Source: Acidisphaera sp. (GTDB lineage Bacteria > Pseudomonadota > Alphaproteobacteria > Acetobacterales > Acetobacteraceae). From it: 63,419 nt of DNA. Below the pieces are notes generated by a model, which saw nothing but the letters and a program-made list of their open reading frames with translations, was not told the DNA's origin and did no database searches. Every line of letters begins with the position of its first letter. The first letter of the stretch is position 1. Positions 1 to 63,419 of this stretch are shown here, piece after piece. A program made the translations under genes and the position numbers. The stretch spans positions 1 through 63,419 of the forward strand of contig JAFAYM010000208.1 in NCBI GenBank assembly GCA_019240395.1, given 5' to 3'.

Positions 1-132
1 CTTTGCGCACGCGTCTGGGACAGCTACGATGACATCGTGCAGGCGTGTCGGAATGCCTGGCTCTTCCTGATCAACGATCCCGACCGTATCCGATCTATCG
101 GCACCCGCAACTGGGCAACGGTCAGCCTCTAG
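1..132 (+). CDS. IS630-family transposase, C-terminal end (runs off the window)
   Basis: An open frame enters from the left edge and stops with TAG after 43 codons. The visible tail (DDIVQACRNAWLFL, then DPDRIRSIGTRNWATV) matches the conserved C-terminus of IS630-type DDE transposases, in which an ACxxAWxFxxxDPxRIxSI block precedes the stop. The catalytic DDE residues lie outside the window, so it cannot be said whether the element is intact. It sits downstream of the truncated amino-acid ABC operon, on the opposite strand, and is the likely cause of that operon's abrupt end. Confidence 0.8.
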   Translation, partial: LCARVWDSYDDIVQACRNAWLFLINDPDRIRSIGTRNWATVSL

Positions 133-431
133 GCCAGCTGGTATAAGTCGTCGGGGGACTATCCCTTGGTCATGCATCGAACGTTTGCCACATCAGGACG
201 TGAGACACATTCGTATACGACAATGATAACTTGCCCGGGTCGATGCCTCGGAAGCGTGTGGGCTGCCGAAGCGAAGAAGAGTACCGTGCGATTGAAACCC
301 TTACTCGCCTGCCTGCTACTCGCCTCATCAGCTGCCGCTAGAAAGGCGAACACCGCCCCAAGTTTGTGGCCGCTAACCGCAGCACCGATCCTGCAGCTGC
401 GTCCATCCTCTGTTCCTCTCTATTATGCGCT
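133..431. other. Gap between IS630 end and truncated ABC operon
   Basis: No convincing gene lies here. The sequence just after the transposase stop (ending in GGGGACTA) may be the outer terminal region of the IS630 element, but the second end is not visible so it cannot be confirmed. A perfect 10-bp palindrome, TCGTATACGA, lies at 211-220. It resembles the half-site seen upstream of the binding-protein gene near 3860. No ATP-binding-cassette motifs (Walker A, LSGGQ) appear in any frame, which matters because the ATPase gene of the adjacent operon would be expected here. Confidence 0.5.
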
Positions 432-1532
432 TTATCTGAGATAGGCGACATCGGCCCGACGCTCGAGGTAACTGCCGTATTGCGACAGCGAGTAGCAAAA
501 CCCGAAATAGATCAGCCCAACGACGAGGTAGACCTCGACGAAGGCAAGCGCCCATTGGCCCGTTCCGAGCGCTGCGGAAGCCGAAGCCGTCATATCGAAA
601 AACCCCACGAGTGCGACGTAGGAGGTATCCTTAAAGCAGGACACCACCTGGTTCATGGTCTGGGGAAGCACTATGCGGAAAACCTGCGGGAGGATGATTT
701 TAAGGTGGTATTGCCAGTACTTCATGCCGAGGCTGATCGCGGCTTCCACCTGGCCCTTTGCCACCGCCTGCAACCCGCCGCGGAAGTTCTCCGCCTGGTA
801 GCTCGCGAAAAACAAGGTGAAGCCCAGAATGACCCGGACCAGCTTGTCGCCACTCGCGTTCGGCAGCATCACCGGCAGCACGATGGCGACCGCGAACAGC
901 ACGGCCATCAGCGGAATCGAGCGCAGAAAATCTATCACTCCGCCGGCTGTCAGACGAAGCACCATAAATCTCGAGCGCCGGCACAGCGCCAGCAAGAGAG
1001 CCAGAGGCATCCCAAGGATCATGGCGGACGAAAACAGCAGGAACGTTAGCGCCAGCCCACCCCAATCGTCCGTGATCACGACGGGCATCCCCAGGAACCC
1101 GCCGGCCATCAGACCGAGGAACGTGACATACGCTGCAAGCCAGAGGACGGCCAGCCGGCGCGGCTGCCACAAGGCGGGAACGCAGCTCCCGATGCAGGTC
1201 AGCAGCATCACCATGCAGGCGAGTGAAGGACGCCATTGCTGATCGAAGGGGTAGAGACCGAAGAGGATAAGCCGGAAGCGCGCCGGCAACACCGCCCAGC
1301 ACGCCCCGCCTGCAGCCCTCTGGCATTCGGTAACGCTGCCTGCGTTCCAGACGCCGTCGAGGACGGCCCAATCGAAGGCCCGCACCAGCATGAACAGGAT
1401 GATGCCGAACAGTGCCAGTGACACGAATGCATTGAGCGGCGTGCTGCAATAGCGGGCGCGCAGCGTCAGCATTAGCTCCCAGACGGCGTACTCGGGAGGC
1501 GCGGGCGAACGCATGGGAGCGACGCTAACCAT
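432..1532 (-). CDS. aapM: Amino-acid ABC transporter permease, AapM-like
   Basis: Inner-membrane permease of a general L-amino-acid ABC importer (HisM/GlnP family). It has an N-terminal hydrophobic segment followed by a C-terminal permease domain with the cytoplasmic EAA loop that docks the ATPase (QVEAAISLGMKYW, followed by LPQVFRIVLPQ). About 366 residues fit AapM. I chose the ATG at 1532, which overlaps the end of the preceding permease gene by eight bases; the frame is open to 1577 and an ATG at 1514 is also possible. The next gene should be the ATPase AapP, but the operon stops here and a transposon remnant follows. Confidence 0.8.
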   Translation of the reverse strand: MVSVAPMRSPAPPEYAVWELMLTLRARYCSTPLNAFVSLALFGIILFMLVRAFDWAVLDGVWNAGSVTECQRAAGGACWAVLPARFRLILFGLYPFDQQWRPSLACMVMLLTCIGSCVPALWQPRRLAVLWLAAYVTFLGLMAGGFLGMPVVITDDWGGLALTFLLFSSAMILGMPLALLLALCRRSRFMVLRLTAGGVIDFLRSIPLMAVLFAVAIVLPVMLPNASGDKLVRVILGFTLFFASYQAENFRGGLQAVAKGQVEAAISLGMKYWQYHLKIILPQVFRIVLPQTMNQVVSCFKDTSYVALVGFFDMTASASAALGTGQWALAFVEVYLVVGLIYFGFCYSLSQYGSYLERRADVAYLR

Positions 1533-2760
1533 CGACCGTCCCGGGAATCTGCACGCGTCTGTTTGCGGCGTGCGCAACGAGCAGGATAGAGCAATTGAGC
1601 GCGACGTAGCACAGAACCATAGTGGCCAGTACCTCGACGGCGCGGCCAGTCAATAGCGTCGAATTGGAAGATACGGCGAACAGGTCCATGAATCCGACGA
1701 CGATGCCGATCGAGGTAATCTTCATGATGGTCACGCACTCACTGCCGAGTCCCGGCACGATGCTCACTAGCGCGAGCGGCAGGCGGATTTTCAGGAGGGT
1801 CAGCCATGCCGGCATGTTGAGCGCGCGAGCGGCATCGATCTGCTCGTGCGAGATTGCGTTGAACCCGCCACGAAAGATTTCGGCGATGAAGGCGCTGCGG
1901 TAGATGGTGATCGACACCAGCAGCGCCACGAATTCGCCAGGCACGCCCACTCCGCCGTTGAAGCCCAGGCCGGCCCTTGTGGCCCATTCGATGGTCGCCG
2001 CAGCCGGATGGTAACTGAACACGACTGCGAGCGTGGCGACCGCAAACACGAAAACCAGCACGAAGATCAGCCGGTGCAAGCGAGGGCCAGGGCGCGACGC
2101 CAACAGGCCGGCGCCGAACCCGACCACTGTTAACCCCAGCATGGCGGCGGCGGCGGGCGCGTCGACGAAGGACGGCATTTGGAGGCCCCTGTTCGAAAGG
2201 TAAAATGTGTCGAACAGGTCGAGGGACGAGCGGGTAGGTGGCAGGTGGAGCACAACCGCGTACCAGAACATGGCCTGCAGGATGACCGGCACGTTGCGGA
2301 TGGTGTTGACGTAAACGGCACCGAGGTCGGCGAGCAGTCCGTTCTTTGACAGGCGCGCCAGACCGACGAAGAGACCCACGAAAGTGGCCAGAACAATCGA
2401 TAGAAAGCCCACCAGAACGGTGTTGCCGATGCCAACGACAAAGGCCCACCAATACGGGTCGGAGGAGGAGTAAGGCAGTACCGAAAAGTCCATTCCCCAG
2501 TTGGTGGGCTGGGAGAGAAAGCTGAAATTCTTGCTTGTGATCGCCGCGCGAATGGCGAACACGACCGGAACAATCACCGCAACGAGGGCGCCGCCGCCCA
2601 GGGCGGTGCGCAGTGTCGGCCAAGGCAGCGGTCTCGCAACTTGAAGGTAAGGCGTTCCGATCTGTCGCCTCATCTTATTCGCGTCGACAGCCCGGTTCCG
2701 ACCGCAGCGGCGCCGTCGGAAACCAGACACTCGCTCCGCTGCCGTGTCGGGTTTTTGCAC
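1525..2760 (-). CDS. aapQ: Amino-acid ABC transporter permease, AapQ-like
   Basis: This is the first permease of the same importer, with several hydrophobic segments and a permease domain near the C-terminus. The EAA-type loop is present but degenerate: IDAARALNMPAW, where the family usually has a glycine after the alanine/leucine pair. It lies directly downstream of the binding-protein gene and overlaps the next permease. The frame opens with GTG at 2760, giving 411 residues with a basic, cysteine-containing leader unlike AapQ. An ATG at 2673 would put the first membrane segment about 20 residues in and may be the real start. Confidence 0.78.
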   Translation of the reverse strand: MQKPDTAAERVSGFRRRRCGRNRAVDANKMRRQIGTPYLQVARPLPWPTLRTALGGGALVAVIVPVVFAIRAAITSKNFSFLSQPTNWGMDFSVLPYSSSDPYWWAFVVGIGNTVLVGFLSIVLATFVGLFVGLARLSKNGLLADLGAVYVNTIRNVPVILQAMFWYAVVLHLPPTRSSLDLFDTFYLSNRGLQMPSFVDAPAAAAMLGLTVVGFGAGLLASRPGPRLHRLIFVLVFVFAVATLAVVFSYHPAAATIEWATRAGLGFNGGVGVPGEFVALLVSITIYRSAFIAEIFRGGFNAISHEQIDAARALNMPAWLTLLKIRLPLALVSIVPGLGSECVTIMKITSIGIVVGFMDLFAVSSNSTLLTGRAVEVLATMVLCYVALNCSILLVAHAANRRVQIPGTVDG

Positions 2761-2781
2761 CCATCATGGGCCGGTTCTTCA

Positions 2782-3819
2782 TCAATCGATGATCATCGGC
2801 ACAAACAGGCCCCCATTGCGGAAGAGGGAATTGACGCCGCGATCCAGTTTATAAGGCGAGTTCTTGCCAAGGCTCCGGTCATATATTTCGCCATAATTGC
2901 CCAGAGACTTGACTACGTTGTACGCCCAGCCGTCGCTGCTCAGCCCAAGGCGCTTACCCATTCCCGGTATCTTACCTAACAGCTTGGCTACGACAGGATT
3001 GGGCGGATTGTCGCGCATCTGATCGACATTAGCCTGTGTGACGCCATTATCTTCCGCAACCAAGAGGGCCTCGAACGTCCAATTGACCACATCAAGAAAG
3101 TGATCATCGTTCTCCTTAACGATGATGACCTCGGGCGCGAGAGTAATCACATCTGGCAAAATAACATTGTCATCCGGATTTGGCTGCGAAGAGCGCATTA
3201 CCGCGAGCGTCGGCCCCCAGTTCATCTCCGCGTCGCAGCGCTTGCTGGTGTACGCACCGAGTTCTTCCTCGCGCTTCTCGAATGTGAGCACTTTCGCATC
3301 AATCTTCTTGTCGCGTAAGAATGTATCGAGATAGCTCGCGTTATTCGTTCCTGCCGAGGTGCAAATTGTGCCTCCCTTGAGGCCCGCGGCATTGGTTAAA
3401 TTCAGATCCTTGTGCACCATCAGCTGGAAGGCACCGTAGAGGTATGGTATGCTGAGCTGGAATCCCAGATCTGTATCGCGACTCATCGTAGCATCATTCG
3501 TCTTCACCAATAGATCAACGTCGCCGGAGTCGAGACTGCTCCAGCGCTGCGCCCAGCTTATTGGGATGAATTTGGCCTTGTCGGGCGAACCGAGAATCGC
3601 TGTTGCGACTGCCCTGCAGATGTCGACGTCGAAGCCTTTCCATTGGCCTTTGTTATCGACTTCGGCGAAACCCAGGTTGCTGCCGTTGTGGCCGGCACAC
3701 AGCAACACGCCGCGGGCGACGATCTTTTCAACGGTTGGGCTGCTGCGGTCCTGGGCCGACGCGGCAGGGCCCAACAGGGATATCGCCAGCGCCACCGGCG
3801 CCAAAAAACCCAATTTCAT
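2782..3819 (-). CDS. aapJ: Amino-acid ABC transporter substrate-binding protein, AapJ-like
   Basis: Periplasmic binding protein of 345 residues with a clear Sec signal peptide cut near ASA-QD at residues 20-23. The WKGFDVDICRAVATAILG segment and the C-terminal GNYGEIYDRSLG block are typical of the AapJ/BztA group, which delivers L-amino acids to AapQM. It is the first gene of the minus-strand operon and is preceded by a possible operator at 3860-3877. The operon as it stands has a binding protein and two permeases but no ATPase, so transport would need an ATPase encoded elsewhere or may be lost. Confidence 0.85.
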   Translation of the reverse strand: MKLGFLAPVALAISLLGPAASAQDRSSPTVEKIVARGVLLCAGHNGSNLGFAEVDNKGQWKGFDVDICRAVATAILGSPDKAKFIPISWAQRWSSLDSGDVDLLVKTNDATMSRDTDLGFQLSIPYLYGAFQLMVHKDLNLTNAAGLKGGTICTSAGTNNASYLDTFLRDKKIDAKVLTFEKREEELGAYTSKRCDAEMNWGPTLAVMRSSQPNPDDNVILPDVITLAPEVIIVKENDDHFLDVVNWTFEALLVAEDNGVTQANVDQMRDNPPNPVVAKLLGKIPGMGKRLGLSSDGWAYNVVKSLGNYGEIYDRSLGKNSPYKLDRGVNSLFRNGGLFVPMIID

Positions 3820-3859
3820 GCCTTCCCTCCCCAGCTGAGTTGCAGTTGCCGCGCTCGCT

Positions 3860-3877
3860 CGTATACAACGGTGTACG
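3860..3877. promoter_or_regulatory. Candidate operator upstream of the AapJ-like gene
   Basis: An imperfect palindrome, CGTATAC-AACG-GTGTACG, has 7-bp arms with one mismatch and lies about 41 bases upstream of the binding-protein start. GTATAC-type half-sites are common for GntR-family repressors. No regulator gene is adjacent, so this is inference from symmetry and position only. Confidence 0.35.
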
Positions 3878-3908
3878 CTACACGGTTCAGTCTGCGTGTG
3901 TCAAACGG

Positions 3909-4085
3909 CTAATGCGACTTCTTGGTACCGACCCGATTCATGAGCCGGGTCCCCACGCCTTCCGAGCCGACCACCGCTGCGTTCGATGCAGGAGCACGCT
4001 TGCCGCCTCGAACAGGTATGTCCGCAGCAGCCGGTCACCCCACTTCGAGATCCGACCCGTCCGGCGCTGACACTGGTCGTGGTCT
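3909..4085 (-). pseudogene. IS110-family transposase, C-terminal remnant with frameshift
   Basis: The minus strand encodes RTGRISKWGDRLLRTYLFEA, then ASVLLHRTQRWSARKAWG. This is the conserved C-terminal region of IS110-type transposases (GRISKxGDxxxRxxLxEAA). The frame then shifts, and the expected continuation TRLMNRVGTKKSH follows in the next frame before a TAG at 3909. The N-terminal DEDD catalytic domain is absent. It is therefore a decayed fragment, lying between the amino-acid ABC operon and a recombinase remnant. Confidence 0.75.
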
Positions 4086-4190
4086 GATTGAGAGTGTTCG
4101 TGGCACACCCCCAGCCAAATAGGAATCGGCTTGCGAAACTGGCTTGCCGCGCATGGATGGCACGCGCACTGCTATGCCGTCAGCAGCAAA

Positions 4191-4660
4191 TCAAGACAGT
4201 TGCGTGTCCCCGCAACCACCTTCACCGAACGAGCGAACAACCGCGCTCACTCGTTGCGCTGTCTGCCCCAGCGGCCCGGCCAAGCGGTAGATCCAGCATC
4301 CCAGCGATCCCCCAATCAGATCCATCTCCAGCCCCTTGCCGCTTGGCTCAGGGTGCAGAACCACTGGCTCGATCAGGGCGCGGTCGCCAAGTGCCTCGTG
4401 CAAGCTGGCCACCTTGGCGCGGTAGATCTCGCTCAGGTTCGGGCCCCGGGGCAGGCTGTCGCTGCTCCGCGCTCAAGCGACCGGTTCCTGGCCTCGAACT
4501 CGTCCAGTTTCTCCTGAAGGCCGGGACACGCTGCCGGCTGCCTGACGTGGCGGCGGCCTTGACCTGAAGCCTGTTCCACTCCTCCGTGAAGTCGGCGACG
4601 AACGCCGCGACGGCTTCGGGCTGCATCAGCCGCGTCCGCAGCGCACCGAGGCAATGATAG
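4191..4660 (-). pseudogene. Serine site-specific recombinase, decayed C-terminal region
   Basis: Pieces of one protein can be read in three minus-strand frames. First comes LGALRTRLMQPEAVAAFVAD then FTEEWNRLQ (4570-4660), then PGLQEKLDEFEARNRSLE (near 4480-4540), then VASLHEALGDRALIEPVVLH and PSGKGLEMDLIGG (about 4300-4412). This order (coiled coil, then the terminal beta segment) is that of the C-terminal half of large serine recombinases related to DNA invertases. At least two frameshifts break it, and the catalytic resolvase domain is missing. The bases from about 4661 to 4837 show nothing I can identify. Confidence 0.7.
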
Positions 4661-4837
4661 GCCCTGAGTCATGGTGGACCACCAGGCCGGTTTCCCAGAA
4701 TCTTGTTCTTTGAGGGCAGCGCCATCACTCGATGAATGTACAAGGCCAGCCACGCGCAGCTCGCGGTTCTTGCTCGATGTAATCGACAGAAGCGCGTTGG
4801 CTTGCTCGCTGTATCGACGAGCGAGACCGACGATGCG

Positions 4838-6169
4838 TTACCTGTCAGCCCACACCAGGCGCCGCTCGAGCGCGTCGCGCGTCTTGTAGTATCCTCCGAC
4901 CACCGGCAGAAACCACGGCTTCCCGGTGTAGCCGGGACGCGCGGGGAATGGCAGCCCGTCGAAGCCGCACTGCTCGCGCGCGCCGGAGATGATCTTTTCC
5001 GCCACCTGACGTCCGAGATAGGACATCATGACGACACCGCTGCCTTGACATCCCGCGGCGTAATAAAGCCCATCGATCTCGCCCATATGCGGCAGCTTGT
5101 CGAAGGTGAAGCAGACCAGCCCTTTCCAGCAATGCGTCACCCGATACTCCTTCAGCACCGGCCAGACCTCCGTCATGAAGCGGTGCAGGATCGGCGTCGC
5201 TTCACGCTCGTCGATGTCGCGCCACCGGGCGCGGCCGGCGAAGATCATCCGGCGGCGATCGGGCGACAGCCGGAAGGCGAACAGCGAGCGCTTGGTGTCG
5301 CCGCACATCCGGTTGGTGGGCAGGATGAAGCGTGCCACATCCTCCGGCAGTTCCTCGGTCGCTGCCATGTAGGCGGTGACCGGCACCACCCGCCGGCGCA
5401 CGAACGGGCTGAGATGGGGATTGATCGCGCCGGTATAGGCGTTCGTCGCGACGAACACCTTCTCTGCCCGCAAATCGCCCTTGGCGGTGCGCAGGGTGAA
5501 GGCGCCGTGCCGTCCCTCGATCGCCCCCACCTCGGCGTTGCCGACGATGCGTCCGCCCGCCTGCTCGGCCAATCGCAAATAGGCACGGTGCAGCTTGGCC
5601 GGCTGCAATCCCCCGGACTCCTCGACGAGCAGCGCGCCGTAATAGAAGTCGCTGCCGATCTCGGAATGCTGCTCCTCACGCGGCAGCATGCGCGTGTGAT
5701 AGCCGAAATTCCGCCGTAGCTCTTCGCCGCGGGCGGCCTGCCGCTTGTAGGCGGCGGGGGTGTGCGCCCCGGTGAAGCGGCCCGAGTTGCTGTAATCGAC
5801 GGCTAGATTTTCGTCGGCGATGATCTGCTTGAACTCGATGAAGGAGTCGCGCGCGTTCTTGCGGATCCGGTCGGCCCGCTCGCGGCCGAGTCTCTGCTCG
5901 AGGTCGCCCGGGATCTTGAGACCGCCGCCGACCATGCCATGATTGCGCGTGCTCGCGCCATAGCCCGGCTCGCGCGCGTCGAGCACCGTCACGGCCAAGC
6001 CGTGGCGGCCCAGGATGCGCGCGGCGGACAGGGCGGCGTAGCCGCTGCCGATGATGGCGACGTCCGTGCGCTCCGGCAGCGTGTCGTGCGCCGCGACCGG
6101 CGGCACCTCGTCCCACCAATAGGGTCGGGCCTGCCACGCGGGGTGCCCGCTCGCAGGCGGCTCCGGCAT
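4838..6169 (-). CDS. FAD-dependent amine oxidase-like oxidoreductase (paralogue 1)
   Basis: A 443-residue DAO-family flavoprotein, related to gamma-glutamylputrescine and N-substituted amino-acid oxidases, expected to oxidise the C-N bond of an amine. A Rossmann FAD motif GSGYAA sits at residues 41-46; its third glycine is replaced by alanine. GASTRNHG follows at 71-78, where PuuB-type enzymes usually read GRNGG. A PYWWDE leader precedes the FAD domain, as in its three paralogues. It follows the binding-protein gene at 6186-7250 by 16 bases and is probably its cotranscribed partner. The substrate is not known; the Pot-type transporter nearby suggests a polyamine-like or other cationic amine. 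Confidence 0.75.
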   Translation of the reverse strand: MPEPPASGHPAWQARPYWWDEVPPVAAHDTLPERTDVAIIGSGYAALSAARILGRHGLAVTVLDAREPGYGASTRNHGMVGGGLKIPGDLEQRLGRERADRIRKNARDSFIEFKQIIADENLAVDYSNSGRFTGAHTPAAYKRQAARGEELRRNFGYHTRMLPREEQHSEIGSDFYYGALLVEESGGLQPAKLHRAYLRLAEQAGGRIVGNAEVGAIEGRHGAFTLRTAKGDLRAEKVFVATNAYTGAINPHLSPFVRRRVVPVTAYMAATEELPEDVARFILPTNRMCGDTKRSLFAFRLSPDRRRMIFAGRARWRDIDEREATPILHRFMTEVWPVLKEYRVTHCWKGLVCFTFDKLPHMGEIDGLYYAAGCQGSGVVMMSYLGRQVAEKIISGAREQCGFDGLPFPARPGYTGKPWFLPVVGGYYKTRDALERRLVWADR

Positions 6170-6185
6170 GGGGGTCAGCGCCGGG

Positions 6186-7250
6186 TCAGGCCGAGACCCA
6201 CCGGTTCCACCGCTCGAGCACGGCGGCGCGGTTCGCCTCGAGCCAGGCCGGGTCCATCTGGATGATCTTGCTGAAGGTTTCCGGGGAAGAGATCAGCTCC
6301 TGCTTCTCCTCCGAGCTCAACATGGCGGCCGCCTGCAGGTTCGGCGTCGCGTAGCCCATTTCGCGCGAGAAGGTGGCGTCGTGCTCGGGGCTGCCGATGT
6401 AGAAGTCGAGAAAGGCGCGCGCCGCCTTCGGATGTGGGCAGTCCTTGAGGATCGCCCAGGCGCCGAAATCAGCGAGCGTGTTCTCGTACGTCCAGGCCAG
6501 CGGGAAGCCGCCATGCTTCGTCGCGTAGGCGCGGCCGCTCCACATCAGCGACATGGCGATATCGCTGCCGCGCCACATCTGCTGGCTCTGGTCGCCGGTA
6601 TGCCACCACACCGCGATGTGCGGCTTGATCTGATCGAGCTTGCGGAAGGCGCGGTCGAGATCGAGTGGGAAGAGCTTGTCCGCCGGCACGCCGTCGGCGA
6701 TCAAGGCGGCAACGAGGTTGGCGAACGGACCGCCGCTGTTGGACAGAGCGCGGCGGCCGGGGAAGCCTTCGATGTCCCAGAAATCCTTCCAGCCCTGCGG
6801 CTTCCGCTCGGGGAAAGCCTGCGTGTTCCAGGCCATGACCTGCGCGCCCATCAGGTACAGCATGCCGTAGCGGCCGCAGGTGCCGGGCATCGCCGCCTTC
6901 GTGCTGGGGATGCCGGCGCAATCACCGAGGTCGACGAGCAGACGGGAAAGGTTGTCGAGTTCGGTGAATTGCGGGGAGATGATGTCCCACTCGACATGGC
7001 CGGCCTGCAGCATCGCCGCGGCCTTGGCCTGCATCTCGCTGTCAGAGGCGGCGACGGGGATGACGCGCACGCCGGTCGCCGCGGTGAACGGTTCGAAGAA
7101 GTTGCGCTTCAGCGCCGCCTCGAACACGCCGCCCGTGGTCCGGATCACCAGCGTGTCCTCGAGCGCCTCGGCATGGGCCGGGCGCGCGAATAGCGCGGCG
7201 GCGCCCAGCATCGCGGGCATTCCCAGGACAACACGTCGGTTCAGCCGCAT
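6186..7250 (-). CDS. PotD-type ABC substrate-binding protein (paralogue 1)
   Basis: Periplasmic solute-binding protein of 354 residues (extracellular binding family 1, spermidine/putrescine type). The N-terminus has a twin-arginine-like NRRVVLG followed by a hydrophobic stretch and AHA cleavage site. Blocks shared by all four paralogues here include FPLDLDRAFRKLD near residue 190, a WWHTGDQSQ segment, and a C-terminal LERWNRW. It is the first gene of a minus-strand operon with the oxidoreductase at 4838-6169. It is transcribed divergently from paralogue 2 across a promoter region containing the operator at 7340-7358. Confidence 0.82.
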   Translation of the reverse strand: MRLNRRVVLGMPAMLGAAALFARPAHAEALEDTLVIRTTGGVFEAALKRNFFEPFTAATGVRVIPVAASDSEMQAKAAAMLQAGHVEWDIISPQFTELDNLSRLLVDLGDCAGIPSTKAAMPGTCGRYGMLYLMGAQVMAWNTQAFPERKPQGWKDFWDIEGFPGRRALSNSGGPFANLVAALIADGVPADKLFPLDLDRAFRKLDQIKPHIAVWWHTGDQSQQMWRGSDIAMSLMWSGRAYATKHGGFPLAWTYENTLADFGAWAILKDCPHPKAARAFLDFYIGSPEHDATFSREMGYATPNLQAAAMLSSEEKQELISSPETFSKIIQMDPAWLEANRAAVLERWNRWVSA

Positions 7251-7339
7251 CGTATGTCCCCTGCCGTCGCGCCCGCGCAGGCGGCAGGGTAGGGGTACTC
7301 GCCAGGCAGGGCAATTCGAGCCCCTCGACGCGCGCGTAG

Positions 7340-7358
7340 TTGTCCGGCAACCTGATAA
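7340..7358. promoter_or_regulatory. 19-bp palindromic operator, copy 1 (candidate GntR/FadR site)
   Basis: TTGTCCGG-CAA-CCTGATAA is an inverted repeat with 8-bp arms and a 3-base centre. It lies between the divergent binding-protein genes, about 82 bases from the start at 7250 and 75 bases from the start at 7433. Two further copies of the same pattern lie at 16210-16228 and 16307-16325. The regulator is probably the FadR-type protein at 14222-14965, which belongs to the same gene set. Confidence 0.6.
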
Positions 7359-7432
7359 CTGCTGGCGTGGGACTCTATGCCGTGATTTGATGCGAAAACC
7401 TTCCGCGACCCCGAGCCGAGGAGCCGGACGAT

Positions 7433-8497
7433 ATGACCCTCTCCCGCCGCACCGTCCTTCTCGCCCCCGCCTTCATCGCCGCGACCTCGCTCGCTTCCGC
7501 CGCCCGGGCCGACGAGCTGGAGAGCACGGTGGTCATCCGTACCACCGGGGGCGTCTTCGAGGCGGCGCTGAAGCGCGACTTCTTCGAGCCGTTCACCAAA
7601 GCCACCGGCGTGCGCGTGATCCCCGTCGCCGCCTCGGCGGGAGAGATGCTGGCGAAGTCGCGGGCGATGCAGGAGTCGGGGCGGGTGGAATGGGACATCA
7701 TCTCCCCGCAATACGACGACCTGCCCAATCTCGCGCCGCTGCTGATGGATCTGGGCGATTGCACGTCCATCCCGAATATTTCCAGAGATGGTGTGCCCGG
7801 CACCTGCGGACGTTGGGGTGAGCTCTATCTGACAGGCGCGGAGCTGCTGGCCTTCAACCCGCAGGCCTTTCCGCAGCGCAAGCCGAGTTCATGGAACGAC
7901 TTCTACGATGTGGAGGTGTTCCCGGGCCGGCGGGCGCTGTCCAATACCGGCGTGCCGTGGGGCATGCTGATCCAGGCACTCTGCGCCGACGGCGTGCCGC
8001 GCGAGGCGTTGTTTCCGCTCGACCTCGATCGCGCGTTTCGCAAGCTCGACACAATCAAGCCGCATATCAGCGTCTGGTGGCGCACCGGCGACCAGAGCCA
8101 GGCGCTCATGCGCTCGGGCGACGTGGTGATGCAGACCATGTGGCTGGGCCGCGCCTACGCCTCGCGGCGGGCCGGCGTGCCCATCGAATGGACGTTCAAC
8201 CAGTCGGTCGCGGATTTCGGGGCCTGGGCGATCCTGAAGGGGGCGCCGCACCCGAACGCAGCCAAGGCCTTCCTGAACTTCTACATGGAGAACCCGGAGG
8301 CGCATACTGCCTTTGCCCGGGAGATGGGCTACACCACGTCCAGCCGTGACGGCCAGGCGCTGCTGAGCCCGGAGGACAAGGAGGGGCTGGTCGCCACCCC
8401 CGAAACATTCGCCAAGATCATCCATATCGATCCGGCATGGCTGGCCGCCAACCGCGCCCCGGCGCTCGAGCGCTGGAACCGCTGGCTCGCGGCGTGA
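7433..8497 (+). CDS. PotD-type ABC substrate-binding protein (paralogue 2)
   Basis: A 354-residue periplasmic binding protein very similar in layout to the one at 6186-7250. It has a SRRTVLLAP twin-arginine-like signal with an ARADE cleavage region, FPLDLDRAFRKLD, WWRTGDQSQ and the C-terminal LERWNRW. The ATG follows a GAGGAG ribosome site at a good distance. It is the only one of the four binding proteins encoded directly ahead of the ATPase and permease genes, so it is the most likely native partner of that transporter core. Confidence 0.85.
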   Translation: MTLSRRTVLLAPAFIAATSLASAARADELESTVVIRTTGGVFEAALKRDFFEPFTKATGVRVIPVAASAGEMLAKSRAMQESGRVEWDIISPQYDDLPNLAPLLMDLGDCTSIPNISRDGVPGTCGRWGELYLTGAELLAFNPQAFPQRKPSSWNDFYDVEVFPGRRALSNTGVPWGMLIQALCADGVPREALFPLDLDRAFRKLDTIKPHISVWWRTGDQSQALMRSGDVVMQTMWLGRAYASRRAGVPIEWTFNQSVADFGAWAILKGAPHPNAAKAFLNFYMENPEAHTAFAREMGYTTSSRDGQALLSPEDKEGLVATPETFAKIIHIDPAWLAANRAPALERWNRWLAA

Positions 8498-8505
8498 GCG
8501 GAGCG

Positions 8506-9651
8506 ATGCTGCGCGAGCGGCCCGCCGCGGCGGCGGCGCGCGCTGCGGCTGCGACGGTCAGCGGGCTTGCCGTCGGGATCAGCGAAGTCTGGCGGCGCTA
8601 CGGCCCGGTCACCGCCGTTGCCGGCGTGTCGCTCGACGTGGCCGCCGGGGAGTTCGTTTCGCTGCTCGGGCCGTCGGGCTCGGGCAAGACCACGCTGCTG
8701 ATGATGCTGGCCGGATTCGAGCAGCCGCAATCCGGCCGGCTGACCGTCGGCGAGCGGGACATCACGCGCGTCGCGCCGAACAAGCGCAACGTTGCGATGG
8801 TGTTCCAGCGCTACGCCCTGTTTCCGCACATGACGGTGGCCGAGAACATCGCCTTCCCGTTGCGCATGCGGCGTATCGGCCGGGCGGAACGGGAGGCGCG
8901 CATCCGCCGCGCCCTCGACATGGTGAAGCTGGAGGCGCAGGCCGGGCGCAAGCCGGCGGAGCTGTCTGGCGGTCAGCAGCAGCGCGTGGCGCTGGCCCGC
9001 GCCATCGTCTTCGAGCCGCCGGTGATCCTGATGGACGAACCGCTGGGGGCGCTCGACAAGAAGTTGCGCCAGCACATGCAGATCGAGCTGAAGCAGCTGC
9101 AGCGCCGCCTGGGCGCCACCGTCATCTACGTGACGCACGACCAGGAGGAAGCGCTGACCATGTCGGACCGCGTCGCGGTGCTGAACCACGGCAAGCTGGT
9201 GCAGCTGGGGCCGCCGCGCGCTCTCTACGACCAGCCGGCGGACGCCTTCGTCGCCGACTTCATCGGCGAGATGAACCTGCTGCCCGGCACGGTGCGGGCG
9301 ATGACCGGGGAGCTCTGCACCCTGGCGGTGGACGGCGGAACGGCAGTCGGCATGGCCGCCTCCAACTCCGACGGGCAGCTCGCGTCGGGCAAGCCGGCCC
9401 GCGTGGCGGTGCGGCCGGAGCATGTCGAGCTGGTCGCCGCTTCGGGCGCGGCGCAGGACGGCCTGCCCGGCCAGCTCGCAGAGATCGTGTTCAACGGGGC
9501 GACCACGGCCATGCTGGTTGAGCTCGCCGGCGGCACGATGCTGCGCGCCGATATCAGCACCCGCTCGAGCCTCGCCGGCCTGCATCCCGGCAGCCCGGTG
9601 GTGGCGAGCTGGGCAGCCGGCGCGGCGCTCGTCTTCCCGGGTGCGGCATGA
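8506..9651 (+). CDS. ABC transporter ATPase, PotA-like
   Basis: The energising subunit of the Pot-type importer, about 381 residues. It shows Walker A GPSGSGKTT, Q-loop, signature LSGGQQQR, Walker B VILMDEP and the H-loop VTHDQEEA, with a C-terminal regulatory TOBE region (VRPEHVELV) as in PotA/FbpC. A GTG at 8494 overlapping the previous stop is an alternative start giving four more residues. The stop overlaps the next gene as ATGA, so it is translationally coupled to the permease genes. It is the only such ATPase available for the four binding proteins of this region. Confidence 0.9.
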   Translation: MLRERPAAAAARAAAATVSGLAVGISEVWRRYGPVTAVAGVSLDVAAGEFVSLLGPSGSGKTTLLMMLAGFEQPQSGRLTVGERDITRVAPNKRNVAMVFQRYALFPHMTVAENIAFPLRMRRIGRAEREARIRRALDMVKLEAQAGRKPAELSGGQQQRVALARAIVFEPPVILMDEPLGALDKKLRQHMQIELKQLQRRLGATVIYVTHDQEEALTMSDRVAVLNHGKLVQLGPPRALYDQPADAFVADFIGEMNLLPGTVRAMTGELCTLAVDGGTAVGMAASNSDGQLASGKPARVAVRPEHVELVAASGAAQDGLPGQLAEIVFNGATTAMLVELAGGTMLRADISTRSSLAGLHPGSPVVASWAAGAALVFPGAA

Positions 9652-10550
9652 GTGTCACGACGGTCACCGACCTGCCCGCCGGGCCGGCGGTTCCGGCGGC
9701 CGCCCCCGCCCTCCGTGGCCGGCTTTCGCTGCCGCTCTCACTCCTGCTCGTCGCCCCGCTCGTGCTGCTGCTGGCTTGGGCGTTCTTCCTGCCGATCGGC
9801 CGCTTGCTGCTGACCAGCGTCACCGAACCGACGCTGACGCTGACGAATTACCGACGGCTCATCACGCAGCCGCTCTATGCCGAGGTGATTCTGCGCACTG
9901 TCTGGATTTCCTTTGCCTGCACCGCCGCCGCCCTGCTGCTCGGCTACCCGGTGGCCGCCCTGATGGCGCGGCCGGGGCGGGTGGTGCCGAAGATCGCGGC
10001 GGTCTGCGTCATGGTCCCGCTCTGGACCTCCGTGCTGGTACGCTCCTATGCCTGGATCATCCTGCTGGACCGCAAGGGCGTGATCAACACGCTGCTCGTC
10101 CAGTCGGGCGTGATCGCGAAGCCACTCACCATGCTCTATACCGACGGCGCCGTGCTGATGGCGATGACGCACGTGCTGCTGCCGTTCATGATCCTGCCGA
10201 TCTATTCCTCGTTGCGCAGCCTGCCCGTGGATCTGCCGCGCGCTGCCGCCAATCTGGGGGCCGGGCGGGTGCGTGTCTTCTTCGCGGTGACGCTGCCGCT
10301 GAGCCTGCCGGGCGTGTTCGCCGGCTGCCTCCTGGTGTTCGTCATGGCGCTCGGCTTTTACGTGACGCCGGCGTTGCTCGGTGGCCCGCAGACGCTGATG
10401 ATCGCGACCCTGATCGGCCAGCAGGCGACCGAGTTGCTGGACTGGCCGTTCGCCGGTGCAATCTCCTGCGTGCTGCTGGTGCTCTCGCTGGGCATGGTGA
10501 TCACCTTCAAGCGCCTGCTGCGGCTGGACCGTGTCGTGGCTCATGACTGA
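9648..10550 (+). CDS. ABC transporter permease, PotB-like
   Basis: Inner-membrane permease of 300 residues with about six hydrophobic segments. The EAA-type loop reads LPRAAANLGAGRVRVFFAVT followed by LPLSLPG, and contacts the ATPase. Its place between the ATPase and a PotC-like gene, with overlapping start and stop codons on both sides, defines a standard PotABC core. The N-terminal tail of about 25 residues before the first membrane segment is proline- and alanine-rich and uninformative. Confidence 0.88.
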   Translation: MSVTTVTDLPAGPAVPAAAPALRGRLSLPLSLLLVAPLVLLLAWAFFLPIGRLLLTSVTEPTLTLTNYRRLITQPLYAEVILRTVWISFACTAAALLLGYPVAALMARPGRVVPKIAAVCVMVPLWTSVLVRSYAWIILLDRKGVINTLLVQSGVIAKPLTMLYTDGAVLMAMTHVLLPFMILPIYSSLRSLPVDLPRAAANLGAGRVRVFFAVTLPLSLPGVFAGCLLVFVMALGFYVTPALLGGPQTLMIATLIGQQATELLDWPFAGAISCVLLVLSLGMVITFKRLLRLDRVVAHD

Positions 10551-11349
10551 CGGGGCGACCGGCGCGCGCGCCTCGGGCGGCGAATGGCTGTTCCACGCGA
10601 TCTGCGTGCTGGTGCTGCTGTTCCTGATGGTGCCGACGCTGCTGATCGTGCCCATGTCGTTCAGCGCGACCGCCTACCTGACCTTTCCGCCCGCCGGCTT
10701 TTCGTTCGAGTGGTACCACACCTTTCTCACCGATCCGGAGTGGATCGACGCCACGCTGTTCTCGCTGCGCGTGGCGGCGCTGACGACGCTCGCCAGCACG
10801 GTGGTCGGCACCATGGGCGCGCTCGCGCTGGTGCGTGGCCGGCTGCCGGGGCGGCAAACCATCGAGGCGCTGCTCCTGGCGCCGCTCATCGTGCCGCCCA
10901 TCATCGTGGCGATCGGCGTCTATCTCCAGTTCGCGCCGCTCGGCCTGACCGGCACGCTGCCAGGGTTCGTACTGATCCACACCGCGCTCGCCGTGCCGTA
11001 TGTCGTGCTGGTGGTCAGCGCCGCTCTGCAGCGGCTGCCGCCCTCGCTGGAAATGGCCGGTCTCAATCTCGGCGGCTCCCGCCTGGCCTGCTTTCGGCGC
11101 ATCACCCTGCCGTTGATCGCGCCCTCCATCCTGGCCGGGGCGGTGTTCGCCTTCCTGGCCTCCTTCGACGAAACCGTGGTTTCGTTCTTCATCTCCGGTG
11201 TCGAGCACAAGACGGTCACACGCAAGCTGTTCGAAGACATCGAGTTCAACCTGTCGCCCGTCATCGCCGCCGCCTCCACTGTGTTCGTGGTCTCGACGAT
11301 CCTGATGATGTGGCTGGCGGACGCCTCGAAGAAAGCTGCCACACAGTAA
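10543..11349 (+). CDS. ABC transporter permease, PotC-like
   Basis: The second permease of the importer, 268 residues from the ATG at 10543, which overlaps the stop of the PotB-like gene. A GTG at 10531 is in the same frame. Six hydrophobic segments are visible, with an EAA-type loop (LEMAGLNLGGSRLACFRRIT, then LPLIAPS) and the FDE motif region (FLASFDETVVSFFISG) characteristic of PotC proteins. It ends the plus-strand operon and faces the oxidoreductase at 11380-12720, with a hairpin between the two. Confidence 0.88.
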   Translation: MTDGATGARASGGEWLFHAICVLVLLFLMVPTLLIVPMSFSATAYLTFPPAGFSFEWYHTFLTDPEWIDATLFSLRVAALTTLASTVVGTMGALALVRGRLPGRQTIEALLLAPLIVPPIIVAIGVYLQFAPLGLTGTLPGFVLIHTALAVPYVVLVVSAALQRLPPSLEMAGLNLGGSRLACFRRITLPLIAPSILAGAVFAFLASFDETVVSFFISGVEHKTVTRKLFEDIEFNLSPVIAAASTVFVVSTILMMWLADASKKAATQ

Positions 11350-11355
11350 AGGGCG

Positions 11356-11376
11356 GGCGAGGCTTTAAGCCCCGCC
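11356..11376. terminator. Hairpin between convergent genes
   Basis: GGCGAGGCTT and AAGCCCCGCC pair over 10 positions with one mismatch and a one-base centre, so the real loop is wider. It lies in the 30-base gap between the stops of two converging genes and could serve both. No T-run follows, so termination is inferred from position. Confidence 0.45.
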
Positions 11377-11379
11377 TTG

Positions 11380-12720
11380 CTATGCGCGACGCGCCAGCGC
11401 GCGATCCAGCCGGTCGCGGAGCGTGTAGTAGCCGCCGACGATGGGCAGGAACCAGGGCCGCCCGCGATAGGTCGGCAGGGTCGGGAATTGCGCAGTGTCG
11501 AGACCGCAGGGCCGGGCCTGACGGCCGAGGATTTTCAGCCCGATCTGGTCGCCGAGATAGCTCATCATCGCCACCCCCGCGCCCTGGCAGCCGGCGGCAT
11601 AGTGCAGCCCTTCGTGCTCGCCCATATGCGGCAGATGGTCGAAGGTGAAGCCGACGAACCCCTTCCAGCAATGCGACACGCGCACGCCCGCGAGCTGCGG
11701 CCACACGCCGCACATGAAGCGGTGCAGAATCGCCGCCGCCCGCCGTTCGTCGATGTCATGGAACTTGGCGCGGCCGGCGAACACGATGCGCCGCCCGTCC
11801 GGCGAGCGGCGAAAGGCGTAGAGCGCACGCTTGGTGTCGCCGCCGGTGCGGTTGCGGGGGAGCGCCTCCTGCGCCAGTTCCTCGGGCATCGGCTCGGTCG
11901 CGATCATGAAGGCGGTGACGGGGACGATGCGCCGCTGGATGTATGGCGTGACGGCACCGCTATAGGCGTTGGTGGCCACCACCACCTTGTCCGCGTGCAC
12001 CACGCCGCGCGCCGTTTCTAGCCGAAAGCCGCTGCCCTCCCGGCCGATCGACTGGACGCGGGCTTGCCCCCGCACCTGCGCACCCGCGTCTTCCGCCAAC
12101 CGGCGCATCGCGCCATGCAGCTTGGCGGGCTGCAGCGCCCCCGCCTCCGCCACGGTGATGCCGCCGTAGTAGAAGTCGCTGCCGATCTCCTCGCGCTGCC
12201 GTTCGCGCGGGATGATCCCCACCGTCAGCCCGAGCCCGGTGCGGAACGCCTCGGCGCGGCGTTGCAGCCCCGCGAAGGCGCCGGGGCTGTGCGCGGCGAT
12301 GAAGCGGCCGCGCTGCACGTAGTCGACGTCGAGACGCTCGTCACGGATCAGGGCGCGCACGAACGCGACGGACTCCACAGCGTCCCGGCGGATCAGCGTC
12401 GCCCGCTCGGTTCCCACCTGTGCGTCGAGCTTGGGCGGCAGCTTTCCGCCGCCGCCGATATGGCCATGGTTGCGGGTGCTGGCCCCCGCCCCCGGGTCGC
12501 CCGCATCCAACACGAGCGTCGAGACGCCGGCGCGGGCGAGCACGCGGGCCGCGCTCAGGCCGCAATAGCCACTGCCGATCACCGCCACGTCGACCCGTTC
12601 CGGAAGCGGATCGTTCGCCGGAATCAGCGGCGCCTCGTCGAGCCAATAGGGCGATGGCCTGAAATCCGAAGTCAGCACAGGGATGGCGCCCGCGGCACCG
12701 TCATGCGATCTCCTGCTCAT
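11380..12720 (-). CDS. FAD-dependent amine oxidase-like oxidoreductase (paralogue 2)
   Basis: A 446-residue DAO-family flavoprotein. It has GSGYCG at residues 49-54, STRNHG at 81-86 and a C-terminal PTYRGRPWFLPIVGGYY block shared with the other copies. The motif after the FAD loop (GHIGGGGKLP) groups it with paralogue 4 rather than with 1 and 3. It is the last gene of the minus-strand operon that begins with the binding protein at 15103-16170. Its ATG overlaps the end of the small frame at 12701-12832. An oxidase acting on an imported amine is inferred; the substrate is unknown. Confidence 0.75.
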   Translation of the reverse strand: MSRRSHDGAAGAIPVLTSDFRPSPYWLDEAPLIPANDPLPERVDVAVIGSGYCGLSAARVLARAGVSTLVLDAGDPGAGASTRNHGHIGGGGKLPPKLDAQVGTERATLIRRDAVESVAFVRALIRDERLDVDYVQRGRFIAAHSPGAFAGLQRRAEAFRTGLGLTVGIIPRERQREEIGSDFYYGGITVAEAGALQPAKLHGAMRRLAEDAGAQVRGQARVQSIGREGSGFRLETARGVVHADKVVVATNAYSGAVTPYIQRRIVPVTAFMIATEPMPEELAQEALPRNRTGGDTKRALYAFRRSPDGRRIVFAGRAKFHDIDERRAAAILHRFMCGVWPQLAGVRVSHCWKGFVGFTFDHLPHMGEHEGLHYAAGCQGAGVAMMSYLGDQIGLKILGRQARPCGLDTAQFPTLPTYRGRPWFLPIVGGYYTLRDRLDRALARRA

Positions 12721-12832
12721 TCGCCTCTATCGATGCCGGGATGCCCGGCATCGGCGCCAGCACGCGCAATCCCGCATCCCACCAGAATGGCGTCGGCTTG
12801 AAGTCCGGCGTGAGAACGCCACTCGTCCTCAT
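12701..12832 (-). CDS. 43-residue frame carrying a copy of the oxidoreductase N-terminus
   Basis: A short frame starts with ATGA overlapping the stop of the oxidoreductase at 12829-14157, and its stop lies inside the first codons of the next oxidoreductase. Residues 7-20 (LTPDFKPTPFWWDA) match the leader of its neighbours (for example LTSDFRPSPYWLDEA). The rest (GLRVLAPMPGIPASIEANEQ) matches nothing I recognise. It may be the scar of a third tandem oxidoreductase copy that lost its body, or a short translated coupling peptide. The overlaps on both sides argue that it is at least read by ribosomes. Confidence 0.5.
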   Translation of the reverse strand: MRTSGVLTPDFKPTPFWWDAGLRVLAPMPGIPASIEANEQEIA

Positions 12833-14157
12833 GCCGTGCCTCGGCCGGACAGCAGCCTGTCCACGGCGTCCCTCGATCTGTAATAGGCGCCGACGATCGG
12901 CAGGAACCAGGGCGTGCCGGAATAGGCGCGGCTGGTGGGGAAGGGCAGGCCGTCATGTCCGCATTGCTGCTGCGCGCCCGTCAGAACCTTCAGCCCCATC
13001 TGATGTCCCAGATAGGACATCAGCGCCACGCCGTTACCCTGGCATCCGGCCGCGTGCAGCACGCCGTCGTCGACGCCGACATGCGGCAACCGGTCGAAGG
13101 TGAAGCCGACCAGCCCCTTCCAGCTATGGGTGACGCGATAGTCCTGCAGCGCCGGCCAGACTTTGCACATGTGCCGGTGGATCAGCGGTGTGGCGGTCCG
13201 CTCGTCCACATCGTCGCGCAGGCGGGGGCGGCCGTTGAAGATGATGCGCCGGCCATCGGGCGACAGACGGAAGGCGTACAGCCAGCGCTGTGTGTCGGTG
13301 CCCATGCGGTCGGTGGGCATCAGCGTGCGCGCGAGATCCGCCGGCAGTTCCTCGGTGGCGATCAGATACGCGGTGACGGGAATGACGCGCCGGCGGAGAT
13401 ACGGGCTCATCGTCCGGTTGAAGCGGCCGGCATAGGCATTCGCGGCAATGATGACGCGGCCCGCGCGCACCTCGCCGCGAACGGTGCACACAGTGAAAGC
13501 GCCCTCCGATCCGGTGATCGCCTGCACCTCGGCATTGCCGAATACGCGCGCGCCGGCCGCTTGCGCCAGGTCCCAGAGCGCGCGGTGCAGCTTCGCGGGG
13601 TGAACGCTGCCGGATTCCTCGATGACGATGCCGCCGTGATAGAGATCGCTGCCGATTTCGCGTCGCTGCTCGGCGCGCGGGACCATGCGGACGTGGTAGC
13701 CGAAGTGCCGGACGAGATCGTCGCGCCGCTGCTTCAGCCTTTCGTACCAGCTTCGGCTGTGCGCTGCGATAAAGCGCCCGGTGTGGGCGTAGTCGACCTG
13801 CAGCGCTTCGGTGCGGATCAGATCCTTGGTGAAAGCGAATGACTCGAACGAGGTCCGTCGGATCGCCGCCGCACGTTGCGGGGTGACCCGCCGGTCGAGA
13901 TCGGGCGCGATCTTGAGACCACCGCTCAGCATGCCGTGGTTGCGGGTACTGGCGCCGTACCCGGGATCACGCGCGTCCAGCACCGCCACGCTTCGCCCGG
14001 CAGCGGCAAGCGTCCGGGCGGCTGACAATCCGCAGAATCCGCTGCCGACAATGACGACATCCGCCTGTGACGGCAGCGGATCGTCTGCCGGGCGTGGCGG
14101 CACCGCATCCCACCAGAAGGGCCGCGCCTGCCAATCCGGATGAAACACCTGGTGCAC
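12829..14157 (-). CDS. FAD-dependent amine oxidase-like oxidoreductase (paralogue 3)
   Basis: A 442-residue DAO-family flavoprotein with GSGFCG at residues 38-43, GASTRNHGM and a PFWWDAVPP leader. Motif details (PGYGASTRNHGM, GLKIA) place it with paralogue 1. The frame is open back to 14295, but that would overlap the regulator gene. A GTG at 14157 preceded by AGGAAGG gives the same N-terminus as the paralogues, and I chose it. It follows the GntR gene by 64 bases in the operon of the binding protein at 15103-16170. Confidence 0.75.
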   Translation of the reverse strand: MHQVFHPDWQARPFWWDAVPPRPADDPLPSQADVVIVGSGFCGLSAARTLAAAGRSVAVLDARDPGYGASTRNHGMLSGGLKIAPDLDRRVTPQRAAAIRRTSFESFAFTKDLIRTEALQVDYAHTGRFIAAHSRSWYERLKQRRDDLVRHFGYHVRMVPRAEQRREIGSDLYHGGIVIEESGSVHPAKLHRALWDLAQAAGARVFGNAEVQAITGSEGAFTVCTVRGEVRAGRVIIAANAYAGRFNRTMSPYLRRRVIPVTAYLIATEELPADLARTLMPTDRMGTDTQRWLYAFRLSPDGRRIIFNGRPRLRDDVDERTATPLIHRHMCKVWPALQDYRVTHSWKGLVGFTFDRLPHVGVDDGVLHAAGCQGNGVALMSYLGHQMGLKVLTGAQQQCGHDGLPFPTSRAYSGTPWFLPIVGAYYRSRDAVDRLLSGRGTA

Positions 14158-14221
14158 GACGCCGCGCCTTCCTATGCCGGTCGGGGCAGCAGGATAGCGG
14201 CGTGGCGGATGGGTGCGCGGA

Positions 14222-14965
14222 TCAGGCCGCCATGCCGCGCGAGAGGCGCATGACGGCATTGGCGAGGTGGGTCGCCGCGGCGATACGCGCGCCATCCTCG
14301 TCCTCGGCCGTGATGGCGGCCAGGATGATGCGATGCTCTTCCTGCACCTGACGGGTCAGATCCTTGAAACGGGCGGAGTTGGCCCGCGCGGTGCCGACAT
14401 AGGCGCGGACACGGCTGTCCAGGAAATCCAGGATGTCGGCGAAGAGCGGGTTTCCGGCTGCCTCGATGATGGCGCGATGAAACGCCATGTCCTCCTCCAC
14501 CCCGGAGCGTCCCTGCGCGATCACCTCGTCCATTGCCTCGCAGTGCCGGCGGATCAGCGCCAGCTGCGCCGGGGTGCGGCGGATTGCAGCAAGCCCCGAC
14601 GCTGCCGACACCACGGCGCTCAGGAGCTCGATGATGTTCTTGATGTCCTGGAAGTCGTAGCCGTTCGCCATGTCGAGCCGGAACACCGGCGCAATGATGT
14701 CGCCGACGAAGGCGCCGGCCCCTTGGCGCGATACCACCAACCCATCCTGTTTCAGGCGGCCCATCGCCTCGCGCACGATGGCGCGGCTGACGCCGTACGT
14801 CTCGGATAGCTCGCGCTCGGTCGGCAGCTTCCTGCCGGGCGTGTAGCGGCCGCCGACGATCTCCCGCCGAAGCTGCCCAGCCAGCTTGTCGGCCAGAAGC
14901 GGCGTGCGCCGGAGTGCCTGGATGCCTTCTGAGGGCAGCGCTGCCTCCTCTCGATCTGACAACAT
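14222..14965 (-). CDS. GntR-family transcriptional regulator, FadR subfamily
   Basis: A 247-residue DNA-binding regulator. The N-terminal winged helix-turn-helix includes LPTERELSETYGVSRAIVRE near residues 45-65, and the C-terminal all-helical FCD domain includes EDMAFHRAIIEAAGN and a metal-site-type HRIILAAI. I chose the ATG at 14965; the frame is open to 15040. FCD regulators usually bind a carboxylate and release a palindromic operator. The gene lies inside the operon it probably controls, between binding protein 3 and oxidoreductase 3, and the three 19-bp palindromes in this region are its likely sites. Confidence 0.88.
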   Translation of the reverse strand: MLSDREEAALPSEGIQALRRTPLLADKLAGQLRREIVGGRYTPGRKLPTERELSETYGVSRAIVREAMGRLKQDGLVVSRQGAGAFVGDIIAPVFRLDMANGYDFQDIKNIIELLSAVVSAASGLAAIRRTPAQLALIRRHCEAMDEVIAQGRSGVEEDMAFHRAIIEAAGNPLFADILDFLDSRVRAYVGTARANSARFKDLTRQVQEEHRIILAAITAEDEDGARIAAATHLANAVMRLSRGMAA

Positions 14966-15102
14966 GGCCCCTTCTTCGCACGGATGCGACCGGTGCGCCC
15001 ACGTAGAATAGGCAGGTAGGGTGCATAACTGCCTTGCCATGCATCACGGAGGAGCGCGGCGGCTCTGTCCCGACCAGCCGGCCCTTGGCGCTGGGCGCTG
15101 GC

Positions 15103-16170
15103 CTAGGCCGAAACCCACCCGTTCCAGCGTTCAAGCACCTTCGCACGGTTTTCGGCCAGCCATTTGGCATCGATCGTGATGATGTTCGTCATCTCGTCCG
15201 GAGTGATGAGCTCCTTCATTTCCTCGGCTGTCAGCAGGCGCTGGCTTGCCCGGTTCGGGGTCGTGTAACCCATCTCGCGAGCGAAGGCGGCATGGCTTTC
15301 CGGATTGGCCATATAGAAGTTGATGAAGGCGCGGGCGGCGTTCGGATGAGGCGCACCCTTCAGGATGCACCAGGCGCCGAAGTCGGCGATCGCCTGATTG
15401 TACGTCCACTCGATGGGGATCCCGGAGTGCTTCGCCTCGTAAGCGGTGCCGTTCCACATCATCGACATGGAGATGTCGCTGTTGCGCCACATCGCCTTGC
15501 TTTGATCGCCGGTGTGCCACCAGACGGCGACGTGCGGCTTGATCTCGTCGAGCTTGCGAAAGGCGCGATCCAGATCGAGCGGAAAGAGTTGCGCACGGGG
15601 AACGCCGTCGGCCAGCAATGAAAAGATCAGTGTGGCCCAGGGGCTGCCCGTGTTCGCCATCCCGCGCCGTCCCGGAAAGGTCTGCACATCCCAGAAATCG
15701 GCCCAGCTCTGCGGCTTCCTGTCCTTGTAGGCGTCCGGGTTCCAGCAGAGCATCTGGCCGCCGATGACGTAGAGCACGCCCCAGCGGCCGCAGGTGCCGG
15801 GGATGGCTTCCTTCGCGATGTTGGGCATGCTGCTGCAGTCGCCGAGATCGGCCAGGTAGCTCGAGATCTGCTCCAGCTCGGTGAACTGCGGGGCGATGAT
15901 GTCCCATTCGACGCTGCCTGCCGCTTCCATCGCGGCGGTCTTCGCCATCATCTCCCCGTAAGAGGCAGAGATCGGGATGACCCGCACGCCCGTCGCCTTG
16001 CTGAACGGATCGAAGAAGTTCCGCTTCAGCGCGTCGCCGAAGGCGCCACCGCTGGTGCGAATCGACACGACCGACTCCAAAGCCGCGTCCGCTCTGGCCG
16101 TTCGGCCGACCATCGGCAGGAGACCCAAGCCGGCTGTCGCCCGCAGAAGGTCGCGCCTGTTCGCCTTCAT
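15103..16170 (-). CDS. PotD-type ABC substrate-binding protein (paralogue 3)
   Basis: A 355-residue periplasmic binding protein. The ATG at 16170 is preceded by AAGGAG and opens a NRRDLLRA twin-arginine-like signal peptide with a TARADA cleavage region; the longer frame to 16260 has no signal. Shared blocks are FPLDLDRAFRKLD, WWHTGDQSK and LERWNGW. It heads the minus-strand operon that continues with the FadR-type regulator and oxidoreductases 3 and 2. One operator copy lies about 40 bases upstream of the start. No transporter core is encoded in its operon. Confidence 0.84.
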   Translation of the reverse strand: MKANRRDLLRATAGLGLLPMVGRTARADAALESVVSIRTSGGAFGDALKRNFFDPFSKATGVRVIPISASYGEMMAKTAAMEAAGSVEWDIIAPQFTELEQISSYLADLGDCSSMPNIAKEAIPGTCGRWGVLYVIGGQMLCWNPDAYKDRKPQSWADFWDVQTFPGRRGMANTGSPWATLIFSLLADGVPRAQLFPLDLDRAFRKLDEIKPHVAVWWHTGDQSKAMWRNSDISMSMMWNGTAYEAKHSGIPIEWTYNQAIADFGAWCILKGAPHPNAARAFINFYMANPESHAAFAREMGYTTPNRASQRLLTAEEMKELITPDEMTNIITIDAKWLAENRAKVLERWNGWVSA

Positions 16171-16209
16171 GCTTGCTGCTCCTTGCGTTCCGGTGTGACG
16201 GGGTGGCAG

Positions 16210-16228
16210 TGATCGGGTTGCCTGACAA
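16210..16228. promoter_or_regulatory. 19-bp palindromic operator, copy 2
   Basis: TGATCGGG-TTG-CCTGACAA has the same 8-3-8 layout as the copies at 7340 and 16307. The right arm is a perfect half-site and the left arm is degenerate. It lies 40 bases upstream of the binding-protein start at 16170, a suitable position for repression of that operon, which includes the regulator gene itself. Confidence 0.55.
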
Positions 16229-16306
16229 ATTATCCACCCCACCTCAGGGACGCAAGGCACGAGCGGGTTGAGCCGGCTTTTCCGGGTTGACAGGCCATTT
16301 CCCGAG

Positions 16307-16325
16307 TTGTCAGGTTACCTATCAA
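16307..16325. promoter_or_regulatory. 19-bp palindromic operator, copy 3
   Basis: TTGTCAGG-TTA-CCTATCAA is the closest match to a symmetric TTGTCAGG-N3-CCTGACAA site. It lies 75 bases upstream of the DapA-family gene start at 16400. A TTGACA at 16287-16292 could be a -35 element, which would place the operator over the core promoter. With copy 2, it frames the divergent promoter region. Confidence 0.6.
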
Positions 16326-16399
16326 ATACGTGAGTTGGACGCGACCTCCAGCATTGACGCACCGTCTTGCGGTCCGGCCTCTCATTTCGGAGTGAACGA

Positions 16400-17338
16400 A
16401 TGCCTCTCAGCGGCCGGTTCGAGGGTTTGTTCTCCGTCACCGTCACGCCCTTCACTCGCGAGGGCATGCTCGACCTTCCGGCCTTCGCAACGATCCTGGA
16501 GTGGCATATCGCCCAGGGCTCGGCGGGCCTCGCCATCGCCGCCGATAACGGCGAGGCGTCGCTGCTCACTCTGACCGAGCGTCAAGCGATGGCCGAAACC
16601 GCGGTGCGGGTGGCCGGCGCCCGGGTCCCCGTCATCATGGGAGCGATGGGCACGCACGCCTTCACCGCGGCCGAAACGATCAAGATGGCCGAGGTTGCGG
16701 CGGCGGCCGGTGTCTCCGCCGTGCTGATCGCCCCATCGCCCTATGTCGGCACGGCGACCCGGGCGGAGGTCGTCGGCCGCTATCGCGACATCTATCGGGC
16801 GGTTCCGCTTCCGGTGATCGCCTACAACAACCCGCGGATTTTCGGCGTGGCCTTGGAAGGCGACACGCTGCAGCAGCTCATCGACGAAATCGACCTCGTC
16901 GGCATCAAGGAATCCTCGCGCCATTTCCTCGACATCTCGCAGGGCATCGCCCGCTTCGGCGACAGGATCAGCATCCTGATGGGTTGCGGCTACCTGATCA
17001 TGCCGGGAATCGCACTCGGGGCGAGAGGCATTCTCTCGACCGGTGTGGACCTGTTCGGCCGGAGCTCCGCGCGTATCGTGGAGCTTGCCCGCGGCCCCTG
17101 GACGAGCGAGGCGCGGCGGCTGCACCTCAACATCGCCCGCGCCTACAGTTTCCTGCTGGAGACCGGCACGCCGCCGGCTGCGCTGAAAGCCCTGCTGAAC
17201 CTGCTCGGCTTGCCGGCGGGCGTGCCGCGGCTGCCCGTCCATCCACTGGCGGGGGCGGATCTCGACCGGCTGCGGGTGCTGTTCACCGAGCTCGGCGTGC
17301 TGTCGGGAGCCGTCCAGGATCTGCGGGCCGAGGCTTGA
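16400..17338 (+). CDS. DapA/N-acetylneuraminate lyase-family aldolase or deaminase
   Basis: A 312-residue class I aldolase-fold protein. The Schiff-base lysine is Lys170 (LVGIKESSRH) and the partner tyrosine is Tyr142 (VIAYNNP), both with family spacing. The GTTGE motif that binds the pyruvyl group in DapA is replaced by ADNGE at residues 48-52, so a true dihydrodipicolinate synthase is unlikely. The ATG follows a GGAG at seven bases. As the first gene of an operon with oxidoreductase 4, binding protein 4 and a DhaK-like kinase, it probably acts on the keto-acid or imine product of the oxidase. Confidence 0.78.
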   Translation: MPLSGRFEGLFSVTVTPFTREGMLDLPAFATILEWHIAQGSAGLAIAADNGEASLLTLTERQAMAETAVRVAGARVPVIMGAMGTHAFTAAETIKMAEVAAAAGVSAVLIAPSPYVGTATRAEVVGRYRDIYRAVPLPVIAYNNPRIFGVALEGDTLQQLIDEIDLVGIKESSRHFLDISQGIARFGDRISILMGCGYLIMPGIALGARGILSTGVDLFGRSSARIVELARGPWTSEARRLHLNIARAYSFLLETGTPPAALKALLNLLGLPAGVPRLPVHPLAGADLDRLRVLFTELGVLSGAVQDLRAEA

Positions 17339-17375
17339 GGGTGGCGATGCGACATCTCGGCTCAGCTTGCATGTC

Positions 17376-18692
17376 ATGAGGAATGGCGACGTGCTGGCCG
17401 CGGATTGGCGGCCGCAGCCCTTCTGGTGGGAGGATGCCCCGCCGGAACCGGCCGACGCCGACCTCCCAGCGCGAACCGATGTGGCAGTCATCGGCGGCGG
17501 TTATTGCGGGCTGATGGCGGCGTTGGCGTTGGCGCAGAACGGCATCCAGGCCCTCGTGCTCGATGCCGAGGACCCCGGAGCGGGGGCCGCCACGCGCAAC
17601 CATGGCCATGTCGGCGGCATCGGCAAGCTGCCGGCGAATCTGGAACGGCGCGTCGGGGCCGAGCGCGCCGCCATCATCAAGGACGATGCGGTCCGCGCCT
17701 GGAACTATCTGCGCGACCTGATCCGCGACGAGGGGCTGGACGTGGACTACGTGCAGCGCGGCCGCTTTCTCGGTGCGCATAGCCGCGCCGCCTACGACGC
17801 GCTGGTGCGACAGGCCGAGGACCAACGCCGCTCCCTGCGCATGACGATCCACGCCGTTCCGCGCGAGGAGCAGCGGCGCGAGATCGGCAGTGACTTCTAT
17901 TTTGGGGGGACGGTGACCGAGGAGGCGGGCGCCCTGCATCCCGCCAAGCTGCACCGCGAGATCCGGCGCCTGGCGGAACGCGCCGGCGCGCTGATCCGCG
18001 GCAAGGCGCGCGTGATGACGATCACCCGCATCCCAGGCGGATACCGGCTCGGCACGGCGCGCGGCGTGGTTGACGCGGATCAAGTGGTGGTCGCCACGAA
18101 TGGCTACACCGGCGCGCTGACGCCCGATATCCGGCGCCGCCTGGTGCCGGTCAGCGCCTACATGATGGCCACCGAGGAAATGCCGCCCGATCTCGCGGCG
18201 GCCTGCATGCCGACCAATCGTACCGGTGGAGATACCAAGCGGGCGATCTACGCCTATCGCCTGTCGCCGGACGGGCGGCGAATCATCTTCGCGGGCCGGG
18301 CCAAGTGGCACGCGGCGGACGACCGGCTCGCTGCCCCGATCCTCCATGCGCATCTTTGCCGGGTCTGGCCGGAACTGCGCGAAATCCGCGTGTCGCACAG
18401 CTGGAAAGGGCAGATCGCCTTCACCTTCGACCATCTGCCCCATATGGGCAGCCAGGACGGGCTTCACTTCGTCGCCGGCTGCAACAGCAGCGGTGTGGTG
18501 CGCATGTCCTATCTGGGGCGACAGATCGGCTTGAAAATCGCCGGCCGCCAGGATCGACCCTGCGGGTTCGAAGACCTGAAATTCCCGACCTTGCCGACCT
18601 ATCGCGGCACGCCCTGGTTCCTGCCGATCGTCGGCCGTTACTACAATCTTCGCGACCAGCTGGACCGGACGCTCTCCGGTCGCTGGGGATGA
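17376..18692 (+). CDS. FAD-dependent amine oxidase-like oxidoreductase (paralogue 4)
   Basis: A 438-residue DAO-family flavoprotein with GGGYCG at residues 40-45, AATRNHGHVGGIGKLP and a PFWWEDAPP leader; it groups with paralogue 2. The ATG at 17376 has no clear ribosome site. A GTG at 17391, preceded by AGGA, is an alternative that keeps the leader. It lies between the DapA-family gene and binding protein 4. This oxidase-lyase pairing is compatible with a two-step route in which the amine is oxidised and the product cleaved or deaminated. Confidence 0.75.
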   Translation: MRNGDVLAADWRPQPFWWEDAPPEPADADLPARTDVAVIGGGYCGLMAALALAQNGIQALVLDAEDPGAGAATRNHGHVGGIGKLPANLERRVGAERAAIIKDDAVRAWNYLRDLIRDEGLDVDYVQRGRFLGAHSRAAYDALVRQAEDQRRSLRMTIHAVPREEQRREIGSDFYFGGTVTEEAGALHPAKLHREIRRLAERAGALIRGKARVMTITRIPGGYRLGTARGVVDADQVVVATNGYTGALTPDIRRRLVPVSAYMMATEEMPPDLAAACMPTNRTGGDTKRAIYAYRLSPDGRRIIFAGRAKWHAADDRLAAPILHAHLCRVWPELREIRVSHSWKGQIAFTFDHLPHMGSQDGLHFVAGCNSSGVVRMSYLGRQIGLKIAGRQDRPCGFEDLKFPTLPTYRGTPWFLPIVGRYYNLRDQLDRTLSGRWG

Positions 18693-18726
18693 GGCTGCGG
18701 GAGCGAACACGAGGAGGACGCGGGTG

Positions 18727-19818
18727 ATGCGCATTCAACGGCGAAATGCCCTGTTCGCAGCGGCGGCGCTGGCGGCCTCTCCGCTGCTCAGCCGGCCGGC
18801 CGCGGCGCAGGGCAAGCCGGATGACCAGGGCAAGCTGGAGGATGCGGTCATCGTTCGCGACACCGGCGGCGAGTTTGGGAAAGCGCTGAAGCAGTGTTTC
18901 TACGATCCCTTCACGCGCGCGAGCGGGGTGAAAGTGATTCCCGTCGCGACCTCCTACGGAGACATGATCGCCAAGACCGTCGCGATGTCCAAGGCGGGGC
19001 ATGTCGAGTGGGACATCATCTCACCCCAGTTCTACGAACTCGGCCTTCTCGCTCCCTACCTGGTCGATCTCGGGGACTGCAGCGCGCTGCCGAACGTGGC
19101 GAGCCAGGGGCTGCCGGGAATCTGCGGGCGCCATGGCGTCCAATATTTGATGGGCGGCGTGGTGCTGAGCTGGGATCCGCGCGCCTTCCCCGAGCGCGCG
19201 CCGCAGAGCTGGGCGGATTTCTGGAACGTCGCCGCCTTTCCGGGCCGCCGCGCCCTGCCCAGCTATGGGAACCCCTGGAACAACACGCTGCTTTTCGCGC
19301 TGATGGCCGACGGGGTCCCAGCGGATAAGCTGTTTCCGCTGGATCTCGACCGGGCGTTCCGCAAACTCGATGAGATTCGGCCGCACATCGACCTCTGGTG
19401 GAAGACGGGCGCGCAGTCCGAACAGATGTTCCGCTCCGGTAACATCCAGCTGAGCCCGATGTGGAGCGGCACCGCCTATGCCGTGAAGCGCACCGGCGTC
19501 AGCTTGGACTGGACTTTTCACCAGGCGGCGGCGGATCGCGGCTCATGGGCCATTCTGAAGGATTCGCCGCACCCCAACGCTGCGCGCGCCTTCATCAACT
19601 TCTACATGACCAATCCGGAGAACCACGTCGCCTTTGCGCGGGCGATGGGCTACGCAACGACGAACCGCGCCTCGCTTGCTCTCCTCGATGCCGCGGAGCG
19701 GCACGAGCTGGTGTCGAGCCCGGAGATGCTGGCTGAGCTGGCAGGCATCGACGGCGAATGGGTCGAGGCGCACCGCGCCGCAACGCTCGACCGCTGGAAC
19801 AGCTGGATCAGCGGCTGA
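18727..19818 (+). CDS. PotD-type ABC substrate-binding protein (paralogue 4)
   Basis: A 363-residue periplasmic binding protein and the most divergent of the four. It keeps FPLDLDRAFRKLD, but the WWKTGAQSE segment differs from the TGDQS of the other three, and there is an insert before the mature domain. The signal peptide is QRRNALFAAAALAA with AAAQ cleavage. AGGAGG lies nine bases ahead of the ATG; a GTG three bases earlier is also possible. The changed ligand-pocket region suggests a different substrate from the other copies. The DhaK-like gene follows 61 bases downstream. Confidence 0.82.
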   Translation: MRIQRRNALFAAAALAASPLLSRPAAAQGKPDDQGKLEDAVIVRDTGGEFGKALKQCFYDPFTRASGVKVIPVATSYGDMIAKTVAMSKAGHVEWDIISPQFYELGLLAPYLVDLGDCSALPNVASQGLPGICGRHGVQYLMGGVVLSWDPRAFPERAPQSWADFWNVAAFPGRRALPSYGNPWNNTLLFALMADGVPADKLFPLDLDRAFRKLDEIRPHIDLWWKTGAQSEQMFRSGNIQLSPMWSGTAYAVKRTGVSLDWTFHQAAADRGSWAILKDSPHPNAARAFINFYMTNPENHVAFARAMGYATTNRASLALLDAAERHELVSSPEMLAELAGIDGEWVEAHRAATLDRWNSWISG

Positions 19819-19879
19819 GACTGACCGCTTCGGGCGGCCCCGTATCGGCGCACCAACAACGGGCGGGAGGAGCGAGACG

Positions 19880-21571
19880 ATGAAGAAGCTGATCAACGAT
19901 CCCCGTCACGTCGTGCGGGACATGCTGGAGGGGTTGGCGGACCTGCATCCCGGCCTGGCGCTGCTGGAAGCGGAAAACGTCATCGTGCGCGGCGATCTTC
20001 CCCGCCCGGAAGCGCGGCCGGTCGCGGTGCTGTCCGGCGGCGGGAGCGGGCATGAACCCGCCCATGCCGGATATGTCGGGGCGGGCATGCTGAGTGCGGC
20101 GATCGCCGGCGACGTGTTCACCTCGCCCAGCGTCGATGCTGTGCTGGCCGCCCTCCGTGCCGCCGCCGGACCGGCAGGGGCGGTGCTTATCGTCAAGAAC
20201 TATACCGGCGACCGGCTGAATTTCGGCCTCGCCGCCGAGCTGGCGACGGCGGAAGGCATACCGACGCGCGTTGTCGTGGTGGCTGACGACGTCGCCCTGC
20301 ACGACACGGTCGAGCCCGACCGACGGCGCGGCATCGCGGGAACCGTGCTGGTCCACAAGGTCGCCGGTGCGGCCGCCGCTTCCGGCCTGGCACTGGCGGA
20401 GGTCGCTGCCGAGGCGAGCGCAGCCGCCGCGGCGCTGGCCTCGATGGGTGTCGCGCTCGGCGCATGCACGGTTCCGGCCGCCGGAAGGCCCGGCTTCACG
20501 CTCGACGAAGGGGAGATGGAGCTCGGCCTCGGCATCCACGGCGAGCAGGGGGTTCGGCGTGCGCCGCTCATGACCGCGGACGCCGTGGTGGACACGATCG
20601 TCTCGACGCTTGTCGCGCAGATGGACCTTCACGCCGAGCCGGTTGCCCTGCTGGTGAACGGCCTGGGCGGCACGCCGCCGATGGAGCTTGCCATCGTCGC
20701 CCGCCGCGCCCTTGCCGCACTGCGGGAGCGCGGCATTCGCGTCGAGCGCGCCTGGGCCGGAAATTTCATGACTGCGCTGGAGATGCCGGGGTGCTCGCTG
20801 AGCCTGATGGCCTTGAGCGATGCGCGCCGCGAGCGGCTCGACGCCCCGGCCAGTGCTCCGGCGTGGCCCGGCGGCGGGCGCGTGGGCGATCGCCTGGTCA
20901 TCCCCTCCGCCGTCACCGGCCCGGTGGCTGAAGCGTCCGCGGCGTTGGATGGTGGCGTATCCGGGGAGGCGGTGCGCCGCGCGGCACTGGCCGCGGCGGA
21001 GGCTTTCGAGCGGGAGGAGGCATTGCTGACCGCGTTGGACAGCCATGCCGGCGACGGTGATCTCGGCATCAGCATGGTGCGCGGCGCGGCGGCGATCCGC
21101 GCCATGCCGGACGAGGCGTGGCGACACGCCGGCACGGCGCTGGCATCGATGGGCAATGCGGTCCGGCGGGCGATCGCCGGCAGTTCAGGGCCGTTCTACG
21201 CCACGGCGCTGCTGCGGGCCGGTCGTGAACTCGGCCCGGCTGGTGCACCCGGGGATTGGGCGCGCGCTTTCGCGGCCGCGGTTGGCAGCGTTGCCGCGCT
21301 CGGCGGCGCGAAACCCGGCGATCGCACGATGCTGGATGCGCTCGAGCCGGCAAGCGAGGCATTCAGCACCGCGCTGCGGGCGAATGCGACGCTGCGAGAA
21401 GCGTGGGCGCGCGCCATCGCCGCGGCGGAAGACGGAACCGCTGCAACGGCTGCCATGCGTCCGCGCGTTGGTCGGGCGGCCTATCTGGGCGATCGAGCGA
21501 TCGGCGCCCCGGACGCCGGCGCCACCGCTGTGCTGGTGTGGATGAAAGCCGTCGGGGCGGCTTTGGTTTGA
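19880..21571 (+). CDS. Dihydroxyacetone kinase-family protein (DhaK-DhaL fusion)
   Basis: A 563-residue ATP-dependent ketose kinase. The N-terminal DhaK domain has GGGSGHEPAH with His58, Asp111 in TGDRLNF, and His220 in GIHGEQG, the residue that forms a covalent hemiaminal with the ketone in the family. The motif is normally HGEPG. The C-terminal DhaL nucleotide domain contains DSHAGDGDLG. A GGAGGA precedes the ATG at 19880; upstream in-frame codons overlap the previous gene. Its place at the end of an amine-oxidase operon suggests that a short ketose or ketone is released from the imported compound. Substrates other than dihydroxyacetone, such as erythrulose, are possible. Confidence 0.85.
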   Translation: MKKLINDPRHVVRDMLEGLADLHPGLALLEAENVIVRGDLPRPEARPVAVLSGGGSGHEPAHAGYVGAGMLSAAIAGDVFTSPSVDAVLAALRAAAGPAGAVLIVKNYTGDRLNFGLAAELATAEGIPTRVVVVADDVALHDTVEPDRRRGIAGTVLVHKVAGAAAASGLALAEVAAEASAAAAALASMGVALGACTVPAAGRPGFTLDEGEMELGLGIHGEQGVRRAPLMTADAVVDTIVSTLVAQMDLHAEPVALLVNGLGGTPPMELAIVARRALAALRERGIRVERAWAGNFMTALEMPGCSLSLMALSDARRERLDAPASAPAWPGGGRVGDRLVIPSAVTGPVAEASAALDGGVSGEAVRRAALAAAEAFEREEALLTALDSHAGDGDLGISMVRGAAAIRAMPDEAWRHAGTALASMGNAVRRAIAGSSGPFYATALLRAGRELGPAGAPGDWARAFAAAVGSVAALGGAKPGDRTMLDALEPASEAFSTALRANATLREAWARAIAAAEDGTAATAAMRPRVGRAAYLGDRAIGAPDAGATAVLVWMKAVGAALV

Positions 21572-21590
21572 GGCGGGTCGGCCGCGGCTC

Positions 21591-23168
21591 TCACCCGAGC
21601 CGAAGATTATAGAAAAGTGGAAAACCCTGGAGAATGCCGGTCACCGACTTCCGCGCGGCGGTTGGCTGATAGAAAATCCCGAGCGGTATGAAGGGCACGT
21701 CCTGAAACGCCTGCAGTTGCAGGTCGCGGCAGATCGTCTTGCGGGCGTCCGTGCTGTCGGCGTCGAGATAGGCGGTCCGCAGCGCCTCGATGCGGGGACT
21801 GCTCGGCCAGCCATAGACGCCGCCCTTCTCCCCCTGCGCCCGCAGCAGGCGGTGATCCGCGGGGTTGTTGGTCACGGCGCCCGTCGTGTAGACGCAGAGC
21901 GCGCTCCAGCCACCCTTGTCCAGTGGACCCTTGTTGTTGAAGCGCTGCACCACGGTGCCCCAGTCGGTGGACTGCATTTCCACGTTCATGCCGATCCCGC
22001 GCAGACAATCCTCGGCCACCAAGCTCATGGCATTGATGCTGGCAAAATCCGTTGGCGTCATGAGCACCACCTTCTCGCCCTTGTAGCCGCCGTCCTTCAG
22101 CGCCTGCCGCGCCGCGTCGCGGCTGCGCGGACCGGTCAGCGCAGTCATCCCGGCATCGCTCGCCATCGGCCCGGGCGTGATGAAGCCGATCCCGTCGCGC
22201 CACATGCTGCGGTCCGTGCCGGCGACGGCGGTCATGAAGTCGGCCTGGTCGATGGCCGGGAACAGCGCCCGGCGGATCGCCGGGTTGTCGAAGGGCGGCT
22301 GCAAGTGGTTCAGGCGCAGCACGCCGAGAAAGCCGCTCTTGTCCTGCACCTCTACGCTCAGCTCGGGATTGCGCCGCAGCAGCGGCAGCACGTCGGTGGT
22401 CGGCTGCTCCCACCAGTCCACCTCGCCGGATTGCAGCGCGGCGGCGGCGGTGGACGGATCGGGAATGACGTGCCACTCGACGCGATCCACGTTGGCGATC
22501 TTCGGCCCCGACAGGAAATCCACCTGGCCCTGCGGGCGCGGCACGTACCCGGCAAATTTCTCGTAGACGACCCGGTCACCGGGAACCCGCTCGGCGGCGA
22601 CGAAGCGAAACGGCCCACTGCCGACCATCTCGGCCAGCGGCTTCATCGGGTCGGTGCCGGCCAGGCGTTCCGGCATGATGCACGGCATGTTGGTGCCGGC
22701 CTTGCCCAGCAGGTCCGGCAGGGTCGGGAACGGCTTCTTCAGGCGGAACTGCACGACCCGGTCCGACGGCGCGGACAGTTCGTCCGTCGCGGCGACGAGG
22801 TCGGTGCCATAGGTGTCGCGCCGGCCCCAGCGGTTGAGGCTCGCCACGACGTCGCGGGCGCGCACCGGCTCGCCGTCGTGGAAGCGCAGGCCGTCGCGCA
22901 GCGTGATTCGCCATGTCTTGCCGTCGTCCTCGACGGTGTGGCCCTCGGCCATCTGCGGGTGCGCCACGAAGGCGTCATCGACGCCGTAGAGCGTGTCGAA
23001 CACCATATAGCCGTGATTGTGGGTGACGAAGGCGGGCGTGGCGATCGGGTCCAGCACCGCCAGATCGGCTTGCGGCACGAATCGCAGCGTCGTCGGCCCA
23101 GCTGCGCGCGCCACCGCCGGCATCGCGAGCGCGGCGATGCCCGCTCTCAACACGTCACGTCGCTTCAT
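21591..23168 (-). CDS. DppA/OppA-type ABC substrate-binding protein without transporter genes
   Basis: A 525-residue periplasmic binding protein of the peptide/nickel family (SBP family 5). It has a KRRDVLRAG twin-arginine-like signal and ARA cleavage site, the WRITLRDGLRFHDGEPVRARD block near residue 90, and a two-lobe layout of the usual length. No DppBCDF permease or ATPase genes are nearby. It is the last gene of the minus-strand operon with a CoA ligase, an enoyl-CoA hydratase and an amidase, so its ligand is likely the amide or peptide-like substrate those enzymes degrade. Confidence 0.85.
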   Translation of the reverse strand: MKRRDVLRAGIAALAMPAVARAAGPTTLRFVPQADLAVLDPIATPAFVTHNHGYMVFDTLYGVDDAFVAHPQMAEGHTVEDDGKTWRITLRDGLRFHDGEPVRARDVVASLNRWGRRDTYGTDLVAATDELSAPSDRVVQFRLKKPFPTLPDLLGKAGTNMPCIMPERLAGTDPMKPLAEMVGSGPFRFVAAERVPGDRVVYEKFAGYVPRPQGQVDFLSGPKIANVDRVEWHVIPDPSTAAAALQSGEVDWWEQPTTDVLPLLRRNPELSVEVQDKSGFLGVLRLNHLQPPFDNPAIRRALFPAIDQADFMTAVAGTDRSMWRDGIGFITPGPMASDAGMTALTGPRSRDAARQALKDGGYKGEKVVLMTPTDFASINAMSLVAEDCLRGIGMNVEMQSTDWGTVVQRFNNKGPLDKGGWSALCVYTTGAVTNNPADHRLLRAQGEKGGVYGWPSSPRIEALRTAYLDADSTDARKTICRDLQLQAFQDVPFIPLGIFYQPTAARKSVTGILQGFPLFYNLRLG

Positions 23169-23207
23169 TGATCGTCCTCGCCTGTGGGAGTGAACCGGTG
23201 TGTGCCG

Positions 23208-24647
23208 TCACGCTGGCGCAGCGAGCGCCGGGCGGCGATCGAACCAGGGCGACGCCTGCTCCAGCTGCGCCGCCAGCCGGAGCAGCAGCTCCTCAGCGCC
23301 GTAGCGGGCCATGAACTGCGAGCCGATCGGCAGCCCCGCCGCATTGGTCCAGAGCGGCACCGTCATCGCCGGGGCGCCGCTGCCATTGGCGAGCGGCATG
23401 AAGGCGGCGATGGCGTAGAACTGCTCGAGAAACCGGCCTGCCCCCGCCGCTCCGTAGTCGAACTCGCTCAGCAGCGGCGGCGGCACGGTCAGGCTCGGCG
23501 TGAGCAGAACGTCGTAGGTCTCGTGGAATTTGGCGAGCTGCCGCGACAGGCCGTGCAGCTTGCGGACGGTGAGGTAGTACTCGGCGCTGGTGGTCGCCTT
23601 GCCGACGCGAAGGAACTCCCAGACCGCGGGCGAAAAATCCGCTTCCGCGATCGGCCGGCCCAACGCGGCTGCCTTGGCCGACACGTTCGCGTGCATGCCG
23701 ACCCCGAGCAGGGTGATGGAGGTCTTTGCGAAGCCCTCGTCCCATCCGACATCGGGCACCGCTTCGCTGACGACATGGCCGAGGCTCTCGCACAGCGCGG
23801 CGGTCTTGCGGGTCGCCTCCACGCAATCGGGATGCACCGGGACGCCGCCGGGCGCGTGCAGTGCCAGCGCGATACGCAGCCGCTCCGGCGGCCGATCCAG
23901 CGTATCGAGGTAGGAAGCCGGCCCCGGCGGCGCCCAGTAGGGGTCGCCGTAGTCCGGCACGCAGGCGATATCGAGCAGTGCGGCGCTATCCCGCACGGAG
24001 AGCGTGCAGGCGTGCTGCGTGCTCGCGCCGATCAGCTCCTCGCCGACATCCGGCCCGTACGTGATGCGGCCGCGCGATGTCTTCAGACCGAACAAGCCGC
24101 AGTTGGAGGACGGCACTCGCGTCGAGCCGGCACCGTCAGTCGCGTGTGCCGCCGGCACGATCCGCGCCGCAACGGCTGCGGCCGAGCCGCCGCTTGAGCC
24201 GCCCGCCGAGCGCTCGGTGTCCCAAGGGTTGCGCGTCGCGCCGAACACCGCGTTCTGCGTATCGATCGACAGGCCCAGCTCCGGAACGTTGGTCTTGCCC
24301 ATGATGAGCAGGCCGGCGTTGATGTAGCGGAGCGTGACCTCGCTGTCGAAATCGGGCACGCCGGCCATGAACGCGCTGCCGCCGACGGTGCGGACGCCCC
24401 TGTACGACGCGCGGAGGTCCTTCAGCAGGAAAGGCACGCCGGCGAGCGGCTCGGTACCATTGATGCGCTTCGCCTGCGCCCGCGCCTGCTCGTACATCGG
24501 CGCGATGATGGCGTTGATCGCGGGATTGATCCGTTCCGCGCGCGCAACCGCCATCTCCAGCAGTTCGGCCGCAGTCACCGCCTTGCTCCGGACCAGCGCG
24601 GCGAGGCCGACCATGTCGTGGGAGAGGTAGTCGGCTTCGCTGAGCAC
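23208..24647 (-). CDS. Amidase signature-family hydrolase
   Basis: A 479-residue amidase. The Ser-cisSer-Lys triad is visible as Lys76 (FLLKDL), Ser151 (AGGSSGGS) and Ser175 (DGAGSTRVPS), with the 24-residue serine spacing of the family. It hydrolyses an amide to a carboxylate and ammonia or amine, but the family motif does not reveal the substrate. No GatB/GatC genes are adjacent, so it is not the tRNA amidotransferase. In its operon it would supply an acid to the CoA ligase at 25439-26806. Confidence 0.85.
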   Translation of the reverse strand: MLSEADYLSHDMVGLAALVRSKAVTAAELLEMAVARAERINPAINAIIAPMYEQARAQAKRINGTEPLAGVPFLLKDLRASYRGVRTVGGSAFMAGVPDFDSEVTLRYINAGLLIMGKTNVPELGLSIDTQNAVFGATRNPWDTERSAGGSSGGSAAAVAARIVPAAHATDGAGSTRVPSSNCGLFGLKTSRGRITYGPDVGEELIGASTQHACTLSVRDSAALLDIACVPDYGDPYWAPPGPASYLDTLDRPPERLRIALALHAPGGVPVHPDCVEATRKTAALCESLGHVVSEAVPDVGWDEGFAKTSITLLGVGMHANVSAKAAALGRPIAEADFSPAVWEFLRVGKATTSAEYYLTVRKLHGLSRQLAKFHETYDVLLTPSLTVPPPLLSEFDYGAAGAGRFLEQFYAIAAFMPLANGSGAPAMTVPLWTNAAGLPIGSQFMARYGAEELLLRLAAQLEQASPWFDRRPALAAPA

Positions 24648-24674
24648 CGGTGTGTCTCCTTGTAGGGGCGCGCC

Positions 24675-25442
24675 TCAGCCGCGGCTTTTGCGTTCGGCGA
24701 ACCGCCCGACGCGCTTCGCTGCACCGGGCCGGGAGAATGTCTCGATGGTGATGGCCTCTTCCTGCTCGACGGCGTGCCATAGCGGCCGTCCCAGCTCCTG
24801 GTTCAGCAGCGCCTTGAGGCGGCCCACGGAGAAGCGGGATTTTTTCGCCGCCGACCGGGCCAGTTCCATAGCTTTCACCGCCAGCTCGTCGCGAGGCACG
24901 ACCCGATTGACCAGGTTCAGGCGCTCCAGCCGGGCCGCATCCTGCCGCTCACCGAGGACGAGAAGTTCCATCGCCCGCTGATACCCGAGCGCCTGTGGCA
25001 GCAGGTGCGTGACCCCGCCGGTGACGAACTGGCCCAAATCCATCTCCGGGAAGAAGGCGACGAGGTCATCGGCCGCGACCACGAGGTCGCAGTTGAGCAT
25101 CCACTCGAAGCCGCCGCCGACGGCGTAGCCATGCACCGCGCCGAGGATCAGCTTCTCGCAGCCGAGCATCAGCCGGGTGATGCGCTGGATGGCGCCGATA
25201 TGGGCGCGAATCGCTGCCTCGCTGGCGCTTTGCTGGTCGAACTCCTTCAGGTCATCTCCCGCGCAGAACGCGCGGCCGGCGCCGGTGAGCACGAGCACCG
25301 CCGCGTCCTCATCGGCAAACCCCGCTTGCAGCGCGGCGGAGAAATCGGCGAGCAGCGCGCCGCCGATGGCGTTCAGCCGCTCCGGCCGGTTCAGGGTAAT
25401 GACGCCGATCTCGTCCTCCCGCCGGTAGCAGGCGAAGCTCAT
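24675..25442 (-). CDS. Enoyl-CoA hydratase/isomerase-family protein
   Basis: A 255-residue crotonase-fold enzyme. The oxyanion-hole segments FCAGDDLKEF and YAVGGGFEW are present, as are the two acidic positions of hydratases (Glu in GGGFEW and in FFPEMDLG). Its start overlaps the stop of the upstream CoA ligase as ATGA, so the two are coupled. Hydration of an unsaturated acyl-CoA formed from the ligase product is the likely role; other crotonase-type reactions cannot be excluded. Confidence 0.82.
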   Translation of the reverse strand: MSFACYRREDEIGVITLNRPERLNAIGGALLADFSAALQAGFADEDAAVLVLTGAGRAFCAGDDLKEFDQQSASEAAIRAHIGAIQRITRLMLGCEKLILGAVHGYAVGGGFEWMLNCDLVVAADDLVAFFPEMDLGQFVTGGVTHLLPQALGYQRAMELLVLGERQDAARLERLNLVNRVVPRDELAVKAMELARSAAKKSRFSVGRLKALLNQELGRPLWHAVEQEEAITIETFSRPGAAKRVGRFAERKSRG

Positions 25443-26806
25443 GGCGCGGTCCTCTCGATCAGGGCGGTCTTGCCGGCCGTGCGCGGCAGGCTTCCCGCGG
25501 GAACCAGGGCGATTTCCGCGGAGGCGCCGGTATAGCGCCGGACCGCTTCAGCCAGTTCACGCGCCGCTGGCTCGTGTGCCGCTGCCGGCAAGCTGGCGGC
25601 GGCCTCCGCCCGGATGGGGATGCGGTCCCAGGGCCCCGTACCCTGCAGCACGATACGGAACTGGCCGGAGGCAAGATCGGGGCGACTGAACACGGCTTGC
25701 TGGACCGCCGCGGGGAAGACGTTGACGCCGCGGACGTTGAACATGTCGTCGGTGCGGCCGGTGACGCGAAACCGCCAGCCCGTGCGGCCGCAGGCGCAGG
25801 CGTCGGTCGCCGTCACAGTGACGACGTCACGGGTCCGGAAGCGGATGAGCGGCTGGCACTCCTTGGCCAGGTGCGTGCAGACAAGCTCGCCCGAAATGCC
25901 CTCGCGTATCGGCTGGCGCGATCCTTCGGGGTCGATGATTTCGACGAACAGCGCGTCGGCGCCATGGAAGTGCAGATCGTCAGTGTGCTCGCACTGGCTG
26001 GCGAAATTGCTGAGCACCTCGGACATGCCGTAATTTGCGTTGCGAACGGCAAATCCCCAGACCTCCTGCAGGGCGTTGCGGAATGCCGGGTTGTCGAGCC
26101 CCGCCTCGCCGCCGAACAGGCCCAGCCGCAAGCCGAGCGAGCGCGGCTGCTTGCCCGCGTCCCGCAGCAAGCCTTCCAGCAGGGCGGGGTAGGATGGCGT
26201 GCACGAGATCGCGGTGACGCCGAGCTCGACGATGGTCTGTAGCAGCACTGTCGAGTTACCGGTCCCGAAGGGAACGACGCAGGCGCCGGTCTCTTCCAGC
26301 GTCATGTGGTCGGTCACGCCGCCGGTCCACAGACAGTAGTTCAGGCAGTGCACCACACGGTCGCCCGGGCGCAGACCGGCGGCGAACTGGGCTCGGCCGC
26401 CGACCCGGGCGATCAGCCGGACATCGCGAGCGCTGTTGGCAAGCTGCAGCGGCCGGCCCGTCGTGCCCGACGTGCGGTGCACACGGACGATCCGGTCGAG
26501 GTCGCAGGCGACGTAGTCCCCGAACGGCTGGCATGCTTCCTGGCTCGCCCGCAGCTCGTCCTTGTCGGTGAACGGCAGGTCCTGCAGAGCATCCAGCCCA
26601 AGTGTCACGGGCAGGCTTGGGCCGAGCTTGCGGCGATAGAAAGCGGACCGAGCCCGGACGAAATCCCGTTGTTCGTGCCACATGCGTTCCTGCAGCACGT
26701 GGACCGCATCCGATGCCAGCGTCTCGACGGACACATCCAGCATTTGATCGGGCACTGGGACGGGGATCGCTTTCGAAACTAAGGTGCCTGAGAGCAAAGC
26801 ATGCAT
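25439..26806 (-). CDS. Phenylacetate-CoA ligase-like AMP-forming acyl-CoA synthetase
   Basis: A 455-residue adenylate-forming ligase of the PaaK type. The nucleotide loop is RTSGTTGRPLQ. YGMSEVLSNFA and FRTRDVVTVT follow, and TGRTDDMFNVRGVNVFP marks the hinge before the C-terminal domain, where PaaK reads TGRSDDMLIIRGVNVFP. It activates a carboxylate to its CoA thioester. I kept the ATG at 26806, which has AGGA upstream; an ATG at 26743 would give the shorter PaaK-like length. It is the first gene of the amidase operon and is divergent from the KGSA dehydrogenase operon. Confidence 0.8.
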   Translation of the reverse strand: MHALLSGTLVSKAIPVPVPDQMLDVSVETLASDAVHVLQERMWHEQRDFVRARSAFYRRKLGPSLPVTLGLDALQDLPFTDKDELRASQEACQPFGDYVACDLDRIVRVHRTSGTTGRPLQLANSARDVRLIARVGGRAQFAAGLRPGDRVVHCLNYCLWTGGVTDHMTLEETGACVVPFGTGNSTVLLQTIVELGVTAISCTPSYPALLEGLLRDAGKQPRSLGLRLGLFGGEAGLDNPAFRNALQEVWGFAVRNANYGMSEVLSNFASQCEHTDDLHFHGADALFVEIIDPEGSRQPIREGISGELVCTHLAKECQPLIRFRTRDVVTVTATDACACGRTGWRFRVTGRTDDMFNVRGVNVFPAAVQQAVFSRPDLASGQFRIVLQGTGPWDRIPIRAEAAASLPAAAHEPAARELAEAVRRYTGASAEIALVPAGSLPRTAGKTALIERTAP

Positions 26807-27068
26807 CGCCCGTCCTGCCCACCGGGGTTGCGTCGAAACTGGAACCTCCAGCTATCCGCGGTCCAGAAACCGGGGGCAGATCACGTGGCAGTGCATGAAG
26901 GCCAACAGGCTCGCCGAGCGGCCGCCCGGGAGCCCGTTGCGTGAGCCCGCCGCTTTCGAGCCGTAGCCGGTCAGCGGCCATCCCGCTTCGAGCAATTGGA
27001 CAGGAAAGAATGAGCCGCCTACGCTCGCAAGGCAACGACGTATGTACCGGGGGTAGGGAGAGACAGCC
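26807..27068. promoter_or_regulatory. Divergent promoter region of the ligase and sugar-acid operons
   Basis: These 262 bases separate two operons transcribed away from each other, and must hold both promoters. No gene, obvious long palindrome or copy of the TTGTCAGG operator is visible. Short frames cross it on both strands without ribosome sites or recognisable sequence. Confidence 0.5.
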
Positions 27069-28649
27069 TTGCAGCTCACGGGTGAGATGCTGATCGGTCG
27101 CGGGTCCGTTGAGGGCCATGGCGACGCGATGCGTGCCGTGAATCCAGCCACCGGAGACGAGTTGGACCCTCCGTTCCCGGGCGGCACCCAGGCCGACGTC
27201 GAACGGGCTTGCTCTCTCGCCTGGGCAGCGTTTGACGCCTTTCGCGAGATGCCGCTGGCCGCCCGGGCGGAGTTTCTCGACAAGGTAGCCGGCGGCATTC
27301 TCGAGATCGGCGATCCGCTCATCGAGCGCGCCATGGCGGAGACAGGGTTGCCGAGGGGGCGCCTGGAGGGCGAGCGGGCGCGCACCGTGGGCCAGCTCCG
27401 GCTGTTCGCCGACGTCGTGCGCAACGGCTGGTTTCTCGATGCCCGCATCGACCCGGCACAGCCCGAGCGCAAGCCGCTGCCACGCTCGGACCTGCGGCTT
27501 CGCAACGTGCCGGTCGGTCCGGTCGCCGTGTTCGGCGCCAGCAATTTTCCGCTCGCTTTCTCCGTTGCCGGCGGCGACACGGCCGCGGCGCTCGCGGCCG
27601 GCTGCCCCGTCGTGGTCAAGGCCCATCCCGCCCACCCCGGAACCTCCAAGCTGGTGGGGCTGGCGGTTCAGAAGGCCGCCGCGGCATGCGGACTGCCGGA
27701 AGGGGTCTTCTCGTTGCTCTACGCCACGGGCAACGAACTCGGAGGCGCGCTCGTCGCAGATCCCCGGATCCAGGCCGTCGGGTTCACCGGGTCGCGGGCA
27801 GGCGGTTTGGCGCTGATGCGCATTGCCGCCGGCCGGCCGGAGCCGATCCCGGTCTATGCGGAGATGAGCAGCATCAACCCGGTCCTGCTCTTTCCCGGCG
27901 CGCTGGCGGAACGCGCCGGGGAGCTCGGGAGGGCTTTCGTCGGCTCTCTCACGATGGGTGCGGGGCAGTTCTGCACCAATCCTGGCCTGCTCATCGCCCT
28001 CGAGGTGCCGGAGCTGGATGGCTTCATCCAGGCCGCGCGCGACGCGCTCGGAGCGGCGCCCGCCGGCACCATGCTCACCCCCGGCATCTTCCAGGCCTAT
28101 CGCCGTGGGGTCGAACGGCTCGCGGCGCGGCCGAGCGTGCAGGAGATCGCCCGCGGGCAGCTCGCCAGCGGCGCCAATAGCGGCCAGTCCGCGCTGTTCT
28201 CCACCAGCGCGGAAAGTTTCGTGGATGACGAGGCGCTGCGCGAGGAGATTTTCGGTGCCTCCTCCCTCCTTGTCCGCTGCCGCGACCTGGAGACGGTCCG
28301 ACGCGTTGTCGAGGACCTCGAGGGCCAGCTTACGATAACCCTGCAGATGGCGGAGTCGGATCATGAAACCGCTCGCGCCCTGCTGCCGGTTCTCGAGCGC
28401 AAGGCCGGGCGTATCCTGGTGAATGGCTGGCCGACCGGCGTCGAAGTTGCGCACGCCATGGTTCACGGCGGCCCCTTTCCCGCCACGTCCGATGGGCGAT
28501 CCACGTCGGTCGGCACATTGGCGATCCGACGCTTCCTTCGGCCGGTCTGCTACCAGGACGTTCCGGCGCCGCTCCTCCCAACGGCGCTTCACGATGACAA
28601 CGCCCTGGGTATTCCGCGACTGATCGACGGAGCCTTGGAGCGCACCTAG
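27069..28649 (+). CDS. Alpha-ketoglutarate semialdehyde (2,5-dioxovalerate) dehydrogenase
   Basis: A 526-residue aldehyde dehydrogenase that oxidises 2,5-dioxopentanoate to 2-oxoglutarate, the last step of non-phosphorylating pentonate, hexarate and hydroxyproline breakdown. The GEMLIG N-terminus and [20 protein letters not shown] segment are typical of the KGSADH-III group, and the catalytic Cys302 lies in [10 protein letters not shown]. The start is TTG, placed seven bases after GGGAGAG; an ATG at 27087 would remove the conserved N-terminus. It heads the nine-gene plus-strand operon and fits the aldonate dehydratase three genes on. Confidence 0.82.
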
Positions 28650-28676
28650 TTCGGGAAAACGAGCGGGCATCTGGAG

Positions 28677-30041
28677 ATGGGAACGTCAACAACCGCCAAC
28701 GCGGTGACGGTGACCGGAGGCAAGGTTCGCTACACCATCGTAGCGATGCTGTTCGCAATCACCATCGTCAACTATGCGGACCGCGCCACCATCGCCATCG
28801 CCGGGCCGGTGATGACCAAGGCGCTGGGCCTGAGCCCGGTGCAGATGGGTTTCGTGTTCTCGGCGTTCGGCTGGTCCTACGTGATCGGGCAAATCCCGGG
28901 CGGCTGGGCACTCGACCGGTTCGGTTCCAAGATGGTGTATTTCTGCAGCATCTTTTTCTGGTCGGTGTTCACCGTGCTCGTCGGCCTGGTGGGGCTCGCC
29001 GGCGCCGCCGCCGTCTATGTGCTGTTCCTGCTGCGCTTCCTGATCGGCTTCGCCGAGGCGCCGTCTTTTCCGGCGAACAGCCGCATCGTCGCCGCCTGGT
29101 TCCCGGCCAATGAGCGCGGCACGGCGTCGGCGATCTTCAACTCGGCCCAGTATTTCGCGACCGTGCTGTTCGCCCCGATCATGGGTTTCATCACCAGTCA
29201 ATTCGGCTGGCCGGACGTCTTCTACTTCATGGGCGGGCTCGGCATCCTTGTCAGCCTCGTCTGGCTCAAGGTGATCTATCCGCCGAAGGAGCATCCCCGG
29301 CTCTCGCCCGAGGAGTTCAGCTACATCGAGCGCGGCGGCGCCCTGGTGAACATGGACCAACCGGCATCCGGGCGCGCGGCGCAGAGCGCTTCCGGTCCGC
29401 ACTTGGACTACATCAAGCAGATGCTGCAGAGCCGTCTGATGCTCGGCATCTTCCTCGGCCAGTTCTGCATCAACGCGATCACCTACTTCTTCATCACCTG
29501 GTTCCCGGTCTACCTCGTGCAGCAGCGGCACATGTCGATCCTGAATGCGGGCTTCGTCGCCTCCATCCCGGCGATTTGCGGCTTTCTCGGCGGGATCCTG
29601 GGCGGGATGTGGTCGGACCTGCTGCTCCGGCGGAAGTGGTCCCTGACCTCCGCGCGCAAGACGCCGATCGTCGCCGGGATGCTCATGTCGATGAGCATGG
29701 TGATCTGCAACTACGTGGACGCACAGTGGATCGTGGTGGCGGTCATGGCCGTGTCGTTCTTCGGCAAGGGCGTCGGCGCGCTCGGCTGGGCCGTCGTGTC
29801 GGATACGGTGCCGCGCGAGATTGCCGGGTTCGCCGGCGGCCTGTTCAACATGTTCGGCAACATCTCCTCGATAACCACGCCGATCGTGATCGGCTACATC
29901 ATCCAGGAGACTGGGTCGTTCGACGGCGCCCTAGTGTTCATCGCCGTCAACGCGCTTGTCGCGATCCTGAGCTACCTGGTGATCGTGCCCGAGATCAGGC
30001 GGCTGGAACTGAGGAAGCCGGCTGCCGAGGCGATCGCGTGA
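28677..30041 (+). CDS. MFS sugar-acid (glucarate/galactonate-type) transporter
   Basis: A 454-residue major facilitator protein with 12 hydrophobic segments. The N-terminal VNYADRATIAIAGP motif and GWALDRFGSK loop are typical of the anion:cation symporter group that imports hexuronates, glucarate and galactonate (ExuT/GudP-like). A charged central loop falls between segments 6 and 7. It lies between the semialdehyde dehydrogenase and the IlvD-type dehydratase, so it probably imports the aldonate or aldarate that the operon degrades. Confidence 0.85.
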   Translation: MGTSTTANAVTVTGGKVRYTIVAMLFAITIVNYADRATIAIAGPVMTKALGLSPVQMGFVFSAFGWSYVIGQIPGGWALDRFGSKMVYFCSIFFWSVFTVLVGLVGLAGAAAVYVLFLLRFLIGFAEAPSFPANSRIVAAWFPANERGTASAIFNSAQYFATVLFAPIMGFITSQFGWPDVFYFMGGLGILVSLVWLKVIYPPKEHPRLSPEEFSYIERGGALVNMDQPASGRAAQSASGPHLDYIKQMLQSRLMLGIFLGQFCINAITYFFITWFPVYLVQQRHMSILNAGFVASIPAICGFLGGILGGMWSDLLLRRKWSLTSARKTPIVAGMLMSMSMVICNYVDAQWIVVAVMAVSFFGKGVGALGWAVVSDTVPREIAGFAGGLFNMFGNISSITTPIVIGYIIQETGSFDGALVFIAVNALVAILSYLVIVPEIRRLELRKPAAEAIA

Positions 30042-30101
30042 CACGGCGCGACGCATCTGTTTCGGCGCGAGAGCGCCACTACCGTCCAGGAGGATCCTGA
30101 A

Positions 30102-31895
30102 ATGCCGGACACACCTCTGCCGCCGCCCGGGCTGGAACCTGGCGCCATTCCGTCCGAGCCGCTGTCGCGGCGGGATCCCAAGAGCTTCCGTTCGGCGCGC
30201 TGGTTCGGCCCGGCCGACCTGCGCTCCTTCGGCCATCGCTCGCGCGCCATGCAGATGGGCTACGCGCCGGAGGAGTGGCAGGGCAAGCCGGTGATCGCGA
30301 TCATCAACACCTGGTCGGACCTGCAGCCCTGCCACATGCACTTCAAGACCCGCGTCGAGGACGTCAAGCGCGGCATCCTGATGGCGGGCGGCTTTCCCGT
30401 GGAGCTGCCGGCGCATTCGGCCAGCGAGAGCTACCTCAAGCCGACGTCGATGCTCTACCGCAACTTCCTGGCCATGGAGACGGAGGAGCTGCTGCGTGCG
30501 CACCCCGTGGACGGGGCGGTTCTGATGGGCGGCTGCGACAAGTCCACACCCGGCCTGCTGCTCGGCGCCCTCAGCATGAACATCCCAGCGATCTATCTCC
30601 CGGCCGGGCCGATGCTGCGCGGCAACTGGCAGGGTCACGTGCTGGGCTCGGGCAGCGACAGCTGGAAATACTGGGACGAGCTGCGCGCCGGCAAGATCAC
30701 CGACCAGGACTGGCTGGGGGTGGAGGGCGGCATCGCCCGCTCCTACGGCACCTGCATGACCATGGGGACGGCGAGCACCATGACGGCGATCGCCGAGGCG
30801 GCCGGCCTGGTGCTGCCCGGCGGCAGCTCGATACCGGCCGCTGACTCCGGCCACATCCGCCTCGCCTCCGAAAGCGGGCGGCGGATCGTGGAGATGGTGT
30901 GGGAGAACCTCACCCCGCAGCTTATCGCCACCCGTCCGGCCTGGGAGAACGCGATCGCGGTGGCGATGGCGATGGGCTGCTCGACGAACGCCATCATCCA
31001 CCTGATCGCCATGGCGCGCCGCGCCGGGCAGGATGTCGGCCTCGATGATTTCGAGCACTACAGCCGCCGCGTTCCGGTGATCGGCAACGTGCGGCCGAGC
31101 GGCAACCAGTATCTGATGGAGGACTTCTTCTACGCCGGCGGCATCCGCGCGCTCATGCAGAACATCAGGGAGCACCTCCACCTCGACGCGCTGACGGTCA
31201 CCGGCCGTACCCTGGGCGAGAATATCGAGGGCGCAGGCGTCTTCAACGAGGACGTCATCCGGCCCACGAGCAACCCGATCTACGGCGAGGGCTCGCTCGC
31301 CGTGCTCAAGGGCAACCTCGCCCCCGACGGCTGCGTGATCAAGCCTGCTGCCATGGATCAGCGCTTCCTCAAGCACTCCGGCCCGGCCGTGGTGTTCGAC
31401 GACTACCCCTCCATGAAGAAGGCGGTCGCCGACGAGAGCTGGGACATCACGGCGGACCACGTGATGGTGCTGCGCAACGCGGGGCCGCAGGGCGGGCCGG
31501 GCATGCCGGAATGGGGCATGCTGCCGATGCCGACCAAGCTGCTGAAGGAGGGGCATCGCGACATGCTGCGCATGTCCGACGCGCGCATGAGCGGCACTTC
31601 CTACGGCGCCTGCGTCCTGCACATCGCTCCGGAGAGCTACATCGGCGGTCCCCTCGCGCTGCTGCGCACCGGGGACATGGTCAGCATCGACGTCGCCGCG
31701 CGCACGCTCAACATGGAAGTCCCGGAAGACGAACTCGCCCGCCGCCGGGCCGAGTGGCAGAAGCCGGCCCCGCGCTACGAGCGGGGCTACGGCTGGATGT
31801 TCAGCCATCACATCCAGCAGGCGAATGAAGGCTGCGACTTCGACTTTCTGCGCACCGAGTTCGGCGCGCCGGTGCCGGAGCCGGCGATCTACTGA
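30102..31895 (+). CDS. IlvD/Edd-family aldonate dehydratase
   Basis: A 597-residue Fe-S dehydratase converting an aldonate to a 2-keto-3-deoxy acid. Cys77 (DLQPCH), Cys145 (GGCDKSTPG) and Cys218 (YGTCMTMG) are spaced 68 and 73 residues apart, as in the L-arabonate/D-xylonate dehydratase subgroup with its [2Fe-2S] cluster. The catalytic serine region SGTSYGACVLH is intact. An AGGAGG lies ahead of the ATG. Its sugar-acid neighbours make branched-chain amino acid synthesis unlikely. The exact sugar acid is unknown. Confidence 0.85.
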   Translation: MPDTPLPPPGLEPGAIPSEPLSRRDPKSFRSARWFGPADLRSFGHRSRAMQMGYAPEEWQGKPVIAIINTWSDLQPCHMHFKTRVEDVKRGILMAGGFPVELPAHSASESYLKPTSMLYRNFLAMETEELLRAHPVDGAVLMGGCDKSTPGLLLGALSMNIPAIYLPAGPMLRGNWQGHVLGSGSDSWKYWDELRAGKITDQDWLGVEGGIARSYGTCMTMGTASTMTAIAEAAGLVLPGGSSIPAADSGHIRLASESGRRIVEMVWENLTPQLIATRPAWENAIAVAMAMGCSTNAIIHLIAMARRAGQDVGLDDFEHYSRRVPVIGNVRPSGNQYLMEDFFYAGGIRALMQNIREHLHLDALTVTGRTLGENIEGAGVFNEDVIRPTSNPIYGEGSLAVLKGNLAPDGCVIKPAAMDQRFLKHSGPAVVFDDYPSMKKAVADESWDITADHVMVLRNAGPQGGPGMPEWGMLPMPTKLLKEGHRDMLRMSDARMSGTSYGACVLHIAPESYIGGPLALLRTGDMVSIDVAARTLNMEVPEDELARRRAEWQKPAPRYERGYGWMFSHHIQQANEGCDFDFLRTEFGAPVPEPAIY

Positions 31896-31906
31896 GAGGA
31901 GACGAC

Positions 31907-32632
31907 ATGTCGAGCACGCTCAGCCCGCAGACGCGGGAGAAGCTGAAGGGCGTCAGCACCGCCACCCTCGCCAGTGCTCTCTTCAAGAAGGGGCTGCGGA
32001 ATCAGATGATTCAAGGCTCGGTTCCGTTGAGCCCGCCGAAGGGAGGCAGCATGGTGGGAGTCGCCTACACGCTGCGCTACATGCCGGCGCGCGAGGACCT
32101 CAACCCGATGACTGTGTTCCGCAATCACAGTCATCCCCAGCGCAAGGCGGTGGAGGAGTGCCCGGAAGGCGCGGTGCTGGTGATCGACAGCCGCAAGGAC
32201 CCGCGCGCGGCTTCGCTCGGCGGTATCCTGGCCACGCGGCTGATGCGGCGCGGCTGCGCCGGCATCGTCACCGACGGCGGTTTCCGCGACGTCGCCGAGA
32301 TCGGCGCGCTCGACATGCCGTCCTATCAGGCCCGGCCCTCGGCCCCCACCAACCTGACGCTCCACCAGGCGATCGACATAAACGTGCCCATCGGATGTGG
32401 GGACGCGCCGGTGTTCCCGGGCGACGTCGTGGTCGGCGATATGGACGGGGTCATCATCATCCCCGCCGAAATCGCCGATGAGATCGCCGATGAAGCGGTC
32501 GAAATGACGGCGTACGAGGATTTCGTGATCGAACGCGTCCGCAACGGCGAGAAAACGCTCGGACTCTACCCGCCGACCGACGAGCGCAACCTCGAACTGT
32601 TCGCGGCCTGGCGCAAGGAGCGGGGTCGCTAG
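31907..32632 (+). CDS. RraA-family aldolase/decarboxylase-like protein
   Basis: A 241-residue protein of the RraA/HMG-aldolase fold. The conserved GIVTDGGFRD motif supplies the Arg and Asp that bind a metal-bound oxo-acid in 4-hydroxy-4-methyl-2-oxoglutarate aldolases and oxaloacetate decarboxylases. It is translated 12 bases after the dehydratase and three bases before the ThDP enzyme. Retro-aldol cleavage of the 2-keto-3-deoxy acid to pyruvate and an aldehyde is the simplest role in this context, but some RraA proteins only regulate RNase E. Confidence 0.75.
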   Translation: MSSTLSPQTREKLKGVSTATLASALFKKGLRNQMIQGSVPLSPPKGGSMVGVAYTLRYMPAREDLNPMTVFRNHSHPQRKAVEECPEGAVLVIDSRKDPRAASLGGILATRLMRRGCAGIVTDGGFRDVAEIGALDMPSYQARPSAPTNLTLHQAIDINVPIGCGDAPVFPGDVVVGDMDGVIIIPAEIADEIADEAVEMTAYEDFVIERVRNGEKTLGLYPPTDERNLELFAAWRKERGR

Positions 32633-32634
32633 CC

Positions 32635-34293
32635 ATGCCGAAGGGATCAGATCTGCTCGTCCGCGCGCTCGAGAACGAGGGTGTCGAGCGCGTCTTCGGT
32701 GTCCCCGGCGAGGAAAATCTCGATGTCGTCGAGAGCCTGCGCCAGTCCTCGATAAAGCTGGTGATCACGCGCCACGAGCAGGCGGCAGCGTTCATGGCGG
32801 CAACCCATGGGCGGCTGACCGGCAAGCCCGGCGTCTGCATCGCAACCCTCGGCCCCGGTGCCCTGAACTTCACCACCGGCGCCGCCTACGCCCATCTCGG
32901 CGCCATGCCGATGGTGATGATCACCGGTCAGAAGGGCGTGATGAGCAGCCGGCAGGCGCGGTTTCAGATCGTCGACGTGGTCTCCGCCTTCCGGCCGCTC
33001 ACCAAGATGTCGCGCCAGATCGTCGGGCCCTCGACGATCCCGACCTTCGTGCGGGATGCGTTCCGGGTGGCCATGGAGGAACGACCCGGCCCGGTGCTGC
33101 TCGAGTTGCCGGAAGACGTGGCCGGAGAAGAGTGTCAGGACGGCACCATCATTCCGCCGCACCCGATCGAAATCCCGGTCGCCCACCGCGCGGCGCTGGA
33201 CCGTGCGGCGGAGATGATCCTGGCGGCAAGACGCCCTCTGATCATGCTGGGAGCAGCCGCCTCGCGTCCGCGCGGCACGTCGGGGATGAACGCGTTCGTG
33301 CGGCGCACGCAGATCCCCTTCTTCACCACGCAGATGGGCAAGGGCACGGTCGCCGGCGGCAGCAATCTCTACATGGGCACGGCGGCGCTTTCCGAACGCG
33401 ATTACGTGCACGAGGCGATCGACGCCGCCGACCTGATCATCGCCATCGGTCACGACACCATCGAGAAGCCGCCCTTCATCATGGGTCCCAAGGGGCCTCA
33501 GGTGATCCACGTCTCCTACACGCCGGCAAACGTGGAGCAGGTGTATTTTCCGCATGCCGAAGTGGTGGGCGATGTGGGCCCGAGCCTGGAGCTGCTGGCC
33601 GACCGTATCGAGGGAAAGCTGCACTATGCCGGCGCGCTGCTGCACATGCGAGAGGGCATCCTCGACAGGATCACGGCGCGCGCCACGGAGGACCGTTGGC
33701 CACCAACGCCGCAGCGCATCGTCAACGACGTGCGGCAGGTCATCCCGTCGGACGGGATCGTGGCGCTCGACAACGGCATGTACAAGATCTGGTTTGCCCG
33801 GAATTACCGGACCTACGTCGCCAACACACTTCTGCTGGACAACGCCCTGGCGACGATGGGCGCCGGACTGCCCTCGGCCATGATGGCCGCCATGCTGCAT
33901 CCCGAGCGCCGGGTCATGGCGATCTGCGGGGATGGCGGTTTCATGATGAACAGCCAGGAGCTGGAGACCGCGGTACGGTTGAAGCTGAATCTGGTCGTGC
34001 TGATCCTGGATGACGGCTCCTACGGCATGATCCGCTGGAAGCAGGCGCTGGACAATTTCCCTGACTTCGGCCTGACCTTCGGCAATCCGGACTTCGTGCG
34101 CTACGCCGAGAGTTACGGCGCGAAGGGCACCCGGGTCACCGCCACGGAGGGCCTGGCTGCGACGCTCGAGGCGGCCTTTGCCGGGGGCGGCGTACATCTG
34201 GTCGTCGTGCCGGTCGACTACTCCGAGAACACGCGCGTCCTGGTCGACGAATTGCGCGCGCGTCTCGCCGCCGAGCCGGTCGCGGCGAAGTAG
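32635..34293 (+). CDS. Thiamine-diphosphate enzyme, acetolactate synthase-like
   Basis: A 552-residue three-domain ThDP enzyme. The cofactor-activating glutamate is Glu48 (ITRHEQAAAF) and the Mg-ThDP motif is GDGGFMMNSQELETA followed by an asparagine-containing stretch. It resembles catalytic subunits of acetolactate synthase, and no small regulatory subunit gene (IlvN) is nearby, as in catabolic AlsS-type enzymes. In this operon it could condense or decarboxylate pyruvate or another 2-keto acid from the RraA step. Glyoxylate carboligase or oxo-acid decarboxylase activity are alternatives. Confidence 0.78.
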   Translation: MPKGSDLLVRALENEGVERVFGVPGEENLDVVESLRQSSIKLVITRHEQAAAFMAATHGRLTGKPGVCIATLGPGALNFTTGAAYAHLGAMPMVMITGQKGVMSSRQARFQIVDVVSAFRPLTKMSRQIVGPSTIPTFVRDAFRVAMEERPGPVLLELPEDVAGEECQDGTIIPPHPIEIPVAHRAALDRAAEMILAARRPLIMLGAAASRPRGTSGMNAFVRRTQIPFFTTQMGKGTVAGGSNLYMGTAALSERDYVHEAIDAADLIIAIGHDTIEKPPFIMGPKGPQVIHVSYTPANVEQVYFPHAEVVGDVGPSLELLADRIEGKLHYAGALLHMREGILDRITARATEDRWPPTPQRIVNDVRQVIPSDGIVALDNGMYKIWFARNYRTYVANTLLLDNALATMGAGLPSAMMAAMLHPERRVMAICGDGGFMMNSQELETAVRLKLNLVVLILDDGSYGMIRWKQALDNFPDFGLTFGNPDFVRYAESYGAKGTRVTATEGLAATLEAAFAGGGVHLVVVPVDYSENTRVLVDELRARLAAEPVAAK

Positions 34294-34323
34294 AGGGCTG
34301 ACCATCCGGCATCGGAGACGGAC

Positions 34324-35454
34324 ATGAAGATCAAGGCCGCGGTTCTCGATGGGATGGGCGCGGAGTCGCCCTATGCCAGGAGCAAGCCACTTCGCATCGC
34401 CGAGGTGCAGCTCGATCCGCCGGGTCGCGGCGAGGTTCTCGTGCGCATCGCTGCCGCAGGGCTGTGCCATTCCGACCTCTCGGTGATCAACGGCGACCGG
34501 CCCCGCCCGATGCCCATGGCGCTCGGCCATGAAGCGGCGGGCATCGTGGAGGAGGTGGGCGAGGATGTGACCGATCTCGCGCCCGGCGACCACGTCGTGA
34601 TGGTGTTCATGCCCTCCTGCGGCCATTGCCTGCCCTGTGCCGAGGGGCGACCCGCTCTGTGCGAGCCGGGTGCCGCAGCCAACGGCGCCGGCACGTTGCT
34701 GTCCGGCCAACGGCGGCTGCACTGCGACGGTGCGCCGGTGCATCATCATCTCGGCTGCTCGGCTTTTGCCGAATACGCCGTCGTCTCGCGGCGCTCTCTC
34801 GTCAAGGTGCCGTCCGAGCTGCCGCTCGACGAGGCCGCGCTGTTCGGCTGCGCGGTGCTGACGGGCGTAGGCGCGGTGGTCAACACCGGGCGTCTGCAGC
34901 CCGGCGAAAGCGCCGCCGTGATCGGCCTCGGCGGCGTCGGTCTTGCCTCCGTGCTCGGGGCGGTGGCGTCCGGAGCGCGGCAGGTCGTGGCGATCGACCT
35001 CTCGGACGAGAAGCTCGGCCTGGCGCGCCAGCTCGGCGCGACGGATACGGTGAACGCGCGCGACGCGGACGCAACCGAGCAGGTCAAGGCCTTGACCGGC
35101 GGTGGCGTCGACTTCGCCTTCGAGATGGCGGGTTCCGTCCGCGCATTGGAGCTTGCGTACAAGATCACGCGCCGTGGCGGCACCACGGTCACTGCGGGCC
35201 TGCCGCCGCCGACGGCGACGCTCCCGCTGCCGGTCGTTCAGCTCGTTGCGGAGGAGCGGACCGTGAAGGGGAGCTACATCGGCACGTGCGTTCCGACCCG
35301 GGACATTCCGCGTTATGTCGCGCTCTACCGTGCCGGCAAATTGCCGGTGGACCGGCTGATGAGCGGCAAGCTGCGGCTCGAGGAGATCAATGAGGGCTTC
35401 GATCGCTTGCACGAGGGCCGGGCGGTGCGTCAGGTCATCGAGTTCGCGCGATGA
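34324..35454 (+). CDS. Zinc-dependent alcohol dehydrogenase
   Basis: A 376-residue MDR-family dehydrogenase. Catalytic zinc ligands are Cys48 (AGLCHSD), His69-Glu70 (GHE) and a Cys in LGCSAFAEYAV. The structural zinc site is Cys99, Cys102, Cys105 and Cys113. The Rossmann motif is GLGGVGLASVLGA, and an Asp in VVAIDLSDEK points to NAD. It would interconvert an alcohol and the aldehyde made upstream. Its stop overlaps the PhaE start as ATGA, tying it to polyester synthesis. Confidence 0.85.
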   Translation: MKIKAAVLDGMGAESPYARSKPLRIAEVQLDPPGRGEVLVRIAAAGLCHSDLSVINGDRPRPMPMALGHEAAGIVEEVGEDVTDLAPGDHVVMVFMPSCGHCLPCAEGRPALCEPGAAANGAGTLLSGQRRLHCDGAPVHHHLGCSAFAEYAVVSRRSLVKVPSELPLDEAALFGCAVLTGVGAVVNTGRLQPGESAAVIGLGGVGLASVLGAVASGARQVVAIDLSDEKLGLARQLGATDTVNARDADATEQVKALTGGGVDFAFEMAGSVRALELAYKITRRGGTTVTAGLPPPTATLPLPVVQLVAEERTVKGSYIGTCVPTRDIPRYVALYRAGKLPVDRLMSGKLRLEEINEGFDRLHEGRAVRQVIEFAR

Positions 35455-36329
35455 GCGACCCGCCGTTTGATTTCGGCCTGAAGAGCTTTGCGGATTTCTG
35501 GTGGCAGGCCGGCAAGGCGGCACAACAGGCGCAGGAGGACGCCACCCGGTCCTTCACCGAGGCGCTCAAATCCACCATCCGCCCGGCTGCGCAGGCGGAT
35601 CTGCCGGTCTGGCCCGGTGCCGCAGTGGACAATGCCGAGCTGGCCCGGGCCAGCGAGGCGCTGGCCGAGCTCTGGAAGGCGGCGACCGAGCTGTCGACCG
35701 GCATGGCCAAGTCGCTTGCCGGGGCGGGCAACGGCTTGAGCGGCGCAAAGCTGGACCCCACGGTCGAGGCCACGTTCCGCGCCATGGCGGACCCGCGCAC
35801 CTGGCTTGCCGGGGCAGGCGGAATGGACTTGGTGATCGGTGCCGTCGCGCAGGGGCCGCAACTCGCCGATCTGTGGAACGCGGAACGGCAGCAGGCGCGG
35901 GTGATGCAGGCCTGGACCGAAATGCGCCGCCGTACGCTCGAGCACAACGCGGTCGTCATGCAGGGATGGCTGGGTGCGGCACGCGCCTTCGGCGAGGAGA
36001 TTGCCGGCCGAACCAAGAAGGACGGCAACTCGCCGGACCACAAGACGACGCTGGCGCTATGGGCGGAAACCGCGAACCGCGTGATGCTGGAGACGCAGCG
36101 CTCGGAGCCGTTCCTGCAGACCCAGGCCGCGATGATCCGCAGCGGCGCCGAGTTCAGGATGGCGCAGCGCGAGATGGCCGAGCGCTGGGCGGCGCAGTTC
36201 GGCTTCCCGACTCGTACGGAGCTGGACGATGTGCATCGCAGCCTGACCGAGCTGCGCCGGGAGTTTCGCGCCTTCAGACGCAAGCACGCGGAGCGCGGCG
36301 CAGCTCCAGCCCGCAAGAGCGAGGCATAG
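35451..36329 (+). CDS. phaE: Class III PHA synthase subunit PhaE
   Basis: A 292-residue accessory subunit of class III polyhydroxyalkanoate synthase. The protein is largely helical. Its C-terminal FPTRTELDDVHRSLTELRRE block is the part of PhaE that packs on PhaC. It starts within the stop of the dehydrogenase gene and ends one base before the PhaC ATG. PhaE proteins are weakly conserved; the call rests on that C-terminal block and on the gene order. Confidence 0.82.
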   Translation: MSDPPFDFGLKSFADFWWQAGKAAQQAQEDATRSFTEALKSTIRPAAQADLPVWPGAAVDNAELARASEALAELWKAATELSTGMAKSLAGAGNGLSGAKLDPTVEATFRAMADPRTWLAGAGGMDLVIGAVAQGPQLADLWNAERQQARVMQAWTEMRRRTLEHNAVVMQGWLGAARAFGEEIAGRTKKDGNSPDHKTTLALWAETANRVMLETQRSEPFLQTQAAMIRSGAEFRMAQREMAERWAAQFGFPTRTELDDVHRSLTELRREFRAFRRKHAERGAAPARKSEA

Positions 36330-36330
36330 A

Positions 36331-37464
36331 ATGGGTGAAAAAGCATTGTCGCCGGCCGAGGCGGTCTCGACAGCGGCCCACGCCTTGGCCGACGCGGTCT
36401 CGACGGGAAGCAAGCTTCTGGCGGGAACCGAGCTGTTCAGTCGCATCCGCGACCAGGACGTGCAGATTGCCACCACGCCGAGAGATGTGGTCTGGCGCCA
36501 GGACAAGGTGACGCTGCACCACTTCCGCCCGCTCGCGGAGCGCCATGTGCGGATCCCGGTGCTGATCACCTACGGTCTGATCGGCCGCTGGACGATGACC
36601 GACCTGCAGGACGATCGCTCGCTGGTGCGCAACCTGCTCAACCTCGGCGTAGACCTCTATGTCGTGGACTGGGGAAACCCGTCGCGCGCCGATCGCTATC
36701 TGACGCTTGACGATTACATCTGCTCGTATCTCGACGCGTGCGTGACGGAGGTGGCGCGACAGGCCGGGACCGACCGCGTCAACCTGCTCGGCGTCTGCGA
36801 AGGCGGGGTGTTCACCACCGCCTACGCCGCGCTCGAGCCGGAGCGGGTAAACACCATGGCGCTGACGATCACGCCGATCGATTTCCACGCCGACGCGGTC
36901 GAGAACCGGCCCGGCCATGGCTTCATCAACATCTGGACGCGCGCGCTGGCGCCGGAAGATGTCGACCGGCTGATCGAGGCCAACGGCAATCTGCCGGGCG
37001 AGTTCATGGGCGCCGTCTTCAGCCTGATGACGCCGATCCGCACCATGTTCAAATACAATCTCGATCTGCTCGACGTCGCCGGCGATGAGAACCGGCTGGT
37101 GAACTGGCTGCGCATGGAAAAGTGGATCGCCGATCGCCCGGATCACCCGGGAGAAGCCGCGAAGCAGTGGCTCAAGGAGCTGTATCAGCAGAACAAGCTG
37201 GTCAAGAACCAACTGGAGCTGGACGGCAGGCGCGTCGACCTGAGCCGCATCACCATGCCGGTGCTGAACGTCTATGCCAAGGACGACCACATCATTCCGC
37301 CGGCGACGAGCCAGGCGCTCCGATCGGTGGTCGGCGCCAAGGAGTATGAGGAGTTGGCGCTGCCGGGCGGGCATGTCGGCGTGTTCGTCGGCGGCAAGTC
37401 GCAGAAACTGTTCGCGCCGGCGGTGATGGAATTCGTGCGCAAGCACGATGGCGGGGCCGCGTGA
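36331..37464 (+). CDS. phaC: Class III polyhydroxyalkanoate synthase catalytic subunit PhaC
   Basis: A 377-residue alpha/beta-hydrolase-fold polymerase that joins hydroxyacyl-CoA units into polyester granules. The lipase-like box is GVCEGG with Cys156, and the other triad residues are Asp319 (AKDDHIIPP) and His348 (GGHVG); the 29-residue Asp-His spacing equals that of the class III enzymes. Length and the adjacent PhaE exclude class I/II. No thiolase or acetoacetyl-CoA reductase (PhaA/PhaB) is in the operon. Instead a CoA-transferase follows with a GTGA overlap, suggesting monomers activated directly from acids. Confidence 0.9.
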   Translation: MGEKALSPAEAVSTAAHALADAVSTGSKLLAGTELFSRIRDQDVQIATTPRDVVWRQDKVTLHHFRPLAERHVRIPVLITYGLIGRWTMTDLQDDRSLVRNLLNLGVDLYVVDWGNPSRADRYLTLDDYICSYLDACVTEVARQAGTDRVNLLGVCEGGVFTTAYAALEPERVNTMALTITPIDFHADAVENRPGHGFINIWTRALAPEDVDRLIEANGNLPGEFMGAVFSLMTPIRTMFKYNLDLLDVAGDENRLVNWLRMEKWIADRPDHPGEAAKQWLKELYQQNKLVKNQLELDGRRVDLSRITMPVLNVYAKDDHIIPPATSQALRSVVGAKEYEELALPGGHVGVFVGGKSQKLFAPAVMEFVRKHDGGAA

Positions 37465-39413
37465 AGAACAAGATCGTCAGCGCCGATGCTGCCGCGGCCG
37501 TCATCCAGCGTGGCGACACGGTTTCGGTGTCCGGCTTCGTCGGGATCGGGACGCCGGACGAGCTGCTGCTCGCGATCGAGCGCCGCTTCCGCACGACGGG
37601 CGGTCCGACCGACCTCTCTCTCGTGTTCGCCGCGGCACCCGGCGACGGCAAGGATCGTGGGCTGAACCGGCTCGCGGTGCCCGGCCTGTTGCGTCGCGCG
37701 ATCGGCGGCCATTGGTCGCTGGTGCCGAAACTGGCCCAGCTCGCCGTCGACGGCGAGATCGAGGCCTACAACCTGCCGCTGGGCTGCATCGCCCAGCTCT
37801 ATCGGGATATCGCGGCGCACCGAGCCGGCCTGCTCTCCCGCGTCGGCCTGCGCACCTTCGTCGACCCGCGCCTGGGCGGCGGCAAGATCAATGCCCGGAC
37901 GACCGAGGACCTCGTCTCCCTGCTCGACGTCGGCGGGACCGAGTACTTGCTCTACAAGGCGTTCCCGATCCAGGTGGCGCTGGTGCGCGGCACGACGGCG
38001 GATACGGCCGGGAATATCACCCTGGAGCGCGAGGCGCTGACGCTTGACGTGCTGCCGGCGGCGATGGCGGCGAAGAACTCGGGCGGGCTGGTCATCGCGC
38101 AGGTGGAACGTCTGGCGCAAGAGGGCTCGCTGGACGCAAGGCGCGTGCAGATCCCGGGCGTCCTGGTGGACTGCGTGGTTCTGGCCGAACCCGAAAACCA
38201 CCGCCAGACCTATGCCGTGCAGCACAACGGGGCGCTCTCCGGCCAGGTTCGCGTCCCGCTGGACCGCATCCCGGCGCTGCCGCTGGACGAGCGCAAGATC
38301 GTTGCCCGACGCGCCGCGCTCGAGCTGCCGCCCGGCGGCATCGTCAATCTCGGAATCGGCATGCCCGAGGGAGTGGCGGCGGTCGCCGCCGAGGAAAAGG
38401 TGCTGAGCTTTCTGACGCTCACCGCCGAACCCGGCGTCATCGGCGGCATGCCGCAGGGCGGATTGAATTTCGGCGCCGCGCTGAATCCAGAGGCGGTGAT
38501 CCAGCAGAACCAGCAGTTTGATTTCTACGATGGCGGCGGCCTCGACATGGCGTGCCTCGGCATGGCGCAGGCCGATGCCGAAGGCAACGTGAATGTCAGC
38601 CGCTTTGGTGGGCGTCTGGCCGGGGCAGGCGGATTCATCAACATCAGCCAGAACGCGCGCAAGCTCGTCTTCGCCGGCACCTTCACCGCGGGTGGCCTGC
38701 ACGTCGCCATCGAGAACGATGAGCTGCGCATCGTGCATGAGGGCCGCAGCCGCAAGTTCATTAAGGCTGTCGAGCAGGTCACGTTCAGCGGCAGCTACGC
38801 GGGCGAGGTGGGCCAGCCCGTGTTCTACGTAACCGAGCGCTGCGTGCTCCGGCGCACCGCTGAAGGCGTCGAACTCACCGAGGTGGCGCCAGGCATCGAC
38901 ATCGACCGCGACATCCTGGCGCACATGGATTTCCGTCCCATTGTCCGCAATCCCAGGCTGATGGATGCGCGGCTGTTCCGGCCTGAGCGGATGGGCCTCG
39001 ACCAGGTCTTGCTCGGCTTCAGGGTCGCCGACCGCGTCAGCTACGATCCCGAAGGGAATACGCTGTTCATCAACTTCGAAGGCTTCCACGTCCGCTCACT
39101 CGACGATGTGGAAGCCGTGCGCCGCGAAGTGGAGGCCCGCTGCCGCATGGTCGGGCGGAAGGTCGCGCTGGTGGTGAACTACGACGGGTTCACGCTCGAC
39201 GCGGCTGTCTCGGACGCGTGGTTTTCCATGGTCGCCTATCTGGAGGACCGCTATTACGCGAGCGCCTCCCGCTATACGACAAGCGCGTTCATGCGTCTGA
39301 AGCTGGGTGCCGGATTGAGCGAGCGACAGCTGAAGCCGCACGTGTTCGAAACCGCTCGGGAAGCCCACGACTTCGCCGCTGCTCATCAGGGCAGCGAGCG
39401 CGCCCCCGCGTAA
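37461..39413 (+). CDS. Acyl-CoA:carboxylate CoA-transferase (propionate/acetate type)
   Basis: A 650-residue single-chain family I CoA-transferase (YdiF/Pct-like). The catalytic glutamate is probably Glu323 in LTAEPGVIGG, followed by MPQGGLNFG; the usual Glu-Ser/Asn-Gly is here Glu-Pro-Gly. A C-terminal extension of about 120 residues beyond the two transferase domains contains VALVVNYDGFTLD. The GTG start overlaps the PhaC stop. Enzymes of this type move CoA from acetyl-CoA to short hydroxy acids such as lactate, which would supply PhaC with unusual monomers. It ends the operon. Confidence 0.85.
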   Translation: MKNKIVSADAAAAVIQRGDTVSVSGFVGIGTPDELLLAIERRFRTTGGPTDLSLVFAAAPGDGKDRGLNRLAVPGLLRRAIGGHWSLVPKLAQLAVDGEIEAYNLPLGCIAQLYRDIAAHRAGLLSRVGLRTFVDPRLGGGKINARTTEDLVSLLDVGGTEYLLYKAFPIQVALVRGTTADTAGNITLEREALTLDVLPAAMAAKNSGGLVIAQVERLAQEGSLDARRVQIPGVLVDCVVLAEPENHRQTYAVQHNGALSGQVRVPLDRIPALPLDERKIVARRAALELPPGGIVNLGIGMPEGVAAVAAEEKVLSFLTLTAEPGVIGGMPQGGLNFGAALNPEAVIQQNQQFDFYDGGGLDMACLGMAQADAEGNVNVSRFGGRLAGAGGFINISQNARKLVFAGTFTAGGLHVAIENDELRIVHEGRSRKFIKAVEQVTFSGSYAGEVGQPVFYVTERCVLRRTAEGVELTEVAPGIDIDRDILAHMDFRPIVRNPRLMDARLFRPERMGLDQVLLGFRVADRVSYDPEGNTLFINFEGFHVRSLDDVEAVRREVEARCRMVGRKVALVVNYDGFTLDAAVSDAWFSMVAYLEDRYYASASRYTTSAFMRLKLGAGLSERQLKPHVFETAREAHDFAAAHQGSERAPA

Positions 39414-39510
39414 TACGAGGTCGCACAGAGCGCCACCCATTATTGTCATCCCCGGGAAAGCGGGGGGTCACGCGGCGCATGGATTCCCGCTTTCGTGGGA
39501 ATGACGGTTA
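39412..39510 (-). repeat. Dispersed repeat, copy A (about 95 bp)
   Basis: Read on the minus strand, this segment matches 59205-59301 with about 8 differences in the 81 best-aligned bases. Shared runs include GCGGGAATCCATG, CGCTTTC flanked by C/G runs, and ATAATGGGTGGCGCTCTGTG. It contains a CCGCTTTCcCGGG-type hairpin and the GGGAATCC motif common in proteobacterial intergenic palindromic repeats. It begins at the stop codon of the CoA-transferase gene. Confidence 0.85.
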
Positions 39511-39517
39511 GAGCAGC

Positions 39518-39547
39518 GTGCGATCAGGTGGAATCACCTGCTCGCAC
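39518..39547. repeat. Intergenic palindrome 1
   Basis: GTGCGATCAGGTG, a GAAT loop, then CACCTGCTCGCAC form a hairpin with 13-bp arms and one mismatch. It is the second of three consecutive foldback units in the gap between the convergent CoA-transferase and hydrolase genes. No T-run follows. Confidence 0.75.
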
Positions 39548-39572
39548 AAAGCTGCTCGCCAAAACAAAGTGA

Positions 39573-39614
39573 TAGAACGGCGGGCGTGAACGCGAGTTCG
39601 CGCCCGCCGCTCTA
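39573..39614. repeat. Intergenic palindrome 2, long stem with GCGA tetraloop
   Basis: TAGAACGGCGGGCGTGAAC pairs with GTTCGCGCCCGCCGCTCTA around a GCGA loop, giving a 19-bp stem with two imperfect positions and a GNRA-type tetraloop. It lies 44 bases before the hydrolase stop codon and could end transcription from either side, though it lacks a T-run. Confidence 0.75.
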
Positions 39615-39657
39615 TGAGTCGGGGCATCCGAGAACTGGTATAAGCGGGCAGTGTCGG

Positions 39658-40560
39658 TCAGACATCATCGAGCCAGTCCGTCACCACTGAAACCTGATGC
39701 CGGTTGAGCAGCGGGGGCGCGTGCCCGCATCCCGGGAATTCCACCAGACGAGCGCAGGGCCCGCGCTGGGTCATTTCCTTGGCAGTGGATGGGAGAAGCA
39801 GGTCGCTTTCAGCGCCACGCAGGACCAATGTCGGGCAGCGAACCGCATCCCAATAGCTCCACAAGCTCAGGTTATACAGGAACACGGGGCGAAATGCAGC
39901 TGCGATGCCGGGATCGCAAAGCGGCCGCCAGCTTCCGTCGGCATCGCGTTCCATGCTGTGGCGGACGAGGTGGTCCCACTCCTCAGAGGTGAGATCGCCG
40001 AACGGAGCAAGCACTTTCCGATAGAAGGAGAGAGCGCTTTCGTAGCTCGGGAAACTCCTTGGCGCACTGCCGACGTCACTCCCGATCCGAAACAGGGCCG
40101 GCCAGGGCAGGTACGGACCGATGTCGTTCACGACCAGTCGTTCGACAGGCGAGTTCTCCTGTCCGGCCATCACGATGCCGATCAGCCCTCCCAGCGAGGT
40201 TCCGATCCAGCTCACCTTCTCGGCTCCGATCCTGGAAATCAGAACGGTCAGGTCCATGGCGTATTGCGGGAGCGCGTATTCGTTCGGATCGCGCAGCCGC
40301 CCGCTTCGCCCGCGGCCTGCGAGATCGGGGCAGATCACACGCCAGCCGCGGGCAGCCAGTGCGCAGGCGAGGGGGTCGAAATCGCGTCCCTGGCGCGTGA
40401 GGCCATGGACGCAAATCGCCACCCGGCTTGCCGTCGGCTCGCCCCACTCCACATACGCGACGCGGTGAAATCCGCGCTTGGAGATGCATTCGACATAGCT
40501 CTGCCTGTCCGGCGACCGCGAGAGCGCCGGGCCCGGGCGAGCCTGCGTGGTGTCGGACAT
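39658..40560 (-). CDS. Alpha/beta-hydrolase-fold protein
   Basis: A 300-residue serine hydrolase. The oxyanion segment VHGLTRQGRDFD, the nucleophile elbow GTSLGG near residue 122 and a C-terminal GCGHAP with the catalytic His are visible. It has no signal peptide, so it should be cytoplasmic. It is the last gene of the minus-strand operon with the HpaI-like protein and the Fbp-type transporter, and faces the PHA operon. Esterase or C-C hydrolase activity are both possible. Confidence 0.78.
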   Translation of the reverse strand: MSDTTQARPGPALSRSPDRQSYVECISKRGFHRVAYVEWGEPTASRVAICVHGLTRQGRDFDPLACALAARGWRVICPDLAGRGRSGRLRDPNEYALPQYAMDLTVLISRIGAEKVSWIGTSLGGLIGIVMAGQENSPVERLVVNDIGPYLPWPALFRIGSDVGSAPRSFPSYESALSFYRKVLAPFGDLTSEEWDHLVRHSMERDADGSWRPLCDPGIAAAFRPVFLYNLSLWSYWDAVRCPTLVLRGAESDLLLPSTAKEMTQRGPCARLVEFPGCGHAPPLLNRHQVSVVTDWLDDV

Positions 40561-40594
40561 TGCGAGCGAGGTGTTCGACCGCTTGCCGCGAGCG

Positions 40595-41386
40595 TCAGGC
40601 CAGGCCGAGATCCTGCCGCACCCCGGGCAGGAACTCCATCATCGCGACCTGGAACAGGAACTGCGCGCCCTGCACCATGATGAAGCGCACGCCGGCATCG
40701 TGCAGGCGCTTTATCCGCTGGCGCATCTCCGCCATCGTGTAGGCATAGCTGGTGTTGGCGCCGACCATGATGCCCTTCTTCACCGCCTTGTCGATCAGGC
40801 GCCAGAGCTCCGGATTGTTGAAATTCGGCTCCTTCGAATTGCCGAGCACCTTGCTCAGATCCGTCATCGCGAAAAAGAACATCTTGAGGTCCGGGAGATC
40901 GAGGATGCGATCGAAGTCGTCCAGCGATCCGCGGCTTTCCGCGTGCGGGATGATGAACGTGGATTCCGCCATTTCATCGATGCGTGCTTCCCATTCCTTG
41001 CCGCGGAACGGATGCACCCAGAGCGCTCGGCGGTGCCAGTCCTTCGAGATCTCCAGCGCCTCTTCGATCTCCTTCAAGCCGGAATGCGAAATCAGCACGT
41101 ATTCCGCCCCGATGCCCTGGACGCGCGAGAGATCGACCGCCATGTGCGCGTCGTAGCCATGCCACGGGTTCATCTGCATGCGCACGACCGGGGTGATCCC
41201 CGACGCCTGGCAGGTGCGGATCATGTTCTGCACGTCGCGGAAATCCATTCCGGTGAACATCATGTCGATCATGATCCAGTCGAAACCCATGAAGGCGCAC
41301 AACTCGACGGTTTCCGGGTCGTTGGCCCACACGCCGAGGGCGGTGCGGCCGGTTTTCATGGCCTCGCGCAGAGGGTTGTTCGGCAT
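40595..41386 (-). CDS. HpcH/HpaI aldolase-family protein with altered active site
   Basis: A 263-residue TIM-barrel protein of the class II 2-keto-3-deoxy acid aldolase family. Arg69 (TPVVRM), Glu150 (HAESRG) and Asp176 (AMTDLSK) match the substrate-binding Arg and metal ligands Glu149 and Asp175 of HpaI. The EH pair that provides the catalytic base is missing: the segment reads IDMMFTG at residues 40-46. It may cleave a different substrate or use another base. It follows the permease gene in the operon, suggesting it acts on the imported compound. Confidence 0.78.
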   Translation of the reverse strand: MPNNPLREAMKTGRTALGVWANDPETVELCAFMGFDWIMIDMMFTGMDFRDVQNMIRTCQASGITPVVRMQMNPWHGYDAHMAVDLSRVQGIGAEYVLISHSGLKEIEEALEISKDWHRRALWVHPFRGKEWEARIDEMAESTFIIPHAESRGSLDDFDRILDLPDLKMFFFAMTDLSKVLGNSKEPNFNNPELWRLIDKAVKKGIMVGANTSYAYTMAEMRQRIKRLHDAGVRFIMVQGAQFLFQVAMMEFLPGVRQDLGLA

Positions 41387-41425
41387 TGCGTGATCTCCTG
41401 GGTTGGCGCGGCATTTCCATGCCGG

Positions 41426-43111
41426 CTAGGTCGGTTCCTGGACAAGCCTCGCCCCGAGCAGGAGGCGCAGGCCCGAAGCAATCAGCAGCCCGATGAGCAG
41501 CTGCAGCAGCGACAGGCTGGCCAGCCGGGAAAAATTCCCGACGTTCCAGACTTCGAACGACAAGACGGAAAACGTCCTGGTGGACGCGGTATAGAGCAGG
41601 ATGACGATCGACAATTCGGTGATGAAGAAGCTGAAGAGCAGCAGCCAGCCCGCGATGATCCCGGGCAGCACCAAGGGAATGGTGATGCGGACGAAGGCGC
41701 CCAGCGGACCCAGGCCGGACACGCGCGCGCTCTCCTCCAGCTCCGGATGGACCTGCACGAGGCTCGCCGAGATCGACCGGACGGCGTAGGCGGTAAAGCG
41801 CCCGACAAAGGCGAAGAGGATGATCAGCATCGTGCCATAGACCGGCAGGCTGACGCCGACCCAGAACAGCATGACGCCGACGCCGAAAGCGATGCCGGGA
41901 ACCGCTATCGGCAGCAGCACGAGATGCTCGATAAAAGATCGCAGCGGGAGGCGGCTGCGCACCACCACCCAGGCGATGCCCGTGCCGGCCAGCGTCGCCA
42001 CCGTGGCGGATAGCAGCGAGATGACCAGGCTGGTGCGCATGGTCAGCCAGACGTCCTCGGACGACAGATTGTGCAACAGATTGCCGACGCTCATCACGCC
42101 GGACCAGGTGTAGGTCGACATCGCCGCCGCGGTCAGCACGAGGATGGGCGCCAGGACCGTCAAAAGCAGATACAGCACGGCCATCGCGAAGGTCAGCCAG
42201 CGCCATGCGCCCAGTTCGATCAGGCGCGGGCGGAAGCCCTTGCCGGTGATCGTCACGTAGGAGCGTCCGGCGAGGATGCGGCGCTGGAGCGCGGCGGCGA
42301 TCGAGGCCATGCCGATCAGGTAGAAGCACAGCACCGCCATCAGGCCGTATTGCGGGGGCACCGCCTGCGCGCTGATCCAGATGCGCGAGGTCAGCAGCAG
42401 GGTCTGGTGCGACCACCCCAGGACGATCGGTGTGCCGAACAGGCCAATGGCGATGGTGAAGGCCAGCACGAGACCGGACACGAAGGCCGGCGCCAGCAGC
42501 GGGAAGGTGATGCGCAGGTTCGCCGCGACGATGCCGAAGCCGGATATTTGGGCGGCCTCTTCCAGGCTCGGGTCCATGCCGCGCAACGCCGCGGCGACGA
42601 TCAGCATCACGTAGGGGACCAGGTAGATGCCGATCACGCACAGCATTCCGGTGAGCGTCGAGACATCGAATTGCCAGCCTATGTCCAGCCGCATGAGGGC
42701 ACGGTTGAACAGGCCGATGCGCGGGGCGGCCAGCAGGATCCAGGCGACCGCGCCGACGAAGGGAGGGATGAAGATCGGCAGCTCCGCGGCGCGCTCCAGG
42801 ATGCCGCGCAGCGGCGTGTCGGTGCGCACGAAGATCCAGGCGAATAGTGCGCCGAGGCTCGCCGCGACAACCGCGGCACCACCGGCGACGATCAGCGTGT
42901 TCCACAGCGCAAGCCAATAGATCGCGCCGGACAGCACCGTGGCCAGGTGCTCGAAGGTCGGCGTGATCGAGCCCGGCGCGACATGCACGAACGCCCGGTA
43001 GAGGATGGTCGCCAGCGGGGCCACGATCAGGATGCCGGTGAAGCCGCCAAGCAGCGCGAAGCCGGACGCGCCGGCGAGGCTGGTCGTGAACTGCCGCGCG
43101 GTGCCTGCCAT
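41426..43111 (-). CDS. ABC transporter permease with two fused membrane domains, FbpB-like
   Basis: A 561-residue inner-membrane protein with about 12 hydrophobic segments in two homologous halves. Each half has an EAA-type loop: LEEAAQISGFG in the first and LEESARVSGLG in the second. Such double permeases belong to ferric-iron and 2-aminoethylphosphonate/thiamine-type importers. Gene order binding protein, ATPase, permease supports one transporter. The aldolase and hydrolase downstream make an organic acid a plausible cargo instead of iron. Confidence 0.85.
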   Translation of the reverse strand: MAGTARQFTTSLAGASGFALLGGFTGILIVAPLATILYRAFVHVAPGSITPTFEHLATVLSGAIYWLALWNTLIVAGGAAVVAASLGALFAWIFVRTDTPLRGILERAAELPIFIPPFVGAVAWILLAAPRIGLFNRALMRLDIGWQFDVSTLTGMLCVIGIYLVPYVMLIVAAALRGMDPSLEEAAQISGFGIVAANLRITFPLLAPAFVSGLVLAFTIAIGLFGTPIVLGWSHQTLLLTSRIWISAQAVPPQYGLMAVLCFYLIGMASIAAALQRRILAGRSYVTITGKGFRPRLIELGAWRWLTFAMAVLYLLLTVLAPILVLTAAAMSTYTWSGVMSVGNLLHNLSSEDVWLTMRTSLVISLLSATVATLAGTGIAWVVVRSRLPLRSFIEHLVLLPIAVPGIAFGVGVMLFWVGVSLPVYGTMLIILFAFVGRFTAYAVRSISASLVQVHPELEESARVSGLGPLGAFVRITIPLVLPGIIAGWLLLFSFFITELSIVILLYTASTRTFSVLSFEVWNVGNFSRLASLSLLQLLIGLLIASGLRLLLGARLVQEPT

Positions 43112-43114
43112 CGC

Positions 43115-44188
43115 TCAGTCGGTGCTGACCAGCTTGATGTCGGCGGGGGCGACGCTCAGCGTGACGGAATCGCCCGTCCCGCGGTTGCGGCCGGTGAGCT
43201 CGACCGCGCTGATCACCCCCGCCGGCGTTTCGATGGCATATTCACAGCGGTCTCCGGTGTAGCTGACGCGGGTGATGGTGCCGGGGAGCCCTCGCCGGTC
43301 CTCAGTGCCGTCGGCGATCCGCCATTTCTCGGGACGGATGCACAGCGCTTTGCCCGGCGAGAAGCCGGACTCCGGCGACACCGGAAATTGCGTGCCGTCC
43401 CGCAGCCGCACGAAGGGGGCTTGCCGGCCTTCCCCGCACCATTCGAACTCCTGCAGGATATTGGCCCGGCCGAGGAATTCCGCGGCATAGCGGGTGGCCG
43501 GCTGCTCATAGGTCGCCTGCGGCGGCCCGCTTTGCAGGATGCGGCCGGCACGGAACAGGAAGATCGTGTCGGCGATCGACATCGCTTCTTCCTGGTCGTG
43601 GGTCACGAACAACACGGTACGACCGAGCCGGCGCTGCAATTCGCGAATCTCCGAGCGCATCGCGATGCGGAGCTTGGCGTCGAGATTGCTCAGCGGCTCA
43701 TCCATCAGGATGAACTCGGCCTCGGAAACGATGCAGCGGGCGAGGGCCACGCGCTGCTGCTGGCCGCCTGAGAGCTGCGTCGCGCTGCGCTCGGCGAAGC
43801 TGTCCAGCCCGACCATCGCCAGGGCGTCGCGCACCCGCCGGACGATTTCCTCGCGTGGGCGACGCGCCGCCCGCAGCGGCAGGCCGACATTCTGGAACAC
43901 CGTCATGTGCGGCCAGATCGCATAGGACTGGAACACCATGCCGACCTGGCGCTTCTCGACCGGTATCGAGCGGAAGGGCGCGTCCTGATAGACGACGCGC
44001 TCGCCCAAGCGGATGCGGCCGGAGGTCGGCTTCTCCAGCCCGGCGATGCAGCGCAGCGTCGTGCTCTTGCCGCAGCCGCTGGCGCCGAGCAGCACCGAGA
44101 TCGACTGGCCGGGGAAGGTCTCGCTGATCCCGTCGAGGACGGTGTGCAGGCCGAAGGACTTGCACAGGTTCTCGACGACGATCGACAT
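43115..44188 (-). CDS. ABC transporter ATPase, FbpC/PotA-like
   Basis: A 357-residue ATPase with Walker A GASGCGKST, signature LSGGQQQR, Walker B FILMDEP and H-loop VTHDQEEA. The C-terminal part (from about residue 240) is a TOBE-type regulatory region. The gene lies 10 bases after the binding-protein stop and three bases before the permease start. It powers the double permease at 41426-43111. Confidence 0.9.
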   Translation of the reverse strand: MSIVVENLCKSFGLHTVLDGISETFPGQSISVLLGASGCGKSTTLRCIAGLEKPTSGRIRLGERVVYQDAPFRSIPVEKRQVGMVFQSYAIWPHMTVFQNVGLPLRAARRPREEIVRRVRDALAMVGLDSFAERSATQLSGGQQQRVALARCIVSEAEFILMDEPLSNLDAKLRIAMRSEIRELQRRLGRTVLFVTHDQEEAMSIADTIFLFRAGRILQSGPPQATYEQPATRYAAEFLGRANILQEFEWCGEGRQAPFVRLRDGTQFPVSPESGFSPGKALCIRPEKWRIADGTEDRRGLPGTITRVSYTGDRCEYAIETPAGVISAVELTGRNRGTGDSVTLSVAPADIKLVSTD

Positions 44189-44198
44189 TCCCGGGCGG

Positions 44199-45236
44199 TC
44201 AGTTTATGCCGGTCACCTGCTGCCACCATGCCAGCAGCTTCGCCTGGTCCTGCAGGGCGGCGTTGACGTCAAAGGGCAGGATCTTGATGGTGTTCAGGTC
44301 GGGCATGCCCTTGGGCGCACCGGAACCGTTGCGCAGCGCGTACTCGTTGGCGTGCTGGATGATGGTCTGGACGTCGCTGAGCATGAAGTCGACGAAGAGA
44401 TGCGCGGCGTTCGGGTGCGGCGCGTTCGCCATGTCGGCGATGTCGAAGGGCAGGGCGATCGTGCCGGAGGTGGGCACCAGGAAATCGAGCGGTGCGCCCT
44501 CAGCCACTGCGCCGCTGTAGTGGTTGTTGACGATGTAGAACATGATGGGCTGCTCGCCCGACAGCACGCGTTGCAACCCCGCCGGCGTGGTGGGGGCCAG
44601 CGCCGCGCCGGAGGCGACCAGCCCTTTGTAGATGGACGCGGTCTTTTCGGCCCCGAAATCCTGGTGCAGCGCCGCCAACAGCGAGAAGGCGGCAGAGGAT
44701 GTGCGCGGGTCGTAGAAGCTGATCTGCCCGTGCCAGGCGGGCGGCGGATCGGCGAAGTCGAACCAGTCGTGCGGCAGCGGCATTCCCTTGGTGAATTGGC
44801 GGTTGGCCGACATTCCCAGGATCAGCACCTTCGCCCTGACGTAGTGCTTTCCCGCGGGCTGGGCATAGGCGGGGAAATCCTTCAGCTCCGGCGAACGGTA
44901 GTCGCCCAGCAGGTGTTCCTCATCCAGCTTCGACATCGTGTCTTCGGTGGCGAAGAAGGCGTCCGCGGTCTGCCGGCCGGCCTGCCGCTCGGTCGCGTTG
45001 CGGTTGTAGATCTGCCAGCAGCCGGCGACGTAGGAGGTGAGCTTGACCTTGGGATATTTCTTCTGGAACGCCTCGACGTAGACCGGCACCTGGCCGGGAT
45101 CGCAGCCATAGAGCACCAGGCTGCCTTCCTTTTCGGCCGCGGCGATCAGCGCCGGATCCGCGGCGCGCGCCGGCACCGCGAGCCCGACGAGGAGTATCAG
45201 TCCGAGAAGTGCCGCGGATATCAGCTGTTTGGGCAC
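44199..45236 (-). CDS. ABC transporter substrate-binding protein, FbpA-like (family 1)
   Basis: A 345-residue periplasmic binding protein. I chose the GTG at 45236: it has GGGGAGG five bases upstream and opens a clean signal peptide (SAALLGLILLVGLAVPARAA). The frame runs on to 45536 but would cross the divergent regulator gene. The mature part resembles iron- and phosphonate-type binding proteins, but the paired C-terminal tyrosines of FbpA are not evident, so iron is not assured. Mature Cys residues in LYGCDPGQ and VAGCWQ could form a disulfide. The nearby GntR gene suggests carboxylate control. Confidence 0.8.
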   Translation of the reverse strand: MPKQLISAALLGLILLVGLAVPARAADPALIAAAEKEGSLVLYGCDPGQVPVYVEAFQKKYPKVKLTSYVAGCWQIYNRNATERQAGRQTADAFFATEDTMSKLDEEHLLGDYRSPELKDFPAYAQPAGKHYVRAKVLILGMSANRQFTKGMPLPHDWFDFADPPPAWHGQISFYDPRTSSAAFSLLAALHQDFGAEKTASIYKGLVASGAALAPTTPAGLQRVLSGEQPIMFYIVNNHYSGAVAEGAPLDFLVPTSGTIALPFDIADMANAPHPNAAHLFVDFMLSDVQTIIQHANEYALRNGSGAPKGMPDLNTIKILPFDVNAALQDQAKLLAWWQQVTGIN

Positions 45237-45321
45237 GCAGGCCTCCCCGGCGCCATCCCGCGGCGGCACCATCGAGGGGACCGGCGGAAGATGGAATGAG
45301 CTGGCGACCTTGCGGCCGCAC

Positions 45322-45331
45322 TTGTCGACAA
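45322..45331. promoter_or_regulatory. Candidate GntR operator, TTGTCGACAA
   Basis: A perfect 10-bp palindrome lies almost midway between the divergent binding-protein (86 bases) and regulator (83 bases) starts. The core TGTCGACA recurs at 45428-45435, inside the first codons of the regulator gene. Two copies near a GntR gene fit autoregulation plus control of the transporter operon. Confidence 0.5.
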
Positions 45332-45413
45332 ACAGAACAGGGGCGCCGGTTGCTGTCAACTGCCGCCCTCTGTCGGCTTGCGTCAGATCACAGTTGCGGC
45401 TTAATCGCGCGCC

Positions 45414-46181
45414 ATGAGTGCCGGAAGTGTCGACAAAACTCTGGCCGATGGTCCCGCGCCCTTTCCCTCGGGAGGCGCTCTGGTCACCTGGCTCGTGGAC
45501 GAGCTCGGCCGCGAGATCGTCAGCGGCGCGTTGCAACCGGGGGACAAGCTGAACGAGCCGCAGCTCTCACTGAAATACGGCGTCAGCCGCGCCCCGCTGC
45601 GGGAGGCGATCAGCCGCCTGGAAGGCCGCCGGCTGGTGGTGCGCCAGCCTAATCGCGGGGCGCGCGTCGCCATGCCGGAAGCCGGCGAGTTCATCCAGCT
45701 GTTCCACGTCCGGGAAGGGCTGGAAGGCATCGCGGCCCGGCTTGCCGCCGAGTGTATCGGGACCTCCGAATTGCGCGCGCTTGACGCGATCTGTGTCGCC
45801 CAGACTTCAGAGAGCCTGGCGGAGGAGGTGTCGCTGGAGCTCGACATGAGCTTCCACCACCTGATCGCCCGCGCCAGCGGCAGTGCGCTCCTGGCAAGCA
45901 TTCTCTGCGAGGAATTCTACGTCTTCTACAAGGTCATGCGGCGCCGCTACCCAATGCTGCGGGAACGGCAGCGCGCCGCGATGCTGCAGCATGTCGGCAT
46001 CCGCGACGCGCTCGCCTCCGGCGACCGCGAACTGGCGGAGTTTCTGATGCGCCGGCACGTCAAGGGTGCCCGCGAAGCCTTCGAACTGGCTGTGCAGACC
46101 AACGAAGCGGCGGCGCAGGGCACGAAAATGCACGCCTCGGACGATCCGCTCGGCTTCCCGCGCCGGCGCTTCGGCAGCTGA
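45414..46181 (+). CDS. GntR-family transcriptional regulator, FadR subfamily
   Basis: A 255-residue regulator. The winged helix includes LNEPQLSLKYGVSRAPLRE near residues 46-64. An FCD ligand domain follows, with an ELDMSFHHLIARASG segment and a C-terminal LMRRHVKGAREAF where the metal-binding His residues of FCD proteins lie. It is divergent from the FbpA-like gene and probably controls that operon. Its helix-turn-helix differs from that of the regulator at 14222-14965, in line with a different palindrome upstream. Confidence 0.87.
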   Translation: MSAGSVDKTLADGPAPFPSGGALVTWLVDELGREIVSGALQPGDKLNEPQLSLKYGVSRAPLREAISRLEGRRLVVRQPNRGARVAMPEAGEFIQLFHVREGLEGIAARLAAECIGTSELRALDAICVAQTSESLAEEVSLELDMSFHHLIARASGSALLASILCEEFYVFYKVMRRRYPMLRERQRAAMLQHVGIRDALASGDRELAEFLMRRHVKGAREAFELAVQTNEAAAQGTKMHASDDPLGFPRRRFGS

Positions 46182-46334
46182 CCGACAGCGCCCAGGTAAC
46201 CGAGACAGCTTCGGAATTTGCTTCGGGCGGTGTAGGCTGATCGGCCTCGTCTTGAACAGCCACCCATGCCGGGGAGGAGGTGACCGCGAGGTTGCCCCGC
46301 ACGATTTGTTGGCGAGGACGCTTCCGACACGCCC

Positions 46335-47696
46335 ATGGACGAACCCGCAAACCAGTCCGACACTATCGTCCGGATCGAGTTCACGGAATCCGGCAACAGT
46401 GGCCCGTATCAGCGGGGCGGATGGTCGTATGCGGAGACAACGCATACCTGGGCAACCGGCGACAGCGCCGGACTGGTCGTGCCGCTGCCGGCGGGCGAGC
46501 ATCGGCTGCGTCTCGATTTCAGCCTCATGCCGTTCACCCATCCAAGCGGACCGAAGCAGCAACGGTTGAGCATCGAGATCAACGATCGCCGGCTGCGTGA
46601 GCTGGTGCTGGACCGACAGGATCTGCTCAGCGTCGAGATCGATGCCAGCCAGCTTGCGGATCCGGGCACGCTGCGGCTGAAATTCAACCAGCCGGACGCG
46701 GCGAGCCCGCTTGCCCTCGATGTGTCGAGCGATGCGCGCGTTCTCGGCTTCGGCTTCCACTGGCTGCGGGTGCGCCGGATCGAGCGGTTCGGCGGCTCAC
46801 CCTTCGAGCCGCAGACGCTCTCGGCGGTCCGCACGATCGCACCCGCGAGCGCGTCGAGCCGCGTCATCGTGCTCGGCGACATACAGGCCAGGGAGGTCCA
46901 GGAGATCGCGGCGCGGCTTCCCTGTCTCGAGCGCGCCTTCGCCTTCACTTGGCTCAATCCGAAACATGCCGATTTCGGCGTGCGTGCGGCGGCGTTGCGC
47001 GACACCGCCAAGCTGGCCGCAATCTGGTGTCAGGTCGATCGCGGAGAGCCGGCTCTCCCGTTCCTCCAGGAGGTGCCGGACGGTGTGCCCGTCGTGACCT
47101 TCCCGCGTCTCACCATGCCCATCCTCTGGCCGTTTCAGGGTGCGGATCCGCGCCGCGTGCCCGAGCCCGCCTATCCCCAAGGCCGCTATGTCTTTGGCGA
47201 TACCGTCGCTGCCGGGCTGGCTGATGCGTCCGGCAGCGACGACGCGCTCTTCGCCGAGTATCTCCGACGTAGCGCCGAGCTGTGCCCCGACACCGACGCC
47301 GCAATGTCCGCTTACGCCGCGATGCTGGCCGAAGCTGACGCGCGCTGCACCGTCGGGGTGGCTGACTTCATCCTCGACCGGTTCACTGAGGTGAAGCTGT
47401 TCCATAATGACAAGGACCCCGCCGGCGTGCTGCTGCGACACGTGGCACTCCTGGCGATCATCAAGTCGGGCTTGCACGGCGGGCCAGGGTTGGCCACCGT
47501 GCTGCGCGAGGTGAGCGCGCTCACCCAGGGCTACCAGGGACTGTTTCAGAGCCAGGTGCCGATCAACCCGATTGTGGCACAGCGCTATGGCGTTCGCTGG
47601 TGCGATCCGGAGATGCGCTACCGCTATGGCTACAACAAGCTGACGTTCCGGGACTACATCCTGCAGTACATCAGATGGCGGCCATGGTGCTTCTAG
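46335..47696 (+). CDS. WcbI-like protein with an extra N-terminal beta domain
   Basis: A 453-residue protein. Residues 1-160 look like a beta-sandwich (IEFTESGNSGPYQRGGWSYA and alternating hydrophobics). Residues 175-453 match the protein at 47825-48694, sharing FPRLTMPILWPFQGADPRR with FPAFSMLSLWPLVGGD and a C-terminal RDYI near the end. This fold is that of WcbI, a capsule acetyltransferase-related family. The NCQ motif of the family is replaced by GDIQ at residues 181-184, so it may be inactive or altered. No glycosyltransferases are nearby to define a pathway. Confidence 0.6.
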   Translation: MDEPANQSDTIVRIEFTESGNSGPYQRGGWSYAETTHTWATGDSAGLVVPLPAGEHRLRLDFSLMPFTHPSGPKQQRLSIEINDRRLRELVLDRQDLLSVEIDASQLADPGTLRLKFNQPDAASPLALDVSSDARVLGFGFHWLRVRRIERFGGSPFEPQTLSAVRTIAPASASSRVIVLGDIQAREVQEIAARLPCLERAFAFTWLNPKHADFGVRAAALRDTAKLAAIWCQVDRGEPALPFLQEVPDGVPVVTFPRLTMPILWPFQGADPRRVPEPAYPQGRYVFGDTVAAGLADASGSDDALFAEYLRRSAELCPDTDAAMSAYAAMLAEADARCTVGVADFILDRFTEVKLFHNDKDPAGVLLRHVALLAIIKSGLHGGPGLATVLREVSALTQGYQGLFQSQVPINPIVAQRYGVRWCDPEMRYRYGYNKLTFRDYILQYIRWRPWCF

Positions 47697-47705
47697 TGGT
47701 CTGAT

Positions 47706-47732
47706 CCTGACGCTTGAGTCCCAAGCGTCAGG
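47706..47732. repeat. Perfect 11-bp inverted repeat after the first WcbI-like gene
   Basis: CCTGACGCTTG, AGTCC, CAAGCGTCAGG form a perfect hairpin starting 10 bases after the stop codon. It could be a terminator stem, though no T-run follows. A second, longer palindrome lies 24 bases further on. Confidence 0.75.
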
Positions 47733-47756
47733 TGAATCGGCCCGTCAAACAAATGG

Positions 47757-47803
47757 CTGGTGGAGAGAATCTGACGGCATTTCCGTCAGATTCTCTCCAC
47801 CAG
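47757..47803. repeat. Perfect 21-bp inverted repeat between the WcbI-like genes
   Basis: Left arm 47757-47777 and right arm 47783-47803 are exact reverse complements around a CATTT loop. The inner half-sites TCTGACGG/CCGTCAGA share CTGACG with the preceding palindrome. The right arm ends 21 bases ahead of the next gene's ATG, so the hairpin could affect its translation. Confidence 0.85.
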
Positions 47804-47824
47804 CGGGCGCAGGGAGGGGAGGGC

Positions 47825-48694
47825 ATGCGACCGGGCGTGCTGATCTATTCGAATTGTCAGGGGGAGGACATCTACCGCCTGGCTTCACGCATCGAGTGCT
47901 TGCAGGAGCGGTTCGAGTTCAAGCTCATCCTTTACCACGCGCTCGGCACATCGGCGACGGCGTGGGAAGCGTATGGCGACGCGTTCATGCGGAACGTGGA
48001 GATCGTCTGGGAACAGATCGGGCCGGACTATGCGGCGGAGCGCGCCGAGTTCCACGCGCGCCGGCCGGCGCAGGCGCGCGTCATCAGCTTTCCCGCCTTC
48101 TCGATGCTTTCGCTGTGGCCGCTGGTCGGCGGCGACCAGCGCGTCCGTGCCGAGCCGCGCTATCCCGATGGCCGCTACGTGCAGCCGGAGTTCGTCGCAG
48201 CGGAGCTCGGCACCGACCCGGAGGTGCTGGCCGGCAGCGACGACAGCATCTTCGAGCGCTACATGGCGCTTTCGGCGGAGCGCATGCCCGACCTCGACCG
48301 GCGACTTGCGCTCGACATGGCGACCTGGAGGCGGCGGGATCAGCAATCGGATATCACGGTGACGGACTACCTATCGGCATCGTTCCGCGACCGCCAGCTG
48401 TTCCATGCCCTCGATCACCTGACCGGTGAACCGCTCGGCTTTCTTCTCAAGCGGCTCTGCCAACGGAGCTTCGGGGGGCAGGCCGACCTCGACCGCATCA
48501 ACGGGGACATCGACAGTATGCTGGCCTTCTATGTCGGCGCCGACTACGTGCAGACACCGGTGCATCCGCTGGTGGCGCGGCATTTCGGCCTGAAATGGTA
48601 TGACCCCGAGGCCACCTATCGCTACTACGCGAACGAGTGGACGTACCGCGACTACATCGTGCGCCTGGTGCGTCACGCGCCATACTGCCAGTGA
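47825..48694 (+). CDS. WcbI-like polysaccharide-modification protein
   Basis: A 289-residue protein that keeps the NCQ motif of the WcbI family at residues 10-12 (LIYSNCQGED). WcbI of Burkholderia is linked to capsule heptose acetylation. The C-terminal PEATYRYYANEWTYRDYIVR block is shared with the upstream paralogue. I chose the ATG at 47825, which follows GGGAGGGGAGGG; the frame is open to 47714 but that would run through the 21-bp palindrome. Its function here is not established. Confidence 0.65.
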   Translation: MRPGVLIYSNCQGEDIYRLASRIECLQERFEFKLILYHALGTSATAWEAYGDAFMRNVEIVWEQIGPDYAAERAEFHARRPAQARVISFPAFSMLSLWPLVGGDQRVRAEPRYPDGRYVQPEFVAAELGTDPEVLAGSDDSIFERYMALSAERMPDLDRRLALDMATWRRRDQQSDITVTDYLSASFRDRQLFHALDHLTGEPLGFLLKRLCQRSFGGQADLDRINGDIDSMLAFYVGADYVQTPVHPLVARHFGLKWYDPEATYRYYANEWTYRDYIVRLVRHAPYCQ

Positions 48695-48833
48695 GGACAG
48701 CGGCATGATGGCGATCGTCCGCGTGCTGCCGAAAAGCTGAGGGCGGCGCGACGGGTCGGGTACCATGGAACCGGGGTCGCCCACGCGCCCTCAAGTCCCC
48801 GCTGGTCACCGCGAAATACCTGAGCCACAAAAG

Positions 48834-48910
48834 TGGCGCGCCCGAAGAGACTCGAACTCCTAACCCCCAGATCCGTAGTCTGGTGCTCTATCCAATTGAG
48901 CTACGGGCGC
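48834..48910 (-). tRNA. tRNA-Arg (ACG)
   Basis: A 77-base cloverleaf on the minus strand. The acceptor arm is GCGCCCG/CGGGCGC with an encoded CCA, the anticodon stem is CCAGA/TCTGG with loop CTACGGA, giving anticodon ACG. The T-arm GTTCGAGTC is present. It lies just downstream of leuB, in reverse orientation to the WcbI-like gene. No integrase gene is near, so it is not obviously used as an attachment site here. Confidence 0.95.
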
Positions 48911-48953
48911 GACACTCGCGCCTTTAGCGGAACCGTGCCAGCCTCGCAAGCCC

Positions 48954-50066
48954 TCAGGCGGCCAGCTTGTCGAGCTCGCGCAGCACCGCCTCGCCCATCA
49001 CCTGCGTGCCGACCTTGGCACAGTTCGGCGCCATGACGTCGGCGGTGCGCAGGCCGCTGGCCAGCACGTTCGTGCAGGCGCGCTCGATGAGGTCGGCATC
49101 CTCCGCCATGTCGAAGGAGAAGCGCAGCAGCATGGCGAAGCTGAGCAGCTGGCCCAGCGGATTGGCGACACCCTTGCCGGCAATGTCGGGCGCGCTGCCA
49201 TGGATCGGTTCATAGAGAGCGTGGCGCCGTCCGCTGGTGTCCGGCGCGCCGAGCGTCGCCGAGGGCAGCATGCCGAGGCTGCCGGTCAGCATCGAGGCGA
49301 GATCGGAAAGCAGGTCGCCGAACAGATTCGTCGTCACGATGACATCGAACTGCCGCGGATTGCGCACCAGCTGCATGGCGCAGTTGTCGGCATACATATG
49401 GGTCAGACCGATATCGGCGAACTCACGCTCATGCAGCGCCGTCACCACCCGGCGCCAGAGCAGGCCGCTCTCCATGACGTTGGCCTTCTCGACGCTGCAC
49501 ACGCGGCCCTGCCGCTTGCGCGCCAGCTCGAAGGCGACGCGCGCCACCCGCTCGATCTCGCCGGTGGCGTAGACCTCCGTGTTGACGCCGCGCTGCTGGC
49601 CGTCCGGCAGCTCCTCGATGCCGCGCGGCTCGCCGAAATACAGGCCGCCGGTGCTCTCGCGCACGATCATCAGGTCGAGCCCGCGCACCACCTCCGGCTT
49701 CAGCGTACTGGCGTCCACCAGCGGGTCGAGCACGACGGCCGGACGCAGATTGGCGAAAAGACCGAGCTCGCGGCGCAAGGTGAGGATGGCGATCTCGGGG
49801 CGCATGTCGAAGCCCAGCCCGTCCCATTTCGGACCGCCGACCGAGCCGAACAGCACGGCGTCTGCTGCCTTCGCCGCCTCCACCGTTTTCTCCGCGATCG
49901 GCATGCCGATGGCATCGATCGCGGCGCCCCCGACGGCATCCTCGGCGATGTCGAAGGTCACGGCGCGGCGGCGATCCATCCAGTCGATGACGCGGCGAAC
50001 CTCGTGCATCACCTCCGGCCCGATCCCGTCCCCGGGCAGCATCAGCAGCCGCTTGTTGGCTGGCAT
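48954..50066 (-). CDS. leuB: 3-Isopropylmalate dehydrogenase
   Basis: A 370-residue NAD-dependent decarboxylating dehydrogenase of leucine synthesis. LPGDGIGPEV near residue 10, RPAVVLDPLVD, RESTGGLYFG and the metal-binding YADNCAMQLVRNP segment are intact, followed by GSAPDIAGKGVANP. I chose the ATG at 50066, which has AAGGGA upstream and gives the normal N-terminus; the frame is open to 50135. It is the last of leuC-leuD-leuB. Confidence 0.96.
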   Translation of the reverse strand: MPANKRLLMLPGDGIGPEVMHEVRRVIDWMDRRRAVTFDIAEDAVGGAAIDAIGMPIAEKTVEAAKAADAVLFGSVGGPKWDGLGFDMRPEIAILTLRRELGLFANLRPAVVLDPLVDASTLKPEVVRGLDLMIVRESTGGLYFGEPRGIEELPDGQQRGVNTEVYATGEIERVARVAFELARKRQGRVCSVEKANVMESGLLWRRVVTALHEREFADIGLTHMYADNCAMQLVRNPRQFDVIVTTNLFGDLLSDLASMLTGSLGMLPSATLGAPDTSGRRHALYEPIHGSAPDIAGKGVANPLGQLLSFAMLLRFSFDMAEDADLIERACTNVLASGLRTADVMAPNCAKVGTQVMGEAVLRELDKLAA

Positions 50067-50077
50067 GGGCGGTCCCT

Positions 50078-50698
50078 TCAGGCGACCTTGACCGGCGGTA
50101 GCCAGGACTGCTCGGCGCGCTTCGCCGCCTCCCACGCGTCGATGCGCTCGGCCCGCTGCAAGGTCTGGCCGATATCGTCCAGGCCGTTGAGCAGCAGGTG
50201 CTTGCGGAACGGATCGATGTCGAAGCCGATCTCCTCGCCGTTCGGCCGCACCACCACCTGGCGCGCGAGGTCGACGGTCAGCCGGGCGTTGCCGCCGAGT
50301 TGCGCGTCCTCGATCAGCTGGTCGCAGACCGCGCGCGGCAGGCGTACCGGCAGGATGCCGTTCTTGAAGCAGTTGTTGTGGAAGATGTCGGCGAAATCCG
50401 GCGCGATGACGCAGCGTATGCCGAAATCCAGCAACGCCCAGGGGGCGTGCTCGCGCGACGAGCCGCAGCCGAAATTCTCATGCGCGATCAGGATCTCGGC
50501 GTGCCGGTAGGGCTCCCGGTTGAGCACGAACTCCGGCCGCTCCTCGCCGTCCCGGTAGCGCAGCGTGTCGAACAGGTGCACGCCGAGGCCGGTGCGCTTG
50601 ATCGTCTTGAGGAAGCGCGCCGGGATGATCTTGTCGGTGTCGACATTGGCGACCGGCAGCGGCGCCGCGACCGCGGTCAGCGTGGTGAAGGGCTGCAT
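50078..50698 (-). CDS. leuD: 3-Isopropylmalate dehydratase small subunit
   Basis: The 206-residue swivelling subunit that completes isopropylmalate isomerase with Leu[14 protein letters not shown] and [16 protein letters not shown] are diagnostic. Its ATG overlaps the LeuC stop (TGATG arrangement), ensuring equal synthesis of the two subunits. Twelve bases separate it from leuB. Confidence 0.96.
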
Positions 50699-52110
50699 CA
50701 CGCGAGCTCCCGCACGTCGGCCAGGTGGCCGGTCACCGCGGCGGCGGCGGCCATCGCCGGGGAGAGCAGGTGGGTGCGCCCGCCGGGCCCCTGGCGGCCC
50801 TCGAAATTGCGGTTCGAGGTGCTGGCGCAGCGCTGCCCCGGCGTGAGCTTGTCCGGGTTCATGCCGAGGCACATCGAGCAGCCGGCCTCGCGCCATTCGA
50901 ATCCCGCTTCGGTCAGGACGCGATCGAGGCCCTCCGCCTCAGCCTGCTGCTTCACCACGCCGGAGCCGGGCACCACCAGGGCGCGCACACCCGGGGCGAC
51001 GCGGCGGCCGCGGACGATGGCGGCGGCGGCCCGGATGTCCTCGATGCGGCCGTTGGTGCAGCTGCCGATGAAGACGACGTCGACGGGAATCTCCGCCAGC
51101 TTCTGGCCGGGGGTGAGGCCCATATAGTCGAGCATGCGCCGCATCTGCGCCTGCGCCGCTTCGTCGGCCACGGCCTGCGGATCGGGCACGCGGCCGGTGA
51201 TGGGTAGCACCGCTTCCGGATTGGTGCCCCAGGTGACCATCGGCGGGATGTCGGCCGCCTGCAGGGTCACCTCGCGGTCATACTGCGCGCCGGGATCGGC
51301 GGGCAGGGTGCGCCAATAGGCGACGGCCCGCTCGAACGCCTCTCCGGCGGGCGCGAACGGCCGGCCCTTGATGTAGTCGAACGTCGTGTCGTCGGGCGCC
51401 ACCAGGCCGGCGCGCGCACCCGCCTCGATGGTCATGTTGCACACCGTCATGCGCCCCGCCATGTCGAGGCCGCGTATCGCCTCGCCGGTGTACTCGATGA
51501 CATGGCCGGTGCCGCCCGCGGTGCCGATCCGGCCGATGATCGCCAGCACGATGTCTTTGGCCGTGATGCCGGGTCCCGGCCGGCCTTCCACCGCGACGCG
51601 CATGTTCTTCGCCGGCTTCTGCAGCAGGGTCTGCGTCGCCAGCACGTGCTCGACCTCGCTGGTGCCGATGCCGAAGGCCAGCGCGCCGACCGCCCCGTGC
51701 GTCGAGGTGTGGCTGTCGCCGCAGACGATGGTCATGCCGGGCAGCGAAATGCCCTGCTCGGGGCCGATGATGTGCACGATGCCCTGCTGCGGGCTGAGCA
51801 GCGGGAAATACGGCACGCCGAACTCGGCGACGTTGCGTTCCAGCGTCTCAACCTGGATGCGGCTCTCTTCTTCCTTGATGCCGCTGCGCCGGTCGTCGGT
51901 GGGGACGTTGTGGTCGACCACCGCAATGGTGGCGTCCGGCCGGCGCACCCGGCGCCCGGCCAGGCGCAACCCCTCGAAAGCCTGCGGGCTGGTCACCTCG
52001 TGCACGAGGTGGCGATCGATGTAGAGCACGCAGGTGCCGTCTTCCATCCGGTCGACGACGTGGCTGTCCCAGATCTTGTCGAACAGGGTACGGGGCTTTG
52101 TCCCGGACAT
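50698..52110 (-). CDS. leuC: 3-Isopropylmalate dehydratase large subunit
   Basis: A 470-residue aconitase-family subunit. The 4Fe-4S ligands are in GSCTNGR and CSMCLGMN, and [19 protein letters not shown] is the usual active-site segment. It begins 15 bases after rplS, so leucine synthesis genes here appear to be read with the ribosomal/SRP genes upstream. Confidence 0.97.
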
Positions 52111-52125
52111 GCGCGCCTCCTCCGC

Positions 52126-52527
52126 TTACTCCGCCGCGGCCTGCGGCTCGGCGGCGGCGGCTTCCGCGCCGCGCGAACGCTCGGCAATGCGCGCCGACTT
52201 GCCGCGCCGCCCGCGCAGATAATACAGCTTGGCGCGCCGCACATCGCCGCGCCGCACCACCGCGATCTCGGCGATCGTCGGCGAATAGAGCGGGAATACG
52301 CGCTCCACCCCTTCGCCGTAGCTGATCTTGCGCACGGTGAAGTTGCTGTTCAGACCCTTGTTGGAGCGTGCGATGCACACGCCCTCGAAGGCCTGGGTGC
52401 GGGTGCGCTCGCCCTCGACCACCCGCACCGCCACCCGCACCGTGTCGCCGGGCGCAAAGCCGGGGACCGCGCGGGAAGCGGTCAGCCGCGCGATCTGCTC
52501 GGCCTCGAATTGCTGGATGATGTTCAT
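52126..52527 (-). CDS. rplS: 50S ribosomal protein L19
   Basis: A 133-residue ribosomal protein with the expected [20 protein letters not shown] and [13 protein letters not shown] blocks. The C-terminal 20 residues beyond RRGKSARI are an alanine- and glutamate-rich extension seen in many alphaproteobacteria. It follows trmD by 11 bases. Confidence 0.97.
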
Positions 52528-52538
52528 GGCGTGGTCCT

Positions 52539-53240
52539 TTACAGCAAGCCGGTCGAAAAGTCAGGCGAGGGCAACATCAGTTCGGGACGACGCTCGCGGG
52601 TGATCCGTTCCGCCTCGGCGCGGCGCCAGGCGGCGATCTCGGCGTGATGGCCGGACAGCAGCACGTCAGGCACGCGGCGTCCCTTCCACTCGGCCGGGCG
52701 GGTGTAGTGGGGATATTCCAGCAACCCGTCGGAAAAACTCTCCTCCTCGCCGCTGGCTGTCGCACCCATCACCCCAGGCAGCAGCCGCACCGCCGCGTCG
52801 AGCACCAGCAGGGCCGCCGGCTCGCCGCCGGAGAGCACGAAATCGCCGACGCTGATCTCTTCCAGTCCGCGCGCCGCGATGACCCGCTCATCGAGGCCTT
52901 CATAGCGTCCGCACAGCAGCACCAGCCCCGGCGCCGCCGCAAAGCCTCGAACGCGCTCCTGCGTCAGCAACCGCCCGCGCGGCGTCAGATAGACCATCGG
53001 GCGCCCGTCATCGGCATCGGCGAGCGCCGCGTCGACCACGTCCGGCCGCATCACCATGCCGGCGCCGCCGCCGAACGGCGTGTCGTCCACCTTGTGGTGC
53101 CGATCCGGCGCATACTTTCGTATGTCGATCGCGTCGAGCGACCACAGGCCGCGGCGCCGCGCCTTGCCGGCGAGGGAATGATCGAGCGGACCGGGAAACA
53201 TGGCCGGGAACAAGGTCAGCACGGTGGCCCGCCAGCTCAC
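52539..53240 (-). CDS. trmD: tRNA (guanine-N1)-methyltransferase TrmD
   Basis: A 233-residue SPOUT methyltransferase that makes m1G37 in tRNA. The knot motifs are [13 protein letters not shown] and [16 protein letters not shown], with [12 protein letters not shown] earlier. The GTG start overlaps the RimM stop as GTGA, indicating coupled translation. Confidence 0.97.
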
Positions 53241-53764
53241 GCCGCCGCCTCCGCTGCGTCCCCGTCCACCGTCTCAGGCGGTTCGAGCGTCAGCCGACCG
53301 GCGGCGACATCCACCTCCGGCACGCAGATACGGGTGAACGGCACCAGGAGTGGCGGCGTGCCGCCGCGCTCCAGCTCCAGGGTGGCGCCGGCGCCGTAAT
53401 CGTGGACCGCGATCACCCGCCCAAGCGCCGTGCCGTCGGGTCCGAATGCCGCCAGGCCCACCAGATCGGCGAGATAGAATTCGTCCGCCGCCGTCGGCGG
53501 CAGTCGCGACCGCTCGACATAGAGCCGCCGATTGGTCAGCCGCGCCGCCGCTTCCCGGTCGCTGACCCGGCTGTGCGCGTCCCCGTCGATCACCGTGATC
53601 TCGGCGATGCCCTCGCCGGCCCAGCGCACGGCATGGAGGCGGCCGGCCTCGTCGGCGAGCGGGCCGTACGCCGTGAGATCGTCGGCGTAGCTGTGCAGGC
53701 GCACCAGCCCGCGCACACCGTGCGGGCGGCCGATCACTCCCATCAGGATGCGGGGTTCGGTCAT
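53237..53764 (-). CDS. rimM: Ribosome maturation factor RimM
   Basis: A 175-residue 30S assembly factor. The N-terminal [20 protein letters not shown] and central [10 protein letters not shown] followed by a PRC-barrel domain are typical. It sits between rpsP and trmD, as in most proteobacteria, and ends in an alanine/glutamate-rich tail. Confidence 0.95.
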
Positions 53765-53775
53765 GCAGTGCTGGG

Positions 53776-54108
53776 TCAGGCCGCGGCGGCGCGGGCGCGT
53801 TCCTGCGCCTTCTTCTTCGGCGCCGATTGCTTGGGCTGCTCGCCATAGGCCGGCATCGGCGCCAGCCCGGCATGGCCGAGGAAACGCGCCACCCGCTCGG
53901 TCGCCACCGCTCCCTGGCTCACCCAGTGCTGGATGCGCTCGTCGACCAGCCGCACCCGATCCTCGTGCTCGGGCGGCAGCATCGGATTGTAGCTCCCCAG
54001 CTTCTCGATGAAGCGCCCGTCCCGCGGGCTGCGGCTGTCGGCGACCACGATGTGGTAATACGGCCGCTTCTTCGCGCCCGCCCGTGCCAGCCGGATCTTC
54101 AGACCCAT
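53776..54108 (-). CDS. rpsP: 30S ribosomal protein S16
   Basis: A 110-residue ribosomal protein with [20 protein letters not shown] and [18 protein letters not shown]. The C-terminal [17 protein letters not shown] tail is a basic extension beyond the 80-residue core, common in alphaproteobacteria. It lies 28 bases after ffh. Confidence 0.97.
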
Positions 54109-54136
54109 CCTCGTCTCTCCAGTTCCATATGCGTGG

Positions 54137-55507
54137 TTAGTGCCAGCTCTGCCGGCGCCCCGGCATCAGCGCGCCGAGCCCGTGGCGCATCAGCCCCTTC
54201 TGGCCCAGCTTGTTCATCCGCTTCATCATTACCGCCATGTCGTCGAACTGGCGCAGCAGCTTGTTGACGTCCTGCACGGACGTGCCCGAGCCGGCGGCGA
54301 TGCGCTTCTTGCGGCTCGCCTTGATGATGTCCGGCGCGGTCCGCTCCTTCCTGGTCATCGAGCCGATGATCGCGGCCTGACGGTTCAGCAGCGTCTTGTC
54401 GAGATTGGCGCCGTCGAGCTGGTCCTTCAGCTTGCCGATGCCAGGCAGCATGCCGAGGATGCCGGAGAGGCTGCCCATCTTGTTGATCTGCTTGAGCTGC
54501 TTGGCGTAGTCCTCGAGCGTGAAGCGGCCCTTCATCATCTTGGCCGCGAGCTCTTCCGCCTCTTCCTCGTCGATCGTCTCGGCGGCCTTTTCGACCAGGC
54601 TCACCACGTCGCCGAGGCCGAGGATGCGGCCGGCGACGCGCTCGGGGTGGAAATCCTCGAGCGCCTCGAGCTTCTCCCCCGACCCCGTCAGCTTGACCGG
54701 CGCGCCGGTGATGGCGCGCATCGAGAGAGCGGCGCCGCCGCGGGCGTCGCCGTCCATCCGCGTCAGCACGATGCCGGTGACACCGACCGCCTCGTTGAAG
54801 GCGCGGGCGGTGTTCACCGCGTCCTGGCCGGTCATCGCATCGACCACCAGCAAAGTCTCGGCCGGGCTGGTCGCCTCGCGCACCTGCCGCACCTCGTCCA
54901 TCAGCGTCTGGTCGATGGAGAGGCGGCCGGCGGTGTCGAGGACGACGATGTCGAAGCCCTCGCGCCGGCCGGCATCGAGGGCGCGCCGGGCAATCTGCAC
55001 CGGCGTCTCGCCGGCGACGATCGGCAGGCTCGGCACGCCGGCCTGGGTGGCGAGCTGGGCGAGCTGGAGCTGGGCGGCCGGGCGCTGGGTGTCGAGGCTC
55101 GCCAGCAGCACGCGCCGCCGGTCCCGCCGGGCGAGGCGCAGCGCCAGCTTGCCCGAGGTGGTGGTCTTGCCGGAGCCCTGCAGCCCGACCATGAGGATGG
55201 GGATGGGGGCGGGGGCGTTGAGGTTCAGCGGCACCGCCCCGGCGCCGCCGAGCTGCTCGACCAGGGCGTCGTTGACGATCTTGATGACCTGCTGGCCGGG
55301 GGTGACGCTGTCCATCACCTCGGCGGTCGCGGCACGCTCGCGCACCGCGGCGATGAAGTCCTTGACCACGGGCAGGGCGACGTCGGCGTCGAGCATGGCC
55401 AGGCGAACTTCGCGCAGCGCCTCGGCCACGTCGGCGGCATCGAGCGCGCCGCGGCCGCGCAGCCGGTCGAATACGGTCGTGAGCTTGCCCGACAGGGTGT
55501 CGAACAT
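54137..55507 (-). CDS. ffh: Signal recognition particle protein Ffh
   Basis: A 456-residue SRP GTPase. The N and G domains carry [24 protein letters not shown] and [11 protein letters not shown]. The methionine-rich M domain from about residue 310 binds 4.5S RNA and signal peptides. It is the first gene of the minus-strand block continuing through rpsP to leuB. The promoter should lie in 55508-55588. Confidence 0.97.
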
Positions 55508-55588
55508 CAGGGGCCCTCAATGTCGAATGCGCCGCTGCGCGAGCCTCGCGGAGCGGCGTGCCGGGGCTGTAGCCCGCGGCAGGGAAGA

Positions 55589-55645
55589 AAGCAAGGCGAG
55601 GGCTCGGTGAAAGCGCCCGCCGACGGAAAGCCCCTCGCCTTGCTT
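55589..55645 (-). terminator. Long-stem hairpin at the end of the SGNH-like gene
   Basis: AAGCAAGGCGAGGG and CCCTCGCCTTGCTT are perfect 14-bp arms separated by 29 bases, and the right arm overlaps the stop codon of the gene at 55644. Transcripts of that gene would fold immediately after the stop. It also lies ahead of ffh, so it may insulate the ffh promoter. Confidence 0.6.
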
Positions 55646-56501
55646 ACAGAGCGTGCCCCAGCACCAGGTCGGCCAGCGCCCGCCCGAGGCAGGCATGCAG
55701 CGTGTTGGCGGTGGTTTCGCGCTGCGCCCGCTCGACGCGCTCCAGGTCGATGCCGCCCTGGTTCGCCCAGGTGCGCATCAGATCGAAGCGCCGGAACAGG
55801 GTCGCGCCCGGCAAAGCCCCGGCGCGCGCCAGCGCCGCCTCGTACGGGTCGAGATCGGTGTTGGCCCGCAAGAACCGGCTGTATTGCGGATCGATCAGCA
55901 CCAGGTCGGCGCCCGCCGCCGCCGCGCGCCCCGCTCCCTCCGCCAGGGTGCGAGAGAACGCGTCCGCCGGCAGGCCGCGCACCGCCTCCACCGTGCCGGT
56001 CTGCCAGAGCAGCAGCTGATAGGGATGATCCGACAGCGCCTGGTCGATCAGCTTGAGCATGTCCTCGGCGGTCAGCCCGCGGCCGCCGCGCACCGTCAGG
56101 ATGATCGTGGTCTGCGGCGAGGCGGCCTTCAGCTGCTGCGCCATGCGGTAGGAAAAGCTGTCGTCGGGATGCTTGCCTTCCGGCCCGAGCACCGTCCCCG
56201 AACCGACGGCGAGGACGTCGAGCCGGCGGTTCGGCTGTAGGCTCGCCCGTACGTGCTCGAGGCCGGGGTTCGCCGCGGCCTCTCCCGGCAACACCGGGCA
56301 GGCGCCCTTCGGCAGTGACGGCGGCGCCTCGGCGCTCGAGACCGGCAGCGCCACGGTCTGCGGCGTCGGCGGCGTGGCTGGCCGGGCGTTGAGTGGGGAG
56401 AAGGGCGTGCCGCCTTCGGCGTGAAGCGGTGTCGGCCCCAGGATGACCTGCCCCAGGATGACGGGCGCCAGGACCAGAAGAAGGGCCGCGGCTTTCGGCA
56501 T
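55644..56501 (-). CDS. SGNH/GDSL-like hydrolase-family secreted protein
   Basis: A protein of about 285 residues with an N-terminal hydrophobic signal (KAAALLLVLAPVILGQVILG) and a proline/alanine-rich linker. A domain resembling SGNH hydrolases follows: DVLAVGSGTVLG at block I, then YQLLLWQTGTVEAV and LVLIDPQYS. Block I lacks the usual GDS serine, so catalysis is doubtful. A TTG at 56555 would give 303 residues and overlap the short frame after flhF. It follows flhF on the same strand and may belong to the same transcript. Confidence 0.55.
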   Translation of the reverse strand: MPKAAALLLVLAPVILGQVILGPTPLHAEGGTPFSPLNARPATPPTPQTVALPVSSAEAPPSLPKGACPVLPGEAAANPGLEHVRASLQPNRRLDVLAVGSGTVLGPEGKHPDDSFSYRMAQQLKAASPQTTIILTVRGGRGLTAEDMLKLIDQALSDHPYQLLLWQTGTVEAVRGLPADAFSRTLAEGAGRAAAAGADLVLIDPQYSRFLRANTDLDPYEAALARAGALPGATLFRRFDLMRTWANQGGIDLERVERAQRETTANTLHACLGRALADLVLGHAL

Positions 56502-56551
56502 GTCTCTTACAACGCTTAGGCGTCGGGCAAGATTTCGGGCCAGCGCGCCGC

Positions 56552-56626
56552 TCAAGGGACGGCCATGCCGACCGCCCCAGTGCCGAGCGCCCCAGTGCCG
56601 ACCGCCCGATTGATGAGGCTCGTCAT
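56552..56626 (-). CDS. 24-residue frame coupled to flhF
   Basis: ATG overlaps the flhF stop as ATGA, and the frame runs 24 codons to a TGA next to a possible start of the SGNH-like gene. It encodes a glycine/alanine peptide with a repeated GTGA unit, from a 15-bp tandem repeat. It may be only a spacer that carries ribosomes between the two genes. Confidence 0.3.
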   Translation of the reverse strand: MTSLINRAVGTGALGTGAVGMAVP

Positions 56627-57561
56627 GAGAGGCTCTCTTCGTGTTCGGCCGGTTGCGGCGCCGGCGCCCGGGTACGCAGCAGGCGCTCGGCGAGAAACTG
56701 CGGGGACAGCTTCACCAGCCCGTCGGCCGCACCCGGGCCGATGCCCGCTTCGGTCAAGGCGAGCCGGTTCCCCGCCGTCGCAGCGAGTACGCCACCGAGC
56801 CGTCGTGCCATGTCGAGGCGCGTGGCGATCAGCATCGTCGCACCGGCCTCGGCGAAAGCCTGGCCGATATCCTGGGATTCCGCGGGGTCCATGCCGGCCG
56901 GCAGCACCAGCGCGATGACGGCGCCGGCGGTGGCGGCCAGCGCCGTCAGCTCGTCCCGGTGTGCCGGGTCGAACGGATCGCCGCCCGGCCCGTCGATCAC
57001 CACCGGCGCGCTGTCCTGGCGATGGCTCAGTGCCCGACCGAGGGTCACCGGGTGACTCGCCACCAGAACGTTCAGCCCGAGCACGCGGGTGAAGGCGGCC
57101 AGCTGCTCGGTGGCGCCGGCCCGGCGGCCGTCGGCGGTGATCACCATCGGGATCGCGCCCGACAGCACCAGCCGGGTGGCGAGCCGGGCGGTGGTCAGCG
57201 TCTTGCCGGCGCCCGGCGGACCGACCAGCAGCAGCGGCGGCCCGCCGCGCGGGCTCGGCAGCTCGCCGAAGAGCAAGACCTGCCTCAAAGCCTCATCCAG
57301 CGCCCCGTCATGCAGCCGGTCAGCCAGGGTCGGCGGCACCCCGTGATAGGCGAGCGCCGCAACCCGTGCCGGATCGGCGAGCGGCGGCGGCTCGGGAAAC
57401 TCGGTGACGCCCGAGGAAAGCCCTGGGGAGAGTGCCGCCGTCACTTCCACCCCGTCGGGCACGCTGCGCTTCGCCAGAATCATCGCATCGGGACCGAGAT
57501 CGAGGCGGGCACGCCTCACCGCCTCGGCCATCTCGGAGCCCCGATACAGCTTCAACCGCAT
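56623..57561 (-). CDS. flhF: Flagellar SRP-like GTPase FlhF
   Basis: A 312-residue protein starting MRLKLYRGSEMAEAVRRARL, the FlhF N-terminus, followed by GPDAMILAKR. The SRP-type P-loop is GPPGAGKT at residues 114-121, and later motifs (VVIDGPGGDPFDP, TRLDMARRLGG) are recognisable but looser than in FlhF proteins that dimerise. It is shorter than most FlhF proteins because the linker is reduced. FlhF places the flagellum at the pole. FlhA and FlhG genes are not adjacent. Confidence 0.82.
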   Translation of the reverse strand: MRLKLYRGSEMAEAVRRARLDLGPDAMILAKRSVPDGVEVTAALSPGLSSGVTEFPEPPPLADPARVAALAYHGVPPTLADRLHDGALDEALRQVLLFGELPSPRGGPPLLLVGPPGAGKTLTTARLATRLVLSGAIPMVITADGRRAGATEQLAAFTRVLGLNVLVASHPVTLGRALSHRQDSAPVVIDGPGGDPFDPAHRDELTALAATAGAVIALVLPAGMDPAESQDIGQAFAEAGATMLIATRLDMARRLGGVLAATAGNRLALTEAGIGPGAADGLVKLSPQFLAERLLRTRAPAPQPAEHEESLS

Positions 57562-57707
57562 CCGGCAAGCCTAAGACACAGGTATTTCAGCGCCATGAAC
57601 GCGCCTGTCGTGCACGCCGGCGGGGCAATGATGATTGCGGCGCAAGAAGCGGATGTCGGGCGGGCGCGCGGGTCGGCACCCTCGGGCAGCAGATCAGGAG
57701 GAGCGCC

Positions 57708-58214
57708 ATGGCCGATTTCCGTTGCATACCGATCCCCAGCGAACTGGGCGAGCGCTGGCGCCGCACCGGCCTGGATGACGCCGGCAACCGGCTGCGCCGG
57801 GTGACGGACGCGGCGCGCCCGGCCGAGCCGGGAGGCAGCCGGCTGAACGGCACCGGCTCGCCGTGCCGTCATTGCCTGCAGGACGCAACCCCCGGTCAGG
57901 AGCTGCTGCTCGGCTCCTATCGGATGCCGCGGCCGCAAGGCATCTACTGGACGCCGAGCCCGATTTTCGTGCACGCCGAGAGCTGTGCGGGCTTCGACGG
58001 GATCAACGAGATCGCGCCGATCGTGCGCAATCGCCTGGTCTCGGTGCGCGCCTATGATCGCGATCACCAGTGCCTCTACGACCTCGGCCACGCCGGAGAC
58101 GGCAACGCTGTCGAGGAGCCGCTGTTGCGCGCGCTCGATGCACCACGCACCGCGTTCGTCAGCATCCATACCGCCAAGCCGGGGTGCATGCTGTGTCAGG
58201 TGGAGCGGGTCTGA
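57708..58214 (+). CDS. DUF1203-family protein
   Basis: A 168-residue cytoplasmic protein of unknown function. CRHCLQDATPGQELLLGSYR and GIYWTPSPIFVHAESC are the conserved DUF1203 segments; cysteines in CRHC and in CMLC near the end could bind a metal. AGGAGG lies just ahead of the ATG at 57708. It faces away from flhF. Confidence 0.8.
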   Translation: MADFRCIPIPSELGERWRRTGLDDAGNRLRRVTDAARPAEPGGSRLNGTGSPCRHCLQDATPGQELLLGSYRMPRPQGIYWTPSPIFVHAESCAGFDGINEIAPIVRNRLVSVRAYDRDHQCLYDLGHAGDGNAVEEPLLRALDAPRTAFVSIHTAKPGCMLCQVERV

Positions 58215-58374
58215 CAATTGCGGTTGAGGAGGCAGCAAGCTGAATCGAGCGCCGCTTCATCAGCTGTTAACCGAACCCGGCCAAGCTGCGCAGGTCCCGC
58301 AAAACGCATGGCAAGTGTCCATCGCAAATGGCGTGTCACATCGAGGCGGGCCCGTGCACCGAAGGTAAAAACCA

Positions 58375-58662
58375 ATGCCCCTGCTGAATTCCGCGAACAC
58401 CGCGTCCGGCACCAAGACCGCCATGGAGTTCGCGGAGTCAGCAAATTCGCCGCTGACCAGTTCGAAACCCGTCTCGACAAGCCGGAGCGCCTCCACAGCC
58501 AGTGAAGACGGCAGCGGCCTGGGCTCGCTGACCGATGCGGATCCGGCGAGGGAATCGGCGCAACTGCAGTCCCTGCAGATCAAGCAGCAGCTCGGCACTC
58601 AGGCGCTGTCCATCGTCAACGAGGCGCCCTCGTCCCTGGTGAGCCTGCTCAAGAACCCCTGA
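58375..58662 (+). CDS. Mini-flagellin: only the two terminal D0 regions, 95 residues
   Basis: The first half ([20 protein letters not shown], then [15 protein letters not shown]) matches a flagellin N-terminus with decayed residues (family LNSVNTN-GA---AL--L and VSTGLRVSSA-DDGA). The second half ([20 protein letters not shown], then SSLVSLL) is a well-kept flagellin C-terminus. The D1-D3 body of about 200 or more residues is absent and the halves join near residue 50. A GAAGG ribosome site precedes the ATG. It lies just ahead of flbT, where flagellin genes occur in alphaproteobacteria. It may be an internal deletion relic or a short assembly factor. Confidence 0.7.
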
Positions 58663-58758
58663 AGAAGGAGCGGCAGCGGAAAACCTTCGCCGCCGCTAAT
58701 TCCGCGTCAACCGCGATGGCGCAGGGTGACGCGCACGACCAGATCCGAGCAGGGATGC

Positions 58759-59175
58759 ATGTCGAACTTGGTTCTTGAGCTGCGCCCCGGTGAAGTCATG
58801 ATCGTGAACGGCGCGCCGATCCGCTTCCGGACGAAAGCGCGTATCGAGTTGACGGCGAAAGCGCGCTTCCTGTTCGGCAAGCAGATCATGACGCCGGACC
58901 AGGCGGACAGCCCCTCGCGCCGCATCTATTTCGCCCTGCAGTCCGCCTATATCGGCGACGACGACGAGCGGGTGCGCGGACTGGCCTTGGCCCGCGACCT
59001 GATCGCCGCCTTCAAGGAAGCCACCACTTCCGAATTGGCGCGCGAGATCCTCGATCGCGCCATTGCGCAGGCCGAGGCGGATGAATGCTATCAGGCGCTG
59101 AAGCTGGCGCGACGGGTGATCCGTCACGAGGATGCAGTTCTCGGACGCACTCCGGCGGCCCTGCTGCCAGCGTGA
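58759..59175 (+). CDS. flbT: Flagellin post-transcriptional repressor FlbT
   Basis: A 138-residue FlbT protein, which binds the flagellin mRNA leader and destabilises it. LVLELRPGEVMIVNGAPI opens the protein, and QADSPSRRIYFALQSAYIGD is the conserved middle. The ATG at 58759 gives the standard N-terminus. FlaF, the usual antagonist, is not present beside it. Only the mini-flagellin lies upstream. Confidence 0.9.
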   Translation: MSNLVLELRPGEVMIVNGAPIRFRTKARIELTAKARFLFGKQIMTPDQADSPSRRIYFALQSAYIGDDDERVRGLALARDLIAAFKEATTSELAREILDRAIAQAEADECYQALKLARRVIRHEDAVLGRTPAALLPA

Positions 59176-59204
59176 TGCCAGTTCTCGGGCGCGCCGACTG
59201 ATGG

Positions 59205-59301
59205 CCGTCATATCAGCGAAGCGGGAATCCATGTGCCGCGTGGACCCCCGCTTTCGCGGGGGGTGACGATAATGGGTGGCGCTCTGTGGGACCTCGTATA
59301 A
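59205..59301 (+). repeat. Dispersed repeat, copy B
   Basis: This is the second copy of the repeat at 39412-39510, in the opposite orientation. It contains GCGGGAATCCATG, an inverted CCCCCGCTTTCGCGGGGG hairpin that is more perfect than in copy A, and ATAATGGGTGGCGCTCTGTG. It lies between flbT and the convergent tripartite-transporter binding protein. Confidence 0.85.
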
Positions 59302-59338
59302 GGCTGAAGCGCAAGGGCAAAGAAGCGCGAAAGCATGA

Positions 59339-59382
59339 GTCGGCTTCAGCCGGGCTGAAGCGCGTCGGCTTCAGCCGGGCTG
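59339..59382. repeat. Short tandem duplication with internal hairpin
   Basis: GTCGGCTTCAGCCGGGCTG occurs twice, at 59339-59357 and 59364-59382, with a 25-base period. Each copy contains GGCTTCAGCC followed by GGGCTGAAGC, able to fold. The second copy overlaps the last codons and stop of the gene at 59371, so the duplication reaches into coding sequence. Confidence 0.7.
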
Positions 59383-60477
59383 CCAATCCAGCCTGGTGGC
59401 GAGCCAGCGGCGTAGCTCCAGCAGAGACGCCATGTCGGCGGCGATCGACACGGTGCTGCCGGTTGCCCCGGGGGTCGCGACCGGCGAGAAGGCGGCCGAG
59501 GCGGCCGCCGCCTGCACCTCGGGTGCCCCCGCCGCCGCCGCCCCGGCACGCCGCCAGATCGCCACCAGCGCCGGTGGCGTCAGTTGCGGCAGCACCAGAC
59601 CGAAGCAGAGCTGGGCCGCCGCCGCCGTGCCGCGCCACGCCGTGTAGAGCGGCCCGCTCGGCGGTGCCCCACGCAATCGCGTGCAGTACTCGGCCATGTC
59701 AGGCAGATCCGGGAAGAGCGGGTCGCGGGCGAAGGCGCCGCTCTGGTCGGGGGTGCCGAGCGAGAAAAGCGGATGCCCGCCTGCCGCGCCAAGCGCCGCC
59801 ACCTGGTTCGGCACCTGGCTGCCATGCAGGAACACCAGGTCGACCCTGCCCTGCACCAGGGCCTGCCGGGCAGCCGCGGCATCGGCAATGCCGAACACCG
59901 GGACCACGGGCGCGCCGAGCAGATCGAGCGCGAGCAGTGCCGGCAGGTCTGGGCCGATCGGGCCGGCGGCGGCCACGCGGATCGGCCGGCCGGACGCCAG
60001 TCCGCCAGCCGGCAACCGCCCGGCGACCACGCCGGAGTAGAGGCCGGCCATCACCGGCACCCAGTGTGCCGCGTCGAAATGCACGCGGGTGTCGCCGGCG
60101 AGCCAGGCCAGCGCCGCCGCCCCGGGCACCATCAGCATGGTGTCGCCGTCGGGCTCGGTTCGCACAGCGAACTGGTTGGCGGCGGTCACCCCGTCCGCGC
60201 CCCCCGCCTTGGTCCGGCGCAGCACGGTGCCGGGCGGCAGAGCCCGCTCGATCGCCGGGGCGACCACGAGCGACAGTGCATCCAGCCGCCCGCCGTCGGG
60301 TCCGGCGACGAGCAGGGTGGCACCGTCGGGAAAGGTGTCAGGCGCGGTCGCGTGCGCGCCGTTGGCGAGCAGCGGGGCGAGGCAGGCACCAAGCAGCGTC
60401 CGGCGTCGCAGCGCGCGCGGCCGCAGCCCTGCGGAGGGTTGTGGTGGCGGATCGGGGGTGGGCAGGGTCTCGGTCAT
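59371..60477 (-). CDS. Tripartite tricarboxylate transporter binding protein (TctC/Bug-like), orphan
   Basis: A 368-residue periplasmic binding protein. The signal is twin-arginine-like (RRRTLLGACLAPLLANGAHA) after a proline-rich leader. TMLMVPGAAALAW, FDAAHWVPVMAG and VDLVFLHGSQVPNQV follow the TctC layout. I chose the ATG at 60477; the frame is open to 60567. No TctA/TctB membrane genes are near, which is common for Bug proteins. It is alanine-rich and diverged, so the ligand cannot be guessed. Confidence 0.7.
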   Translation of the reverse strand: MTETLPTPDPPPQPSAGLRPRALRRRTLLGACLAPLLANGAHATAPDTFPDGATLLVAGPDGGRLDALSLVVAPAIERALPPGTVLRRTKAGGADGVTAANQFAVRTEPDGDTMLMVPGAAALAWLAGDTRVHFDAAHWVPVMAGLYSGVVAGRLPAGGLASGRPIRVAAAGPIGPDLPALLALDLLGAPVVPVFGIADAAAARQALVQGRVDLVFLHGSQVPNQVAALGAAGGHPLFSLGTPDQSGAFARDPLFPDLPDMAEYCTRLRGAPPSGPLYTAWRGTAAAAQLCFGLVLPQLTPPALVAIWRRAGAAAAGAPEVQAAAASAAFSPVATPGATGSTVSIAADMASLLELRRWLATRLDWQPG

Positions 60478-60588
60478 GGCCGCCTCCTGCTTGTCGGTCC
60501 GGCCGCTCTTCGTCGAGGTCCGTCGGCCGGTTGCGGCTTTCCTAGACCTGCTGCAAGCCGGTCGCAAATCGCCGGGGCAGGCCAGCGG

Positions 60589-61104
60589 TCAGGAGCCGTA
60601 GGCGACCAGGGCCTCGAAGGGCACGTCCAGGCGGTCGCGGCCGTGCAGGAAGGTCAGCTCGATCAGCGCCGCGCCGGCCGGCACCTCGGCGCCGCATTGC
60701 CGCAGCAGGGCGATGCCGGCCGCCATCGTCCCGCCGGTCGCCAGCAGGTCGTCGATGATCACCACGCGCTGTCCCGGCGTCACTGCGTCGGCCTGCATCT
60801 CGATCCGGTCCGAGCCGTATTCCAGGGCGTAGTCGAGCCCGACGGTGGCGCCGGGCAGCTTGCCCGGCTTGCGCAGCATGATGAAGCCGCAGCCCAGCTT
60901 CAGAGCCAGCGGGGCGGCGAGCAGGAAACCGCGGCTCTCGATGCCGGCGAGCAGGTCGGGATGGTAGGCCCGCACGGCGCGGGCGAGCCGCCCCATCGCC
61001 ACCTGCCAGGCGTCCGCCTCGCGCAGCAGTGTCGAGATGTCGTAGAACAGGATGCCCGGCTTGGGGAAATCCGGAATGCCCCGGATGTGGTCCTTGAGGT
61101 CCAT
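60589..61104 (-). CDS. apt: Adenine phosphoribosyltransferase
   Basis: A 171-residue purine-salvage enzyme that makes AMP from adenine and [19 protein letters not shown] and the PRPP loop [13 protein letters not shown] are intact, with [12 protein letters not shown] between. The ATG at 61104 gives the normal N-terminus. Confidence 0.95.
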
Positions 61105-61206
61105 CTGGGAACGCCTTCGAGGGAGATCGGCGGGCGTGTATAGCCTGGACCGGAGAGGCAGCAAACGCGGGTTGGCAGGCGCCCGGCCTCGGGCTAACCC
61201 TCGGTC

Positions 61207-61395
61207 ATGCTGCGCATCTCCATCGCGACCGCTCTGGGCCTGTCCGGCTTCACCGCGTATGTGATCGCCGTGGTCACGCTGGCCGACCGCGTCTTCCCCC
61301 TGCACTGGGCGCTGCAGTCCGTCTATTTCCTCGGCGTCGGCGTGCTATGGGTGATGCCGGCCTATTGGCTGATGCTGTGGGCGGCGCGACGCTGA
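61207..61395 (+). CDS. DUF2842-family small membrane protein
   Basis: A 62-residue protein with two hydrophobic segments and a [18 protein letters not shown] end, matching the small alphaproteobacterial DUF2842 family. No function is known. It lies 16 bases ahead of the aminotransferase gene. Confidence 0.7.
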
Positions 61396-61411
61396 ACCGG
61401 GAGGCTCGACC

Positions 61412-63419
<2,008 letters not shown>

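Follow-up and report, generated by a model that had tools for sequence, protein, structure and literature searches.

Probable in-frame deletion relic of flagellin upstream of an intact flbT in an Acidisphaera lineage without a flagellum

Loss of flagellar gene clusters by deletion is already well known, and FlbT is known as a regulator of flagellin. In Caulobacter, FlbT is a post-transcriptional regulator that binds the 5' UTR of flagellin (PMC3930126), and in Brucella it is required for flagellin production (PMC8781033). Brucella also carries flagellar pseudogenes while its flbT is intact (PMC8781033). In the non-motile Xanthomonas fuscans 4834-R, 34 contiguous flagellar genes are missing (PMC3826837). 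The locus described here is a further example of such loss. It lies in a window of 63,419 nucleotides (the whole stretch of DNA that was analysed; Acidisphaera sp., assembly GCA_019240395.1, contig JAFAYM010000208.1). The window resembles X. fuscans 4834-R in an apparently large deletion of flagellar genes with a few members left behind, and differs from it in having a flagellin stub together with intact flbT and flhF. Both this organism and Brucella are alphaproteobacteria in which flagellar genes are broken and flbT is intact, but Brucella retains fliC, flhA and much else of the system, and the window genome has lost these. A close counterpart is the flagellin (PF00669/PF00700) encoded upstream of flbT in Acetobacteraceae, with which the window shares the leader, the start, the order of the two D0 parts and the location ahead of flbT. 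Compared with it, the window remnant lacks about 190 residues of the D0/D1 core, has conserved residues broken at both ends, and stands in a genome in which the export system was not found. The reading frame at 58375-58662 is very probably a pseudogene, the in-frame deletion relic of a flagellin in a flagellum-less lineage. As such it records that the lineage lost its flagellum and illustrates the shrinking of a flagellin gene, and is otherwise ordinary.

The frame (58375..58662, forward strand) runs from an ATG start to a TGA stop and encodes 95 aa, with no internal stop or frameshift. We compared it with a family profile of 283 columns made from 47 intact flagellins (275-302 aa) that Acetobacteraceae encode at the same site, immediately upstream of flbT. 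The frame matched columns 2-47 and then columns 237-283, in order and with zero residues between them; that is, an N-terminal D0 part (58375..58515, forward strand) is fused in frame to a C-terminal D0 part (58513..58653, forward strand), and columns 48-236, the D1 core between the two D0 parts, are missing. This agrees with the earlier note, made from the DNA letters alone, which had both ends of flagellin recognisable and directly joined. The C-terminal part scored 68.3 bits on the family profile and 37.1 bits on Pfam Flagellin_C (PF00700, cut-off 23), and matched many solved flagellins in phmmer searches. The N-terminal half remained below the cut-off of Pfam Flagellin_N (PF00669, 12.7 versus 26.6 bits) and was identifiable as flagellin only through the family profile, on which none of 2000 shuffles attained its 13.8 bits (maximum 7.4). 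One phmmer alignment suggested an alternative junction with residues 15-47 on the C-terminal side, which we rejected, as the family profile puts these residues in the N-terminal part, even though sub-pieces alone score just 1.5-3.5 bits. Inspection of the junction revealed no clear repeat that would represent microhomology.

A remnant of the flagellin 5' leader, with the motif TTCAT..GTTAA..CCCGCAAAA, was detected at 58252..58318 (forward strand) by nhmmer with the leaders of the 47 intact family flagellins (23.7 bits, E 3e-8), and the DNA profile of intact relatives also recovers the start together with the DNA coding for the N-terminal part. The ribosome-binding site GAAGG (58361..58365, forward strand), assigned from sequence and leader comparison, is the same in intact relatives, and the remnant leader has about 26 extra bases before it. 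Like the leader and the ribosome site, the spacing from the remnant's stop to flbT (58756..59175, forward strand) is still recognisable, and reading frame, ribosome site and position before flbT have all been kept, as originally described. Some 110 bases upstream of the flagellin gene, the leaders of intact relatives (L064-L143) share TTCA-N7-TTAA and, after it, a short CCCGCAAAA..GCGGG motif resembling a hairpin; this element may represent the promoter and the leader to which FlbT binds.

Both halves of the remnant are decayed, and to different degrees. A column was counted as conserved when at least 90% of 22 relatives share it, and breaks in the remnant were compared with leave-one-out maxima from these relatives. 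In the heavily decayed N-terminal part 11 of 22 conserved columns were broken (50%, with a leave-one-out maximum of 13%), and on a fixed tree its amino-acid terminal branch was the longest of 23 (4.1, the next being 0.5). The moderately decayed C-terminal part showed breaks in 5 of 29 conserved columns (17%, leave-one-out maximum 10%), among them losses at near-invariant positions (V6T, A34V, F45L), and had the second longest amino-acid branch on the fixed tree. The N half is the more decayed of the two (Fisher p 0.017). The AlphaFold prediction has a mean pLDDT of 60.5 with confidence restricted to the C-terminal helix; the remainder is of low confidence, and the N half, at a pLDDT of about 45-50, is mostly coil. 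Of the earlier portrait of a drifting N-terminal D0, a well conserved C-terminal D0 and a protein made of terminal helices, the drift is therefore borne out, the C-terminal D0 is readily recognised and at the same time moderately decayed, and a helix is confidently predicted at the C-terminal end and not in the N half.

Searches of the whole assembly, which is 97.85% complete in 303 contigs, identified the frame at 58375-58662 as the sole Flagellin_C match. No match to Flagellin_N, FlhA, Flg_bb_rod (the rod/hook family) or FlaF was found in the whole assembly, and positive controls were matched in each family search. In relatives, flgE, flgK and flgL (as we take these genes to be from reading their translated sequences) lie upstream of flagellin, flagellin lies directly upstream of flbT, and flaF follows downstream; neither flgL, flgK, flgE and flaF nor remnants of them were found in the window. 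Some relatives with intact flagellin (e.g. G034) have no FlhA in their drafts either, and the absence of one gene therefore proves little. Four families missing together, combined with the local loss of neighbours, are stronger evidence than any one absence.

A second decayed flagellin remnant was encountered beside an intact flbT in a genome of another genus, G066 (L134/L153; remnant at L134:5500-5913). It is a 138-codon open frame with decayed N and C parts and with end points unlike those of the window remnant. It has CTG in place of the start ATG and breaks at 9 of 26 conserved C columns, making it the more decayed of the two, and FlhA was not found in this genome either. The flbT of L134 sits between the remnant and apt. 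The V-to-T change at position 6 of the C part is common to both remnants, and the two loci are not grouped with support in the flbT tree. The remnants may nevertheless go back to a shared deletion: although their end points are not the same, one deletion could lie inside the other.

The relic reading is thus carried by the middle missing in the column-by-column match, by flagellar genes that are absent, by breaks at conserved residues, by the want of a conserved homologue of similar length in the collections searched, and by the parallel remnant in G066. Under this scenario, which was one of the possibilities first put forward and which the analysis favours, the starting gene would have been a flagellin standing upstream of flbT, and an in-frame deletion would have removed its codons for approximately family columns 48-236. 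The surrounding flgL, flgK, flgE, flaF and flhA would have been deleted too as the lineage lost its flagellum. The two remaining ends would now drift, and the frame would have stayed open because so far only few stops have come up in this G+C-rich DNA. From this pattern we infer that a deletion was the cause and that the remnant has no function. Counting against it are the frame without stop or frameshift and the retained ATG and ribosome site. In neutral simulations, however, the frame was still open in 53-32% of cases with 20-40 substitutions, so often that openness is not evidence of function. The lesser decay of the C half is not what uniform neutral drift would give, and in a 303-contig draft absence from the assembly is by itself no proof.

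The behaviour of flbT invites a different reading. The intact flbT of the window matches FlbT (PF07378) over its full length (107.4 bits, columns 1-125 of 125), has 3 of 79 conserved columns broken (4%, leave-one-out maximum among relatives 13%), and its amino-acid/third-position branch ratio of 0.18 (rank 68 of 83) indicates no relaxation. It is thus under normal constraint though its flagellar partners are gone, which is mildly puzzling. The flbT of L134 keeps 70 of 73 conserved positions, though its branch ratio is rather high (0.75, rank 8 of 83). FlbT without a FlhA or flagellin match was also seen, by cross-reading of searches, in G099, G129, G141, G301 and G348; we regard this retention of FlbT in draft genomes lacking FlhA and flagellin as a lead only, as drafts may hide genes. 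FlbT might have a non-flagellar role in Acetobacteraceae, with the flagellin stub retained because FlbT targets its RNA or partners its peptide. The better preservation of flbT and of the C-terminal end, relative to the N-terminal end, would follow from this combination; we nonetheless consider the combined proposal improbable. As flbT is constrained without FlhA, FlaF or flagellin, a non-flagellar role of FlbT is directly testable. In a related explanation the locus would persist because flbT uses it as a regulatory leader or peptide, with the old leader and C-terminal DNA serving flbT transcription or translation or remaining as FlbT-bound RNA. The intact, constrained flbT and the slower decay of the C half speak for it. 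However, the leader has gained its extra bases before the ribosome site, near-invariant positions of the C half have been lost, and G017 (L152) has a flbT, albeit a more diverged one, with FlhA, FlaF, flagellin and any flagellin remnant all absent. To this explanation, too, we assign only a small chance.

A working mini-flagellin, cap or export regulator, the other possibility raised by the earlier note, fares considerably worse. Such a product could draw on the open frame with its start and ribosome site and on the confidently predicted C-terminal D0 helix. The genome, however, lacks the export gate (FlhA), the rod/hook family, FlaF and any other flagellin, and because the export gate is absent a working subunit or cap is very unlikely; half of the conserved N-half residues are lost, and the C half has losses as well. 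Neither is there a conserved homologue of 80-110 residues among the 80 flbT loci or the matches listed in 397 family genomes that were searched, though rare cases may have escaped this listing. Flagellin beside flbT, where complete, is full length in the 80 flbT loci with the one exception of L134. No flagellin stands beside flbT at L114, L118, L121, L132 and L138, and the same-genus genome G001 (72% complete) gave no match to the remnant or to flbT. Short Flagellin_C frames that could have represented a conserved mini-flagellin family (G016:C82, G036:C92, G036:C122, G018:C75 and G186:C81) were dismissed as contig ends, as were the short frames among the matches listed in the 397 genomes. We give this reading almost no chance.

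An assembly or binning artefact, with a chimeric join cutting the gene short and flagellar contigs left out of the bin, could appeal to the 303-contig draft and to flagellar contigs missing in some relatives' assemblies too, but is hardly credible, as misassembly would leave unexplained both the point decay in the two halves beside a normal flbT and the similar remnant in G066.

Two further features of the window concern the neighbourhood of the relic. Close downstream of flbT lie apt and a gene that we take by eye from its sequence, with no profile match, to be tctC; in several relatives the two are about 4-6 kb away from flbT. On the reverse strand, an flhF of about 311 aa (56623..57561; TIGR03499, 100.5 bits, below its cut-off) is intact in spite of the loss of flhA, normally found upstream of it, and of the remainder of the flagellum. 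It is 61% identical over 305 aa to the flhF beside flhA in L062.
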